Assembly: GCA_009780855.1 (NCBI GenBank)
Contig: WQZG01000004.1
Span: forward strand, 1-64,000
DNA: 64,000 nt
Source: Treponema sp.
GTDB taxonomy: Bacteria; Spirochaetota; Spirochaetia; Treponematales; Breznakiellaceae
Direction of reading: 5' to 3'
Part shown: in pieces, positions 1 through 64,000 of the stretch
How the letters are laid out: every line of letters starts with the position of its first letter
Position numbering within the stretch: the stretch's first letter is position 1
The notes under the pieces: model-generated
Told to the model about the DNA's origin: nothing
The model's database searches: none
Seen by the model: only the letters and a program-made list of their open reading frames with translations
Translations under genes and position numbers: made by a program

Positions 1-499
1 AAAGCCCCGGCGGCTGCAGGGCCAAATCCATATAAAACTGCTGGGAGCCCCGTATAAACTGAAGCTGTTCAAACGGGCGCGGACAGCAGCCGGACATTAC
101 AAATTTTTGGGTACCGGCGCAAAAACGGTTTACTTCTTCAATATCAAAACTTAGCCATTCGGCAGGAAAATGAACCCTGCTGATGTCGTCCCAGTTTTCG
201 TCTTCGGCCTGCACTATCGGTTCTTTAACTTCCCCATGAACGCCGCGCTGGATATTTAAGAACCGGCAGCCCCACCCGTCAGCAGATTCGCCGGCCTCAT
301 ACGGGTCCCCGTGCGCTATTCCCTTTTGCGCGTACGAAAAAACCGGGCCGGTTATGTCCGCCGGGAAATCTTGTGTAATGGAGCGGTATTCGGCCGGGTA
401 AGTATTTTCCGCCCAGGGCAAAGCCCAAAGCTGCCGCGGCGCCCGGCCGTCGGTGTTGCGGAATTCAAGCGTCCGGTAAACCAGTTCGCGGGATGTCAT
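1..499 (-). CDS. Uroporphyrinogen decarboxylase (UroD)-family protein, N-terminal part, truncated by window edge
   Basis: Own reverse translation from ATG at 499: MTSRELVYRTLEFRNTDGRAPRQLWALPWAENTYPAEYRSITQDF... open to window edge; resembles methyltransferase-type UroD proteins. Not in the ORF track because it is partial. Confidence 0.65.
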   Translation of the reverse strand, partial: MTSRELVYRTLEFRNTDGRAPRQLWALPWAENTYPAEYRSITQDFPADITGPVFSYAQKGIAHGDPYEAGESADGWGCRFLNIQRGVHGEVKEPIVQAEDENWDDISRVHFPAEWLSFDIEEVNRFCAGTQKFVMSGCCPRPFEQLQFIRGSQQFYMDLALQPPGL

Positions 500-538
500 T
501 TTTTTATCACCGATTCAGTCATCGATTCAGTCTCCGGT

Positions 539-1789
539 TCAATCATCTATCGCGCTGTAGACGGTCTGGACAAAACCGCGCTGCAGATCGCTGTTTATCC
601 CGGATACAAGCTGGATAAAGAACAGCGCGACCATGTCTTCGGTTGGATCCACCAGGTAATAGGTTCCCATAAAGCCGTCCCATGCCCATTCGCCGGCCGA
701 GCCGTTAAGACCGGCGGCCGCTGTGTCCAGCATGGTCCTTACTCCCAGGCCGTAACCGTAGCCGCCCATGTGGCCAAAGAACGAAGGCCTGAGCCTTTTT
801 TCGTCAACGTGGTTGGCCCGGATTAACTCGATGGTTTTACGGGACAAAATACGCTCATCACCAAGTCTGCCGTTGTTCAGCAGCATTTGGGCGTAAAGGG
901 CGCAGTCGGCCATGGTGGAACAAAGTCCGCCGCCGCCGGATTCAAAGGCCGGCGGATTCGGCGATGCGTTGTCGCCTTCAGCATCGTTGATTTCTACAAG
1001 GCCCTTGGGTCCAAGGTTGTAGGGTTTTACAACCCGGTTTTGTTTTTCTTCCGGAACATAGAAGGCCGTATCTTTAATACCAAGCGGTTCAAAAATGGTC
1101 TCCGCCAAATACTGGCTCAATTTTTTACCGGAAATAACTTCTATAAGGCGGCCAAGCACATCGTGGGAAAATCCGTACATCCATTGATCCCCGGGATGGA
1201 AGCAAAGCGGAATTTTGGCCGCCTCGTCCACCATTTTCCCGGTATTCCAGGGTTTGCCTTTTTTGGCGTCCCTTGCAGCGGCATGGTTAATCTCGGCAAG
1301 CTGCCGGGCGGTATAGGAAGAATCCCCGGGATACGGAATTCCGGAAGTCATGGTAAAAAGATTTTCAAAAGTTATCGGCCGTTTTGCGGGGACCAGTTTG
1401 ATAATTCCCCTTTCGTCAGACTCCGCGACTTTTATGTCCTTAAAGGCCGGCAAAAAATCGGCGATATTCTGGTGCAGCCTAAAACAGGCTTTTTCGTAGA
1501 GGGTCATTGCCGCGGCAATCGTAAAAGTTTTACTCATCGACCAGATGCGGTAGATATTGTCGTTTTCCAGCTTCGCGGTTTTTTCGCGATCCCTCATTCC
1601 AAAACTGGAACAATAAGCTTCCTCGCCGCGCCGTACAATCATACCGGCGGCGCCCGCAACTTTGCCCTGATCTACAATGCGCTGCAGATACGCGTCAATA
1701 TTCTTTAACCGTTTGGGGCAAAGCCCGCTTTTATTGTTGGTGGTTTTCATGTTTAAATTATAAATTATACGATGAAAATAATCTATCAA
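539..1789 (-). CDS. Serine hydrolase, beta-lactamase class C / EstB-like
   Basis: 416 aa with SMSKT (SxxK) nucleophile motif, YGFSHDVLGRLIEVISGK and C-terminal GTYYLVDPTEDMVALFF typical of the family. Confidence 0.9.
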   Translation of the reverse strand: MIDYFHRIIYNLNMKTTNNKSGLCPKRLKNIDAYLQRIVDQGKVAGAAGMIVRRGEEAYCSSFGMRDREKTAKLENDNIYRIWSMSKTFTIAAAMTLYEKACFRLHQNIADFLPAFKDIKVAESDERGIIKLVPAKRPITFENLFTMTSGIPYPGDSSYTARQLAEINHAAARDAKKGKPWNTGKMVDEAAKIPLCFHPGDQWMYGFSHDVLGRLIEVISGKKLSQYLAETIFEPLGIKDTAFYVPEEKQNRVVKPYNLGPKGLVEINDAEGDNASPNPPAFESGGGGLCSTMADCALYAQMLLNNGRLGDERILSRKTIELIRANHVDEKRLRPSFFGHMGGYGYGLGVRTMLDTAAAGLNGSAGEWAWDGFMGTYYLVDPTEDMVALFFIQLVSGINSDLQRGFVQTVYSAIDD

Positions 1790-1823
1790 AAAAAATAATT
1801 TATCAAAATTTTACAGGAGCCCA

Positions 1824-2945
1824 ATGATGAATAAATACTACGGTGATTATGAAATAACCGATGCCCACGTACATCCGTTTGGAGGCGCAGGCCTGCAAAA
1901 ATTTTTTAAGGCCGCAGATGATTATATAAATGAGGCGCAGGTTAAAGGTATTAATTTACTGTGCATAAACAACAACCGTTTTGGAACAGCGGGCGCTGAC
2001 CTGCTGTCCCTCGTGCTTAAAACAAAAGATTCGCGCTTTACGGTTTACTGCGGATTTGGGTACTGGATGAATACTATTCCCCATGACGGGCCTGGGTTAA
2101 AGGCGCAGCTTGAAACCTATATGGCCGCCGGTTTTGACGGCCTCAAGATGCTGGAAGGCAAGCCAACAGAGAGGGCGATAAGCAAACTAAGGCTGGACGA
2201 TCCCTGCTACGACAGCGCCTTTGACCTGCTGGAAAAGACGGGCTTTCATATACTAAGCCATGTCAATGATCCGGAAGAATTTTGGGACCCAAAATTATGT
2301 CCAAAATGGGCCAACGGAGGTGAAGGCGGTTACTGGGACGCTTCAAAATACCTGACCAAAGAACAGCACTACACAGAAAGCGAAAATCTCCTTGCCCGTC
2401 ATCCCAAAATAAATATAACTTATGCCCACGCGTATTTTTTATCAAACTATCCGGACAGGATGGCTGCGCTGTTTGACAAATACCCCAATGTCAGCGTTGA
2501 CCTGACGCCGGGAATAGAAATGTACGACGGGTTTACAAAACAATACAAACGCTGGCGCGAAATTTTTATTACGTATCAGGACAGATTCCTTTTTGGCACC
2601 GATAACGTAATCAATCCCCTGGGCGCAAGCCCCATAACCCATGATGGCAGTTATTGCCAAAAAATTGCGAACGAGACCCGTTTCCTTACGACCGCAGACG
2701 AGTTTGAAGCCTGGGGTTATAAACTTAAGGGACTGGGCCTGCCAAAAGAAGTATCGGCCAAAATACTGTCAAAAAATTTTTTAAGGCTGCGCGGAGAACC
2801 TAAACCTGTTAACAGGGAAGCAGCCGCCGCTTACGGACAGGCAATGCTTAAAGAAACCCAAAGCAGAACCGACATTGACGCATTGCAGATAAAAGACATT
2901 GCCGATACAATAGCATCATGGATACCGGGCAGCTCATCTATATAA
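1824..2945 (+). CDS. Amidohydrolase-family (TIM-barrel) metal-dependent hydrolase
   Basis: DAHVHPFGG start, ...LFGTDNVINP metal-ligand Asp motif. Confidence 0.8.
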   Translation: MMNKYYGDYEITDAHVHPFGGAGLQKFFKAADDYINEAQVKGINLLCINNNRFGTAGADLLSLVLKTKDSRFTVYCGFGYWMNTIPHDGPGLKAQLETYMAAGFDGLKMLEGKPTERAISKLRLDDPCYDSAFDLLEKTGFHILSHVNDPEEFWDPKLCPKWANGGEGGYWDASKYLTKEQHYTESENLLARHPKINITYAHAYFLSNYPDRMAALFDKYPNVSVDLTPGIEMYDGFTKQYKRWREIFITYQDRFLFGTDNVINPLGASPITHDGSYCQKIANETRFLTTADEFEAWGYKLKGLGLPKEVSAKILSKNFLRLRGEPKPVNREAAAAYGQAMLKETQSRTDIDALQIKDIADTIASWIPGSSSI

Positions 2946-3220
2946 CAAGCCGTTTATCACTTGGCGCTTTGGCGGCATTTCTGGCTATCCTGCTTTGGTC
3001 CAAAACCAGGGATGTAGCCTGGATGCTCATGGTAATCGGCGCGATAGCCGCCTATGTAGAAACTGTTTATTCCATTCTTGAAATGTTTGGGATTACCGGC
3101 AGCAACCTTGTTTCCATAGGCTCGGTTCCGGTTGTTTCAATCGTACTTCCAGGCCTTCCAACCCTGTTTTTTATAGCCGCTTTTGCGGTTATGGTCGCAA
3201 GAAAATACCGCCGGCGTTAG
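2918..3220 (+). CDS. Small membrane protein
   Basis: Three hydrophobic segments; overlaps the 3' end of the preceding ORF. Confidence 0.5.
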   Translation: MDTGQLIYITSRLSLGALAAFLAILLWSKTRDVAWMLMVIGAIAAYVETVYSILEMFGITGSNLVSIGSVPVVSIVLPGLPTLFFIAAFAVMVARKYRRR

Positions 3221-3226
3221 CAACAG

Positions 3227-3448
3227 ATGAAGTTAATTATTATCGGGTTAATTGTTATTGCCGCGGCAATAATCGCCTGCATCCCCGGCGGTCTGGGGTG
3301 GTGGGATGAGGTCCTGCATTTTCTGCGCGGCGGTCTGCCGGTTGCCGCCATATTCCTGGGATTAGCCGCGGTATTTTTCGGTATTAAAGATATAAAAAAA
3401 AAGCTGGCCGGTAAAAAACCAGCTGAAAAAAAACCTGTTACTAAATAA
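3227..3448 (+). CDS. Small membrane protein with Lys-rich tail
   Basis: Two hydrophobic segments and KKKLAGKKPAEKKPVTK C-terminus; closely follows upstream ORF. Confidence 0.45.
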   Translation: MKLIIIGLIVIAAAIIACIPGGLGWWDEVLHFLRGGLPVAAIFLGLAAVFFGIKDIKKKLAGKKPAEKKPVTK

Positions 3449-3471
3449 CCTGGCGGTATAAATCCTTAAAT

Positions 3472-4788
3472 CTACTTTGGGAACAACCCTGTCAGATGCA
3501 GAATATTCACAATAATGCCCATGCTGATCGCGCCGATGGGGCCTATTGCCATACCGGATATTGGTTTTTTCGAATTCTGGTTTAATAAATAAAGACCTGT
3601 TACCCAGATAAAACCAATGTTCGAGGCAATGGCATTGGCGGCAATCATACCGCCCACAAGCAATGATATATCAAGTACTTTGCTTATGGCGGTGCGGGAA
3701 TTATCGCTCAGTTCCTTCATACCCGGGAAACGGTCAAGTCCTTTGGCCAGGTACCCCAAAAGCAATATTTCAATAACCATTATAAGCGCGCCCGCAAGGA
3801 AAGATCCAACAAGGCCTGCGATACCCAGGTTGATAAAAAGCAGAGCAGGCACGTAAACGGCGTTGGTTCCGGCAGGAGAATAAATGCCTGTAATTATGGC
3901 AGTTGTCATTACAATGGGAATAAATCCAAGACAGCGGATCAGGGCGGCAATGGCGGCTTCACCGTATCTGCCCTGGGCCGTAAAAGCCTGGGAAGCCGGG
4001 CCTTCGGCAACAAGAAGAAGTGTCGCGGCGGCCGCAACGATGCCGCCGGAAAATGCAAGTAAAAGGATGTTCTTTTTAATACGGTCAATATTTTTTCCAA
4101 ATACGGCAAAAGTTTCCTTTGCGCTTCCAGCCGTTTTTTTGGAAAATCTGATTGCAAAAAAAATCATGGCAATGACAGCAAAGAGCAGGGCCATTCCGTC
4201 CGCGTTGAGGTCTATATTGATATTGCTGAACCGAAATTTTCCGTAAACAGCGGCGGCCTGCTTAACAAGCATGGTAAGCACTAGTACAATCAGGCCGTTT
4301 TTGGCGCTGGTCTGGTAAGCTATGGCAAGGGAAGGGAATACACAAAAAAGAATTATTACGAGGTTTCCGGCAGAAGCCAGATTATCCGTAAACGGGATCG
4401 GCAGCAGGGCAAACAGATTAATTAATCCCTGCATCAAAAACATCAGAATAACGCCAAAAACAGCGCCGGTTCCCGCGGAGAAAAACAGGCCCTTCCTGTC
4501 ATCTTTAAACAAAGCCCCGATAATATCGCAGGCCAGCAGTATCGTATGTGCAATAATGATCCGGCCTGCAATTGAGACCGGCAGGCCAAAAGTTATTATA
4601 AGATAAAATGAAAGCGCAAAGCTGGTTGAAAAAAGGGTTTTTCTGTCTGTCTGATTGTCCAAATAAGATCGATACAGCGTCCTGGCGCCGTCGCTAAAGA
4701 CGGCAATATTCCTGTTTGCAAGAAACGCGGCGGTACCGCCAAGTAAAGCCATGACAATAATAGTCAGGGCATTAATTTGATAAATCAA
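3472..4788 (-). CDS. yhfT: YhfT-family polytopic membrane protein
   Basis: 438 aa, about 10-12 TM segments, next to DUF2620 (YhfU) and other yhf-cluster homologues. Confidence 0.75.
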   Translation of the reverse strand: MIYQINALTIIVMALLGGTAAFLANRNIAVFSDGARTLYRSYLDNQTDRKTLFSTSFALSFYLIITFGLPVSIAGRIIIAHTILLACDIIGALFKDDRKGLFFSAGTGAVFGVILMFLMQGLINLFALLPIPFTDNLASAGNLVIILFCVFPSLAIAYQTSAKNGLIVLVLTMLVKQAAAVYGKFRFSNINIDLNADGMALLFAVIAMIFFAIRFSKKTAGSAKETFAVFGKNIDRIKKNILLLAFSGGIVAAAATLLLVAEGPASQAFTAQGRYGEAAIAALIRCLGFIPIVMTTAIITGIYSPAGTNAVYVPALLFINLGIAGLVGSFLAGALIMVIEILLLGYLAKGLDRFPGMKELSDNSRTAISKVLDISLLVGGMIAANAIASNIGFIWVTGLYLLNQNSKKPISGMAIGPIGAISMGIIVNILHLTGLFPK

Positions 4789-4807
4789 CTATTTATGGTT
4801 ATCCTTT

Positions 4808-5191
4808 TTAACTATCTTTTTCCGTGATTGCTTTAATAATGGCCGGCACTACTTTTTCCGCGTCATAATTGACAAAACCAAAAGCAACCTTGCCTGCCCT
4901 TACCTCCGCGTTTATTTCTTCCTGGCCAAGAACTTTTCCTGCCATGCTGACTGTAATGCATTTTTCCCTGCCCAAAAGGCCGGTTGCTATGCCAAGGGCG
5001 CCGCCGGCTCCGGTGGCGCATGAACCAAAATAATAATCCGCTTCCTTGTTCTTCATTGCCATGGTCGCTTCAATATCGCTCATTACGCCAACTTCCGATT
5101 GAGGCGAATATTTCCTGAGCAATTCCGCAATTATTTTTTTATCCATCTGTCCGCCGACTACAAATTTCATTATGATTAATCGTATGACCAT
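4808..5191 (-). CDS. yhfU: DUF2620 / YhfU-family protein
   Basis: Sequence pattern (FVVGGQ...ADYYFGSCATGAGGALGIATGLLG...) and synteny with yhfT. Confidence 0.7.
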   Translation of the reverse strand: MVIRLIIMKFVVGGQMDKKIIAELLRKYSPQSEVGVMSDIEATMAMKNKEADYYFGSCATGAGGALGIATGLLGREKCITVSMAGKVLGQEEINAEVRAGKVAFGFVNYDAEKVVPAIIKAITEKDS

Positions 5192-5253
5192 TTAAACAAA
5201 TCTGTCAAGTAAAACCAAATTACACCAAAATACGCAAAAAATCGAAAAATTTG

Positions 5254-5283
5254 TTGACATAAAGAGACTAAACTGTCTATTAT
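5254..5283 (+). promoter_or_regulatory. Putative sigma70-type promoter for the yhfY-yhfX operon
   Basis: TTGACA (5254-5259), 18-nt spacer, TATTAT (5278-5283), upstream of ORF 5331. Confidence 0.6.
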
Positions 5284-5289
5284 TAATTA

Positions 5290-5308
5290 TCAATATTCAG
5301 AATATTGA
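5290..5308. promoter_or_regulatory. Perfect inverted repeat (operator candidate): TCAATATTC-A-GAATATTGA
   Basis: 9-bp arms with a 1-nt centre, immediately downstream of the -10 box. Confidence 0.6.
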
Positions 5309-5330
5309 ATAATGGGAACGGGAGTCTGCG

Positions 5331-5681
5331 ATGATATTTGACGAGCGCCTCCACATTTTATTGACAGGGAATGTAATTTCGGCGGAAGTTGAAACAACGG
5401 TAAGGAGGGTCATAGAAAGACTGCAGGACTGCTGGCAAATCCAGCTTACGGAAGAAAATGGCGGCAGGATGGTGACTCATCTGGCAATGGCGCTGATGCG
5501 TATAGAACGCGGAGAGGAAATCAGGGCGCCGGAGAAGGATATACTGGAAGAGTTCGAGAATCTGGATATTTTTCCTGTCTCCCAAACTATAGTACAGGAC
5601 CTTATTGACTGGACGCCGATGAATCTGCCCAAAGCCGAACAGGATTATTTGACGGTAAACATCTGCCTGTTACTGAATTAA
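5331..5681 (+). CDS. PRD-domain protein (YhfY-like)
   Basis: MIFDERLHILLTGNVISAEVETTVRRVIERL...MVTHLAMALMRIERGEEI resembles PTS-regulation-domain helices including the H-L-A-x-A motif; position in yhf cluster. Confidence 0.6.
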   Translation: MIFDERLHILLTGNVISAEVETTVRRVIERLQDCWQIQLTEENGGRMVTHLAMALMRIERGEEIRAPEKDILEEFENLDIFPVSQTIVQDLIDWTPMNLPKAEQDYLTVNICLLLN

Positions 5682-5706
5682 AAATTTTTATTAAAATAAT
5701 AAAAAA

Positions 5707-6624
5707 ATGAATACAGAAAAAAAATTATTAAATAAAAACGCGCAGGCCATAATTAAACTTTCCGGAACCCTTGGCCGGTACCGGAGGGGAGACAGACTGC
5801 CGAGGGTGAGTGATTTGGCCCGGGAAATCGGGCTGTCGGTGGGAACAACAGAGTACGGTCTAAATTATCTAAGGGAAAAAGATGTAATAACAGTAACTTC
5901 CAAAGGCCACCTGGGATCATTCATAGAAAAAATTGATTACGAAAAACTCCCGGATCTTTCCGGCAATAATGTCATGGCCTGCGTTATGCCCCTGCCCTAC
6001 TCCCTGCGCTACGAAGGGCTGGCAACAGCGTTCTGCGAACTGGGCAACCAAACCGGCAAATTTTTTCTCGCCTTTATGAACGGATCAAGCCGGCGGATCA
6101 AGGCATTGACCGGGAAACGTTATGACTGCGCCCTGGTATCGCGGATGGCGGCGGATGAGGCGATTTCACAGGGCTGCCAGATAGAAGTCGCGGTCGATTA
6201 CGGACCCCGCTCTTACCTGGAAACCCATGTACTGGTACACCGCACCAAAACGCCCGGCAGAATCCGCACTATAGGCCTGGACAGCGAATCGCTGGATCAA
6301 AAACTGCTTTCCAGGTCATTCCTTGCTATGCATCCGGGGGTAAAAGTTGTAAACCTTCCCTACACAAATATTATAAGAAGGCTGCTTGAGGGTGATGTGG
6401 ACGCGACCATCTGGAATCTTGATTACATCAGGGAACACCAGCCTTTGCTCCAGTTTACAAATCTGCAATTGCCGCAAACGGAACTTGCCATGACACAGGC
6501 GGCCCTGATAATACGGCTTGGAGACGCTGCGGCGCAAAATTATTTTACGGCCCGTTTTCCAAAAAGTAAAATTTTAAAAACACAGGAAGCTGTATTTAAC
6601 CTGCGCCGTCTTCCGGAATATTAA
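5707..6624 (+). CDS. yhfZ: YhfZ-family transcriptional regulator (GntR-like HTH plus periplasmic-binding-like domain)
   Basis: LPRVSDLAREIGLSVGTTEYGLNYLREKDVITV helix-turn-helix, then SBP-like C-domain. Confidence 0.75.
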   Translation: MNTEKKLLNKNAQAIIKLSGTLGRYRRGDRLPRVSDLAREIGLSVGTTEYGLNYLREKDVITVTSKGHLGSFIEKIDYEKLPDLSGNNVMACVMPLPYSLRYEGLATAFCELGNQTGKFFLAFMNGSSRRIKALTGKRYDCALVSRMAADEAISQGCQIEVAVDYGPRSYLETHVLVHRTKTPGRIRTIGLDSESLDQKLLSRSFLAMHPGVKVVNLPYTNIIRRLLEGDVDATIWNLDYIREHQPLLQFTNLQLPQTELAMTQAALIIRLGDAAAQNYFTARFPKSKILKTQEAVFNLRRLPEY

Positions 6625-6626
6625 AC

Positions 6627-7505
6627 TTGTTTGGGGCGCCAATGACTTACATGCATGAACACCTGCGCATAGACCTGTCCGGCAAAAAAAATGATCCTGA
6701 TTGTCTATTGGATCAATTCAGCCTTATTAAAGATGAATTGCTGGATTTAGCAGGCAGGGGTGTAAACAGAATAGTTGACATGTCATGCCGGGGAATGGGA
6801 CGCGATTACGGTTACCTGGATCGCATGGAAAAAAAAACCGGAATCAATATTATTATTTCAACAGGTTTTTACAAGGATCCATTTTTACCTTCCATAGTTG
6901 AAAACTCCGGTACAAAGGAATTATCCGCGCTGATGATCGGTGACATTGAAAACGGCGCGGAAGACAGCGGCCGCAGGGCTCAAATTATCGGCGAAATAGG
7001 AACCAGCTTAAATCAAATAACGGCCGGCGAGGAGAAAGTCTTTTGCGCGGCCGCGATAGCCCACGAAAAAACCGGTGTTCCGGTATCAACCCACACGACG
7101 CTGGGAACCATGGGCCCGCAGCAGATAACATTATTAAAAAAACACGGCGTAACCCCGGGAAAAATAATTTTGGGGCATCTGGATCTTGCCGGTGATATAG
7201 ACCTGATATTAAAAGCTCTGGACTGCGGCGTCTATGTTGAATTTGACACAATCGGTAAAATCAAATATCTTCCCGATCAAACGCGCGCACAGTTCATCAG
7301 GGCATGCTGCGGCAGGGGATATCAAAAGCAGCTTTTATTATCCATGGACATAACCAGGCGCAGCCATTTAAAAGCGAACGGAGGCCCCGGATACGCGTAC
7401 CTGATTGACTCCTTTGTGCCCAAATTAAGACAGGCAGGTGTTTCACAGGCAGCCATTGATGATATGCTGATTAATAATCCTGACAGAATTTTAAACGGGG
7501 TTTAA
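6627..7505 (+). CDS. php: Phosphotriesterase-related protein (amidohydrolase fold)
   Basis: MHEHLRIDLSG, IIGEIGTS, PVSTHTTLGTMG, GHLDL motifs of the Php/PTE family. Confidence 0.85.
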   Translation: MFGAPMTYMHEHLRIDLSGKKNDPDCLLDQFSLIKDELLDLAGRGVNRIVDMSCRGMGRDYGYLDRMEKKTGINIIISTGFYKDPFLPSIVENSGTKELSALMIGDIENGAEDSGRRAQIIGEIGTSLNQITAGEEKVFCAAAIAHEKTGVPVSTHTTLGTMGPQQITLLKKHGVTPGKIILGHLDLAGDIDLILKALDCGVYVEFDTIGKIKYLPDQTRAQFIRACCGRGYQKQLLLSMDITRRSHLKANGGPGYAYLIDSFVPKLRQAGVSQAAIDDMLINNPDRILNGV

Positions 7506-7507
7506 AT

Positions 7508-8596
7508 ATGAAAACATTCCCTCTGCCCGCATTGAACCTTGAAGAAGCCGTTAAACGCCAGTTCGCGCTGGTTGACGCCGTCACACGTCATTTCAAAGGC
7601 GCGGAATTTTTGGCAGGAGGGGATCGCGGACTGGCGGCAGGTTTGGGACGGCCGGCGGCAACCCAAAAAACCGAAGAAGTCCTGGCTGATTTTTTTGAAC
7701 AGCAGGACGCAGTGCTTGTCCGCGGCGCGGGAACAGGATCGATTCGCTCGGCCCTTGCGGCGGCATTTAACTGCGGCGACAGTATTCTGGTTCACAATGC
7801 GCCGGTTTATCCGACTACCAAAGCCAGTATGCAGATGATGGGGCTTAAAACAACGGAGACCGATTTCAACGATATTCCCAAAGCCGCGTTTGATTATAAA
7901 GACTCCCCGGCCTCAGGCGCTCTGGTTCAGCTTGCCCGCCAAAAACCCGGTGATTCCTGCGATTACACCAGGCTAATCCCGGCGTTAAAGAAAATATCAG
8001 CCCAAAAACCGATTATTACCGATGATAATTACGCGGTGATGAGGGTGCCAAAGATCGGGTGCCAGGCCGGAGCGGACTTAAGCTGCTTCTCGCTTTTTAA
8101 ACTCCTGGGACCGGAAGGGATCGGATGTGTTGTTGGAAAACACGATCTTATCCAAAAAATCCGGGCAGCCCATTATTCAGGCGGGGTACAGGTCCAGGGG
8201 CCGGAGGCAATGGAAGCCCTTAGATCTCTGGTTTACACTCCGGTAGCTTTGGCGATCCAGGCGCAGGTCTGCGAAGAAACGGTCCGGCGGCTTTGCGGCG
8301 GGGAAGTAAAAGGCGTAAAAGACGCGTTTGTAGTCAACGCGCAGTCAAGGGTAATTATCGCTGAACTGGCAGATGACAATGCCGCGGCCGTAATCGAAAA
8401 AGCGGCTATTTTTGGGGCAGCGCCATATCCTGTAGGCGCGGAATCACGCTATGAAATAACGCCTTTGTTTTACAGGGTCTCCGGTACTTTTTTGGAAAAC
8501 GATCCAGGTTTGGCGTCCAGGATGATCAGAATTAACCCGATGAGGGCCGGAGCCGATACAATCATCTCGATACTCCGCAAAGCGCTGGATAAATAA
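7508..8596 (+). CDS. yhfS: YhfS-family PLP-dependent aminotransferase-like protein
   Basis: Fold-type-I PLP pattern with Lys in CFSLFKLLGPEGIG; cluster position. Confidence 0.75.
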   Translation: MKTFPLPALNLEEAVKRQFALVDAVTRHFKGAEFLAGGDRGLAAGLGRPAATQKTEEVLADFFEQQDAVLVRGAGTGSIRSALAAAFNCGDSILVHNAPVYPTTKASMQMMGLKTTETDFNDIPKAAFDYKDSPASGALVQLARQKPGDSCDYTRLIPALKKISAQKPIITDDNYAVMRVPKIGCQAGADLSCFSLFKLLGPEGIGCVVGKHDLIQKIRAAHYSGGVQVQGPEAMEALRSLVYTPVALAIQAQVCEETVRRLCGGEVKGVKDAFVVNAQSRVIIAELADDNAAAVIEKAAIFGAAPYPVGAESRYEITPLFYRVSGTFLENDPGLASRMIRINPMRAGADTIISILRKALDK

Positions 8597-8598
8597 TC

Positions 8599-9756
8599 AT
8601 GTTTCTCAATCTCCTCCAAAAAAATAATCCGGGCCTTATTGATTACGGCGTATTTTTGCTGGAACACGGAATTATCGAACCGGATACATACGTTATTGAT
8701 TTGGACGGTATTGAAGAAAATGCGGGCCGGCTTGCAGGCCTGGCAGGTAAATACAATATTGTTTTATATTTTATGGCAAAGCAGCTGGGACATAATCCGG
8801 AAATTTGCCGCCGGGTTTTAGCGGAATCAGGTTTTACCGGAATGGTGGCAGTCGACTTCCGCGAAGCCCTAATCCTGCATTCGGCGGGGCTGCCTGTAAG
8901 GCATTTGGGCCACCTATGCCAGGTTCCGCAAAGGCAATGGGATACTGCCCTGGATATGGGGCCGGAAGTAATAACAATATTTTCCTGCGAAAAAGCCAGG
9001 GAATTATCGGCAGCGGCAAAACAGCGCGGAATTATACAGAATGTGTTATTGCGGATATGGGACAGGGGAGATATTTTTTACCAGGGCCAGGAAGGCGGCT
9101 TCCCCCTTGATAAACTGCCGCAGACCCTGGATTTGTTTATGGGACTGGAAGGTTTGCGTATTGCGGGAGTTACGTCTTTTCCGTGTTTTTTATATCAATC
9201 CGAACAAAAAATATCAGCGGCAACGCCCAATGCCGGAACCCTGGTACGCGGGGCGGACATACTTAGAAAACATGGAATTTTGGTTTCTCAAATAAATATG
9301 CCTTCCGGCAATTCAATTGCCACCATCCCCCTTGCAGCAGAATTGGGAGCGACCCATCTGGAACCCGGACACAGTCTTACAGGCACCAATCCGGACAACC
9401 TGAATGAAGCTGTACCGTTAAAGCCCTGTATGCTTTACATGAGCGAAGTTTCCCATCAGCATAAAGACTATTCCTGCTGCTTTGGCGGCGGTTACTACAG
9501 GCGCGGCAACCTCGCAAACGCATTGGTAAAAACAGCGGCAGGTTACAGCGAATGCAGCGTACTTGCCCCGGACCCGCAATCCATCGATTACCATCTAAAA
9601 CTATCCGGTCATTTCCCGGCCGGCGCACCGGTATGTATGTCATTCCGCACTCAGATTTTTGTCACCCGCAGCAGGATCGCGCTTGCGGAAGGTCTTTCCC
9701 AATCCCGCCCCGCGCTGCACAGTATCTGGGATTCATCGGGAAACAAAGTTTCCTGA
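8599..9756 (+). CDS. yhfX: YhfX-family alanine racemase-like PLP protein
   Basis: VIDLDGIEENAGRLAGLAGKYNIVLYFMAKQLGHNPEICRRV (AlaR-type N-terminus); cluster position. Confidence 0.75.
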   Translation: MFLNLLQKNNPGLIDYGVFLLEHGIIEPDTYVIDLDGIEENAGRLAGLAGKYNIVLYFMAKQLGHNPEICRRVLAESGFTGMVAVDFREALILHSAGLPVRHLGHLCQVPQRQWDTALDMGPEVITIFSCEKARELSAAAKQRGIIQNVLLRIWDRGDIFYQGQEGGFPLDKLPQTLDLFMGLEGLRIAGVTSFPCFLYQSEQKISAATPNAGTLVRGADILRKHGILVSQINMPSGNSIATIPLAAELGATHLEPGHSLTGTNPDNLNEAVPLKPCMLYMSEVSHQHKDYSCCFGGGYYRRGNLANALVKTAAGYSECSVLAPDPQSIDYHLKLSGHFPAGAPVCMSFRTQIFVTRSRIALAEGLSQSRPALHSIWDSSGNKVS

Positions 9757-9790
9757 TGAAATGAGATTTCCCGGGGGAATAATTAAAATA

Positions 9791-9913
9791 ATGGAAAAGC
9801 TGCAAAAGGACGATATATTAATTGTTACAGCCGATCACGGGAACGATCCGGTTATAGGCGCGCCTCCCCCGGAATCCGGCGTCAGTTGGCTACAGCTGCT
9901 TCCAAAAATATGA
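9791..9913 (+). pseudogene. C-terminal remnant of a YhfW / phosphopentomutase-like (alkaline phosphatase superfamily) protein
   Basis: MEKLQKDDILIVTADHGNDPVIGAP...: 40 codons carrying the DLLIxTADHGNDP signature, no upstream catalytic domain. Confidence 0.65.
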
Positions 9914-9923
9914 GGAGAAATAT

Positions 9924-10184
9924 TTGGTACAAAAAGAATTCAGAATAACCAATTCCAGCGGACTCCATACCAGACCTGGAAATGATTTTGTAAAAACAGC
10001 CAAAAAATTCAGCTGCGGTATAACGCTGGCAAAAAATGGAAAAACAGTGGACGCAAAAAGTCTTTTAAAAATAATGAAGGCAAATATAGTCAGCGGAGAT
10101 ACTGTATTGATTTCCTGTACAGGTTCTGATGAGCAGCAGGCAATGGAAAATATAGAAATATTGATGGCGTCATTATCGGAGTAG
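9924..10184 (+). CDS. ptsH: HPr phosphocarrier protein
   Basis: SSGLHTRPG (His15 site), DAKSLLKIM (Ser46 site), 86 aa. Confidence 0.85.
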   Translation: MVQKEFRITNSSGLHTRPGNDFVKTAKKFSCGITLAKNGKTVDAKSLLKIMKANIVSGDTVLISCTGSDEQQAMENIEILMASLSE

Positions 10185-10190
10185 GAGTCT

Positions 10191-11900
10191 ATGGTGAAGG
10201 AATTCATAGGAACCGGAGCCTCGGAAGGTTATGTCTGCGGACCGGCTGTAGTATTTAGGCATGAACCGCAGCCGGCTGCGGCAGCGCAAAATCTGGGTTT
10301 TGACGCCGCGATGAAGAAGTTTTATGAGGGAAGATACATTCTGCGCGATGAGCTTTTAGCCATGGCAAGGGAAGCGGGCGTTAAATACGGATCGGACAAA
10401 GCAGGTATTTACGAAGGCTACGCGGAAATTCTCATGGATGACGAGATAGAGGAACTGGTAAAAAAAAGCATCATGGAGGGCAATGCTCCGGAACAGGCCG
10501 CGCAAAAGGCGCTCGAACAGCAGGCCCGCGAACTGGAAGCCCTTGAAAACGGTATAATGAAGGAGCGGGGAGCCGATTTCCTGGATTTGAGCCGCCGTCT
10601 TGCGGCCGCGGTTTCCGGCAGCAATCTGTATCCAATGCCTGTTCTGGAAAAACCCTGCATTCTGGTAACAGACGATTTAAGTCCGTTTGAAACCATTCAA
10701 ATCGATCACAAATTAATTCTTGGTCTGGCGATGGACAGGGGCGCAAGTACCGGCCATGTAGCGATTTTAGCCAGATCCCTGGGCATTCCCTGCGTGGTCG
10801 CGCTGGACAACGCCGGCATGCACGTAAGTAATGAGACTGTCTGCGCGCTTGACGGCAGCACCGGAAGTTTCATTATAGAACCGGACGCCCAAATAATGGA
10901 AAATTTTAAAAAAAGGGAAGAAAACCGTAAAAAAAACCTTAACGCCAATGTTAAAAACGCAATGGAAACCGCCCGGACGAAGGACGGCAAAACTGTCATG
11001 GTTTGCGCCAACATAAATTTCCCGGAGGAAGCCGAAAGGGCCGTTTCCATGGGCGCGGACGGAGTAGGGCTTTACCGCACCGAATTTTTTTATATGAACA
11101 GCGTGATGCTCCCGACTGAAGAAGAACAATTTTTGGCTTACAGCAAAACATTAATTGCCCTGGAGAAACGGCCTTTGACAATCCGGACCCTGGATATGGG
11201 CGGCGACAAGGATCATCCATGCCTGGGCCTGGAAAAAGAACAGAATCCTTTTTTGGGATACAGGGGCATCCGGTTCAGCCTTAACAGGCCGGAGATTTTT
11301 AAACCGCAAATAAGGGCTGTAGTGCGCGCCGCAGCTCTGGGTAAAACCGAGCTGATGTTTCCCATGGTAGTCTCGGTTAACGAATTTAAAAAGGCCGCCG
11401 CTCTGGTGGACGAATGCCGCGCCGAACTGGCGGCGGAAGGAATACAGGCCGGCAATCCCTGTCTGGGCATTATGGTGGAAACACCCGCGGCCGCGATAAT
11501 GGCGCAGGAATTCGCGGATGTCTGTGATTTTTTTAGCCTGGGGACCAATGACCTGGCCCAATATATCCTGGCCGCGGACCGGGGAAATTCAGCCCTGTCG
11601 GAATTCCATTCCAGGCTGGACCCCGCTGTTCTGCGCCTTATGGCTTATGCCTGTGATGCCGCGGTAAAAGCAAATATACAGATGGGAATCTGCGGAGAGC
11701 TGGCGGCAGATTTAACTGCCATTCCCCTGCTGGTAGGCTTGGGAATCACCAAATTCAGCGTATCTGCCTCAAGGATTCCCGCGGTTAAAGCAAAAATCCG
11801 GGAACTTGACAGCACCCGGTGCAAAACCCTTGTACAGCAGGCAATAAAAATGCCTGACATAAAATCAATTTACGAACTGCCGGAGAGTATGAGTATATGA
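10191..11900 (+). CDS. ptsI: Phosphoenolpyruvate-protein phosphotransferase (Enzyme I), copy 1
   Basis: DRGASTGHVAILARSLGIPCVV, GADGVGLYRTEFFYM, FSLGTNDLAQYILAADRGN. Confidence 0.9.
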   Translation: MVKEFIGTGASEGYVCGPAVVFRHEPQPAAAAQNLGFDAAMKKFYEGRYILRDELLAMAREAGVKYGSDKAGIYEGYAEILMDDEIEELVKKSIMEGNAPEQAAQKALEQQARELEALENGIMKERGADFLDLSRRLAAAVSGSNLYPMPVLEKPCILVTDDLSPFETIQIDHKLILGLAMDRGASTGHVAILARSLGIPCVVALDNAGMHVSNETVCALDGSTGSFIIEPDAQIMENFKKREENRKKNLNANVKNAMETARTKDGKTVMVCANINFPEEAERAVSMGADGVGLYRTEFFYMNSVMLPTEEEQFLAYSKTLIALEKRPLTIRTLDMGGDKDHPCLGLEKEQNPFLGYRGIRFSLNRPEIFKPQIRAVVRAAALGKTELMFPMVVSVNEFKKAAALVDECRAELAAEGIQAGNPCLGIMVETPAAAIMAQEFADVCDFFSLGTNDLAQYILAADRGNSALSEFHSRLDPAVLRLMAYACDAAVKANIQMGICGELAADLTAIPLLVGLGITKFSVSASRIPAVKAKIRELDSTRCKTLVQQAIKMPDIKSIYELPESMSI

Positions 11901-12199
11901 TAGATTTAAAAGCACTGCAAAAACGGGTCTACGCCAATAAAGTCGCCAAACATTTTAATGTTACCGATATTTACATGGAATTCTGCTACGCCTACGGAGA
12001 ACTGGCAGAGGCAAGCGATGCCTATATAAAAAAAATGGATACTGTTGGCGAAGAACTCGCCGATGTAGTCTTATATCTGCTTGGACTCTCCGAGATCCTG
12101 GGCATTGATCTGGAAAAAGAACTGCTGCGTAAAATCGATATAAACGAGAAACGCAAATACATCCAGCAAAACGGCGTCAACATCAGACTTGAAGGATGA
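11897..12199 (+). CDS. MazG-like nucleotide pyrophosphohydrolase
   Basis: EFCYAYGELAEASDAY...TVGEELADVVLYLLGLSEILGIDLE (EExxE...ExxD pattern). Confidence 0.75.
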   Translation: MIDLKALQKRVYANKVAKHFNVTDIYMEFCYAYGELAEASDAYIKKMDTVGEELADVVLYLLGLSEILGIDLEKELLRKIDINEKRKYIQQNGVNIRLEG

Positions 12200-12271
12200 C
12201 CCGACATTGACCGGATATAACAGGCCGCTTTGAGTTATTTTGAGTTATTTTGAGTTATATCGTTAAAATAA

Positions 12272-12652
12272 TTAAATCACCATAACAAGCGAAGAATACT
12301 GCGCCAGCAGGGGATCTCCGGTAATAAGCCGCATCGGTGTAGAAATTGCCTGGGCCAGCAGCATCAGATCAAAAGGGTCTTTGTGGTAAACGGGCAGTTC
12401 AAGATAAACATCTGTATATCTGCCGGTCATGGGAAGCTCGGTAAAATAATATTGTTCCGCCCGGGAGCGGAGTTCGCGCAAATCTACTTTTAGCTTGCCG
12501 GTCCGCACCTTTATAGCGATTTCCCACCAGGAAACCGCACTTATAAATATATGGGATTCAGTTGAAAGTATAAATGATTTTATCTCGCGTATACGCGGAT
12601 TATTTTCAGAAAACCATATAACAATATTGGTATCCAAAAGGTATTGGTTCAT
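12272..12652 (-). CDS. PIN-domain toxin (VapC-like)
   Basis: YLLDTNIVIWFSENNPRI ... KDPFDLMLLAQAI ... LITGDPLLAQY. Confidence 0.88.
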   Translation of the reverse strand: MNQYLLDTNIVIWFSENNPRIREIKSFILSTESHIFISAVSWWEIAIKVRTGKLKVDLRELRSRAEQYYFTELPMTGRYTDVYLELPVYHKDPFDLMLLAQAISTPMRLITGDPLLAQYSSLVMVI

Positions 12653-12936
12653 TTTTCCTCAAATTCCTCCAAACCTTTTGAATTGTAAAAAGAATCAATA
12701 ATATCATCAGGCAGGGGATCATCCCAGCCGGGAAGGAGCTCCATTTTACCTTTCATACAACCAAAAAAACTACCCCTCATTTTTGCCTTATATTCGTCGA
12801 TGGACACGGGCGCCAGAACAGCTTCCGGCTTGCCGTAAGCGCCGATATAGATAGTCTCCCCGGCAGCCGCCCTTTTAACCAATTTTGACAAATTGGATTT
12901 TGCTTCGTGAATCGGTATTGTAACTGGATTTTCCAT
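12649..12936 (-). CDS. Phd/YefM-type antitoxin
   Basis: IPIHEAKSNLSKLVKRAAAGETIYIGAYGKPEAVLAPV; 4-bp overlap with PIN toxin. Confidence 0.85.
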   Translation of the reverse strand: MENPVTIPIHEAKSNLSKLVKRAAAGETIYIGAYGKPEAVLAPVSIDEYKAKMRGSFFGCMKGKMELLPGWDDPLPDDIIDSFYNSKGLEEFEEK

Positions 12937-12944
12937 ATAATTAG

Positions 12945-12978
12945 CTTAGCCCGGACCGGGCCATATTGTCAAGCTAAG
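12945..12978. promoter_or_regulatory. Inverted repeats upstream of the TA operon (operator candidate)
   Basis: GCCCGG-A-CCGGGC (12949-12961) nested near CTTAGC...GCTAAG (12945-12950 / 12973-12978). Confidence 0.5.
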
Positions 12979-13332
12979 AAGGTACGAAACTTTCAAAATA
13001 TGACATTTGTCATAAAAATTCAGAATAATATTAATAAACCGATAATTATAAAAGCAAAACCAATATTAATGCCATAATATGGGTGGAGGATGCAATTATG
13101 CAAACGGTTTTTCTATCAGCATTTGCCAGGGCCGCGTCATTGGCGGGCCGCGCCGGAACCAATGCTCCCGGCGGATTTTCTCCTTCCGAAGGAATTTTAA
13201 ACCGGGTATGAATCCCGGGAGGGAGAAACAACAGCGTCAGGGGCAAAAAAAAGTTAATGCAGAAAATTTTAATTGACTTAAAATTATATTCCGGCTAATC
13301 TGGGATTTGAAACCGGATTTGACGGAGCGATT

Positions 13333-14547
13333 ATGTATATAAACAGAACACTGGATAAAGTAATCCGACAGGCAGCGGATTTTTTTCCTGCGGTAATTGT
13401 TACTGGCCCCAGGCAGGCCGGCAAGACAACTGTATTGGAAAATTATATTTTGAAAAAGGGAAATTACGTTTCTCTGGATACCCTGGAAACAAGAGAACTT
13501 GCGAGAACTGACCCGGGAAGATTCCTGGAAAGATACAGCGCTCCCTTAATGATTGATGAAATCCAGTATGCACCCCAGCTGCTGCCGTATATCAAAAACA
13601 TTGTAGACAGGGAAAAGAAGAAGGGAATGTATTTTTTAACCGGTTCCCAGCAGTTCAACCTGATGGCAAACATAACCGAAAGTCTTGCCGGCAGGGCCTG
13701 TATATTAAATTTGCAGGGTTTTTCCCAGGCTGAAAAAAACAATATGTCCGATTCCGCTCCATTTCTGCCGCTGGAAAAAATGCTTAAGCAAAAAGAAAAT
13801 ACAAGTGTAAAATCCAAAGATATCTTTCACCGTATCTGGAAAGGTTCATATCCGGCGCTGGTCAATGACGATGATAAAAACTGGAACCTCTTTTACGATT
13901 CATATATACAAACTTATTTAGAGCGCGATGTTAGACAGATAACTAAAATATCTGACGAGATGCTGTTCTTAAATTTTATCAGAGTATTGGCCGGAAGAAC
14001 TTCACAGCTGCTGAACTATGCCGGTATCGCAAACGAGATCGGAATTAATGAAACAACCATAAAATCCTGGGTTTCCATTCTGCAAACATCCGGATTGATT
14101 TATCTGCTGCGGCCGTATTCCAATAATCTTACTAACCGGGTAATAAAAACTCCCAAGGTATATTTCCTTGACACCGGCCTTGCATGCAGTCTGACAAAAT
14201 GGAATACCCCTGAAGCTCTGGAAAACGGAGCGTTCTCCGGACCCATTCTGGAAACATACGTTGTTTCAGAAATCATTAAAAGTTATTGGCATAACGGCAG
14301 AACACCAGCCATTTATTTTTACAGGGATAAAGACGGGAAGGAAATAGATTTGATCCTGGAGGAAAACGGAATTTTGTATCCTCTGGAAATAAAGCAAAAA
14401 ACAAACCCCAATACCGGTGACTCAGTCAATTTTTCGATCCTTTCTGCATTCAAAAAGAAAACCGCTCCGGGCGGAGTTCTGTGCCTGGCGCCGGAATGGC
14501 TGCCTCTTGGTAAAAATGATTTTGTTATACCCGTCTCTTATATATAA
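13333..14547 (+). CDS. AAA+ ATPase with DUF4143 domain
   Basis: Walker A GPRQAGKTT, Walker B APLMIDEIQY, sensor YFLTGSQQF, C-terminal YPLEIKQK nuclease-like motif. Confidence 0.88.
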   Translation: MYINRTLDKVIRQAADFFPAVIVTGPRQAGKTTVLENYILKKGNYVSLDTLETRELARTDPGRFLERYSAPLMIDEIQYAPQLLPYIKNIVDREKKKGMYFLTGSQQFNLMANITESLAGRACILNLQGFSQAEKNNMSDSAPFLPLEKMLKQKENTSVKSKDIFHRIWKGSYPALVNDDDKNWNLFYDSYIQTYLERDVRQITKISDEMLFLNFIRVLAGRTSQLLNYAGIANEIGINETTIKSWVSILQTSGLIYLLRPYSNNLTNRVIKTPKVYFLDTGLACSLTKWNTPEALENGAFSGPILETYVVSEIIKSYWHNGRTPAIYFYRDKDGKEIDLILEENGILYPLEIKQKTNPNTGDSVNFSILSAFKKKTAPGGVLCLAPEWLPLGKNDFVIPVSYI

Positions 14548-14587
14548 TTTGCTTGATTAATCGCCATGTAAGCCATATATTATTAAT

Positions 14588-15209
14588 ATGAACGGGCCAA
14601 AAATTCTTCCGGTAAAAAGCGATGTCATTTTCCGCATGTTTTTTGCCGACGAGAAAAATCGCGAAGCTGATTACAGAACAGCTTGGCAGCGGAGATAAAT
14701 ATAAAACACTCCAAAAAGTTATAAGCATAATAATTACTGATGAAGATTTAATTCAAAACAGCCCCAGGTATCACCACCGGTTTGTATTCTATGATTCGGA
14801 AGCCGCTGTAGAATTTTCTGATATCATTGAGATACATACACTGGAACTCAAAAAGCTGCCGGAAAGGGATGACGGAACTGAGTTATATGACTGGGCTAAA
14901 TTTATAGCCGCAGAAACAGAGGAGGATCTAAAAATGGCAGCCGAGACAAACCCCCAAATAAAGAAAGCAGTTGTAAAACTGCAGGAACTGTCCGCAGACG
15001 AACGCGCACGTGATTTATTCGAACGCCGTGAAAAAGGGAGGCGTGATATGGAATCACGGGAAAGATGGGCGGAAGCTAGAGGTGAAGCCAAAGAACGCGA
15101 AAAATGGCAAAAAATTGTAACTGAAGAACGCGAAAAATGGCAGAAAATTGTGGCTGAGAATGAAGCCGAAATTGTGCGTTTGAAGAAACAAAACAAAAAT
15201 AAAGAATGA
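14588..15209 (+). pseudogene. Rpn/PDDEXK_2-family (recombination-promoting nuclease / putative transposase) gene, internally deleted and frameshifted
   Basis: Starts MNGPKILPVKSDVIFRMFFADEKNRE (family N-terminus) at 14588, then frame is lost and the C-terminal half (...YHHRFVFYDSEAAVEFSDIIEIHTLELKKLP...) continues in the frame of ORF 14622..15209. Confidence 0.75.
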
Positions 15210-15499
15210 CAGACGAGACTGGCCCTCAAAAACAGAAAACTATTGTTAGTTTTAAGGAATTTACTGCGGAAGAGCTCGCCCGTGATTTATTCGAACGCCG
15301 GGAGAAAGGGCGGCGTGATATTGATTCGCAATTAAGGTGGTCGTGGGCTAAAGGTTTTGAATAAGGTTTTATAAAAAGTTTTACTGAAGAATATGAAAAT
15401 CAGCAAAAAATTTTAGCTGAAAAAGATGCAGAAATCGCACAGTTGAAACAGCAGTTAAAAGAACAAATTGCAAAAAAAAATTATGAAAATAGAAATTAA
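15206..15499 (+). pseudogene. Second Rpn-family C-terminal tail with in-frame stop
   Basis: MTDETGPQKQKTIVSFKEFTAEELARDLFERREKGRRDIDSQLRWSWAKGFE*GFIKSFTEEYENQQKILAEKDAEIAQLKQQLKEQIAKKNYENRN*; TAA at 15362-15364 in frame. Confidence 0.7.
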
Positions 15500-15538
15500 G
15501 AACTAATAATTAAAACACGGCGTAATGTGGTTTTAGAT

Positions 15539-15590
15539 ATGCACTATTTGGCACATTAATTAATTCAAAAAATTGCGCCAAATAGTGCAT
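15539..15590. terminator. Perfect 14-bp inverted repeat (ATGCACTATTTGGC / GCCAAATAGTGCAT), terminator candidate
   Basis: Arms 15539-15552 and 15577-15590, 24-nt loop, followed by TTTTATTT. Confidence 0.5.
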
Positions 15591-15636
15591 TTTTATTTGA
15601 CTTTATTAAAAACGCTTTCCGGTTTTCTATAAATAA

Positions 15637-15813
15637 TTATTCCAATCCATATTCGACCAAAAATACCCAGCCGGTCCCTCGTTCGCCGTCAATTAGCCTT
15701 TTTTCCACATTTATAATACGGTGCGAACGCAGAAAAATGTTTAACTCCTCTGTTACTGTTCTTTCACCAAACGGGCTTATGAAAAAACTAACGTATTGGG
15801 TTAAAAGAGCCAT
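15637..15813 (-). CDS. 58-aa ORF resembling the N-terminal region of DGR-associated HRDC-type accessory proteins; probably truncated
   Basis: Own translation: MALLTQYVSFFISPFGERTVTEELNIFLRSHRIINVEKRLIDGERGTGWVFLVEYGLE*. The pattern 'xELNxFLRSHRIxxVEKxLxxGxxxxxWxFxVEY' matches my recollection of that family; below the ORF-track length cutoff. Confidence 0.5.
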   Translation of the reverse strand: MALLTQYVSFFISPFGERTVTEELNIFLRSHRIINVEKRLIDGERGTGWVFLVEYGLE

Positions 15814-15933
15814 ACGGAGGTACCCCTAAAATACACCCAAATTTTTTCGCCGCCTTCGGCGGAAATTACCATATCCATACGCAACAAACCAACTTTGTCA
15901 GCTCAACCGAAGGGCGTCTGCTCCGCGCCCCTC

Positions 15934-15949
15934 GCCCGCTGAGGCGGGC
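15934..15949. repeat. GC-rich hairpin GCCCGC-TGAG-GCGGGC downstream of candidate DGR variable region
   Basis: 6-bp stem, 4-nt loop, inside a larger 9-bp inverted repeat (15908-15916 / 15967-15975). Confidence 0.6.
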
Positions 15950-15986
15950 TCCAGCGCTGCGCTCCCCGCCCTTCGAACCGCAGAAC

Positions 15987-16097
15987 TTAGGGGCAGACAA
16001 CACGAAAGCCGAAGTTGTAGCTCCTGCCGTACGGGTTGTAGTAGCCCCGGAAGGCTGAACGAAGGAACTGGCCGTAGTTGTTCCAGGACCCGCCGCG
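15987..16097 (-). other. Candidate DGR variable region (VR) at the 3' end of the SUMF1 gene
   Basis: Codons AAC AAC TAC GGC CAG TTC ... TTC CGG GGC TAC TAC AAC CCG TAC GGC AGG AGC TAC AAC TTC GGC: positions that are Asn in SUMF1-type DGR templates are almost all xxC codons. Confidence 0.55.
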
Positions 16098-17579
16098 TAT
16101 TACACGGAGGCTGCCAGAGACCGCTCCCGTGGGATCTGTTATATCGCCTGTATAACTCCCATACCAATCCCAACACCACTCCCACACATTCCCATGCATG
16201 TCATATAGACCCCATGCGTTAGCGAGATATGAAAGTGAGCCTAAACCTACTACACTCGTTGTCCTTCCTAAATATGTCGTCCCAGCGGTAAGGTTACATG
16301 CATCCACGGTTCTCGCATCATAATTCGCCTGGCTACTGCTAATCGTATTTGTCCCCCAGTTAAACGCCGTCGTTGTCCCTGCACGGCATGCGTATTCCCA
16401 CTGCGCTTCAGTAGGTAGCCGGTACCCGGTCGTACCGCTCACTACTACTGCGTTGTTCCATGTTGTGTTATTGCTTGTCGGTACTGTTCCCCAGTCCGTT
16501 GTATTCGTACTTCCCCCAATGCTATACGCCGGTGTCAGATCTTCCAAATCACTTAACTTGTTACAGAACACCAACGCGTCATACCAGCTCACGTTTTCAA
16601 CAGGACGGTTATCTGTATTTGTTTCGGGTAACACCGCTGTCTTGAAAGAGCTTGGGTTTATGTCGCTCATAACTGCCTTATACTGCCCCTGTGTTACCGG
16701 GTATTTGCCAATGCTAAAACCGTTAGTAAGCGTTACCGTATGCTGGGTTTCATCTATATCTCGGCCAGGTTCGCTTGTGGGGCTTCCCATCGTAAAACTG
16801 CCAGCGGGTATCGAAACCATTACAATTGCTGCGCTGCTTGTTGAAGTAGAAGTCAATATGACTATCGCCGGATTGGTACGGACCGGTGCTGCCAAGTTTG
16901 CTCTTACTTCGCAAAAATAGATCGTTGTCTTCGTAATTCCCGTCGGAATGGGGAAACTTGTGCTTGTCGCGCCGGTAATCACTGTCCCGCCGGTATTGCT
17001 GTTCATTGTGTTGCTGTACCACTGGTAACTCAATGAAGCACCCATCGTAACGTTTGCTGAAACAGCCAAATTACCGCTAATGCTCCCCGCTGTCAAATTT
17101 GTAACTGCTGCGGGCTGAGTGTCGATAGTGATGACAGGCCCAGAAACACTAACTTTAACCACGTTGGAACGGAGGGACGATTCTTTTGACATGGAGGACG
17201 CGCTGACCTCACAGAAATAATAGTATGTCCCAAACGTAAGTGTCGTGGGTATATTAAAACTCCTGTTAACCGCACCGGAAATCAAAGAGCCGCCCACGTA
17301 GCTGTTCGTTGTGTTACTGTACCAATGATAATTCAATGTAGCGTCTAGCGTAGCGCTTGCCGAAACAGACAAATTACCGTTGATGCTCCCCGCTGTCACA
17401 TTTGTAACCGCAGTAGGCTGAGTGTCGATGGTGATGACGGGGGGTGGTGCTTTATCCTGTGCTTTCTCCCGCCAATAATCAACATTTCCATAAAAACTTA
17501 AACCGTTCGTACAGGACATGTAAAAGAAAAAAGGTAAAAGAGAAATTGAAAAATAAATAATCTGCCTTGCTTTTTCCAT
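15987..17579 (-). CDS. SUMF1/FGE-sulfatase (C-type-lectin fold) lipoprotein with two Ig-like repeats; candidate DGR variable protein
   Basis: FFFYMSC lipobox-like N-terminus; SIPAGSFTMGS...YPVTQGQYKAVM...YRLPTEAQWEYACRAG...DMHGNVWEWCWDWYG...RGGSWNNYGQFLRSAFRGYYNPYGRSYNFGFRVVCP. Confidence 0.9.
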   Translation of the reverse strand: MEKARQIIYFSISLLPFFFYMSCTNGLSFYGNVDYWREKAQDKAPPPVITIDTQPTAVTNVTAGSINGNLSVSASATLDATLNYHWYSNTTNSYVGGSLISGAVNRSFNIPTTLTFGTYYYFCEVSASSMSKESSLRSNVVKVSVSGPVITIDTQPAAVTNLTAGSISGNLAVSANVTMGASLSYQWYSNTMNSNTGGTVITGATSTSFPIPTGITKTTIYFCEVRANLAAPVRTNPAIVILTSTSTSSAAIVMVSIPAGSFTMGSPTSEPGRDIDETQHTVTLTNGFSIGKYPVTQGQYKAVMSDINPSSFKTAVLPETNTDNRPVENVSWYDALVFCNKLSDLEDLTPAYSIGGSTNTTDWGTVPTSNNTTWNNAVVVSGTTGYRLPTEAQWEYACRAGTTTAFNWGTNTISSSQANYDARTVDACNLTAGTTYLGRTTSVVGLGSLSYLANAWGLYDMHGNVWEWCWDWYGSYTGDITDPTGAVSGSLRVIRGGSWNNYGQFLRSAFRGYYNPYGRSYNFGFRVVCP

Positions 17580-17602
17580 ATGCTACCTATTCCTTTTTTC
17601 TT

Positions 17603-19177
17603 TTATTTAAACCTATATAAATAACCAACAACTATATTATGACCAGCCTCATTAAAATTAGTCCGCAGGCTGTAAGCAATAATGAAACCATTAAAAATCA
17701 ACCCAGTTTTAATATCAAATGCAGTATAAGTTGCTGAGACTTCTGGTAAACCGGAAAAATTATAACTTGTATTAAAAATTCCAGCACCCACTCCTGCGTA
17801 CCAGCCGCTTGATTTTGCAAAAGGCACAAAGAAGGCAAAGTGAGCGAACAGATATGTAGAAAATTGATTTATATCAGGTTTCCCGCTCCACGTACCAAGG
17901 TCTATACCCAGATCAAAAAAAGTATAATTCCAGGGAGCAAATGTACCTTCAACAGTACCAACAAACCAGGGTATAGCGAACGATGATCCAATAGCCGCTC
18001 CTAACGAATTGAGCCGGGTCATCTTTAGTTCGGCAGCGGTCTTTGGTGTCTTTGGCGGAACAACAGGCTGGGGCGACGGGGATGGCAAAGGCGCGGGCCT
18101 GGCGGTTACTACTGGCTGCGCTTGCCGCGCCGTAGAAGGTTCAGATTCCGGAGCTGCCGCCTGGACTGCCGCAGCAGGTTGACTGGCCGGCGGGGGTTCA
18201 GCCGGTGGAGCAGCGGCAACCGCCGAGGGTTCGGCTGCGGGCGCTGTCGTTTGTACAGGGGCCGTCACAGCAGGCGCAGGAAGCGGAGACGCAACACCAG
18301 CAGGGGCAGGCGGTGCTGCAGCCGGAGCCGGAGCAGCCACAGGTGACGCCGCCGCAACAGCCGGAGCTGGGGGCAAAACGACCGGGGGCGGAGGAGCCGG
18401 CGGCAGCGGGTAAAAAACAGCCAGGCCGGGGAACTGGTTGTATATGGCCGGGCGCTGTGAGTTGCTGCTCACACGCATAACATCACCCATTGTACGCCGA
18501 AAGATTTCATTTATTTCGAGACCGGGAGTCTTTAGGTTGGGAAGTAACTGGCTTGTAAAAAGACCGTTGCGTCCTGTTCCGTCCATAGCTGTCTGACCGG
18601 CACTGGTGGCAAACACTATGATGCTGTCTGCGGGCTGGTTGTCCACGAGCGCAAGACCGCGGTTCCCGCCGCGGCCCCAGCCAAAGGGATTGTCCCGGCA
18701 GGCGTCAAGCACCACTACATTCAGATTGTTACCGGCATCGTTTAACTCCGCAAGCATAGCCTGTACAGACAGCGAGCGGCTGCGGAGAAAATTTTCACCG
18801 GGAATACTGGCGTCAACAGGGATCAGGTAGTTTTCTCCGCTGGACTGGACCCCGTGGCCGGCATAATAAAAAAAGCCATACGAATCCTGTGAAACACTGA
18901 GCCGGTTTTTAAGCCGCATGACCGCTGTATCCATTTGATCAAGGCTGGCATTTATCAGTCTGTCTACGGTAAAGCCCAGACTTTGCAAAGTATCGGCAAT
19001 GTCATTGGCGTCGTTTACCGGGTTGGCAAGCTGGCCCAGATTCGTATATGCCCCGTTACCGATTACAAGGGCAAATTTTAACGGAGTATTTGCTGTTTGT
19101 GAATTATTTTGCTGGGCGATAATATACACAGGAAGCAGAGTTAATCCAAATAATAAAAGCGTAAAAAACCTTTTCAT
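17603..19177 (-). CDS. Secreted caspase-family (peptidase C14) protein with Pro/Ala-rich linker and C-terminal beta-barrel-like domain
   Basis: Signal peptide MKRFFTLLLFGLTLLPVYIIAQ; FALVIGNGAYTN; catalytic FFYYAGHGVQ (His) and NVVVLDACRDNPF (Cys); long PAPAPAAAP linker; C-terminal ...GYLYRFK. Confidence 0.9.
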   Translation of the reverse strand: MKRFFTLLLFGLTLLPVYIIAQQNNSQTANTPLKFALVIGNGAYTNLGQLANPVNDANDIADTLQSLGFTVDRLINASLDQMDTAVMRLKNRLSVSQDSYGFFYYAGHGVQSSGENYLIPVDASIPGENFLRSRSLSVQAMLAELNDAGNNLNVVVLDACRDNPFGWGRGGNRGLALVDNQPADSIIVFATSAGQTAMDGTGRNGLFTSQLLPNLKTPGLEINEIFRRTMGDVMRVSSNSQRPAIYNQFPGLAVFYPLPPAPPPPVVLPPAPAVAAASPVAAPAPAAAPPAPAGVASPLPAPAVTAPVQTTAPAAEPSAVAAAPPAEPPPASQPAAAVQAAAPESEPSTARQAQPVVTARPAPLPSPSPQPVVPPKTPKTAAELKMTRLNSLGAAIGSSFAIPWFVGTVEGTFAPWNYTFFDLGIDLGTWSGKPDINQFSTYLFAHFAFFVPFAKSSGWYAGVGAGIFNTSYNFSGLPEVSATYTAFDIKTGLIFNGFIIAYSLRTNFNEAGHNIVVGYLYRFK

Positions 19178-19328
19178 AAAACCCCGCTTTTTGAATTAAA
19201 ATTATAAAATAAAAATTTAGAAATTCTGGACATAACGGACTAAAAGCTTACATAAAAGGTAAACTTTCATACTATAAGTATAACATTTACCGGAACCGGC
19301 TGTCCACAGCGATTTTTAAATACTTTTA

Positions 19329-19615
19329 CTTGATTAATCACCATGCAGGCCATATATTATACACATATGAACGAGCCAAAAATGGCAGCCGAGACTAACC
19401 CGCAAATAAAGAAAACAGTAGTAAAACTGCAGGAACTGTCCGCAGACGAACGCGCCCGTGATTTATTCGAACGCCGGGAGAAAGGGAGGCGTGATATGGA
19501 ATCACTGGAAAGATGGGCGCGGGCTAAAGAACGCGAAAAATGGCAAAACGTTGTGGCTGAGAAAGACGCCGAAATCGCACGATTAAAAGAACAAATTGCA
19601 AAAGAAAAACGATGA
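19329..19615 (+). pseudogene. Rpn-family element remnant (leader joined to C-terminal tail; nuclease core deleted)
   Basis: MNEPK joined directly to MAAETNPQIKKTVVKLQELSADERARDLFERREKGRRDMES; same leader CTTGATTAATCACCATGCAGGCCATATATTAT. Confidence 0.75.
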
Positions 19616-19722
19616 AAATAGGAATTAAGAGCTAATAATTAAAAATCGGCTCTATGCGGTTGAAATTTTCCGTTTTTGAGACGATATTTTTAGTGGTATA
19701 TTTTTTTATGGGGGTGATTAAA

Positions 19723-19929
19723 ATGCAAACAGTTAAATTTAGTGTCACTGTTGAAAATGGTATTATACGTATCCCCCCTAAATACAGAAAAAATGTTGCC
19801 GAAAAAGTTCGTGTCATTTTACATTCAGAGACCAACCAACAAAAAGTAATAAAGAAAAAAATTTATTCAATTGGCATAGATATGACTGGTTATAAATTTG
19901 ACAGAGAAGAGGCCAATGAGCGCCGATAA
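19723..19929 (+). CDS. Putative antitoxin upstream of PIN pseudogene
   Basis: MQTVKFSVTVENGIIRIPPKYRKNVAEKVRVIL... small, AbrB/VapB-like strand-rich N-terminus; stop overlaps the next start. Confidence 0.55.
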   Translation: MQTVKFSVTVENGIIRIPPKYRKNVAEKVRVILHSETNQQKVIKKKIYSIGIDMTGYKFDREEANERR

Positions 19930-20347
19930 AGCTTTCATAGATACGAATGTATTTATTTACATTCAGCGCACCGATGAACCTTATAAGACCAAAATTTCGG
20001 AAAAAACAATAGATTTTTTTGACTGTTTTATAAGTACTCAGGTTCTTAATGAAATATGTAATATTTTTACCAGGTAATATCCTACGCCAAAAGAAAAAAT
20101 CAAATATGTTCTTCGCAGTATTGAAGAATGCTGCACTATGTTAACAGTTACTAATGATTATCCCGGCAGAGCATTGGATTATCATTTCAAATATTCAATT
20201 TCATATTATGATGCTTTAATGGTGGTTTCCGCTATGGACGCAAATTGTAAATATCTTATTTCTGAGGATATGCAGGATGGGCTAATCATTGATAAAAAAT
20301 TGCAGATTTTAAATATTTATAATCATACTGAATCTCTGGTGGAGTAA
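19916..20347 (+). pseudogene. PIN-domain toxin interrupted by in-frame TAA (20075-20077)
   Basis: MSADKAFIDTNVFIYIQRTDEP...ICNIFTR*YPTPKEKIKYVL...SYYDALMVVSAMDANCKYLISEDMQDG; both halves are in one frame. Confidence 0.75.
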
Positions 20348-20455
20348 TCCCATACTTTGTAAAAACAAAATCCATAATAATTCGGCTAGATGTGTGGAAC
20401 ACGGAAACCTATCCGGAATATACTTTTCGGTTTTCCTTGCCGCTTGCCTTGCCTT

Positions 20456-20755
20456 GCTTGATTAATCACCATGCAAGCCATATATTATATCAGTATGAAT
20501 GAGCCAAAAATGGCAGCCGAGACAAACCCCCAGATTAAAAAAGCAGTTGTAAAACTGCAGGAACTGTCCGCAGACGAACGCGCCCGTGATTTATTCGAAC
20601 GCCGGGAGAAAGGGAGGCGTGATATGGAATCACGGGAAAGATGGGCGGAGGCCAGAGGTGAAGCCAGAGAACGCGAGAAATGGCAAAAAGCTATGGTAGA
20701 TAAAGACGCTGAAATCGCACAATTAAAAGAACAAATTGCAAAAGAAAAAAAATAA
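20456..20755 (+). pseudogene. Rpn-family element remnant, second deleted copy
   Basis: Same leader and MNEPK-MAAETNPQ junction as 19329..19615. Confidence 0.75.
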
Positions 20756-21543
20756 TGGAAAATTTACCTGATAGTGGCTATACCTGCGAAACTGTCCTTT
20801 ATAAAAAAATAAACAGAATTGAACTGTTCATGGACGTTTATCAACCGGACAACAAAAAGACAGATGCCTCGATGGTTCTGTTCTTTGGCGGCGGCTGGAA
20901 TAATGGTGACAGAAAAGCTTTGTCTCATTTTGCCAGGGTATTTTCGGCAAAGGGCATGACTGTGTTCTGCCCTGATTACCGGATACGCAGCCTGCACAAG
21001 AGCACGCCCTTTGACAGCATAAAAGACGCGTGCAGCGCTATGCGGTTTGTCAAAAGCAATGCGGAACGGTTTGGTATCAATCCGCAAAATGCAGGGGCAG
21101 GCGGCGGGAGCGCAGGAGGCCATGTTGCGCTCTGTACATTTTTTGTTCCGCTGGATGAGAATGGTGAAAATTCCACAGTTACGCCGGAGCCGGCGTTTTT
21201 TACATTGTTCAACCCGGCCCTTGATACAACAGCGTTAAATTCACCGGCCAGTTACGCGCTCTTTGAAGGAAGAAACGCCGAGGCTTCACCTTTTCACCAT
21301 TTAAAACCCGGGGCGCCGCCGGAAATTATTTTCCACGGCTCTGACGATAAATTGGTCCCTCTTGATTGCATTGAACGCTTTAGGGATAAATCAACAGAGA
21401 TGGGCAATTACTGCGAGCTGGTAGTTTATCCGGGACAGGGACATGGTTTTTTCCATTACGCAAAGAACCCCCGGATATTTTTTGATATTGCTGGAAATAT
21501 GGAAAAATTTTTAATATCGAAAAATTTTTTAAATTCAGAATAA
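20755..21543 (+). CDS. Alpha/beta-hydrolase (esterase/lipase family)
   Basis: LFFGGGWNNGDR oxyanion motif, AGGGSAGGHVAL nucleophile elbow, PGQGHGFF His. Confidence 0.88.
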   Translation: MENLPDSGYTCETVLYKKINRIELFMDVYQPDNKKTDASMVLFFGGGWNNGDRKALSHFARVFSAKGMTVFCPDYRIRSLHKSTPFDSIKDACSAMRFVKSNAERFGINPQNAGAGGGSAGGHVALCTFFVPLDENGENSTVTPEPAFFTLFNPALDTTALNSPASYALFEGRNAEASPFHHLKPGAPPEIIFHGSDDKLVPLDCIERFRDKSTEMGNYCELVVYPGQGHGFFHYAKNPRIFFDIAGNMEKFLISKNFLNSE

Positions 21544-21568
21544 TTTTCGAAAAGGGAAAAATTCTGTA

Positions 21569-22147
21569 ATGAACAATAAAATCATCGTCATCACCGGCTA
21601 TTTGGCCAGCGGCAAGTCAACCTTCGCGCTGCGGCTTTCCAAAGAATTAAATATTCCGTACCTGGTCAAAGATACTTTTAAAACAGCGCTTTGCGCCGGC
21701 GCAGAGATTACAAACAGGGCCGAGAGCAGCAGGTTCTCCGCAATTACTTTTGACGCGATGATGTATGTGACAGAGAGGCTTCTTGAGACAGGATGTCCGC
21801 TCATTATCGAGGGAAACTTTGTACCGGCCGGTGTTAAAAAAATTGATGAGGCCGGAACCATCAGGCGGTTAACTGAACGCTACGCCTGTCAATCGTTAAC
21901 TTTTATGTTTACCGGCGGCGCCGCAGTTTTATATAAGCGGTTTATCGACAGGGAAAAAACACCGGAGCGGGGGCAGGCAAATACAATGTTCAGCGAAATT
22001 TCGCTGCCGGATTTTGAAAAAATGTGCCGTAACCTGGACGGCTTTGATATTGGCGGAAAAACTGTCCGCCTTGATACTACGGATTTTAATACAGCGGGAT
22101 TTGAGGGCCATATTGAAACGGCCAGGGATTTTTTGGCCGGTGTGTGA
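21569..22147 (+). CDS. P-loop AAA/kinase-like protein
   Basis: IIVITGYLASGKSTFALRLSKEL Walker A. Confidence 0.8.
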   Translation: MNNKIIVITGYLASGKSTFALRLSKELNIPYLVKDTFKTALCAGAEITNRAESSRFSAITFDAMMYVTERLLETGCPLIIEGNFVPAGVKKIDEAGTIRRLTERYACQSLTFMFTGGAAVLYKRFIDREKTPERGQANTMFSEISLPDFEKMCRNLDGFDIGGKTVRLDTTDFNTAGFEGHIETARDFLAGV

Positions 22148-22189
22148 AGCTGCGGCGGCATGTAAAATTCAGCATGTTAAAATTCAGCA

Positions 22190-22218
22190 TTGACACTTTT
22201 TTAAAATTATGCCATATT
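22190..22218 (+). promoter_or_regulatory. Putative promoter for rplM-rpsI
   Basis: TTGACA, 17-nt spacer, CATATT. Confidence 0.55.
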
Positions 22219-22286
22219 GACAATTCGCCGGCCTTTCTTGAGATCCGGCTTTTTGGAAGAGTTTAAGAGACTTAAAAGGTTGATTT

Positions 22287-22715
22287 ATGAAGACTTTATT
22301 TGTTAAACCCGCGGATATTGAGCGGAAATGGTTCATTATTGATGTGGACGGCGTTCCTCTGGGAAGAGCCGCGGCCAGGATTGCTTCCATTGTCAGGGGC
22401 AAGGAGAAGGCTGTATTTTCGCCTCATTGGGAAACCGGTGACTTTGTTGTGGTTATCAACGCGGAAAAAATCGCGGTAACCGGCGCCAAGGCTACAAAAA
22501 AGCTATACCATCACCATTCGGGATTTGTCGGCGGTTTAAAAACCGTTAATTTCGAGAAAATGATGGAAAAACATCCATGCTCGCCGCTGGAACTGGCAGT
22601 AAAAGGCATGCTTCCCAAGGGCCCCCTTGGCAGAAAGCTGCTCAATAATGTAAAGGTTTACCCGTCGGCCGAACATCCGCACGCGGCCCAGAATCCCCAG
22701 GTTATTCAGTTGTAA
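22287..22715 (+). CDS. rplM: 50S ribosomal protein L13
   Basis: WFIIDVDGVPLGRAAARIASIVRGK..., GPLGRKLLNNVKVYPSAEHPHAAQNP. Confidence 0.97.
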   Translation: MKTLFVKPADIERKWFIIDVDGVPLGRAAARIASIVRGKEKAVFSPHWETGDFVVVINAEKIAVTGAKATKKLYHHHSGFVGGLKTVNFEKMMEKHPCSPLELAVKGMLPKGPLGRKLLNNVKVYPSAEHPHAAQNPQVIQL

Positions 22716-22724
22716 GAGGTCATA

Positions 22725-23117
22725 ATGATAAAGAATCTTGGTATCGGCACAGGCAGACGCAAAACATCGGTTGCCCGGGTTTATGTACGGGACGGAAGCG
22801 GCAAAATTTCCATTAACGGTAAAGAAATCAACCAGTATTTTCCGCAGATCGAACACTCGCTCATGGTAAGGCAGCCCCTTATGGTCACCGCGGCGGAAAA
22901 CAAGTTCGATGTTTATATCAATGTTTACGGCGGCGGTATCCACGGACAGGCCGGCGCCTGCCGCCATGGTCTGGCCCGGGCGCTTTGCCAGGTGGATCAG
23001 GCCAATTATACCAGTTTGCGCAGCAACGGTTATCTTACACGCGATCCGCGCATGGTAGAACGCAAAAAATACGGCCAGGCCGGCGCCCGCAGAAGGTTCC
23101 AGTTCTCCAAACGGTAA
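22725..23117 (+). CDS. rpsI: 30S ribosomal protein S9
   Basis: GTGRRKTSVARVYVRDGSGKISING ... GQAGARRRFQFSKR. Confidence 0.97.
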   Translation: MIKNLGIGTGRRKTSVARVYVRDGSGKISINGKEINQYFPQIEHSLMVRQPLMVTAAENKFDVYINVYGGGIHGQAGACRHGLARALCQVDQANYTSLRSNGYLTRDPRMVERKKYGQAGARRRFQFSKR

Positions 23118-23149
23118 TCTTTTTACCTGTAATTGGCTGTATACTGTAA

Positions 23150-23830
23150 TTGACTGTCGCATCCCTTAAAGCAGGGGTTGATAATAATTCGAATCTTCTT
23201 AAAATCGGATTTTCTGACGGCTCTTTTCTTGTAATCAAGGATTTTTATTTATACTTATACCTTAATCCCCGTGAATTTCCAAAGGCCGGGGAGTTATTTC
23301 CGGCCTGGGAAAAATATTCTTCCCTGGAAATCGGCCTCGAAATTACAGCCGGCGACGAGGAAGCTATCCGTTTCGCGGCTTCCTGTTACAGGGCCGAGCG
23401 CGCCGGCAAAAGGCTCATAGCCAGGGCCGAGCAGACCCAGACCGGCCTTAGACGGAAACTGGCGGCAAAAGGTTTTGAACAATCCAGCGTATCGGCGGCG
23501 ATCGAATGGTTTGTTCAGACTGATATGGTAAATGATGAACGCTATGCCGAGCGCTGGCTGGAGTCAAGACTTGCCAGAAACAGCGGAAAAATCAGGGGGC
23601 CAAGGATGCTTTTGGCGGCGCTGGGCAATAAAGGCCTGGACAAAAATGCCATGAGGCGGGCATTTGGCCGCGTTCTGAATGAAGAAACAGAATTCAGTTT
23701 GCTGGAACGTTTTGTCCTTAAAAACCGTATTAAAAATTCAGTCAAAAACTGGTCCTTTAAAGGTTTTTTAAGGAGCGAAGGGTTTTCTGCAGCGGTTATT
23801 AACCGTTTTTTGGAAGAATATTCAGATTAA
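23150..23830 (+). CDS. recX: Regulatory protein RecX
   Basis: RFAASCYRAERAGKRLIARAEQTQTGLRRKLAAKGFEQSSV; TTG start. Confidence 0.8.
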   Translation: MTVASLKAGVDNNSNLLKIGFSDGSFLVIKDFYLYLYLNPREFPKAGELFPAWEKYSSLEIGLEITAGDEEAIRFAASCYRAERAGKRLIARAEQTQTGLRRKLAAKGFEQSSVSAAIEWFVQTDMVNDERYAERWLESRLARNSGKIRGPRMLLAALGNKGLDKNAMRRAFGRVLNEETEFSLLERFVLKNRIKNSVKNWSFKGFLRSEGFSAAVINRFLEEYSD

Positions 23831-23922
23831 ATACAACTGTCAGCTTCATATTTACTTTACTTCCCCAAAAACTTGTGAGATAATCATTTAAGTAAAAATA
23901 ATACATTAAGGAGCAGCCATTA

Positions 23923-25380
23923 ATGGCGGTTAGTACATTCAAACGGGGATTGAAACTCGATCTCCGCAAAAATGCGACAGAAGGCAAAGCTACAGAAATT
24001 TTTAATAATTTAAAACAGGCAGTAATTCCGGTTAATCAGCATTTCGGCGCGCCAAACAAACCAATCGTGAGCGAAGGCGACCATGTAAAACAGGGGCAAA
24101 AAATAGCGGACAGTCTGGCGCCCGGGCCAATGACTGTTCCTGTACACGCTTCCATAAGCGGGACAGTAAAAAAAATCGAGCCCAGACTTTTACAAAATAA
24201 TATCGAAGGCCTGTGTATAATTATTGAAAATAGCGGGACCGGGGAGACCGGCGGGAACGATGAAACCGATTTTTTGCCTCCGCTGGATCCGTTTTCCTGT
24301 ACAAAAGAAGAATCCCTGTCGCGTATACGTGAGGCCGGAATTATCGGCATGGGCGGAGCGGGGTTTCCGGCCCATGTAAAATTCAATCCGCCTGCAAATA
24401 AAAAAATAGACATTATAATCGCCAACGGCGCCGAATGCGAACCTTTTCTTACAACAGACGAAACCATCATGGCAGAAAAACCGGAAGATCTGGTAAGGGG
24501 CCTGTCCATTGTGATGAATATTACGGGCGTAAAAAAAGCAATGATAGGCCTGGAAGACAACAAGGAAAAGCTGATCCCGGTTCTGCAGAAAGAAATCGGC
24601 AAGGTCTCCGGACAGATCGAAATATCAATCGGGCTCTGTAAATCCGCATATCCCCAGGGCGGGGAAAAAATGCTCATTAAGGCCCTTACCGGCAGGGAAG
24701 TTCCGTCGGGAGGACTGCCCATGGATGCAGGCTGCATTGTTTCAAATGTCCGCACCCTGGCCGCCGTCGCGCAGGCATTTGCCGGCCGGCCCGTGATTGA
24801 AAGGGACCTTACAGTGGCAGGCGGCGCCTGCGGCAAACCAAAAAACATCCGTGTACCAATCGGAACCGTATTAACCGATTTGCCCCAGGAATTCCTGGAC
24901 ATCAAATATTCTGAAATCAGAAAAATCATCTTTGGCGGCCCCATGATGGGTTTCGCGCTGCCTGCGGTTTCGGTGCCGATACAAAAAAACACTTCAGGAA
25001 TTTTGCTTTTAACAAACAGGGAAATTTTTTCTTATGAGGAAGGCCCCTGCATCCGCTGCGCCAGGTGCATTCGCAATTGCCCGTGCAGCCTGAGCCCTGT
25101 GGTTATGAACAACGCCCTTGATTCCGGAGAATTTGATGAAGCGGTTACGGCGGGACTCCTGGACTGTATCGAATGCGGAACCTGTTCATACGTCTGCCCG
25201 GCCCGCATCAAACTTACCCAGCGGTTCCGCACGGGGAAACAGCGCTTCAAACTAAAGCAGCAAAATACGGCAAGCGCTTCGGCAGAAGCAAATTCGGAGG
25301 CCGCCAGGGCCGATGCCCAACAGAATAAACGCATCTCTGAATTTTTTAAGGATAAACAAGACGCGGCGCCGGAAAAATAA
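23923..25380 (+). CDS. rnfC: Rnf complex subunit RnfC
   Basis: GGAGFPAHVK, two CxxCxxCxxxCP 4Fe4S motifs. Confidence 0.95.
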   Translation: MAVSTFKRGLKLDLRKNATEGKATEIFNNLKQAVIPVNQHFGAPNKPIVSEGDHVKQGQKIADSLAPGPMTVPVHASISGTVKKIEPRLLQNNIEGLCIIIENSGTGETGGNDETDFLPPLDPFSCTKEESLSRIREAGIIGMGGAGFPAHVKFNPPANKKIDIIIANGAECEPFLTTDETIMAEKPEDLVRGLSIVMNITGVKKAMIGLEDNKEKLIPVLQKEIGKVSGQIEISIGLCKSAYPQGGEKMLIKALTGREVPSGGLPMDAGCIVSNVRTLAAVAQAFAGRPVIERDLTVAGGACGKPKNIRVPIGTVLTDLPQEFLDIKYSEIRKIIFGGPMMGFALPAVSVPIQKNTSGILLLTNREIFSYEEGPCIRCARCIRNCPCSLSPVVMNNALDSGEFDEAVTAGLLDCIECGTCSYVCPARIKLTQRFRTGKQRFKLKQQNTASASAEANSEAARADAQQNKRISEFFKDKQDAAPEK

Positions 25381-25391
25381 AAGGAACTATT

Positions 25392-26396
25392 ATGTCGGAT
25401 GCAAAAAAAGCCATGCCCCTTTTAGGTTCATCTCCCCACATCAGTTCGGTTTACGATACCAGAAAGATCATGGCCGTTATGATAATCGCGCTGGTCCCGG
25501 CGGCTGTTGCCGGAGTCATCCACTTTGGAATTCAGGTCCTGTTTACAATTCTGGTATCTGTCGCCGCGGCGGAACTTGCGGAATTCCTTTTTAGAAAAAT
25601 TACAAAACAGGTTCCCAGAAACAGCGATCTTTCCGCGGCCATAACGGGGCTTCTGCTTGCGTTAATCGTACCGCCGCTTACTCCTTACTGGATGACAGCT
25701 CTGGGAGCCATCTTTGCGATTGTAGTCGCCAAGGAATTTTTTGGCGGCCTGGGAGCGAATGTCTTTAACCCGGCCCTTGTAGGGAGGGCCTTTTTGCTGA
25801 TGAGTTTCCCGGCCGTAATGACAACCTGGCATGTACCGGCAGGCGCAGCAAACTTTACAGTCAGCACCGCGGATGTTCTGACCAGCGCGACGCCAATGAG
25901 CATGCTGCAGACAGGCGGTGTTCTAAGTTCGCTGGGCGGTAATTATTTCGAAATCGTAAGGGCATTTCTTTTGGGAAATCACGGCGGCAGTATAGGTGAA
26001 ACATCAATAGTGGCGATTCTTGCGGGTTTTATTTTTCTGTTGATTACAAGGGTCATTGACTGGCGCACACCGGTCTTTATGCTGGCCTCTGTCTCAATCC
26101 TTTCATTTTTTTTGGGCCGGGACCCGCTGATAGCCATTCTTGGCGGCGGGGTATTTTTTGGCGCAGTATTTATGGCAACCGATTACGCGACAACCCCGCT
26201 CAATTCAAAAGGGAAAATAATTTTTGGAGTAGGGGCCGGGGTCATAATAGTCTTTATACGCCAATGGGGTTCGTATCCGGAGGGAGTCGCCTATTCAATT
26301 CTGATTATGAACGCGCTGACGCCTTACCTTAACAGGCTGCTGCCCAAAAAGTTTGGGTATGTAAAACCGGCAGGTGCAAAGGGGGACGGCAAATGA
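25392..26396 (+). CDS. rnfD: Rnf complex subunit RnfD
   Basis: Polytopic, FMATDYATTPLNSKGKIIFG; gene order. Confidence 0.95.
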   Translation: MSDAKKAMPLLGSSPHISSVYDTRKIMAVMIIALVPAAVAGVIHFGIQVLFTILVSVAAAELAEFLFRKITKQVPRNSDLSAAITGLLLALIVPPLTPYWMTALGAIFAIVVAKEFFGGLGANVFNPALVGRAFLLMSFPAVMTTWHVPAGAANFTVSTADVLTSATPMSMLQTGGVLSSLGGNYFEIVRAFLLGNHGGSIGETSIVAILAGFIFLLITRVIDWRTPVFMLASVSILSFFLGRDPLIAILGGGVFFGAVFMATDYATTPLNSKGKIIFGVGAGVIIVFIRQWGSYPEGVAYSILIMNALTPYLNRLLPKKFGYVKPAGAKGDGK

Positions 26397-27025
26397 GCGG
26401 TAAGAAAAATTTTTCGGCCATGCTTAAGCTGGGCCTGATTCTGGCCGCCTATTCAGCAGCAGCCTGTGTCGGCCTGGCCTTTGTATATTCGGCGACCAGT
26501 GAAATTATTTCCAGGCGCCAGGCCGCGGATCTGGATAGTTCACTGCGTGAGCTGTTTCCGGAGGCAGAGAATTTTGTTCCGATAACCGATATAAAAATCG
26601 CCGATCCGATGGTAACAATTACAGGCGACCCGGCCAACCCGGAGAACACCGGCGCATTTGCCGTATTAAAAAACAATAACACAATCGGCGTCGCGTTAAA
26701 GGTTTCCAGGGCAAGTTACGGAGGCCCCATTATCATTCTTGTAGGAACCGGAACTGACGGCAGGATTAGGGGGGTAAAAATTCTGGAACATTCCGATACT
26801 CCCGGTCTTGGAGCAAACGCCGCGTCCAAAACCTATTTTGTCGACAGAGCAAACGGTATCCGTTATTATGAGCAGTTTAAGGGTAAAGCCGTAGGAGATT
26901 CCTTTGTGCCGAGACAGGATGTGGCCGGAATTACAGCAGCCACGATTACAAGCGCCGCGGTGAGTTTATCGGTAAAGGCCGCAGGCACCGCGTCAATGGA
27001 CTGGATAAGGAGCGGGGAAAAATGA
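26393..27025 (+). CDS. rnfG: Rnf complex subunit RnfG (FMN-binding)
   Basis: DVAGITAATITSAAVSLSVK flavinylation motif (TATITS). Confidence 0.95.
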   Translation: MSGKKNFSAMLKLGLILAAYSAAACVGLAFVYSATSEIISRRQAADLDSSLRELFPEAENFVPITDIKIADPMVTITGDPANPENTGAFAVLKNNNTIGVALKVSRASYGGPIIILVGTGTDGRIRGVKILEHSDTPGLGANAASKTYFVDRANGIRYYEQFKGKAVGDSFVPRQDVAGITAATITSAAVSLSVKAAGTASMDWIRSGEK

Positions 27026-27660
27026 AAAAGTTTGCCCGTCTGTTTACCAACGGTATCTTTAGGGAAAACCCCCTGCTCGTACTTATGATTGGCCTTTGTT
27101 CGTCCCTGGCTGTTACTACAGAAATTGCCAACGGGATTGGCATGGGTCTTTCGATGACCTTTGTGCTTTTAATGTCGGAGGTTGTCATAAGCGCTTTTCG
27201 TAAACTGATTCCGGATTCAATCCGGATACCAATTTTTATAATTGTTATCGCGGCATTTACAACCGTAATTGATTATGTTTTAAAAGCGTGGTTTCCGGAT
27301 TTGTCAAAAGCAATGGGAGTTTTTATCCCGCTAATCGTAGTTAACTGCATTATCATGGGCAGGGTTGAAGGCTTCGCGTACAAGTCGCCGATAAGCGAAG
27401 TAATTCCTGACGCTTTGGGCATGGGCCTTGGCTATACCTGGGTGCTGACAGGAATTTCCCTTATACGGGAACTTTTGGGCTCCGGCACGCTTCTGGGGTT
27501 CCGGGCGCTGCCGCAGTCATACACACCGATTATATTTTTTATACTGCCGCCGGGAGGGTTTATAATTTTTGCACTGTTTATAAGCCTTAACATTTTTATC
27601 AAATCCAAACTAAAACCTGTCCATGATGAAACCGCGCCGGAAAACGGAGGCGGCCAATGA
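27022..27660 (+). CDS. rnfE: Rnf complex subunit RnfE
   Basis: FTNGIFRENPLLVLMIGLCSSLAVTT; gene order. Confidence 0.95.
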   Translation: MKKFARLFTNGIFRENPLLVLMIGLCSSLAVTTEIANGIGMGLSMTFVLLMSEVVISAFRKLIPDSIRIPIFIIVIAAFTTVIDYVLKAWFPDLSKAMGVFIPLIVVNCIIMGRVEGFAYKSPISEVIPDALGMGLGYTWVLTGISLIRELLGSGTLLGFRALPQSYTPIIFFILPPGGFIIFALFISLNIFIKSKLKPVHDETAPENGGGQ

Positions 27661-28232
27661 ACCTCTTTAATATTTTTATCTCCGCGTTCCTTATTAATAA
27701 CGTGGTTATCATGAGGTTTATAGCGCTTTGCCCGTTTATCGGCATGAGCACCGACGAAGACAAATCTGTGGGTATGGGTCTGGCGGTTACTTTTGTGACG
27801 GTTCTGGCGACCTGCGTTACATGGCCGATTTACCATTTTATTCTGGAGCCGCTGGGTTTGGTTTTTCTTGAACTTCTGGTTTTTATTCTGGTCATAGCGG
27901 CCCTTGTTCAGCTTGTTGAATATTATTTAAAAAAATCAGTCCCCGGCCTTTACAGTTCAATGGGAATTTACCTTGCCTTAATAACAACAAATTGCGCCAT
28001 CCTTGCGGTAACACTGGACAACATTACAGAAAATTATAACTTTATCGAATCAATTGTGTATGCCTTTGGAGTTGCGCTGGGTTTCCTTCTATCGATGTTA
28101 TTGCTGGCAGGTATCCGGCGCAGGATAAGGACGAGTCCGATTCCGGCTTTTTTAAAGGGGACACCCATTTTGTTTGTCTGCGCGGGATTGTTATCCATCG
28201 CGTTTATGGGCTTCTCGGGCCTGGTAAAGTAG
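27657..28232 (+). CDS. rnfA: Rnf complex subunit RnfA
   Basis: LINNVVIMRFIALCPFIGMS...; gene order. Confidence 0.95.
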   Translation: MNLFNIFISAFLINNVVIMRFIALCPFIGMSTDEDKSVGMGLAVTFVTVLATCVTWPIYHFILEPLGLVFLELLVFILVIAALVQLVEYYLKKSVPGLYSSMGIYLALITTNCAILAVTLDNITENYNFIESIVYAFGVALGFLLSMLLLAGIRRRIRTSPIPAFLKGTPILFVCAGLLSIAFMGFSGLVK

Positions 28233-28242
28233 GGGTTAGAAC

Positions 28243-29058
28243 ATGATGATAGTATTGCTTACGGCAGTTTTCGCCCTTGTTCTGGCTTTTATCCTGGGCC
28301 TGGCCCTTGGATTTTTTAAACAATTTTTTGAAGTTGCCGAAGATCCGCTGGTCAGCGAAATCCGGGCGGTTCTGCCGGGAGCCAACTGCGGCGCCTGCGG
28401 TTTCCCCGGCTGTGACGGATATGCCTCCGCCATTGCCGCGAAAAAAACCGGAATCTCCGGCTGTCCGGTCGGAGGCAGCAAAACCGCGCAAAAACTATCC
28501 GCCCTGGTCGGAGGAGAAGCAGATGTAAAACCCAAAGCAGCGGTAATTGCCTGCCGGGGAACAACAGAAGCCGCCGCCAAACGAGGCGAATATATCGGCG
28601 TTAAAACCTGCAGGGCCGCAAAAATAGCGACAGGCAGCATCAAAGCGTGTACCTGGGGCTGCCAGGGTTTCGGCGACTGTGTGACTGTCTGCCAATTCGG
28701 CGCCTTGTCCATGGGCAGCAGCGGCCTGCCGGTGGTTGATTATAAAAAATGCACAGGCTGCAGGGCCTGCGCGATAGAATGCCCCCAGCATATTATAAGG
28801 ATAATACCGGCGGAACAGAGCGGGGCAATTCCCTTATGTTCAAATCTGAATGTGCAGAAAAACCAGGTTTTAAAAAATTGTAAAAACGGCTGTATCAAAT
28901 GCGAGTTATGCATAAAAAATTGCCCGCAGCAATGCATGAAAATGGCCAACGGAATACCGTCTGTAGATTATTCCCGGTGTACTGACTGCGGGATCTGTGT
29001 TGAAAAATGCCCCACCAAAGTCATGAAGCTGATTCAGCGGGATGTTTACCAAAAATGA
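28243..29058 (+). CDS. rnfB: Rnf complex subunit RnfB
   Basis: LPGANCGACGFPGCDGYA plus two ferredoxin motifs. Confidence 0.95.
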   Translation: MMIVLLTAVFALVLAFILGLALGFFKQFFEVAEDPLVSEIRAVLPGANCGACGFPGCDGYASAIAAKKTGISGCPVGGSKTAQKLSALVGGEADVKPKAAVIACRGTTEAAAKRGEYIGVKTCRAAKIATGSIKACTWGCQGFGDCVTVCQFGALSMGSSGLPVVDYKKCTGCRACAIECPQHIIRIIPAEQSGAIPLCSNLNVQKNQVLKNCKNGCIKCELCIKNCPQQCMKMANGIPSVDYSRCTDCGICVEKCPTKVMKLIQRDVYQK

Positions 29059-29092
29059 ATTTAATGATAGATTAGCCGGTAGCGTTAATCAT

Positions 29093-29175
<83 letters not shown>

Positions 29176-29194
29176 AAAAAAATTAAGTTTCATT

Positions 29195-30040
29195 ATGAAA
29201 ATGAAGATTCCTTGTGCGTTGGTATTATTGATATTCGCAAATTTGACAGCTATATCCGCGCAGAATACATTCAGCAATATTCCGGTTGAAGTTACCGGGC
29301 TGCCCTACAGCTTCGATGATATTAACGGCAGCCATAAAATTGATTATTTGATTGAGTCAGCTTATAAAATAGTTTCAACAGCGCAGCAGTCAGGTTTTGT
29401 TAATTTCAGAATTAATAAATTCGTTTACGATTTTAAGGGCGACGGCAGTCTTGTTTTAAGTACTTATTACAGCTACGACAGAACACCGGCCGGGGGCAAT
29501 TCGTACTATCCGGCCAACCCAAACGCCGTTTATAACTGGACACTGCAGCCTTCTTACCATCAGCATCTGGGGGTAAATTGCTCATTGGACAGATATGATG
29601 ATATAGCGATCTCCCAGGCAAAATTAAACGAAATGAGGAAAGATCCTTCCCTTGGGAAAGTATACGATATTTTGCTCTCGGTCGCCCAGGATATGGATTA
29701 TGATTATAACAAGGTCGGAATTCCTGTTAAATTTGTAACGCCCGCCCCCCTGACCGGAGTTTGTGATGATTATGCCGGCTTACTGATTAAGAGGCTCACT
29801 GATGCGCGCATAAGCGGAGTCAGCAATATTACCAAAGTCTCCGGTCTAAATCATTCCTGGGTTACACTGCGGTACAACGGCAGGCTTCTGTATCTGGACG
29901 CGACATGGTTTGACGAAAATGTTATTGATGAAACCGGAACAGTTGTGCATACACCGTATAAAGATCCGCGCAACATGACGTTCGACAATGATATTTTTAC
30001 CAATCACGGTAAACATCATTTACCCAATAACATCCCGTAA
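29195..30040 (+). CDS. Secreted transglutaminase-like (cysteine protease fold) protein
   Basis: Signal peptide; GVCDDYAGL (Cys), LNHSWVTL (His), LYLDATW (Asp). Confidence 0.7.
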   Translation: MKMKIPCALVLLIFANLTAISAQNTFSNIPVEVTGLPYSFDDINGSHKIDYLIESAYKIVSTAQQSGFVNFRINKFVYDFKGDGSLVLSTYYSYDRTPAGGNSYYPANPNAVYNWTLQPSYHQHLGVNCSLDRYDDIAISQAKLNEMRKDPSLGKVYDILLSVAQDMDYDYNKVGIPVKFVTPAPLTGVCDDYAGLLIKRLTDARISGVSNITKVSGLNHSWVTLRYNGRLLYLDATWFDENVIDETGTVVHTPYKDPRNMTFDNDIFTNHGKHHLPNNIP

Positions 30041-30685
30041 TTTCGCGATGGCGCCCGGAATGGAAAAAGACGGGCTAAAAACACTTGAGGAGCCTGCGAC
30101 AAAAATATTGGCTCCGGCTTCGCGCATGCGTTTGGCGTTGGCAAAACTTACGTTGCCGTCTACTTCGATTTCGATGCCGGCATGGCCGGACATATCCAGC
30201 CAGCGCCGCAGATTCGCTATTTTGGGAATGCTTGATTCAATAAGGGCCTGACCTGCGTAACCGGGATTAACGCACATTACCAGTACGGCGTCTATATAAT
30301 CAAGAAGGTGTTCGATGCATCGGTAATGGGTGCCGGGATTTACCGCGGCCATTGGCTTGGCGCCTGCTTCCCGGATCTTCGACAGAGCGCGGTGAATATG
30401 CGGAGTGCTTTCTGTATGGACAGAAAAATATTCCCCGGGCCGCGGATCAAACCAGCTTATCTTGTCCTCCGGCCTTTCGATCATAAGGTGAATGTCCAGC
30501 GGAATATCGGACAGGCGGCGCAGCTGTTTAACGTAATCGGTTCCAAGCGTGTAATTGGGAACAAAAACACCGTCCATCACATCAATATGCAGATACTCAA
30601 TGCCGGCGGATTTAAATGAGTCCAGAACTTCGCGCAGCTTTTCGATGTCCGCGCACATCATTGACGGTGAGATTTTTGCAGTCAC
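30020..30685 (-). CDS. Ribulose-phosphate 3-epimerase-like protein
   Basis: KISPSMMCADIEKL, LHIDVMDGVFVPNYTLG, HLMIERPE, GYAGQ, EVDGNVSFAN. Confidence 0.9.
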   Translation of the reverse strand: MTAKISPSMMCADIEKLREVLDSFKSAGIEYLHIDVMDGVFVPNYTLGTDYVKQLRRLSDIPLDIHLMIERPEDKISWFDPRPGEYFSVHTESTPHIHRALSKIREAGAKPMAAVNPGTHYRCIEHLLDYIDAVLVMCVNPGYAGQALIESSIPKIANLRRWLDMSGHAGIEIEVDGNVSFANAKRMREAGANIFVAGSSSVFSPSFSIPGAIAKLRDVIG

Positions 30686-31719
30686 GGATTAACCACCACA
30701 CGCAAACCGGCGTGTCCTTCCGCGGCGGCAAAGGCATCGGTGATCCTGTCCAGGGAAAAATTGTGGGTAATAAAACGCTTCACATCAATACGGCCGTCAG
30801 CGATCATGCCCAGCGCCCGGCCGTGGTGGGACGGCATGGAACCGTGAGCGCCTGTTATCATTAGTTCCTTGTAGTGAATAATGTTTGTATCCAGGGTTAC
30901 CATGGTCCCGGCGGGGAGTCCGCCGAAGAAGTTGATCCTGGCGCGGTTTTTTGCCATAAGCAGGGACTGCGCCTGTGAATCACCGGACGGGTTTGAAGTA
31001 AGTATTACATCGGCGCCAAGGCCGCCGGTCTGTGCCAGCACGGCTTTAACGGCATCAGTTTCTTTTGAGTTGATATAAACATCGGCAATGCCGAGCTTTT
31101 TGGCAAGTTCAAGCCTGGGGTTTGAACGGTTAATCAGTATTACTTTGGAAGCGCCCATTGCCTTGGCCACAACACAGATCATCATGCCGATGGGGCCGGC
31201 GCCTATAAGGACAACTGCATCACCCAGGTTGACCGGTGTAAGCTCAAGGGCGTTTAGTACGCAGGCCAGCGGCTCTGCCAGCGCACCTTCGTTAAATGAA
31301 ACATTGTCCGGCAGAATATGCACAGGCCCGTAGTTAACCGTTGTCTGGTTTAGCGGCACGTATTCCGCAAACCCGCCGGGAAACTGGTAGCCCATTGCGT
31401 AGTTGATCTGGCAGTTGTTGCCGATGCCTGCTTCGCAAAAAGCGCAATGTCCACAGGGAACATCGGCGCCGATGGCAACGCGGTCGCCGGGTTTAAATTT
31501 TGTAACACCGGCTCCGACCGCCGCGACCTCGCCGGAGATCTCGTGCCCGATCACCTGGGGCGGCTTAACACGGCTGTTGCCATGATGGAAAATGCGTATG
31601 TCCGAACCGCATACGGCGCAGGAACGCACACGCACCAGCATTCCGCCCGGTTCGGCTGTTGGAGTCGGTACTTCGCGCACCGTCATTTTATCTATGTCTT
31701 CGTAAATGGCCGCTTTCAT
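30682..31719 (-). CDS. Zinc-dependent alcohol/sorbitol dehydrogenase family protein
   Basis: CAVCGSDIRIFHHG, GHEISGEVAAVG, CGHCAFCEAGIGNNC, VVLIGAGPIGMM. Confidence 0.92.
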   Translation of the reverse strand: MKAAIYEDIDKMTVREVPTPTAEPGGMLVRVRSCAVCGSDIRIFHHGNSRVKPPQVIGHEISGEVAAVGAGVTKFKPGDRVAIGADVPCGHCAFCEAGIGNNCQINYAMGYQFPGGFAEYVPLNQTTVNYGPVHILPDNVSFNEGALAEPLACVLNALELTPVNLGDAVVLIGAGPIGMMICVVAKAMGASKVILINRSNPRLELAKKLGIADVYINSKETDAVKAVLAQTGGLGADVILTSNPSGDSQAQSLLMAKNRARINFFGGLPAGTMVTLDTNIIHYKELMITGAHGSMPSHHGRALGMIADGRIDVKRFITHNFSLDRITDAFAAAEGHAGLRVVVNP

Positions 31720-31745
31720 CGTAAACTCTCCTTTTAAAACGCTTC

Positions 31746-32639
31746 TTAATCTTTGACATACTTGCGCCAGTATTCAACCGACGCTTTATGGTCTTCTACA
31801 ACCCTGCCGTCGGTATCCCAATGTTCCCGGTGCGACAGCTCAAAGTGCAGCAGCGCCTCCTTGCAGCCGGACTGTTCAAGACAGGCAAGCACTTTCTCGG
31901 CTGTTATATATCCCTGGCTGTTGTTCTCCGGAGTAAAAGGCCAGTGCATACTTTTGCCCAGCATGGTCTGCTGAAGGTGAATTACCGGGCTTACACTGCC
32001 CAGCGCCAGCAGCCAGGGGTAGGGGTCGCGCTCGTTCGGGTGCGGCGCGTGGCCTATGTCCAGACAGACTTTCATCGGGACGCCGCAGTGCGCGTTCACC
32101 ATATCAAGGATCGCTTTGGTCTCTGCGACTGTATTTGCGAACTCGCGCGGTACGCTCATCGGCTCAAAAATTACGCTCTCGTAACCGAGTTCCTTTGCGT
32201 AAAACGTCAGCTCCTGCCACCCTTTAACCGCGGCTTCTGTAACACGTTTGCGTTTTTCAGGATCGTTAATCGTGTCAAAGGTGAGTATACCAAAGTGGCT
32301 GCCGCCGGTTTGTGCGCCTAGTTTGGCGCCGATTTCAAAAAGCCGTTTAAACCAGTCCAGCCAAATGCGGCGGGCCTGTTCATCCGGGTGGCAAAGATGA
32401 TTGACCCGGGTATACGCGCTGGTAAATATCGAATCAACATTAAAGCTGTAACGCTTTGCCGATTCTTTTATACGTTTAATCTGCGAATCAATATAGCTGT
32501 CGGGAAGAAACGGATTTAAAAGATCGGCTACAAACTGCACGCTGTGCAGGCCAAGGTCTCCGACAATTTTTCCCCAGGCCTCGGGTTCGGTATAACGGTT
32601 AATCGCGAATCCGCAATTTGTACCCAGTTTAAGTTTCAT
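31746..32639 (-). CDS. Sugar phosphate isomerase/epimerase (AP-endonuclease 2-like TIM barrel)
   Basis: SVIFEPMSVPREF, MKVCLDIGHAPHPNERDP, LHFELSHREHW. Confidence 0.85.
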   Translation of the reverse strand: MKLKLGTNCGFAINRYTEPEAWGKIVGDLGLHSVQFVADLLNPFLPDSYIDSQIKRIKESAKRYSFNVDSIFTSAYTRVNHLCHPDEQARRIWLDWFKRLFEIGAKLGAQTGGSHFGILTFDTINDPEKRKRVTEAAVKGWQELTFYAKELGYESVIFEPMSVPREFANTVAETKAILDMVNAHCGVPMKVCLDIGHAPHPNERDPYPWLLALGSVSPVIHLQQTMLGKSMHWPFTPENNSQGYITAEKVLACLEQSGCKEALLHFELSHREHWDTDGRVVEDHKASVEYWRKYVKD

Positions 32640-33637
32640 AATTTTAATACCTCCAGCATGGCCGCGATATTTTCGCAGGGTACATCGGCGGGAACCTGGT
32701 GTGTGGGAGCGCAGACGTATCCCCCATCCCTGCCCAGAACGGCAATTGTATTACGGACGGTCCGTTTTATTTTTTCCGGTGTCATCGAGGGCAAATCGCG
32801 CTGAGTGCTGATCGCCCCCCAAAAACAAAGGCGGCTTCCAAATTCATTTTTTATTTTTTTTAGGTCATAAATTTCCGGCTGGACGGTCTGGTATACATCA
32901 AGCCCAATATCCATTAGGCCGGGTAAAAACACGCTGATATTACCGCAGGAATGGAGGCAGACATATTTTCCGGCGGCCTTTACCGGCTCAAACATTTTTT
33001 TGAGGCAGGGTTTTATATATTTATTAAAATGTTCGGGTGAAAACAGCGGGCCGGTTTGTGTACCGTAATCATCGCCGAAGTAAAAACCGTCGATGTTTTG
33101 TTTTAAAGCCTCATTGATTATTTCCAGATTATGGGCGGTAATTTTTTCCAGCAATTCCGCTACAAAATTTTCTTCAAGACAGAAATCACTGAGCAAATTT
33201 TCCATGCCCCGCAGGCTCCAGGCCCTTTCAAACAAACAGAGTCCCAGTTTACCGAGCTTTATCGTATCGCGGCCGTTGGCGAGCATTTTGCCCGTCGATT
33301 CCCTGACTGTCTGCAGCGGAGGTTTGGGAAAACTATAGCCTTCGAAATTTGGTTTTTTTAATATGAATGAATCTACAACGCCGATGTCTTTATCTTTCCC
33401 TGAGCGGTTCCAGATTACCCCGAATTCATCCTTAAAAAAGCCCGGCTTGATTTGGGCGCCGCCATTGTAGCTGCATTTTTCAAAATGATTGCCAAAATAG
33501 CTTACATAATCGCGCCGATCAATGCCGCTGTAAGCGGCGAATAAATCCATGGCCGCTGTTGTCAGTTCGATATTCCAGGGCACGGTATCGGGCTGTTTGT
33601 GGGCAAAGGCAGCAATAACCCTATCCCTTTTGGTCAT
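32636..33637 (-). CDS. UroD-family methyltransferase-like protein
   Basis: MTKRDRVIAAFAHKQPDTVPW, KYVCLHSCGNISVFLPGLMDIGLDVYQTVQPE. Confidence 0.88.
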   Translation of the reverse strand: MTKRDRVIAAFAHKQPDTVPWNIELTTAAMDLFAAYSGIDRRDYVSYFGNHFEKCSYNGGAQIKPGFFKDEFGVIWNRSGKDKDIGVVDSFILKKPNFEGYSFPKPPLQTVRESTGKMLANGRDTIKLGKLGLCLFERAWSLRGMENLLSDFCLEENFVAELLEKITAHNLEIINEALKQNIDGFYFGDDYGTQTGPLFSPEHFNKYIKPCLKKMFEPVKAAGKYVCLHSCGNISVFLPGLMDIGLDVYQTVQPEIYDLKKIKNEFGSRLCFWGAISTQRDLPSMTPEKIKRTVRNTIAVLGRDGGYVCAPTHQVPADVPCENIAAMLEVLKL

Positions 33638-34668
33638 ATAGTAAACATTACCCGGCAGGAAAATTGCGTCTTGTCGCGCAGCAGATCAAAAGCCGCCCCG
33701 CAGTCAGCAAGGCTGAACCGGTGGGTGACCAGTTGTTTGACATTGACACGGCCGGATGCCATGGCAGCCAGAGCGGTCCGCCAGTCATTCTGTTTTTGCG
33801 TGTAACTGGAATTCCAGGTGCCAAAGACGGTAAGCTGTTTGCGCAATATATCCCAGTACGGGGCCTGCTTAAGATTCATGTCGCCTGAAGGGTTGCCCAT
33901 AAGCACAACGCGGCCAAGAGGTTTTGCCGCCAGAAAGCAGCCTTCCGCGGCAGCGGCGGCTCCCGCGCCCTCGATTGCCAGATCAACTCCTTTGCCGCCG
34001 GTAATTGTTTTTACATTATCAAGCCAGTCTTTTGAGCCGCTGTTGAGGGCGTATTCGTAACCAAGCTGTTTGGCAAATGCAAGTTTTTTTTCGTCGATAT
34101 CAAGCAAAATAATATTTTGGGCGCCGCCGGCTTTGGCAAAAGCCGCCAGCATAAGCCCGATTGCTCCCGCACCGAAGATCGCGACGCTGTCGCCGATTGA
34201 CACACCGGCCCGGCCCAGAGCGTGCAGCGATACGGAAGCTGGCTCGGCCATGGCCATTTCTTCGTAACCCAGGTTCCCGGCCATTACCAGATTCCAGACC
34301 GGAACCGCTATGTACTGGGCAAAACCGCCGTCGCAGCGGGAACCAAAGTAATTGTAATTGCGGCAGGAAGCGTATTCGCCGGTTTCGCACATGTCGCATT
34401 TTTTACAGGGCAAAAGCGGGAACACGGCCGCGGCTTTTCCGATCAGCGCCCTGTCAGCGCCCGGCCCGGTTTCAACAATCTCGCCGGCAAACTCATGGCC
34501 GGGTATGGTCGGGAAACTGTAAGTTCCCTTTATGAATACCCTGGGAATATCTGAGCCGCAGATACCGGACGCTTTTATCTTAAGTAAAACTTCTCCTGCT
34601 TTGGGAACAGGATCGGGAACATCTTCATAAACCAACTGCCCGATTTTATGCAGAACGCAAGCTTTCAT
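33634..34668 (-). CDS. Zinc-dependent alcohol dehydrogenase (polyol-P dehydrogenase-like)
   Basis: SGICGSDIPRVFIKGTYSFPTIPGHEFAGEIVETG, VAIFGAGAIGLM. Confidence 0.92.
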   Translation of the reverse strand: MKACVLHKIGQLVYEDVPDPVPKAGEVLLKIKASGICGSDIPRVFIKGTYSFPTIPGHEFAGEIVETGPGADRALIGKAAAVFPLLPCKKCDMCETGEYASCRNYNYFGSRCDGGFAQYIAVPVWNLVMAGNLGYEEMAMAEPASVSLHALGRAGVSIGDSVAIFGAGAIGLMLAAFAKAGGAQNIILLDIDEKKLAFAKQLGYEYALNSGSKDWLDNVKTITGGKGVDLAIEGAGAAAAAEGCFLAAKPLGRVVLMGNPSGDMNLKQAPYWDILRKQLTVFGTWNSSYTQKQNDWRTALAAMASGRVNVKQLVTHRFSLADCGAAFDLLRDKTQFSCRVMFTI

Positions 34669-35771
34669 TTACATACTCCGTTGTATACCCCGTATGAGTG
34701 CGCTGTTTCGTACATCGCCAGAATATTTTCCACAGGTGTATTGTCCTGGATTTGATGAGTCGGAGCCAGAACATAACCGCCGCCTGGCATCATAATATCC
34801 AGTGTTTCCCTGACAACCGCGCGCGTGTCTTCGGCAGTACCGTAGGCAAGCGGCCCGGCGGTTGAGATGCAGCCGCTGAACGCCAGCCTGCCGCCGAATT
34901 GTTTCTTGAGAACAGAAGGCGCCATACCCACAGCCTCGGGCTGCAGAGTATCGACAGCGCTTACTCCCATTTCGATAAAGTCCTCGTATACCCAGCTTGA
35001 ACAGCCGCAGGTATGCACCATTAACGGTTTATTAAAACTCTTTGCAAAATCAGCATACCGCTGGTGCCTGGGCCGCAGGACCCTTCGGTACATATCCAGG
35101 CTGATCATGGGAGAACGCTGGGTGCCCAGATCCTCGCCGATGAGGACCAGAGATACAATATTGCCGATGCGTGAAATAAGCCGTTCAAGGATGCCGATCT
35201 CCATGCTGTTGCGGCGGTCGATATAGGCAAGGGTTGCCTCGTCTTCGGCCAGAAGATTTACCAGTGTGTCTTCCATACCCATGACCCGGCCTGTAGCGTT
35301 TATTATGTCGGCGAACCCGGCGGTTCCGATTTGAATCGCGAGGTTTTCTTTGGCAAACGCTTTGGCTTGTTGGACAGCCAAATCGTAATCAAAATTATCG
35401 GGATTGGGTACCGGAAACGCCGCAATTTGTTCCGCAGACATACCCGTCATGGGGAAGTCGCAGAAGTCCCAGTAACCGCCGTGTTCGTTGGGAACCCACC
35501 GCGTAACATAACCGTAAACCTGGTTTACTTTTCTGTCCGGTATCTGTTTAAACAGATCCGGTCCCCTGTAGGCGGGCTGAACCGCGCGGATATCAACACC
35601 CAGAGCGCGCAGCACCCCTTCATATTCGTTTTCATCAAAACCCAGATGTTTTGCCAGTCTCCCGTGCACCGCCGGATTTGTCGCGTAATTTACCGGCACG
35701 CGATCCGGCGTATCCAGGCGTAAAGTATTTTCGACACGTTCTCTTGAAGTCATTGCTTTCTTCATAAGCAA
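34665..35771 (-). CDS. UroD-family methyltransferase-like protein
   Basis: MTSRERVENTLRLDTPDRVPVNY..., LMVHTCGCSSWVYEDFIEMGVSAVDTLQPEA, VLAPTHQIQDNTPVENILAMYE. Confidence 0.88.
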   Translation of the reverse strand: MLMKKAMTSRERVENTLRLDTPDRVPVNYATNPAVHGRLAKHLGFDENEYEGVLRALGVDIRAVQPAYRGPDLFKQIPDRKVNQVYGYVTRWVPNEHGGYWDFCDFPMTGMSAEQIAAFPVPNPDNFDYDLAVQQAKAFAKENLAIQIGTAGFADIINATGRVMGMEDTLVNLLAEDEATLAYIDRRNSMEIGILERLISRIGNIVSLVLIGEDLGTQRSPMISLDMYRRVLRPRHQRYADFAKSFNKPLMVHTCGCSSWVYEDFIEMGVSAVDTLQPEAVGMAPSVLKKQFGGRLAFSGCISTAGPLAYGTAEDTRAVVRETLDIMMPGGGYVLAPTHQIQDNTPVENILAMYETAHSYGVYNGVCK

Positions 35772-35774
35772 TGC

Positions 35775-37577
35775 CTAATGCTGTCTTATCCTGTACAGGA
35801 CACTGACATTCCGCTCATTTATCTCGCGCAGAATTTCCGGTTCAACCTTGAAATTCCTGTCCATATCCATGATGCCGTTTACTTCCTGCTGAACATCGGT
35901 TACCTGGGTATAACAATAACCGCAAATGGCATCGATTTTTTTTATGGCCGTTGTAATGGAGTCAAAGCGTTTGATGTAGTCCTCTTTGGAAGCTACTTTA
36001 TTGCCGTAACCCCAGCCTTCGCCGCGGTTTGTAAAGGCAATTCCTCCGAACTCGCTTAGAAGAATCGGCTGGCCTGCGTACATATAACCGTCGGCAAAAG
36101 CGGAACGGTGCAGGTTGTAATAAATTTCATTGTCCAGAATTTCCTGCAGATAGTCTCCGTAGCGCTCCTCAAATTCTTCGCCGTCTTCAACATAATCATG
36201 CAGCGTTATGATGTCGGAGACTGTATGCTCCCACCCGTCATTGCAGACTACGGGCCGGTATTTGTCGTAGGATTTGGTAAGATTGTAAATGGCCTCGGTA
36301 AATTGCTGCTGGGTTTTGTCAGTTTTGATTTTGGGAACGCCCCAGGATTCATTGAAGGGTGTCCAGGTAATTATCGAAGGGTGGTTATAGTTCTGCCTGA
36401 CAATGTCCATCCATTCGCGGGTAAACATGGTTACAGCGTCATCGTTGTATTCAAAGGTCGCGGCCATTTCACTCCAGACGAGAAGGCCCTTGACATCGGC
36501 CCAATACAAAAATTTTTCGTCTTCGATTTTTTGGTGTTTGCGTACGCCGTTGTAGCCGGCAGCCATCACCTTGTCGATGTCATCGATTAAGGCTTGTTCG
36601 TCCGGCGGGGTCAGGTGGCTGTTCTTCCAGTAGCCCTGGTCAAGAATTAGGCGCTGGTAAAGGGGCGCGCCGTTAAGAAGAATATTCTGCCCGTCAATGC
36701 GGATTTCCCTGAGGCCAAAGTATGAAAGCGCCTTATCAACTGTTTTTCCTTTCTTAATCAGTGAAAATGAAACATCGTATAAATTGGGATTTGCCGGCGA
36801 CCATGCGCAGACTTTCCAGACATGATCAGGTGAATTTAGGTCAGCGGTAAAAGAAAGCCGTTTCTGGTTTGCCGGGATCGTAATTTTGGCGACAGGTCTG
36901 TCATTGAATGTAATTTCTGTTACCAGTTCCAGTTCCGCATTAATACTGGCGGTTTCGACTTCCGCCTCGATTTCAAGTATACCCTTGCTGAATACCGGGG
37001 TCATTTTGACGGATTTAACGTATTCGGGATTAACGTATTCCAGCCACACGGTTTTCCAGATGCCCGTAGTCTGTACATACCAGCAGCCGAAGTTTTCGTT
37101 CCGCCAGCGCTGCTTACCGCGCGGCTGGCTCATGTCAAAGGAATCCTGGGCGCGTACGGTCAAAGTATTGGATCCGGTTTTTACAAGCGGGGTAATGTCA
37201 AACGAAAAACGCGAATAACCGCCGTCGTGGCTGCCCGCGTAAACACCGTTGACCCAAACCTTGGTATTGTAATCAGACCCTTCAAAATGCAGGAATACCT
37301 TTTTCCCCTGCTTTTTGGCAGCGTCAATTTCCAGAGACCTCCTGTACCAGACCACATCATGGCGGACCGGATCGCCGATTCCGCTGGCCGGACTTTCATA
37401 CGCAAAAGGAACGGTTATCTCACTTTTGGACGGGAAAGCGCCGAACCACTTTTTTGCGATTCCTTCGTCATTATCATCAAATGAAAAATCCCATTTTCCG
37501 TTTAAATTTTCCCACGACATGGGACCTTCGCCCCGCACAAACTGCGGCCGCGGGTAATTTGGCTGGTAGCATTTCAT
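35775..37577 (-). CDS. Glycoside hydrolase family 2 (beta-galactosidase/glucuronidase-like)
   Basis: HFEGSDYNTKVWVNGVYAGSHDGGYSRFSFDIT, ITWTPFNESWG acid/base Glu, LLSEFGG nucleophile. Confidence 0.92.
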   Translation of the reverse strand: MKCYQPNYPRPQFVRGEGPMSWENLNGKWDFSFDDNDEGIAKKWFGAFPSKSEITVPFAYESPASGIGDPVRHDVVWYRRSLEIDAAKKQGKKVFLHFEGSDYNTKVWVNGVYAGSHDGGYSRFSFDITPLVKTGSNTLTVRAQDSFDMSQPRGKQRWRNENFGCWYVQTTGIWKTVWLEYVNPEYVKSVKMTPVFSKGILEIEAEVETASINAELELVTEITFNDRPVAKITIPANQKRLSFTADLNSPDHVWKVCAWSPANPNLYDVSFSLIKKGKTVDKALSYFGLREIRIDGQNILLNGAPLYQRLILDQGYWKNSHLTPPDEQALIDDIDKVMAAGYNGVRKHQKIEDEKFLYWADVKGLLVWSEMAATFEYNDDAVTMFTREWMDIVRQNYNHPSIITWTPFNESWGVPKIKTDKTQQQFTEAIYNLTKSYDKYRPVVCNDGWEHTVSDIITLHDYVEDGEEFEERYGDYLQEILDNEIYYNLHRSAFADGYMYAGQPILLSEFGGIAFTNRGEGWGYGNKVASKEDYIKRFDSITTAIKKIDAICGYCYTQVTDVQQEVNGIMDMDRNFKVEPEILREINERNVSVLYRIRQH

Positions 37578-37690
37578 GGCTGCCTCTTTATTTAGAATTA
37601 ATTATCCGGAAACGTCAGTTTCCGGGTTACCGAACAATTCCATTTTATCATTAAAAACTACAGCGTACAATTACGCCGCGGAAATTTGCA

Positions 37691-39466
37691 CTACCCAGCT
37701 ATTTCCATCATGCCGAATTGCGCTGCGTGCAGTTCCGCGTAAAGGCCGCCGCGGGCCATCAGTTCGCTGTGGCTGCCCTGCTGTACTATGCCGCGACCGT
37801 CTATAACCACTATCTGGTCCGCGTTTCTTATGGTTGACAGGCGGTGGGCTATTACCATGGTGGTGCGGCCCCGTGAGAGTTCCTCAAGCGCGCGCTGAAT
37901 CTTGAATTCGGTGGCGGAATCCAGGGCGCTGGTGGCTTCGTCAAGAATCAGGATGGGCGGGTTTTTGAGAAAAATTCTGGCTATGGAAATACGCTGCTTT
38001 TGGCCGCCGGAAAGTTTTATGCCGCGTTCCCCGACAACAGTATCGTAACCCTGCGGCATTTCCATTATATCTTCATGGATCTCCGCCGCCATGGCCGCCG
38101 CTATTATTTCTTCTTCACTTGCGGCGACCCGGCCGTAAGCGATATTCTCCCGGATGGTTCCCGCAAACAGAAAGACTTCCTGCTGTACTATACCGATATT
38201 TTTCCGCAGAGAATCCAGGGTAATGTCTTTGATGTCAACTCCGTCAATTGTAATGCTTCCCCTGTGGATGTCGTAGAACCTTGGCAGCAGGTGGCAGAGC
38301 GTTGTTTTGCCGCCGCCGGACGGACCAACCAGGGCCAGGGTGCCTCCCGCCGGGATCGAAAGACTTACACCGCTTAAGACATAGTGATCTTTTGCTTCCT
38401 CGTCTTCGGTATAGGCGAACGTGACGTTTTTATACTCGACATCACCCCGTATTTTATCAAGGGATCGGGCGCTGGGACTGTCGGCTATTTCCGGTTTTAT
38501 GCGCAGGATTTCAACAAACCGGTTAAATCCGGCTATTCCTGTGCTGAATTGTTCGACAAAGTTCTGCATTCTCCGTATTGGCTGTAAAAAGGCGGCGACA
38601 AAGAGGTTGCAGGCGATAAGATCGGGCAGAGTCATTTTGCTGCCCATTATCAGAAATCCTCCAAGGGCAATAACGAGTACCACCAAAAAATTCGTCATGA
38701 ATTCAATTTGGCTCTGGAAATATGCCATTGTTTTATAATAGGCTTTTCTGGCGTTCTTGTAGTTCTCATTGCCCACGCCGAATTTTTTGATTTCGTGAGG
38801 TTCGTTGGTAAAGGCCTTTGCGGTCCGCACACCGGAAACACTGGACTCAAGGTTCGCGATTATTTCGGCAGTTCTTTCCTTGACCCTTCTGGATGCATTC
38901 TGAAGCGACTTCCTGGAAAAAATTGCAACCGCGATCATTATGGGGACAAGGATCATAAGCACAATAGCCATTTCCCACCGGATTGTGGATATAAGGAAAA
39001 ACGAGCCGCCCAGGGTCAGCAGGGAGATAAAGAGATCCTCCGGACCATGGTGGGTAAGTTCGGTTACTTCAAAAAGATCGGTAGTTGCACGGCTCATGAT
39101 TTGTCCGGTGCGGTTATTGTCATAATAAGAAAACGGGAGTTTTTGCAGATGGTTAAAAAGGTCGCTGCGCATGTCGGCTTCGATATAGGTGCCCATTGCG
39201 TGGCCCCAGTAAGTTACAAAAAATGAAAATCCCATTCTAAAAACATAAAGCAGCACCATACAGCCGGCCATGATAAAGAAAAATTTATAAAGCTGGCCCG
39301 GGAGAAGTTTTTCCATTGTATACTTGGTCATCATGGGAAAAACCAAATCGGTTCCGGAAATCATGGCCGCGCAGAACATGTCGGCCAGAAAAAGTTTCAT
39401 ATGGGGCCGGTAAAAATGGGCAAAAATCCTGAGCAGGGGTTTGCGGTAATCGTAATTAGATGGCAT
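37691..39466 (-). CDS. ABC transporter, fused permease/ATPase (MsbA/MDR type)
   Basis: Walker A LVGPSGGGKTTL, signature KLSGGQKQRISIARI, Walker B ILILDEATSALD. Confidence 0.95.
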   Translation of the reverse strand: MPSNYDYRKPLLRIFAHFYRPHMKLFLADMFCAAMISGTDLVFPMMTKYTMEKLLPGQLYKFFFIMAGCMVLLYVFRMGFSFFVTYWGHAMGTYIEADMRSDLFNHLQKLPFSYYDNNRTGQIMSRATTDLFEVTELTHHGPEDLFISLLTLGGSFFLISTIRWEMAIVLMILVPIMIAVAIFSRKSLQNASRRVKERTAEIIANLESSVSGVRTAKAFTNEPHEIKKFGVGNENYKNARKAYYKTMAYFQSQIEFMTNFLVVLVIALGGFLIMGSKMTLPDLIACNLFVAAFLQPIRRMQNFVEQFSTGIAGFNRFVEILRIKPEIADSPSARSLDKIRGDVEYKNVTFAYTEDEEAKDHYVLSGVSLSIPAGGTLALVGPSGGGKTTLCHLLPRFYDIHRGSITIDGVDIKDITLDSLRKNIGIVQQEVFLFAGTIRENIAYGRVAASEEEIIAAAMAAEIHEDIMEMPQGYDTVVGERGIKLSGGQKQRISIARIFLKNPPILILDEATSALDSATEFKIQRALEELSRGRTTMVIAHRLSTIRNADQIVVIDGRGIVQQGSHSELMARGGLYAELHAAQFGMMEIAG

Positions 39467-39503
39467 AATTAATTATAGTTAAATTCCATAAAGAGGTGAA
39501 GCT

Positions 39504-39980
39504 GTGAAAACACTGATAGCGTATTATTCCGGCGCAGGCAGCACGGCGCGTGTAGCCGGTCTTTTAAAAACCGCGCTTAACGCGGACATTTATGAAATAA
39601 AAACCCTGGATCCAAAGAAACGCCGGGGCCCGGCAAATTTCTTCTGGGCAATTTCGATATCAATGAAAAAAAAGAAACCGGCGCTTGTACCTTTTACATT
39701 GGACATAAAAAAATACGATTTGATAATTCTTGGAACTCCTGTCTGGGCCGGAGGTCCGTCTGTCATACTAACCGCTTTTTTGGATCAGGTAAAAATTACC
39801 GGTAAAAAAATCGCCCTGTACTGCTGCCATGCCGGCGGCCCCGGAGAGACCATTAACAGGCTCAAAGCACAACTTGCAGGTAATACGATTATTGGTGAAA
39901 TTGATTTTACCAAAGCGGGAAAAGCCAATCCCGATGAGTTAAAGAAAAAGGCTGAAGATTGGGTCAAAACGCTCCATTAA
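39504..39980 (+). CDS. Flavodoxin-family protein
   Basis: LIAYYSGAGSTARVAGLL FMN-loop pattern; LIILGTPVWAG. Confidence 0.85.
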   Translation: MKTLIAYYSGAGSTARVAGLLKTALNADIYEIKTLDPKKRRGPANFFWAISISMKKKKPALVPFTLDIKKYDLIILGTPVWAGGPSVILTAFLDQVKITGKKIALYCCHAGGPGETINRLKAQLAGNTIIGEIDFTKAGKANPDELKKKAEDWVKTLH

Positions 39981-39988
39981 TAAACTTT

Positions 39989-40843
39989 TTATAAAACATA
40001 TTTTTCCAGCATCCGCGCGGCCCCGCCTTCTCCGCAAGCCGCTGTAACCGCATCGGCTGCGGCCTTTAGCAGGGAACTGGCATTTCCCATGGCAACGCCA
40101 AGGCCGGCATAACGGATCATGTCCAAATCGTTTGCGCTGTCGCCAAGGGCAATACTGTTTTTTCTTTTAATACCGGCTGCCTTAAGAATTATCTTTATCC
40201 CTTTTGCTTTACTCTCTCCCTTAATGATGGCCTCGGCATAATCACTAAAGGCGTTAACCTTAAAAAAGTTCCAGAGTATTTCAAATTCCGCCTTGGTTAC
40301 CGAACCGTTTACAGTAAGTTTTGTAATATAGTCATCTGCGAATATATTGTTAATGCCGTCCATGTCTTTAATAATTATCGGAGTACGTATACTGAAGGAA
40401 CGCGGCGAAGGACAGATGAGGTAACATTCTTTTTCGCCTTCCAGTACCAATTGTCTGTTGTTCTCCAGATACCAGGAACAAATTTTTTTTAGCGGTTTTT
40501 GCGGCACCCATTTATGGTAAATCGTCCTGTACCCGGTATTGCCGCCTCCGGGCTCCTCCGGGGACCTTAGCAAAACATGGGCGCCGCCGCCTGCCGCAAT
40601 TCCCTTCCACACAGGTAAATCAAGAATGCAGGCCGGAATATTGGCAAATGACCTGCCGGTATTGATAAAAAGCAGATGTCCCAAACTGACAGCTTTTTGC
40701 ATGGCCGCCACGTCTTCGCTGTAAGGCCCTCCCCGGCGGTCAATCAGGGTTCCGTCAATATCAAAAAAAATAGCTTTAAGCGATGCGGATGCTTTTGGAG
40801 CTTTGAACGGAGTTATGGACGAAACATTGGCTAAAAACTTCAT
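39989..40843 (-). CDS. Cof-type HAD-IIB hydrolase
   Basis: AIFFDIDGTLID, FINTGRSF, IALGDSANDLDMIRYAGLGVAMGNA. Confidence 0.92.
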   Translation of the reverse strand: MKFLANVSSITPFKAPKASASLKAIFFDIDGTLIDRRGGPYSEDVAAMQKAVSLGHLLFINTGRSFANIPACILDLPVWKGIAAGGGAHVLLRSPEEPGGGNTGYRTIYHKWVPQKPLKKICSWYLENNRQLVLEGEKECYLICPSPRSFSIRTPIIIKDMDGINNIFADDYITKLTVNGSVTKAEFEILWNFFKVNAFSDYAEAIIKGESKAKGIKIILKAAGIKRKNSIALGDSANDLDMIRYAGLGVAMGNASSLLKAAADAVTAACGEGGAARMLEKYVL

Positions 40844-41937
40844 TTTAATGGTTCAGGGTCAGCGCAAATGGTTCCGCCGCCTATAACAATATCGCCGTCA
40901 TACAAAACCGCGGCCTGGCCCGCAGTTACCGCCCTCTGGCCTTCGTCAAAATCCACCCGGATTTTATCGGGGCCGATTTGCTGGGCAACCGCAGGTTTTT
41001 CCTTCTGCAGATACCTGGTCCTTACCGTACAGCGGACAGGTTTTTCCAGCGAACTGCAGGCAATCAGATTTATGTTATCGGCGTAAAGGGTTTTGGAAAG
41101 GAGCATAGATTCATCCCCAAGCGTAACGGTATTGGCGGCCATGTCTTTTGCGGTAACATAAACCGGTACATTGGCGGCTACTCCAAGACCGCGGCGCTGA
41201 CCCAGGGTATAACGGACTATGCCTTTGTGCCTTCCGATAACCTTACCCTGCGGATCAATAATATCGCCGCCCGGATAATGTCTGCCGGTATATGTTTCCA
41301 TAAAAGTCCCGTAATCACCGCCGGGAACAAAACAAATATCCTGGCTGTCCGGTTTTGCGGCGTTGATAAATCCGTGAGCCGCCGCGATCTCTCTGACTTT
41401 ATCTTTGGTCAATGAACCCAGGGGAAAAATTGTATGCTCAAGCTGATCCTGGGTAAGACAGTAAAGAACATAGCTTTGGTCTTTTTTTTGGTCAGCGGAT
41501 TTTTTAAGCAAAAAACGGCCGGACGGATCGCGTTCAATACGGGCGTAATGGCCTGTTGCAAGAAATTCACATTCAAGCTGCCGGGCGCGCAGCAGCAAAA
41601 GGCTGAATTTGATATAACGGTTGCAGTCGATACAGGGATTTGGCGTACCGCCCGACTCATAGGTATCAACAAACCGCTTTATAACCTCATTGTCAAAAGC
41701 TTCGGTAAAATTAAGTGTATAATGCGGAATACCGAGTTTAGCGGCAGCCTGCCAGGCGTCTTTGACATCGGCCAGGGAACAGCAGCCCCTTACAGCCGCC
41801 GCCCTGACGGCTCCGGTTTGTTCTGTTTCATACAGTTTTAAGGTTACGCCGATGCAGTCAAAGCCCTGTTCTTTAATCAGAGCAGCAGCGACCGAACTGT
41901 CCACTCCCCCCGACATAGCGACAACAGCTTTATTCAT
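40840..41937 (-). CDS. mnmA: tRNA-specific 2-thiouridylase MnmA
   Basis: AVVAMSGGVDSSVAAALI, GGTPNPCIDCNRYIKF, ATGHYARI, QDICFV. Confidence 0.95.
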   Translation of the reverse strand: MNKAVVAMSGGVDSSVAAALIKEQGFDCIGVTLKLYETEQTGAVRAAAVRGCCSLADVKDAWQAAAKLGIPHYTLNFTEAFDNEVIKRFVDTYESGGTPNPCIDCNRYIKFSLLLLRARQLECEFLATGHYARIERDPSGRFLLKKSADQKKDQSYVLYCLTQDQLEHTIFPLGSLTKDKVREIAAAHGFINAAKPDSQDICFVPGGDYGTFMETYTGRHYPGGDIIDPQGKVIGRHKGIVRYTLGQRRGLGVAANVPVYVTAKDMAANTVTLGDESMLLSKTLYADNINLIACSSLEKPVRCTVRTRYLQKEKPAVAQQIGPDKIRVDFDEGQRAVTAGQAAVLYDGDIVIGGGTICADPEPLK

Positions 41938-41956
41938 AAAAATTTCTCATGGAAGA

Positions 41957-42092
41957 ATCTCTCACAGAGCTCACAAAGATCACAGAGAAACACAGAGTAA
42001 TAAAGAAAAAATAAAAAGAATTAATTATTATCTTTCTTACTCCGTGTCCTTCGTGAGCTCGCGAACCGAAGGTTCGATGCCTTTGTGAGATA
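41957..42092. repeat. Imperfect palindromic intergenic repeat
   Basis: CTCACAGAGCTCACAAAGATCACAGAGAAACACAGAGTAATAAAGAAAA... pairs imperfectly with ...TCTTTCTTACTCCGTGTCCTTCGTGAGCTC...CTTTGTGAGA; nested CGAACC-GAA-GGTTCG hairpin. Confidence 0.6.
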
Positions 42093-42102
42093 AAAATTCG
42101 GA

Positions 42103-42696
42103 TCAAATTTTTTCCATGGCGGTTTTTATTTCTGCTTCGCAGGAACGCATGGCCATTATTGTCTGGCCGATTAATTTATCCAGGTCCCAGCCGAGTTCGG
42201 CCGCGCCTTTTTCTATTACTTCGCGGTTGCAGCCGGCCGCGAAATTCAGTGTTTTAAATTTCTTCATTACAGATTTTACTTCCATATCCATTACGCTTTT
42301 GGACGGACGGATTATCGCTGCCGCCCAGACAAGGCCGGTTAATTCGTCCGCGGCGTAAAGTAGTTTTTCCATTTCGTGTTCGGGCTTATCGGTTACGGCT
42401 GTGAGCCCGTAGCCGTGGCAGCAGACCGCGTGTATAAAAGCCTTATCCGCGCCGGCAGCGGCCAGCAGTTCCGCTGCCTTGACGCAATGCTCGGCAGGGA
42501 ATTTCTCAAAGTCGATGTCGTGGAGGAGGCCGACGTTGCCCCAGAACTCCGCGTCTTCTGCATAACCTAACTCATTGGCATACCATTTCATTACGCCTTC
42601 AACCGTAAGGGCGTGCTGAATGTGGAAAGGATCGCTGTTGTACTGCCGCAAAAGTTTCCAGGCTTCTTCCCTGGTAAAACATGATTTTATTGCCAT
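42103..42696 (-). CDS. HD-domain hydrolase
   Basis: HIQHALTVEGVMKWYANELGY...LLHDIDFEKFPAEHCVKAAELL. Confidence 0.85.
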   Translation of the reverse strand: MAIKSCFTREEAWKLLRQYNSDPFHIQHALTVEGVMKWYANELGYAEDAEFWGNVGLLHDIDFEKFPAEHCVKAAELLAAAGADKAFIHAVCCHGYGLTAVTDKPEHEMEKLLYAADELTGLVWAAAIIRPSKSVMDMEVKSVMKKFKTLNFAAGCNREVIEKGAAELGWDLDKLIGQTIMAMRSCEAEIKTAMEKI

Positions 42697-42706
42697 TCAG
42701 GATACC

Positions 42707-43999
42707 TCAGTTTTTTAGGGCAGAATCCAGGTCTTCAAGAATATCATCTATGTGCTCGATGCCTATCGAAAGCCTTAATGTATTGGGTTTGATTCCGCCG
42801 GCTTCAAGTTCCTCCGGGCTCATCTGCGAATGGGTTGTTGAAGCCGGATGAATTACCAGGGATTTAACGTCAGCGACATTTGCCAAATGAGAGAAGAGAC
42901 GGAGACTTTCGGTAACTTTTTTTGCCTTTTCAATACCGCCCTTTACTTCAATGGTAAAGATCGAACCTGCGCCATGCGGAAAATATTTCTTGTATAACTG
43001 ATGATCCCTGTGTTCGGGGAGGGATGGATGATTAACTTTTTCCACCCCGTGATGCGATTTAAGGAATTGGACAACCTTGAGCGCGTTGGAAACATGGCGC
43101 TCCACCCGCAGCGAAAGGGTTTCCAGCCCCTGGATAAAGAGATATGCATTAAAGGGCGAAAGCGCGGGGCCGGTATCCCGCAGCAGGCCGCGCGCCTTTT
43201 CGATGTAGGCCAGGGGACCGGCTACTTTTAAATAGCTGGTTCCGTGCAGGGACGGGTTTTCGGCGCTGATACCGGGAAACTTGCCGCCGGCAGACCAGTC
43301 GAATTTACCGCCGTCAACAATGACTCCGCCGATGGAGCCGCCATGGCCGCCTATAAATTTTGTGGCCGAGTGAATGACTATATCAACACCGTGCTCAATT
43401 GGCCGCAGGCAATAAGGGGTCGCGAAGGTACTGTCAATCAATACCGGAACGCCGGCGTCATGCGCGATTTTAACTACTGCGTCAATATCAATTATAGTGG
43501 AATTCGGATTACCAAGCGCTTCGATAAAAACAGCTTTGGTATTGGGCCGCAAAGCATCGGCGAAATTTTGCGGCCTGCTGCCGTCAATAAAACTGGTTTC
43601 CACTCCCCTATCTTTTAAGGTATGGGCAAATAAATTATAGGTGCCGCCGTAAATCTGGTTATCCGAGACTATATGATCGCCGCAGCGTATTATGTTCTGA
43701 ATCGCGATTGCCGTAGCGGCTTGCCCGGAAGCAAGGGCAAGGGCGCCCATCCCGCCTTCCAGGGAGGAAATGCGTTTCTCAAAAACATCGCAGGTAGGGT
43801 TATTGATCCTGGTGTAGGTAAAACCAGGTTCGCTGAGCGAGAATCTCGCGGCAGCCACCTCCGAACTGGGGAACACAAAAGAGGTTGTCTGGTAAATTGG
43901 TACGGACCGGGCGCCGGTGGCCGGATCCGGATTTTCCTGACCGACATGGATCTGCCGGGTTTCAAACTTCCATTTTTTCGAATTAACAACAACTGCCAT
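42707..43999 (-). CDS. metY: O-acetylhomoserine (thiol)-lyase, Cys/Met metabolism PLP enzyme
   Basis: TRQIHVGQENPDPATGARSVPIYQTTSFVF, DIVIHSATKFIGGHG (PLP Lys). Confidence 0.93.
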   Translation of the reverse strand: MAVVVNSKKWKFETRQIHVGQENPDPATGARSVPIYQTTSFVFPSSEVAAARFSLSEPGFTYTRINNPTCDVFEKRISSLEGGMGALALASGQAATAIAIQNIIRCGDHIVSDNQIYGGTYNLFAHTLKDRGVETSFIDGSRPQNFADALRPNTKAVFIEALGNPNSTIIDIDAVVKIAHDAGVPVLIDSTFATPYCLRPIEHGVDIVIHSATKFIGGHGGSIGGVIVDGGKFDWSAGGKFPGISAENPSLHGTSYLKVAGPLAYIEKARGLLRDTGPALSPFNAYLFIQGLETLSLRVERHVSNALKVVQFLKSHHGVEKVNHPSLPEHRDHQLYKKYFPHGAGSIFTIEVKGGIEKAKKVTESLRLFSHLANVADVKSLVIHPASTTHSQMSPEELEAGGIKPNTLRLSIGIEHIDDILEDLDSALKN

Positions 44000-44088
44000 T
44001 TAATAATTCTCCGTTAAAAAATAATAAACTTGATAAAAATAATAATACTTTATTTTTACAGTATGAAATAGTATGGTATGATTAATTT

Positions 44089-45255
44089 ATGGAACCGTTA
44101 TTGTGGCAAATATATAATATCTTCCGCTTTGGGTTTTTTATTATATTTACAGGACTGCATGCGTTTCTTATGCTGGGCCTTTTCCTGGAATGGCGTCGGG
44201 ATAAAAAGGCATGCAATGGCGGCCAGACAGGGGAGCCGCTGGTTTCTGTTATTATTCCCATTCATAACGAAATGCAGCGCATGGACGGATTGCTTGAGAG
44301 TCTGGGGCAGCAGGAATATAAAAATACCGAAATAATTTTTATCAATGACAGATCAACTGACGGCAGCGCGGCAGCGCTGGATAAATTCATCATGGAAAAC
44401 AATACCGCAGACGGAAAATCCGGCAGGAAGATGACAATGCATCTGCTGACACTTACGGAGAACCCCGGACCAAACCGCAAACAATACGCTCTTGCCAGAG
44501 GCATCGAAATGTCGGCTGGGGAATTTGTCCTGTTTACGGACGCGGACTGCGTTGTGCCGCCGCGCTGGATTTCGTCCATGGTAAAACGTATGTCAGATCC
44601 AGAGACCGGCGCGGTTCTTGGGCCGGTGCTTAAGATTAGCGGCGGCAAGGGATTTTTCCATCTATACCAGTGTTTTGAACACGCTGTGCGTTATATGTAT
44701 CTTGCGGCTTCCACAGGAATAGGGGCCGCCGGCGGAGGATTCGGCAACAACCTGATCATCAGCCGCACGAGTCTGGATGCAATCGGAGGATACGGCAGCG
44801 TACCGCCGTCCCAGACAGAAGACGCGGCATTAATATCAAAAATACGCTCCGGTTCGCGTTATAAAATACGCTGTGGCATCAAACCGGACATTCATGTCAT
44901 GACCCGGGGCGAAAAAGACTGGAAGACTCTTATCATCCAGACACTGCGCTGGAACAACGGAGGGTTGTTCAGCCCGGATCTTAACACACGCTTAAACTTT
45001 GGTTTTTTAATGATCACCATTTCCATGGGAATAATCGCAATTCCAATACTGCCGTTTGTTCCGTCGCTGTGGCCCCTGTCAGCGGCTGTTTTGATTTCCA
45101 TGACAGCCAACACAATCGCGACTCTTGGCCTTTTTGGCGTATCCCTTCCAAAAAAGGGAGCGGCCTATATTTTACAATGCGTGTTTACGCCAATGTTCAT
45201 GACTTTTCTTACAATACTTGGCCTGTGCGGAGTCAAACCCAAATGGAGGGAATAA
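44089..45255 (+). CDS. Family 2 glycosyltransferase, membrane-bound
   Basis: VSVIIPIHNEMQRMDGLLESL, FTDADCVVPPRWI, C-terminal TM segments. Confidence 0.9.
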   Translation: MEPLLWQIYNIFRFGFFIIFTGLHAFLMLGLFLEWRRDKKACNGGQTGEPLVSVIIPIHNEMQRMDGLLESLGQQEYKNTEIIFINDRSTDGSAAALDKFIMENNTADGKSGRKMTMHLLTLTENPGPNRKQYALARGIEMSAGEFVLFTDADCVVPPRWISSMVKRMSDPETGAVLGPVLKISGGKGFFHLYQCFEHAVRYMYLAASTGIGAAGGGFGNNLIISRTSLDAIGGYGSVPPSQTEDAALISKIRSGSRYKIRCGIKPDIHVMTRGEKDWKTLIIQTLRWNNGGLFSPDLNTRLNFGFLMITISMGIIAIPILPFVPSLWPLSAAVLISMTANTIATLGLFGVSLPKKGAAYILQCVFTPMFMTFLTILGLCGVKPKWRE

Positions 45256-45296
45256 AGGGTATCAATACCGCAGGGCAAGCCCTGCACCCGGCGCTT

Positions 45297-46391
45297 TCAG
45301 TTTACCGCGGCCATCCAGCCTTTGCTGTCCGGGAGTTTCCCGTACTGAATCCCCTTGAGTATGTCCCGGATTTCTGCGGTAAGGTCACCGGTTTTACCAT
45401 GGTTAAATTCAGATTTTTTTCCCTTGTGGGTAATGCTGGTAATGGGTGTTGCGCCGGCTGCCGTGCCGCTGACAAAACATTCTTTTGATTGGGACTGGGC
45501 TTCTTCTATGGAAATTTTGCGTTCGCTGACATTGATTTTTTTATCACGGGCCAGCTCAATTATGCTGGAACGAGTAATACCGGGCAGTATTGTATCTCCC
45601 AGAGCGGGGGTCACCAATTCACCGGATTTTAAATAAAAGAATATATTGCACGAAGATCCTTCTTCGACAAAATTATGATGTTCAGCATCCAGGAAAATGC
45701 ATTCCATAAACCCGGCTTTTAGGGCTTCGTGTTTGGCCATCGCGGCAATGGTATAATTGGAAGCCGCTTTTATCCAGCCCGTGCCATGCGGAGTCGCGCG
45801 GACGCGATCCGTTGTAACCGCGTCAGAACTTCCTCCGGAAAAATATGAACTGACAGTTGTACCTACGATAATCACCCAGGGTTCCCTGGAAATATTAACG
45901 CCAATCCCGCCTTCCGCATTTGTAAAGGGCCGGATATAAACGGAATCAGCGTTCATGTACGAATCTTTTTCCCATTCATTCTGATACTTGGGGCAGAAAC
46001 CAAGGCCTTCGTTGCGTTTGATAATTTCTATGCAGGCTTTGACAAATTTATCCTCGGGAAAAGGCGGCATATAGAGGCCTTCCATCGAACGGTAAAACCG
46101 GGCGGCGTTCCTGTCCGGCCTAAAGATCGCATAGCCTCCGTCCTTTTGGGGAAAAGCTTTGAGTCCTTCAAAGCATCCCAGTCCGTACTGGGTCGTATAA
46201 TTTACCAGCGGCATGTCCGGATAAAAATTTCTTGAATCAACAAGGGCGTTCCTGTCAGCCTCGCTCATTTTTGCTTCTTCCTGCGGCTTTCTGTGGGTCT
46301 TTACAATATATTCCTCATTCCAGCCGGTCTTCTCAAATTTAGCCCTGTACGCGACAGGATAACTGCTCAGTGCAAATGCCATATCCAACAT
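45297..46391 (-). CDS. ilvE: Branched-chain amino acid aminotransferase
   Basis: YGLGCFEGLKAF, FRPDRNAARFYRSM, EEGSSCNIFFYL, LPGITRSSI. Confidence 0.93.
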   Translation of the reverse strand: MLDMAFALSSYPVAYRAKFEKTGWNEEYIVKTHRKPQEEAKMSEADRNALVDSRNFYPDMPLVNYTTQYGLGCFEGLKAFPQKDGGYAIFRPDRNAARFYRSMEGLYMPPFPEDKFVKACIEIIKRNEGLGFCPKYQNEWEKDSYMNADSVYIRPFTNAEGGIGVNISREPWVIIVGTTVSSYFSGGSSDAVTTDRVRATPHGTGWIKAASNYTIAAMAKHEALKAGFMECIFLDAEHHNFVEEGSSCNIFFYLKSGELVTPALGDTILPGITRSSIIELARDKKINVSERKISIEEAQSQSKECFVSGTAAGATPITSITHKGKKSEFNHGKTGDLTAEIRDILKGIQYGKLPDSKGWMAAVN

Positions 46392-46483
46392 TCTCCTATT
46401 TAAAAACTACTGATAATACTAGTAACGATAATGTTTTATTGCAAGGGCTTTTTCGCGGATTAAGTGTGTTATATAATGAATAT

Positions 46484-47377
46484 ATGCCAAAAAGTCATCC
46501 TGTCCTTATAACCGTAAAACGCCTTGTCCTGGTATTGGCAGGCGCGGTTTTAATGGCCCTCAATATCAATACCTTTGTCAGCCAGGGCAACCTTATTCCG
46601 GGAGGCTTTACGGGGCTGGCCCTTCTTATCCAGAAGATATGCCTGCAATACGGTTCGTTACATGTTCCCTTCAGCATTCTGCTCTTTATTCTGAATTCCG
46701 TTCCAGCTGTAATTTGTTTTAAATTTGTAGGTAAAAAATTTACGGCCTACTCCTGCCTTATGATTCTGGTCTGCGGCCTTCTTACCGACTGGATGCCCCA
46801 GGCAAAGATCACCGTACTCATTATTAACGCCATCAGATTACAGGATACTTTGCTCTCGGCTGTCTTCGGCGGAATCTTAAACGCGGTCGCGACTGCGCTG
46901 TGTCTTTACGCGGACGCCAGCGGCGGAGGCACAGATTTTATAGCGATAATAATTTCGGAGAAATACCGGATGGATTCCTGGAACCAGATTTTCGCGGGCA
47001 ACTGCATAATTCTGGCTGTTGCTGCTTTTTTATTTTCCCTGGACAGGGCGCTGTATTCGATAATTTTTCAGTATGTCACAACCGTATCCATATCTGTTTT
47101 ATATAAAGGTTACCAGCAAAAAACCCTGTTTGTAATTACCGACAAACCCGATGAAATTTCGGCGTTAATCTACAGGATGACAAACCACGGAGCCACAACT
47201 TTTGAAGGCCTGGGAAAATATGAAAACGCGAAAAGGGTGATGCTTTACTCAGTTGTGGCCGCCAACGAGGTTGATCATCTTATCAAGGGCATAAAAGAAA
47301 TCGACTACGCGGCATTTATCAACATAATAAAAACTGAACAGCTTAACGGGCGTTTTTACATCAGGCCAAAAGACTGA
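46484..47377 (+). CDS. YitT-family membrane protein (DUF161/DUF2179)
   Basis: GNLIPGGFTGLALLIQ, DASGGGTDFIAIIISEKY; ORF track start 46370 overlaps ilvE start, internal ATG 46484 preferred. Confidence 0.85.
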   Translation: MPKSHPVLITVKRLVLVLAGAVLMALNINTFVSQGNLIPGGFTGLALLIQKICLQYGSLHVPFSILLFILNSVPAVICFKFVGKKFTAYSCLMILVCGLLTDWMPQAKITVLIINAIRLQDTLLSAVFGGILNAVATALCLYADASGGGTDFIAIIISEKYRMDSWNQIFAGNCIILAVAAFLFSLDRALYSIIFQYVTTVSISVLYKGYQQKTLFVITDKPDEISALIYRMTNHGATTFEGLGKYENAKRVMLYSVVAANEVDHLIKGIKEIDYAAFINIIKTEQLNGRFYIRPKD

Positions 47378-49709
47378 GCCCGTTATTCCGCAGTAATCCC
47401 CAGGTTTTTTTGGCGCTATCACAGCCAAGTATTTTTTCCAGCCCGCGGTAAAATTCTGCCGCTGCAATCGGACTGTCCGCAGCGGCAAGCAGGTTTGAAA
47501 AATCCGCGGCCTCTTTGTTATTTTTAACCGCGAACCTGCATTCTTTTAACCGCCATCTCCACTGTAAAATTTTTCCGTCTGCCGAATTGGGCGCGGAGCC
47601 CAAAAAAATTACCCTGGCGCCGTCGGCACTGACGCCGCCGGTTTTGGCACTGTTGGTTTTGGACTCTCCTGTTATGGTATCCGGGACGTGGTTCCTCTCC
47701 ATGTTCCTGTCCCTGCCGTATTGGTCAAGAATTGACAGAACATAGTCCGGACCGACTGACGGAGGCTTTATTTTAAACGGAAAAGCTTCCTGCATCAAAT
47801 GACTGTCCTGCGGCTGCAGCCCGTATCCGTCCATCCATGAGGCAAGCAGGCGTTCCAGGGGCAGGGAATACTTTTCAAATTTTTGTTCTCCCTTAAACGA
47901 AAGATCGTTTAGGCAAAAAGAATTGACGGGCGCGGCATTAACGGACAGACCCGGATGCAGGCCGTTTTGTTTTTCGGCATACAAACGCGAATGGCAGGTA
48001 AGGGTAAACTTGTGCCAAAAAGCGGAGTCCAGCAGGCCGTGGAAAAAAAACTGGCGGATAATTTCTGCTGAATCAATAATGTCTTCTTCGCTTTGATCCC
48101 AGTACCCAAAGATTAAATAAGCATGAACCAGAATACCGGCTTCCTTGAGCGCGGCGCAGAAATAAACCAGATCCCTGACAGTGACGCCCTTGTTGATGCT
48201 GCGCAATCCGGCATCGGTAACAGTTTCAAAACCCGCGGATACACCGACAAGACCGCCTGCCGCAAGTACGGCCGCGGCGTCAAAACTGAATGTTTTTTCC
48301 GGACGCACGTTCCCCCAAAAAACAAGGGGAAGACCGGCAGAGCGGTTATGCAGCGCGAATTTTATTAGGGAAGCCGGAGGAGCCGACTCGTCCACAAAAT
48401 GTACGCCGCGGCAGCCGGTTTTATTTGCCTGACAGACAAGATGATCGAACAGGGCTTTTGGATCAACGGGGATAAAGTTTTTAATGTAATCAAGACTTAT
48501 GTCGCAGAAACCGCAGGAATGCCAGTAACAGCCGTGGGCGAGATAAGCTTTGAGCCAATGCCCGTCTGACCAGAGCCTGTGCATGGGATTGGCGTCATCT
48601 ACCGGGTAAAGGTATCTGGAAAAATCCAGACCGGTATAATCAGGGAAAATTGTTTTTACAGCTTCGTCATTTATGGATTTTGCCGCTTCGATGTCAATTT
48701 CGCGGTTTTCAAGAACCGAAACCAAATCGGCATAACCGCGGTCAAGCGAAAGGCGATCAAAATATTTAAAAAAACCGAATTTGTCAGCCTTGCTGTCAGC
48801 CTCGCCGCCAATAAACCGCAATTCCGTATTTACAAAACCGCCGCCAGCGGCTGTAATTACTTTTTTACCGAAACGTTTTTTGGCGGAATCCGCGCAGACA
48901 AGGGCCGGGACAAAACAGCCCGGAAACGGAATTGTTATTCCAAGCAGAAGTTCCGCTCCGGATGGCAGCCGCTCCCATTCTTCTTCCAAAAAAGGACGGT
49001 AAAAATTTTCCATGACGTAGCTTTTTGTGTCATTTTCCAGTTTGTTAAAATCATTAAAATCCTGCGCGCCGGCGCCGGGATTATACCGTATCAGGCTGAA
49101 CCCGCTGTCAAGCGCTGCCGTGATAAGATCCGCCAGGTCAGAGAGCATGTATGTGGCAAGAAGTCCGGCATGTTCAGGCAGGATCTGGCCGTTCATCCTG
49201 GCAATAAAAGCATCGGCTCGGGGGCCGCCGGGCAGGCTGCCGTTGGCAAGGGTCAAAAAATGCCCCCATTCCCTGTCATGTCCCTGCAGGAATAAAACAA
49301 GCCTGTCTATGCATGCAAGCCATAATTTTTCTTCTGATAAAAAACGGTTGATGATCGCCAGAAGGTTTTTGGGAAATGCCGCGCCGGAACCAATGCCGGA
49401 ACTAAGGCCGGAGCCGGAACCAATCCCGGACGCCGGTGTTCCAGTCCCGGTTATCTTTTTAATATCAGCGAAAATCCGTTCAAGGCCGGTCCGCGAAAAT
49501 ATACGTAAAAAAAGGCCGATCGAATGATCGCGCACAATTACTTTGTACCCGCGTTTTTCAAGAAATGCCCGCAGATAATAAACAGACGGATAAGGCCCGC
49601 TGAGCTGGACAAAAGGCGGCTGGACAAGGCAGACAGTCCGTTTACCCGGCAGAGCGGCCTTTACTTCTGCGGTCTCCGCTTCTGCAGCCTTCGTGCCGGC
49701 GGTCTTCAT
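47361..49709 (-). CDS. B12-binding-domain radical SAM protein
   Basis: RTVCLVQPPFVQLSGPYPSVYYLRAFLEKRGYKV N-domain; cluster AHGCYWHSCGFCD; GGLVGVSAGFET. Confidence 0.85.
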   Translation of the reverse strand: MKTAGTKAAEAETAEVKAALPGKRTVCLVQPPFVQLSGPYPSVYYLRAFLEKRGYKVIVRDHSIGLFLRIFSRTGLERIFADIKKITGTGTPASGIGSGSGLSSGIGSGAAFPKNLLAIINRFLSEEKLWLACIDRLVLFLQGHDREWGHFLTLANGSLPGGPRADAFIARMNGQILPEHAGLLATYMLSDLADLITAALDSGFSLIRYNPGAGAQDFNDFNKLENDTKSYVMENFYRPFLEEEWERLPSGAELLLGITIPFPGCFVPALVCADSAKKRFGKKVITAAGGGFVNTELRFIGGEADSKADKFGFFKYFDRLSLDRGYADLVSVLENREIDIEAAKSINDEAVKTIFPDYTGLDFSRYLYPVDDANPMHRLWSDGHWLKAYLAHGCYWHSCGFCDISLDYIKNFIPVDPKALFDHLVCQANKTGCRGVHFVDESAPPASLIKFALHNRSAGLPLVFWGNVRPEKTFSFDAAAVLAAGGLVGVSAGFETVTDAGLRSINKGVTVRDLVYFCAALKEAGILVHAYLIFGYWDQSEEDIIDSAEIIRQFFFHGLLDSAFWHKFTLTCHSRLYAEKQNGLHPGLSVNAAPVNSFCLNDLSFKGEQKFEKYSLPLERLLASWMDGYGLQPQDSHLMQEAFPFKIKPPSVGPDYVLSILDQYGRDRNMERNHVPDTITGESKTNSAKTGGVSADGARVIFLGSAPNSADGKILQWRWRLKECRFAVKNNKEAADFSNLLAAADSPIAAAEFYRGLEKILGCDSAKKTWGLLRNNGLSLLA

Positions 49710-49933
49710 TTTAACCCTTCCTTTTTATCAAAAAGAAAGCAGTGTTTACCGGTCGATAAAAATATCTCCATGGACGGCAGATTTTTACACTTGACGCCAA
49801 AGACAGTACATGAATGCGGAAAGGCAGGATCCCAGCTTATTTTAAAATGCCTGCATTGAAAACAGTTTGGGGCCTTAAGCGGCAGCTCACGCTGCTGTGG
49901 CAGCCCGGAATCACGGTTATTTTTATCAGCCAT
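49706..49933 (-). CDS. Small Cys-rich protein, coupled to the radical SAM gene
   Basis: CFQCRHFKISWDPAFPHSCTVFGVKCKNLPSMEIFLSTGKHCFLF; 4-bp overlap with next gene; internal ATG at 49933 preferred over 49981. Confidence 0.65.
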   Translation of the reverse strand: MADKNNRDSGLPQQRELPLKAPNCFQCRHFKISWDPAFPHSCTVFGVKCKNLPSMEIFLSTGKHCFLFDKKEGLK

Positions 49934-49980
49934 ATTTTCATTTGACAGATTAGCGCCCTTTGGATTATTCTTCAATAACA

Positions 49981-51729
49981 ATGAAAAAACTTACGGGCGT
50001 TCCGGCTTCCGCGGGCAAAGCAATTGGGAAGGCTTATGTTTACGAGAGCGAGATTCTCCCGGAAATCAAGCGCTATACCATACTAAAAGATCAGCTTGAA
50101 GCCGAACTTAAACGCCTGGAAGCCGCTTATGACAAGGCGGAAAAAGAACTGCAGTCCATTCACAAAAAAGCTTTGGGCGAGGCTGCCGGACAGGCCGATA
50201 TATTTGCGGCGCACATAATGATGATCCAGGATCCGGAAATCATGGATCAGGTTAAGACAGAAATAAAGCAAACACTGGAAAACGCCGAATTTGTTGTCCG
50301 CAAAATTTACGGTAAACTGGCGCAGACAATGGAGGCGTCCGGGGACCCGATGTTCAGCGAGAGGGTAGCCGACATTAACGAAATCTCCGGGCATTTGCTA
50401 AGACAGCTTCTCCATGTACAGAAAAAAACTTTAAAAATACCTGATACTGATGTAATCGCGGCTGCCGATGACCTCTCGCCTTCCGAGATTTTGGCCATGA
50501 ATAAAAACCATGTCAAAGGCCTTGTTTTAAGAACGGGCGGCCGTACTTCACATATTGCGATCCTGGCAAGAACATTCAATATCCCGGCTGTAATGGGACT
50601 GGCTTCTTCCTTTGACGAAATTATGGACGGCAGCGAGCTCGCGATTGACGGAGACAGCGGCGCTGTATATATAGATCCCGGAAAGGATGAACTGGAAAAA
50701 TTCCGCAATTCCGTCTTTCATAATTCAAGCGCAGAAATTTCCGTAAAATCCGCCGGCCTCCCTGCGGAAACCAAAGACGGCCGCGGTGTTCTGCTCAAAG
50801 CCAACATAGAATTCCCGGAGGAAGCCGGGGCCGCATGCGGTTACGGAGCAATGGGCATCGGACTCTACCGTTCGGAATTCCTTTTCCTTGGTTCCGGCAA
50901 AGCCGCTGACGAAGAACAGCAGTATGCGGCTTACAGCAGCGTTTTAAAAACCATGGGTAAATTGCCGGTAACCATACGCACAGTGGATATCGGGGGAGAT
51001 AAATTGCTGCCGGAGTTTGACAGCGGGGACGAAAAAAATCCCCTGCTGGGCTGGCGCGCAATCCGTTTTTCGCTTTCCAGGCCGCAGATATTCAAAATCC
51101 AGCTAAGGGCTTTGCTGCGCGCCGGCGTAAACGGCAATGCCAGAATAATGTTTCCGCTGATTACAGGCATCGAAGAACTTGAAAAAGCCCTGGCCCTGCT
51201 GGAAGAAGCAAAGTCAGAATGTAAAAAACTCCGGCAGCCGATTGCGGAAAAAATTGAAACAGGAATAATGATTGAAGTGCCTTCGGCCGCGATTACCGCG
51301 GATCTGCTTGCGGAAAAATCGGATTTTTTTTCAATAGGTACCAATGATTTGATCCAATACACACTGGCCGTTGATCGCGGAAACGAAAAAGTAGATTACC
51401 TGGCCCAGCCCCTCCACCCGGCAATACTGCGATCAATTAAAATGACAATTGAAGCCGCCGGCAAAAAGGGCATTAAAACATCAATGTGCGGCGAAATGGC
51501 CGGCGACCCAAAACTGACGGCCGTGTTAATAGGTCTGGGGCTCGATGAATTAAGCATGACAGCTCCATCCATTCCGCTTGTAAAAAAAATCATGAGGGAG
51601 CTTACCTCCGCCGAATGCGAAGATCTGGCAGGAGAATTGCTGGCCGGTAAAAGCGCAGCCGCAAACAGCGCACTGCTGCAGACCTGGACCAACAAACGGC
51701 TTAAATCTGTTCCGGAGCTGGCTCAATGA
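49981..51729 (+). CDS. ptsI: Phosphoenolpyruvate-protein phosphotransferase (Enzyme I), copy 2
   Basis: LRTGGRTSHIAILARTFNIPAVMGL, GIGLYRSEFLFL, FFSIGTNDLIQYTLAVDRGNE. Confidence 0.93.
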   Translation: MKKLTGVPASAGKAIGKAYVYESEILPEIKRYTILKDQLEAELKRLEAAYDKAEKELQSIHKKALGEAAGQADIFAAHIMMIQDPEIMDQVKTEIKQTLENAEFVVRKIYGKLAQTMEASGDPMFSERVADINEISGHLLRQLLHVQKKTLKIPDTDVIAAADDLSPSEILAMNKNHVKGLVLRTGGRTSHIAILARTFNIPAVMGLASSFDEIMDGSELAIDGDSGAVYIDPGKDELEKFRNSVFHNSSAEISVKSAGLPAETKDGRGVLLKANIEFPEEAGAACGYGAMGIGLYRSEFLFLGSGKAADEEQQYAAYSSVLKTMGKLPVTIRTVDIGGDKLLPEFDSGDEKNPLLGWRAIRFSLSRPQIFKIQLRALLRAGVNGNARIMFPLITGIEELEKALALLEEAKSECKKLRQPIAEKIETGIMIEVPSAAITADLLAEKSDFFSIGTNDLIQYTLAVDRGNEKVDYLAQPLHPAILRSIKMTIEAAGKKGIKTSMCGEMAGDPKLTAVLIGLGLDELSMTAPSIPLVKKIMRELTSAECEDLAGELLAGKSAAANSALLQTWTNKRLKSVPELAQ

Positions 51730-53144
51730 TACCAATGGTTGTATTGGCCGGAAGGCCCAATGTCGGCAAATCAACTTTATTTAACAGGCTCCTGCATAAA
51801 CGAAGGGCAATTACCGATCCGACGCCGGGCGTAACCCGCGATCCGATCAGCGCGGAAACACTGATCCGGGATGTAAAAATAAAACTTGTTGATACCGGCG
51901 GTTTTAAACTTGACAGGGACAGCAGCCCGGAAGGCTCCCTTGAGGCCGCAGTCGTAGAGCGGACCCTGGAGACAATAAAACAGGCCGACCTGATCATCCT
52001 AATCCTGGAAGCCGGCGAAGTAACAGCGGAGGACGAAGAATTTATCGGCCTGCTGCGTCCGTATCAAAAAAAACTTTTGCCCGTTGTAAACAAATGCGAA
52101 GGCGGCCGCAGAGAAGCCGACGCGTGGAACCTCCTGTCATTAGGTTTTGAAAAAATCCTGATGATTTCCGCAGAGCACGGCGACAATATAGGAGACCTGG
52201 AAGACACTATAGCAAGCCGTCTGGCAAAATATAAAATTTCCGGTTCCGCAAATAATCCGGATTCACAATCCGGTATTCCCAATTTTATCCGTATAGCGCT
52301 GCTTGGCAAACCAAACACGGGCAAATCCACCCTTTCCAACAGGCTCACAGCCTCAGCCGCTTCGATTGTTACCGATATTCCCGGTACGACCCGCGATGTC
52401 GTGGAAGGAACTTTTTCCTGGAAAAACAGGAACTTTTTGGTACTTGATACGGCAGGAATCCGGCGCAAAACCAAAGTTACAGAAAATATCGAATACTACT
52501 CGGTTAACCGCGCCATTAAAACAATTGATGAAGCGGAAATTGTCTTTTTGATAATTGACGCGCAGGAAGGCCTTACAGATCAGGACAAAAAGATCGCCGC
52601 GCTCGCGCACGAAAAGGGCCGCGGGATAATTCTTATTCTCAATAAATGGGACGCGATGCCCCAGATTAAAAACGCCTTTGCAGCCGCGGAGGACAGGGTG
52701 CGATTTCTTTTCCCCAAAATGGAATACGCCCCGGTGATAGGCATCAGCGCCAGGGACGGAACAAATACCGACAAACTGCTGGACATTGCAATCCGCATGT
52801 ACGGCCAGCTTAACCGCCGCATAGAAACCGCAGAACTCAACCGGGCAGTGGAAAGATGGATGGCCGAATACCCGCCGCCGGTCGGCAGGCAGACACATTT
52901 TAAGATTCGGTACGCGGTTCAATTATCAGCCAATCCGGTAAAGTTCGTGTTTTTTGTCTCCCGCAAACAGGCTGTTACCGAACCGTATACAGCTTATCTG
53001 CGCAACAGGGTACGGAAAGATCTTGGATTTTCTTTAATACCGGTTGAGATAGAAATAAGGGCGTCGTCCGACAAAGCCGATCCCAACAGGGCCAATTACA
53101 ATAAAACCAATTCCGGCAGGGCCTCAAGATTCAGGCGGAATTAA
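51726..53144 (+). CDS. der: Ribosome-assembly GTPase Der (EngA)
   Basis: Two G domains: VLAGRPNVGKSTLFNRLL and LLGKPNTGKSTLSNRL, C-terminal KH-like domain. Confidence 0.95.
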   Translation: MIPMVVLAGRPNVGKSTLFNRLLHKRRAITDPTPGVTRDPISAETLIRDVKIKLVDTGGFKLDRDSSPEGSLEAAVVERTLETIKQADLIILILEAGEVTAEDEEFIGLLRPYQKKLLPVVNKCEGGRREADAWNLLSLGFEKILMISAEHGDNIGDLEDTIASRLAKYKISGSANNPDSQSGIPNFIRIALLGKPNTGKSTLSNRLTASAASIVTDIPGTTRDVVEGTFSWKNRNFLVLDTAGIRRKTKVTENIEYYSVNRAIKTIDEAEIVFLIIDAQEGLTDQDKKIAALAHEKGRGIILILNKWDAMPQIKNAFAAAEDRVRFLFPKMEYAPVIGISARDGTNTDKLLDIAIRMYGQLNRRIETAELNRAVERWMAEYPPPVGRQTHFKIRYAVQLSANPVKFVFFVSRKQAVTEPYTAYLRNRVRKDLGFSLIPVEIEIRASSDKADPNRANYNKTNSGRASRFRRN

Positions 53145-53146
53145 GA

Positions 53147-53482
53147 ATGGCCGTTTATACCATGACGGGAGTCAGCGAACTGCTTAATGTTAAGCCCCAT
53201 GTGATCCGTTATTGGGAACAGGAGATTCCCCTTATACGGAGCGGAAGGGACACCTACGGCCGCAGGATTTATTCCGGCAGGGATCTGCAGATTTTGCTAA
53301 GGCTGCGGCACCTGCTTTATAACCGCAGGTTTACCCTGGAAGGCGCAAAAGAAGAACTGTACCGGGAAATGACAGGAAGCGATCAGGATTTACACAGCCG
53401 GATTTCCCAGCTGCGTTCCGAGCTTCTCCATATTTATTTCTTACTGAAAGAAAAGAATGATGAATCTGTTCCAGCCTCTTGA
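53147..53482 (+). CDS. MerR-family transcriptional regulator
   Basis: MTGVSELLNVKPHVIRYWEQEIPLIRSGRDTYGRRIYSGRDL. Confidence 0.88.
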   Translation: MAVYTMTGVSELLNVKPHVIRYWEQEIPLIRSGRDTYGRRIYSGRDLQILLRLRHLLYNRRFTLEGAKEELYREMTGSDQDLHSRISQLRSELLHIYFLLKEKNDESVPAS

Positions 53483-54755
53483 ACCTAAAACCAGCGCGCT
53501 TCTTGACGGACTCCTTAATACTGTTGAAAAAACATTCCCGCTGCCCCGCCGTTTTGCCGGCGGCCTCCCAATGGATATAAGGGATCTGTCATCGCTGTTC
53601 ACATCAAACCGCAGCGAACGCGGACATTCATACCTTGGTAAACCAAATCTGCTTTCAGCATACCTCAGATACTTCCTGCCGTGGAATGTGTTCAGACTCT
53701 GCAGACTCCTGGAGTCCATTCCCCTGGAATTAAAAGACGGAGACCTGGTTTTTGACATCGGTTCTGGTCCGCTCACATTGACAATCGCGCTCTGGATTTG
53801 CCGGCCGGATCTCCGCGATATGTCCCTGCGTTTTGTGTGTCTTGACCGGACTCCGGCTGTTCTTGAGGCGGGGAAAAAACTATTCGCGGCCCTTGCCGGA
53901 AAAAATAAATGGGAAATAGCAGCCATAAAAGGTGAACTGATAAAAAATAATTTTAAAATAAAGACCAACGGCAAAGCCGTTTTTATTCATCCTTCAAAAA
54001 TATTAAGAGGCAAAAGCGCGGCCCTTGTTACGGCCATTAATGTATTCAACGAAATTTATTGGGACTTTTCCCCGGCAGATTCTGAAGGGCAAAAAACCAT
54101 AACCGTACAGGCAGCCTCGGTTCTTGCCTCCTGCGCTGGAACCAATGACAGCCGCGTACTGGTTGTGGAACCCGGTATTCCGCGCTCCGGCGAATTTATT
54201 ACCGGCCTGCGATCCACTCTTGCCCGGGATGGATTTAAAATTTATGCTCCGTGTTTACACATGGAAGCCTGTCCTTTCCCGGGCGGTATGTTAAAGGGGA
54301 AAAAGGCCAAATGGTGCCACTTCCCGTTTGATACAGATGACGCCCCGCAAAAGCTGCAAAAGCTGTCGGACTCCGCCGGTATACCAAAGGAGAGGGCAGT
54401 CCTAAGTTTTTTATATGCCGGGAAAATTGAGGAAACCGAAAAAACCGGTAAAAATCCGGCGGCCAAAAAAATGCCCGGAGATTCAGGCCGGCAAACCGGC
54501 GCGTTAACAGACGCCAAACTGCCGGTCAGAATTTTATCAGATCCCTTCCCGGCAGGCAGACTTGAAGGCCCACGTACATTGTACGCGGGGCGAACATTAT
54601 ACGCGAGGTATGCGTGTTCGGTAAAAGGAGCGGTCATGGTAACAGCCCCGGCCGATAAAATAAATTTTATGTACCCCGGCGATATTATTAAAGTAAGATT
54701 AACCGGTAGAATAGATGAAAAAAGCGGCGCGCTAAACGGAGAACCGGAATTATGA
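53457..54755 (+). CDS. Rsm22-like methyltransferase
   Basis: LVFDIGSGPLTLTIALWI SAM motif; KAKWCHFPFDTDDAPQKLQKLSDSAGIPKERAVLSFLYA. Confidence 0.7.
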   Translation: MMNLFQPLEPKTSALLDGLLNTVEKTFPLPRRFAGGLPMDIRDLSSLFTSNRSERGHSYLGKPNLLSAYLRYFLPWNVFRLCRLLESIPLELKDGDLVFDIGSGPLTLTIALWICRPDLRDMSLRFVCLDRTPAVLEAGKKLFAALAGKNKWEIAAIKGELIKNNFKIKTNGKAVFIHPSKILRGKSAALVTAINVFNEIYWDFSPADSEGQKTITVQAASVLASCAGTNDSRVLVVEPGIPRSGEFITGLRSTLARDGFKIYAPCLHMEACPFPGGMLKGKKAKWCHFPFDTDDAPQKLQKLSDSAGIPKERAVLSFLYAGKIEETEKTGKNPAAKKMPGDSGRQTGALTDAKLPVRILSDPFPAGRLEGPRTLYAGRTLYARYACSVKGAVMVTAPADKINFMYPGDIIKVRLTGRIDEKSGALNGEPEL

Positions 54756-55678
54756 AACATACCGGCAGATTTTTTTTATTCGATTTTTTTTTAATAATAA
54801 TGCTTTTAACAATATTGTTTTCCTGTTCAAAGAAAACAGCCAAACCTGCTGCGGATATCGAGGCAGCCGCTGGTTTTAAAATGGTATCTGATATTCAAAC
54901 AACCGCGGGCAAAAAAACGGAAACCGTGAGAGAAAATTTTATTGACGATTACTGGAGCCCGACTATCGAAATGGCCGGACTGCCGGATTCGTTGAGGGAT
55001 AAAATATTGGCGTATCTTGTGCAGGGGCCGGATTTTGCGATGGAACTTGTAACGCTTTTGGATTTGGATCCCGGCCTTACTCTCTTGGTGGACAAACAGC
55101 ACAGTCTGGAAAGAGATTACGTTCCCGCAGATTTGGTCGAATTAAAAGCCGGCCAATACAGGGTAAGCAGAGCAGGCCTGATGCTCCGCCAACCGGCGGC
55201 GGAATCCCTGGCTGCAATGGCCGCGGCTGCGCGGCTGGACGGAGTTGTACTTGAAGCCGCCTCAACTTATCGTTCCTACGATTACCAGGAAGAAGTTTAT
55301 AACCGCAACATCCGCGAGCTGGGGCAGCAGCAGGCGGACAGGGAATCAGCAAAACCGGGGAAAAGCCAGCATCAGCTTGGCCTGGCTGTTGATTTTTACC
55401 CGATTGACGACGCTTTTGCGCAGACCCCGGCTTCGGCATGGCTGCAAAAAAACGCTGCCCAATTCGGATGGTCTTTATCGTTTCCGCAGAACCTTGAAGA
55501 GGTAACCGGTTACCGCTGGGAAAGCTGGCACTACCGTTACCTGGGCCCCGAACTGGCGGATTTTGTTAATAAATATTTTGACGGCATCCAGCAATACGCC
55601 ATGCAATTTATAAACGCGTGGAAATTACAGTCAGGCGGCACTGTCAATCAGGCAGCTCTGAACATCAGACAGCCCTGA
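54752..55678 (+). CDS. D-alanyl-D-alanine carboxypeptidase (VanY/LAS) lipoprotein
   Basis: LLTILFSCSKK lipobox; STYRSYDYQEEVYNRN, GKSQHQLGLAVDFYP, ESWHYRYLG. Confidence 0.9.
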   Translation: MKHTGRFFLFDFFLIIMLLTILFSCSKKTAKPAADIEAAAGFKMVSDIQTTAGKKTETVRENFIDDYWSPTIEMAGLPDSLRDKILAYLVQGPDFAMELVTLLDLDPGLTLLVDKQHSLERDYVPADLVELKAGQYRVSRAGLMLRQPAAESLAAMAAAARLDGVVLEAASTYRSYDYQEEVYNRNIRELGQQQADRESAKPGKSQHQLGLAVDFYPIDDAFAQTPASAWLQKNAAQFGWSLSFPQNLEEVTGYRWESWHYRYLGPELADFVNKYFDGIQQYAMQFINAWKLQSGGTVNQAALNIRQP

Positions 55679-56681
55679 ACCGCGCGGAATAATCCCTTAG
55701 CCGTTTTAATACTTCAATGGCTTCTTCTTTTGAATCGGCCTTGCCAAGCAGAACGGCCCTGGATCGAAAATCATGATACCCGTTCATGTCCGGTCCCCGC
55801 AGCCATAACGGCGGGCCGTCCCTAAAAAATACCGACGCTTCCCTGGCGGCATTCTCAATGTTATGATGCGGGCTGAAATTAAAAAGTGTTAATCCGGGAA
55901 TGGATTTTAATAAACCCCATTGATGTTTGGCGTCGGCGCAGCAGTGGATCCCGATTTTTCCGCCGTATTGTGCGGAAAGCCTGCAAAGCAAAGGCCAGGC
56001 GAATTCTTTGAATTGCCCGGCGCTAATGGAACCGATTTCATCTTCGGAAAGCGTAATTCCATAGGGCATATAATAGGCAGGATAGTGCGCTATAAATTCT
56101 TTTCCAAAAGTTTTAAACCATAAATCAAGAAACTGGGTAAGAAGCAGGTAAACCATTTCCATTAGATCTTTGACCGCCTGCGGCTCATCGATCATGGCCG
56201 AATAAAAATCGGTTTTATCCCAGATTATCGCGGCAATATCCAGCGGGCTCTGAATATCCGGAAGCTGGATCATTGCCAGGGGCGCAGCTTTCTTTAATTT
56301 TAAACCGAACTCCAGAATCTTCATTAGGGATGAACTCTCCAGTTCCGGTTGTTTTATTTTTAACAAATCATTGGCGCAAAATACACACGGACGGGCATAG
56401 GGATTGGTATCCCCGGGATATAAAACAGGGCAGCCAAAGGCTTCAGCAAAAATATGGGTTCCGGTATTAAGACTGACATGGGGAATCAAATCGTCATCAA
56501 GCCAGTCCAGACTGTCCAGCATTAAGCGGCAGCGGCGTATGTTCCAGTCAAAAAATTCGTTCATATCAGGTGATTTTAGGAACGGCGCTGTTCCATAATC
56601 CTTCTGTTCAATAACCACAGCGGTCCGTTCTTTGCCTTGATACAAATCCAGCCATTTTTGCTTTTTTTTACCAATATCCAT
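55665..56681 (-). CDS. UroD-family methyltransferase-like protein
   Basis: GGKIGIHCCADAKHQWGLLKSIPGLTLFNFSPH. Confidence 0.8.
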   Translation of the reverse strand: MDIGKKKQKWLDLYQGKERTAVVIEQKDYGTAPFLKSPDMNEFFDWNIRRCRLMLDSLDWLDDDLIPHVSLNTGTHIFAEAFGCPVLYPGDTNPYARPCVFCANDLLKIKQPELESSSLMKILEFGLKLKKAAPLAMIQLPDIQSPLDIAAIIWDKTDFYSAMIDEPQAVKDLMEMVYLLLTQFLDLWFKTFGKEFIAHYPAYYMPYGITLSEDEIGSISAGQFKEFAWPLLCRLSAQYGGKIGIHCCADAKHQWGLLKSIPGLTLFNFSPHHNIENAAREASVFFRDGPPLWLRGPDMNGYHDFRSRAVLLGKADSKEEAIEVLKRLRDYSARFRAV

Positions 56682-56839
56682 AAAATCTCCCTGGTTTTAT
56701 AATTAATGTTTGTCTACATTATGGACAGACACTAATTATACAAAAATTTTAATAAAAAATCAATTTTGTACTTGATCATACGCTGTATATGGTGTATGCT
56801 GAAAAAAAACACGCTATATATAAAGGATTTGGGAAAATA

Positions 56840-59800
56840 ATGAAAATCGACCGCCTGTTTACCGGGCCCAAAACGGGACCCTACAAGGATATAGTCTGGG
56901 AAAAAAGAAAGAGCGAAATCCGCAACCCTGACGGCAGAACCATTTTCTCGGAAGAAACTGTAATTGTTCCGTCCTCCTGGAGCCAGATTGCCGCAGACAT
57001 TATAGCACAAAAATACTTCAGAAAAGCCGGAGTACCGTCTGAAAAAATCTACGAATGGAAAAAATGGGCCTGTGCAGATGGTTCATCTGATCCGTCGGCT
57101 CCTGCTGATCTAAGAGATCCGCAGGATCTCACGGACCCGGGAAATGTCCTGCCTGCCGACGGCGCCGAGCACGATGCCCGCCAGGTATTCCATCGTCTGG
57201 CCTATACCTGGATGGAATGGGGCAAAAAGAACAATTATTTTGATTCACCGGAAGACGAAAAAGCTTTTTATGACGAGACCTGTTACATGCTGGCCCGCCA
57301 GATGGCCGCGCCCAACAGTCCGCAGTGGTTTAACACCGGACTGTATTCAGTATACGGAATAGACGGTCCGGCCCAGGGCCATTTTTATTTCGATCCGGCA
57401 CAAGGCAAAGTGGTAAAATCCGACAGCGCCTACAAGAGGCCTCAGCCGCATGCGTGTCTCCCGGCGCACTCTCTTATCAGTACGCCAAAAGGACTAATTT
57501 CCATAAGCGAACTGGTTAAGAAGAATGCATCCGGAACAGAAGTATTTGATAAAGACGGTATTACAAAAATAATAGCGGTCAAAGAAAACGGCATAAAGCC
57601 TGTAATCAGGGTAGTACTTAAAAATGGCAACAGCCTGGAAGCTACTCCGGATCATCTTGTTCTGGCATTTGACGGCGAAGAAGAATTTTCAAAAGAACCA
57701 AAATGGATTGAAGCAGGTAAATTGCATAACGGAATGAAACTTATGCAGATAACCGGTACCGCAGTTAATCCCGCGTTAAATTGCACAGAATTGGAAGTAA
57801 GTGAGGCAATTCTTGCAGGCTGGCTGAGCGGAGACGGATTTGCCGGACAATACAACGGAACCAATACTTCCTGGACTATTGAATTTATGACAGCAGGCGA
57901 TGATGAATATAATTATCTGATGCCGCATATTCAGAATGTATTCCGGGATATTCATTATCATGTGTCATCAGTTGAAACCAAAAACGAAACGCTTAATCTG
58001 CGGCGGATAAGACTGTACGGAAAAAAACTCCAGCCTTTTATAGAAAAATATGAGGCTGATAAACGCGGCCTTGATATTAAGATTCCCGATATAATATTAC
58101 AGGGCGGCAAAGAAATTGCGGCTGCGTATCTGCGCTCCCTTTTCCAGGCTGACGCAACTGTCCGCAGCCACAAGGGAAATAATGATTCATATGATGTTGT
58201 TTTAGGCAGCATATCAATTGATCTTATCCACAATGCGCAGCAGCTTCTTGCAAATCTTGGTATATACAGCCGTATTTCGTTATGCGCGGATTCGCGGGAA
58301 GACCGTCATGTTTATTATCAGCTGATAATTGCATATAAGAGTGAAAGAAAAAAATTCCAGGGCATGATTGGTTTTATATCGGAAGAGAAACAAATAAAAC
58401 TTTCAGACTCGCTGCAAACAGATATACGCGGGAAAATAATTCCGGCTGTTCGTTATGAACAGGTTGTCAGACTTGAATATCTTGGTGAAATGCCGGTTTA
58501 TGATATCCAGACTCAAAGCGGAAATTTCCTGGCAGGCAATATCGTAGTTCACAATTGCTTTATCCTCTCGCTCAAGGACGATCTGGTAAATGAAGGCGGG
58601 ATAATGGATCTGGTCACGCGCGAGGCAAGGCTGTTTAAATACGGCTCCGGCACAGGATCAAATTTTTCCGCGATAAGGGGCCTTAACGAAAAACTCTCCG
58701 GCGGCGGGGTTTCATCGGGGCTGCTGTCCTTCCTAAAAATCGGCGACAGGTCTGCGTCGGCAATCAAGAGCGGGGGTACTACGCGGCGCGCGGCAAAGAT
58801 GCTGACTCTGGACGCGGATCATCCGGATGTGGAAAAATATATTGCCTGGAAACAGGAAGAAGAACACAAGGTAGCTTCGATGGTCACCGGTTCCAGGACA
58901 ATAAAAAAACATATCGAGGGAATCAAAAAAGCGCTTGCGGCATTTAGGGGGCCGGAGGCGGATAAATTTAACGCAAATAAAAATTACGATCTTGCCTCTG
59001 CCCTGCGCAGCGCGCTTACGGATAATATTCCTTCATCGTATATTTACCAGATATTGAGAAGACTGGAACAGGGCGACACAAAAATCAATCCGGCAGTTTT
59101 TTCAACAGCCTGGGATGATGAGGCATACAATACGGTTTCCGGCCAGTCTTCGAACAACAGCCTCCGCCTTACCGATGAATTTATGAAAGCGGTTCTGGAG
59201 GACAAGGAATGGAACCTTACCACCCGCATAACCGGAGAGACCGTAAAAACACTAAAGGCCAGAGAAATATGGGACAAGACAGCGCAGTCGGCCTGGGCCT
59301 GCGCGGATCCCGGCCTGCAGTTCCACACCACTATCAACGACTGGCATACCTGTCCGGCCGGAGGCGAGATACGGGCTTCCAATCCGTGTTCGGAGTATAT
59401 GTTCCTCGACGATACGGCCTGCAATCTGGCTTCGATTAACCTGTCGCTTTTTTACAGCAGCGAAACTAAAAAATTTGACGTGCAGGCGTATCTCCACGCG
59501 ATAAGAATATGGACAACCATTCTTGAAATATCGGTGGTCATGGCCCAGTTCCCGTCATCAAAAATCGCAGAGCTGTCCTACGAATACCGCACACTTGGTC
59601 TCGGTTACGCAAACCTGGGCAGCCTGCTGATGATCATGGGCCTGCCCTATGATTCGCCTGAAGGCCGCGCGATCGCGGCTTCGCTTACCGCCATGCTTAC
59701 AGGAGAAGCGTATACCCAGTCGGCGCGCATGGCTGCCGGGCTCGGCACATTCGCGCGCTTTGATGAGAACAGGGAAGCAATGCTGCGTGTAATACGGAAC

Positions 59801-61456
59801 CACCGCAGGGCATGCTTCAATAGTCCGGTAAAAGAATACGAAAAACTCCATACAATTCCGCAGGGCATTGACCAGGAAAAATGTCCGGCATATCTGCTTG
59901 ACGCGGCAAAACAAACCTGGGATACCGCCCTCCGGCTTGGCGAAGAACACGGGTACCGCAACGCGCAGGTTACTGCCATAGCGCCTACCGGAACCATAGG
60001 CCTCCTTATGGACTGCGATACTACAGGAGTCGAACCGGACTTCGCACTGGTAAAATTCAAGAAGCTCGCCGGAGGCGGTTATTTTAAAATCATAAACCAG
60101 TCGGTGCCGCCGGCTCTTAAGGCCCTGGGTTATAAAGATTCAGAAATTGAAAGAATTGTCTGCTACGCGACCGGACATAAAACTTTCGCGACTTCCCCGG
60201 TAATCAACAGCGAGAGCCTGGCCTCAAAAGGTTTTAGCCCGGAAAATATTAACGCGGCGGAAGCCGCTGTCGCCTCGGCAATGAATCTGGAAAGCGTTTT
60301 TAATCCGTGGATTTTGGGGAAAGAATTTTTTGAAAAGAAACTTAAAATTCCTGAGGCAACCTACTCAACACCCGGGTTCAGCCTTTTAAGGGCTCTGGAC
60401 TTTAGCGCGGAAGAAATTGAAAAGGCGGAAACCTATACCTGCGGAACCATGGGTCTTGAGGGAGCTCCGGTTTTAAAGAAGGAACACCACGCTGTTTTTG
60501 ACACTGCGACGCCTTCGGGAAAAAACGGGAAGCGCTCGATTCCATGGACAGCTCATGTAGACATGATGGCCGCTGTACAGCCTTTTGTTACCGGGGCAAT
60601 TTCAAAAACCATAAATATGCCCAATTCGGCAAATTACGAAGATGTAAAGGGCGCCTACATTATGGCCTGGAAAAAAGCGCTCAAGGCAGTAGCGCTGTAC
60701 AGGGATGGTTCCAAACTCTCGCAGCCGCTGTCTTCCTTTGCTCCGGGCACAGACCCGCTCGCGGATACAATCCTGGGAGTGGAACATGATTTAAATTACG
60801 GTTACACCCCGGGAGTCAGTCCGGACAGGAGAAAGAGCCGGGTAAGGGGCGAGCGTAAGTCCCTGCCAAACAGGCGCATCGGTTATACGCAGAAAGTTAA
60901 AATCGGCGGACATTCGATTTTTACACGGACCGGCGAATACGAAGACGGCAAGCTTGGGGAAATTTTTGTTGATATGCAGAAGGAAGGCTCTGCCTTCCGC
61001 ACCTTACTCAACAGTTTTGCCATAGCCGTTTCCCTGGGGCTCCAGTACGGAGTGCCGCTGGAAAAATACGTTGAACAGTTTACGTTTATCCGGTTTGAAC
61101 CTAACGGCATGGTGCAGGGGCATGAATATGTAAAAATGGCTACCAGCGTCATTGACTATATATTCCGCGACCTGGCGATCAGCTACCTCAAGCGCAGCGA
61201 CCTGGCCCAGGTAAAGCCGGAGGACCTTCTGGCTACCGGAACAAAAAGCAACGGGACAAGCTCCACCCATACGCCTTCTGAACCTGTCATGGAAAATTTT
61301 ATGCAAAAATACGGCCTGGCAAACGCCCAGATACTGGAAGCCAGGATCAAAGGTTACGAAGGCGAGGCCTGCCCCAATTGCGGTTCCTTTACCCTTATTC
61401 GCAACGGAACCTGCATGAAGTGCGATACCTGCGGCGGAACGACAGGCTGCAGCTAA
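56840..61456 (+). CDS. nrdJ: Vitamin B12-dependent (class II) ribonucleotide reductase, intein-containing
   Basis: [92 protein letters not shown]-terminal ACPNCG...[14 protein letters not shown]. Start 56840 preferred to 56789. Confidence 0.95.
57455..58555 (+). mobile_element. Intein with LAGLIDADG homing endonuclease domain inside nrdJ (367 aa)
   Basis: Begins at Cys ([20 protein letters not shown]), ends ...NIVVHN|C; block [12 protein letters not shown] and second [14 protein letters not shown]. Confidence 0.93.
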
Positions 61457-61496
61457 AAATACCGGCAGGTAATGCATTGATTTAAACGGAGAAATA

Positions 61497-62576
61497 TTGA
61501 CCTACTATGCTACATTCATTCCGGGTCTGCAGGAATTTATCGCGGTTGCAATACGCGAGCGGCTGCCTGATGTTTCAATATTAAAGTTACTGGACGGTGC
61601 TGTAATTTTTAAGACAGGTGTTACTTATGACAGTCTGAATTTTTTTTGCTTTAACAATATTTTCGCATTGATCGATATAGATGAAATTCGTGATAAAAAA
61701 GCTAAATGCGATATAGACGAAATTCACAAATATAATGGCCAGGCGAAGATTGAATTACACATTAAAAAAATTATAAATGCTTTAGACAACCGGAGCCTGG
61801 AAGCAATGCAGGTTATATCAGAAAACAACAATAAAATCCAAAGCTTCCGCCTGGTGTGCTCCGCCGAAAATAAACCGGTTTCGATCAGCGAAAAATCCCG
61901 GCTTGGTATGGAAAAGTTTATAGAAAGAATTTCATCATTGAAGCCGGACCGCAGCAACCCGGACACAGAGTTTTGGTTTTTATACCGCAGCGAAGGTTTT
62001 TGCGTATTCATGAAGCGCCTGACCAATAACCGCGCCGGTGAAAAATCTCTGCACCCAGGAGAGTTAAGTCCGCAGCTGGCCTGGTCCCTTTGCCGAATTG
62101 CGGAACTCAAGCACGGACAAACCGCCTCCGATCCCTTTTGCGGTTACGGTTCTATTCCGCTGGCCGCGTGCAGGCATTTCCCGGTAAAAAAATTTTACGC
62201 AAGCGACCTTGATCCCGCCTGTGTAAAAATTGCCAAATCAAAACCAGGCCTTAAAAATGAACGATGCGAAATTGTTAAAGCCGATTTCCGCTCTGTCCCG
62301 GAATTAATCGGCCAGGGCAGTATTGACGTTATTGTAACCGATCCGCCCTGGGGCCTGTATAAAGAAACCGATGTCCCGCTGCAGCGGCTCTACGATGAAA
62401 TTATCGGTTGTTTTGCGCGTTTATTAAAAGCTGGCGGTACAGCGGTAATTCTTAGCGCGGCGGAGAAGGAAGTGGAAGCCGCAGTCGGAAAAGTCGGGAT
62501 GCTTACGATTAACGGTAAAATACCGGTACTGGTCTCGGGGAAGAAAGCGATTATTTTTAAGCTGGGGAAGGTTTAA
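61497..62576 (+). CDS. UPF0020/THUMP-type RNA methyltransferase
   Basis: DPFCGYGSIPLAACRHFPVKKFYASDLDP, VIVTDPPWGLYKE (N6/N2-type NPPY-like). Confidence 0.8.
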   Translation: MTYYATFIPGLQEFIAVAIRERLPDVSILKLLDGAVIFKTGVTYDSLNFFCFNNIFALIDIDEIRDKKAKCDIDEIHKYNGQAKIELHIKKIINALDNRSLEAMQVISENNNKIQSFRLVCSAENKPVSISEKSRLGMEKFIERISSLKPDRSNPDTEFWFLYRSEGFCVFMKRLTNNRAGEKSLHPGELSPQLAWSLCRIAELKHGQTASDPFCGYGSIPLAACRHFPVKKFYASDLDPACVKIAKSKPGLKNERCEIVKADFRSVPELIGQGSIDVIVTDPPWGLYKETDVPLQRLYDEIIGCFARLLKAGGTAVILSAAEKEVEAAVGKVGMLTINGKIPVLVSGKKAIIFKLGKV

Positions 62577-62615
62577 TTACGAAAGCTGGCAATGTTAGAT
62601 ATTTAAAAAAAATGC

Positions 62616-62644
62616 TTGCAAAAAATACAGTTATGGTTTATATT
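62616..62644 (+). promoter_or_regulatory. Putative sigma70 promoter upstream of the AbiF-like gene leader
   Basis: TTGCAA, exactly 17-nt spacer, TATATT. Confidence 0.6.
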
Positions 62645-62650
62645 AAAAAT

Positions 62651-62722
62651 GATAGGACCCCCCCGCACCTCTCCAAATCTGTTTTACAGGTTTGTGAAGT
62701 GTAACAGTGGGGGGACATTTTT
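62651..62722 (+). ncRNA. Candidate structured ncRNA or regulatory leader preceding the Abi_2/AbiF gene
   Basis: GATAGGACCCCCCCGCACCTCTCCAAATCTGTTTTACAGGTTTGTGAAGTGTAACAGTGGGGGGACATTTTT: outer C7/G6 stem, inner CAAATCTG-TTTTA-CAGGTTTG stem, trailing T-run. Confidence 0.55.
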
Positions 62723-63595
62723 ATGGCTACAATAAAACCACCTACAACTTATAAACAACAAATTGAGAAACTTCGATTAAGGGGTTGTATAATTGCAGAT
62801 GAAAGCCAGGCCATTGAAATACTTTCAAAAGTAAATTATTACCGCCTAACAGCTTACTTTTTACCATTTAAACAACCAGACGAAACTTACAGAGCCGGAA
62901 CTGACTTTAATACTGTATATCAAATATATGAATTTGACCGAAAAATTCGCAATTTAATGTTTTTGGCCATTGAAGAAATTGAGATCAATCTTAGATCATC
63001 ACTTGCCTATTATCATGCTCAAAAATACGGTGCTTTAGGATATTTAGATAATAAAAACTACTACCCGAAACATGATCATACAAAATTTTTGTCCAGAATA
63101 GATGATGAAAAAAAGAAAAGAATAAAAGAACCTTTTGTTCAGCATCATTTAAAAAAATATGGTGGTATTTTCCCGATTTGGGTAATAATCGAATTATTCA
63201 CATTTACAACGTTATCACATTTTTATGCAGATTTGCCGATAGATGATCAAAAATATATTGCAAGAAAATTTTATAAAACCCATAATAAGACACTTAGGAG
63301 TTGGTTAAGATGTTCTACAGATTTACGAAATTTTTGTGCTCATTTTGGCAGATTATATTATAGAATTTTCACCTCAATACCTGATGGTATACCGGAACTT
63401 GATAAAAGTAACGAGCGAAGTCTTTTTGCTGTAATAATGGTACTGCGAAATCTTTTCACTGATCCCGATAAATGGAATAATGAAATATATAAAAAAATTT
63501 GCTCATTAATAAATGAATATTCTAAAATAATTAATTTTTATCACATTGGTTTCCCACAAGATTGGGAGAAAAAATTAATGAAGTATATTGTTTAA
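62723..63595 (+). CDS. Abi_2 / AbiD-AbiF-family abortive infection protein (HEPN)
   Basis: PPTTYKQQIEKLRLRGCIIADESQAIEILSKVNYYRLTAYFLPF; EFDRKIRNLMFLAIEEIEINLRSSLAYYHA; HEPN RNFCAH (Rx4H). Confidence 0.88.
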   Translation: MATIKPPTTYKQQIEKLRLRGCIIADESQAIEILSKVNYYRLTAYFLPFKQPDETYRAGTDFNTVYQIYEFDRKIRNLMFLAIEEIEINLRSSLAYYHAQKYGALGYLDNKNYYPKHDHTKFLSRIDDEKKKRIKEPFVQHHLKKYGGIFPIWVIIELFTFTTLSHFYADLPIDDQKYIARKFYKTHNKTLRSWLRCSTDLRNFCAHFGRLYYRIFTSIPDGIPELDKSNERSLFAVIMVLRNLFTDPDKWNNEIYKKICSLINEYSKIINFYHIGFPQDWEKKLMKYIV

Positions 63596-63673
63596 ATTAA
63601 TATTTCCATAATTGTTTATTTGATTTTCCAGTATCAGCATTACTTCCGATAAAGTTAGAAATTTGATCATTTT

Positions 63674-63901
63674 TTATTTACCGAGTTTTTCCAAAACCTT
63701 GCCGTATTTTAAATTGATTTTTTCAAGTGAACTTAATATATCATTATGCTGATTTTGTCTGTTTTGGGGAGATAATATAATATTTCTCCCGTCAGTGCTT
63801 AATTCAAAAGTAGTTTCACTTGATATATTTAACATTTCCAATATAGATTTATCCAATATTAAAGCAGCACTATTTCCATGCTGGATCAGTTTTTTAATCA
63901 T
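63674..63901 (-). CDS. AbrB/MazE-type SpoVT-fold antitoxin-like protein
   Basis: MIKKLIQHGNSAALILDKSILEMLNISSETTFELSTDGRNIILSPQ. Confidence 0.8.
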   Translation of the reverse strand: MIKKLIQHGNSAALILDKSILEMLNISSETTFELSTDGRNIILSPQNRQNQHNDILSSLEKINLKYGKVLEKLGK

Positions 63902-64000
63902 AAATTATCCTCCCTCCTATACTCCACCCACCGCACCCGGCCCGACCTGATAACTTCGCGCAGGCGTTTTTCCTGATCGTTTAACGCTGGGTTTTTGCCG
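63898..64000 (-). CDS. C-terminal end of an ORF entering from the right window edge
   Basis: ...GKNPALNDQEKRLREVIRSGRVRWVEYRREDNL*; ATGA overlap with the downstream AbrB-like gene. Confidence 0.5.
   Translation of the reverse strand, partial: GKNPALNDQEKRLREVIRSGRVRWVEYRREDNL

Follow-up and report, generated by a model that had tools for sequence, protein, structure and literature searches.

The 72-nt leader directly upstream of the Abi_2 gene in the window (the whole 64-kb stretch of DNA analyzed here) belongs, judged by its sequence and predicted fold, to the known AbiF/abiF-RNA systems, which are type III toxin-antitoxin-like, as a divergent member. We put at roughly 85% the probability that the two form a type III toxin-antitoxin module of AbiF and abiF RNA, operating by the mechanism proposed below. 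Table 1 gives the parts of the locus.

Table 1. Features of the AbiF locus, in window coordinates
Feature	Position	Strand	Remarks
Sigma-70-type promoter TTGCAA-17-TATATT (predicted)	62616..62644	+	TTGCAA 62616-62621, TATATT 62639-62644; 9/12 consensus matches; conserved position
Predicted abiF-type antitoxin RNA / toxin mRNA leader	62651..62722	+	72 nt; transcription start predicted; covariance-model match
C7 run	62658-62664	+	
P1 5' arm CCCCCC	62659..62664	+	Partner 62709-62714; P1 covaries in relatives
P2 5' arm GCAC	62665..62668	+	Partner GTGT 62699-62702
P3, variable inner hairpin CAAATCTG-TTTTA-CAGGTTTG	62674..62694	+	Fold; CAAATCTG 62674-62681, loop TTTTA 62682-62686, CAGGTTTG 62687-62694; 8 pairs
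3' bulge AACAGT	62703..62708	+	Between P2 and P1; counterpart of the bulge in the RF03085 consensus
G6 run	62709-62714	+	
P1 3' arm GGGGGG	62709..62714	+	Sole SD-like sequence, 8 nt 5' of ATG
Terminal T-run ACATTTTT	62715..62722	+	Intrinsic-terminator-like element; abuts ATG at 62723
Abi_2 / AbiD-F HEPN protein, 290 aa	62723..63595	+	Pfam, PADLOC, 8vz6; motif RNFCAH

The protein matches Pfam Abi_2 (E = 6.8e-52) and PADLOC AbiD (E = 5.2e-98), and the sole relative found among solved structures is 8vz6 (E = 1.5e-29), the PbAbiF-AbiFr complex of Zilberzwige-Tal et al. (Cell 2025). An AlphaFold model (pLDDT 92.6) superimposes on 8vz6 with a TM score of 0.84 and finds no other significant structure match. 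These sequence and model comparisons place the protein clearly among the relatives of PbAbiF, whose structure was solved with its ncRNA bound; the likeness, in fold and catalytic residues, is one of the proteins alone. The catalytic motif (residues 202-207) is intact and fits the pattern R-N-x-x-x-H, with R202 and H207 invariant across 13 homologues and aligned with R210 and H215 of PbAbiF, a double mutant of which is reported inactive (PMC12373285).

The first-pass annotation had described an outer C7/G6 stem, an inner 8-bp hairpin with one G-T pair, and a T-run directly before the ATG, and all three are present. It overlooked the P2 helix (GCAC/GTGT) and the 3' bulge, the features by which the abiF-RNA plan is recognized here. 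The folding energy of the leader is -27.9 kcal/mol (z = -3.0 versus shuffles). P2 covaries in the relatives (e.g. G-C becomes A-U in 13 sequences). P3 was dropped as a covarying helix and classed as variable, with a single double change, found in three sequences; relatives have a short loop or different hairpins at its position. The T-run 3' of P1 is conserved among 30 aligned RNAs. A terminator scan of the window passed over the site, an outcome that the length of the stem and its interruptions probably explain.

A covariance model was built from an alignment of 25 relatives' leaders, with the window left out; run against all 64 kb, it matches the window leader and nothing else (43.2 bits, E = 2.8e-9). 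The same layout can be seen by eye 5' of Abi_2 homologues. In an alignment of 30 sequences the pairing holds in 86.3% of cells; double changes number 46 versus 14.4 in shuffles, the covariation score is 0.386 versus 0.151 and is reached by 0 of 500 shuffles, and the number of pairs with a double change is reached by 38 of 500. This alignment was made to fit the structure, and its rows, like the loci, are related, so that the P values are optimistic. Sliding the pairing partners abolishes the covariation signal. As a held-out set served seven homologues that had been collected by protein similarity, retain their 5' side intact and are absent from the model; every one has an RNA match upstream (below E = 1e-3 in five). 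Matches also lie 5' of alphaproteobacterial, cyanobacterial and Listeria-phage Abi_2 homologues; a search with the model at the related lactococcal locus L078 found no such RNA. Covariance upstream of Abi_2 homologues was one of the checks suggested in the first-pass annotation, which named a lack of conserved structure there among the signs against it. The outcome was the opposite: at most homologues tested the structure is conserved and covarying. Conservation extends to certain unpaired positions: AACAG on the 5' side, CUC in the loop, and the bulge. A reading of the conserved loop as a mimic of the 16S anti-SD was considered and dropped (CACCUCC occurs in 2 of 30 sequences, CACCUC in 9).

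Rfam does not report this RNA: a search of the window gave no match to abiF (RF03085), whether cut off at the gathering threshold or relaxed to E = 10, and the 37-bit threshold of this family is passed by 3 of 20 relatives' loci. The RNA shares with the RF03085 consensus P1, one spacer base, a 3-bp P2, a loop, and a 3' bulge of about 6 nt, and differs in its extra P3 hairpin, its bulge sequence, a P1 of C6/G6, and its sub-reporting score. At two relatives, L036 and the upstream copy in L003, RF03085 and the new model match the same place. These doubly matched relatives and the shared P1-P2-bulge plan are among the reasons for regarding the window RNA as a divergent abiF RNA. Its bulge sequence is unlike that of most relatives, and L050 and L053 have the same kind of bulge. 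In this subgroup the bulge, UAACAG, is identical to the UAACAG that other members have as their 5' consensus; the subgroup's own 5' stretch is UGAUAG.

The locus predicted here has an experimentally tested counterpart in AbiF and RCd22 of the C. difficile phages phi027/phiC2, in which a promoter-driven structured RNA and a terminator precede the Abi_2 protein (PMC12373285). Neither system has a second promoter, both proteins have the motif R-N-x-C-A-H, and the window protein is 38% identical to phiC2 AbiF. RCd22 contains two abiF motifs, with a separate terminator and RBS (PMC12373285), whereas in the window a single motif is present, and its P1 helix runs into the T-run and adjoins the ATG; the model of the window's relatives matches the RCd22 locus at E = 0.6 only. 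AbiD1 of L. lactis is also of the Abi_2 family, with a terminator in its leader and repressed expression, but it has a separate RBS and a separate stem that masks it (PMC2661086).

Two variations were seen among the relatives. Two tandem RNA copies precede one Abi_2 gene in L005 (1322-1490) and in L003 (2776-2960), and recall the two motifs of RCd22. In L018, L019 and L021 a different leader lies about 100 nt 5' of the Abi_2 genes: behind a TTGACA/TATATT pair it reads GATCGTGTTGCGGAGGTTATGAACCAAGGCGACC..., then a GC hairpin and T8. The model does not match it, nor does any Rfam family convincingly; it is possibly a second class of AbiF-associated RNA.

The promoter elements that had been proposed, TTGCAA and TATATT with a 17-nt spacer, are all present. 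By itself such a match occurs at chance frequency in the window (8 found versus 8.1 expected). It is credible because the same distance from the RNA is kept elsewhere: a pair with at least 9/12 consensus matches stands at the expected distance in 23 of 28 homologous loci (6.25% of shuffles), and one with at least 10/12 in 16 of the 28 (0.8% of shuffles), these loci being related to one another and not independent. The predicted promoter lies 5' of the RNA, and none stands between the RNA and the toxin gene, the P1-P2-bulge RNA being directly 5' of that gene and abutting its ATG.

In the mechanism we propose, the promoter would drive a structured RNA of about 72 nt, terminated in most cases by its own P1 helix and T-run. 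The free RNA would bind the AbiF HEPN protein and block its RNase activity. Occasional read-through would give a toxin mRNA with the antitoxin fold in its 5' leader, where P1 would hide the G-run that could otherwise serve as ribosome-binding site, a step to which we give even odds. Some presumed signal, acting by opening the fold, by halting RNA synthesis or by titrating the RNA, would then free the RNase, and the cell would arrest. The present analysis contributes to this proposal the conserved, covarying RNA, the promoter position, the intact catalytic motif, and the lack of any other SD; published relatives contribute toxicity, RNA-protein binding and read-through transcription. C. difficile AbiF is toxic, its RNA terminates prematurely with read-through, RNA and protein bind, and neutralization works in cis and in trans (PMC12373285). 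Toxicity, read-through, binding and neutralization are expected, by homology, at the window locus too. The suggestion of an RNA antitoxin, made in the first-pass annotation, fits the C. difficile system, with antitoxin activity attributed by homology.

The leader might instead be a cis-acting attenuator or translational lock only, without antitoxin activity in trans. That P1 and the T-run resemble a terminator and hold the sole SD-like sequence speaks for this, and in L. lactis the AbiD1 leader, with its terminator, represses translation until a phage protein activates it (PMC2661086). Yet a terminator has no need of the conserved unpaired 5' AACAG, loop CUC and bulge, in 8vz6, the nearest homologue of known structure, the protein is in complex with an ncRNA, and RCd22 acts in trans (PMC12373285), so that we consider a purely cis-acting leader improbable. 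Less probable still is a guide role, in which the RNA would lead the HEPN protein to targets in the manner of crRNA and Cas13. AbiF and Cas13 have been proposed to share an ancestor (PMC12165695), and the first-pass annotation had entertained a guide-like ncRNA, but this suggestion finds no support at the locus: neither an array (from reading and the ORF listing) nor a spacer-like segment was seen, the variable segment is a self-paired hairpin, and the 290-residue protein is a full-length match to single-HEPN AbiF, with no second HEPN domain as in a Cas13-like protein. Hardly any weight is left for a chance hairpin or ordinary terminator. The promoter and terminator scans were at chance in isolation and Rfam was negative; against this stand the match by a model built without the window, the covariation, and the conserved promoter position.

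The probable AbiF/abiF-RNA module of the window has an unusual, compact layout, in which the P1 3' arm ends 8-13 nt 5' of the ATG, found in 12 of 28 loci. In these the mean anti-SD pairing energy is -9.2 kcal/mol for the arm and +2.4 for the spacer, versus -6.0 and -6.3 in the other 16, whose 19-41 nt spacers usually contain an SD (exceptions are L011, L010 and L037); the P values of 8e-5 and 5e-5 ignore relatedness, and the start codons were picked by the analyst. The corresponding window values are -9.3 and +3.7 kcal/mol, computed, like the others, with the common bacterial anti-SD, since a pattern search of the source assembly did not find the 16S 3' end. Long ORFs of the window are enriched for SD sequences (35% versus 13%). 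Ensemble folding shows the window's P1 3' arm as paired; about 11.7 kcal/mol are needed to open it, or 7.8 when the 5' arm is left out. In the protein tree 11 compact and 2 long-spacer rows fall in one clade, with full support for the clade as a whole.

The earlier identification of the G-run as the likely Shine-Dalgarno region agrees with these results: it is the only SD-like sequence in the window leader, as in the compact loci. The same finding is in keeping with a translational-control hairpin, though not as an alternative to an RNA antitoxin; the two roles are compatible and may both be true together. The data suggest a further role for the antitoxin helix, as a mask over the ribosome-binding site. 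The stronger statement, that in compact AbiF loci one helix is antitoxin core, terminator and mask over the toxin's sole SD, could as easily prove wrong as right. The compact layout was not found in the AbiF literature searched, a search that lay outside the central Cell 2025 study of AbiF; that study has its own AbiF covariance models, cited in PMC12804078, and these may include the compact subgroup or already describe the layout.

In the source genome a single Abi_2 gene stands beside the single strong RNA match; a second match (E = 0.0027) resembles an ordinary terminator. Among 203 genomes of the source organism's family, 22 contain a match; the 25 matches comprise 14 adjoining an Abi_2 gene, 3 that are low-scoring and terminator-like, and 8 orphans, that is, without a detectable Abi_2 gene close downstream. 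The orphans (L040, L041, L044, L045, L048, L051, L053 and L056) are apparently intact abiF-type RNAs. The toxin frame of L044 reaches a stop after 12 codons and that of L048 after 10, and these codons resemble an Abi_2 start; in L045 the ORF that follows the orphan RNA, 3' of 1557, resembles by eye a DUF4065/Panacea-type protein. ORFs 3' of the window locus resemble housekeeping genes, also by eye, and at 56789-61456 the window has a ribonucleotide reductase-like ORF of 1555 aa, apparently with an intein (again by eye).

AbiF is of broader interest as the proposed relative of the Cas13 ancestor, and the abiF RNA family is here extended beyond the reach of Rfam with a model tested on held-out loci. 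In the compact group a single helix may underlie the antitoxin structure, the termination of transcription and the control of translation. If this wiring is true, any one molecule could either hold the antitoxin fold or be translated into toxin, but not both, and the switching on of AbiF becomes testable through point mutations that alter the ribosome-binding sequence while keeping the stem.
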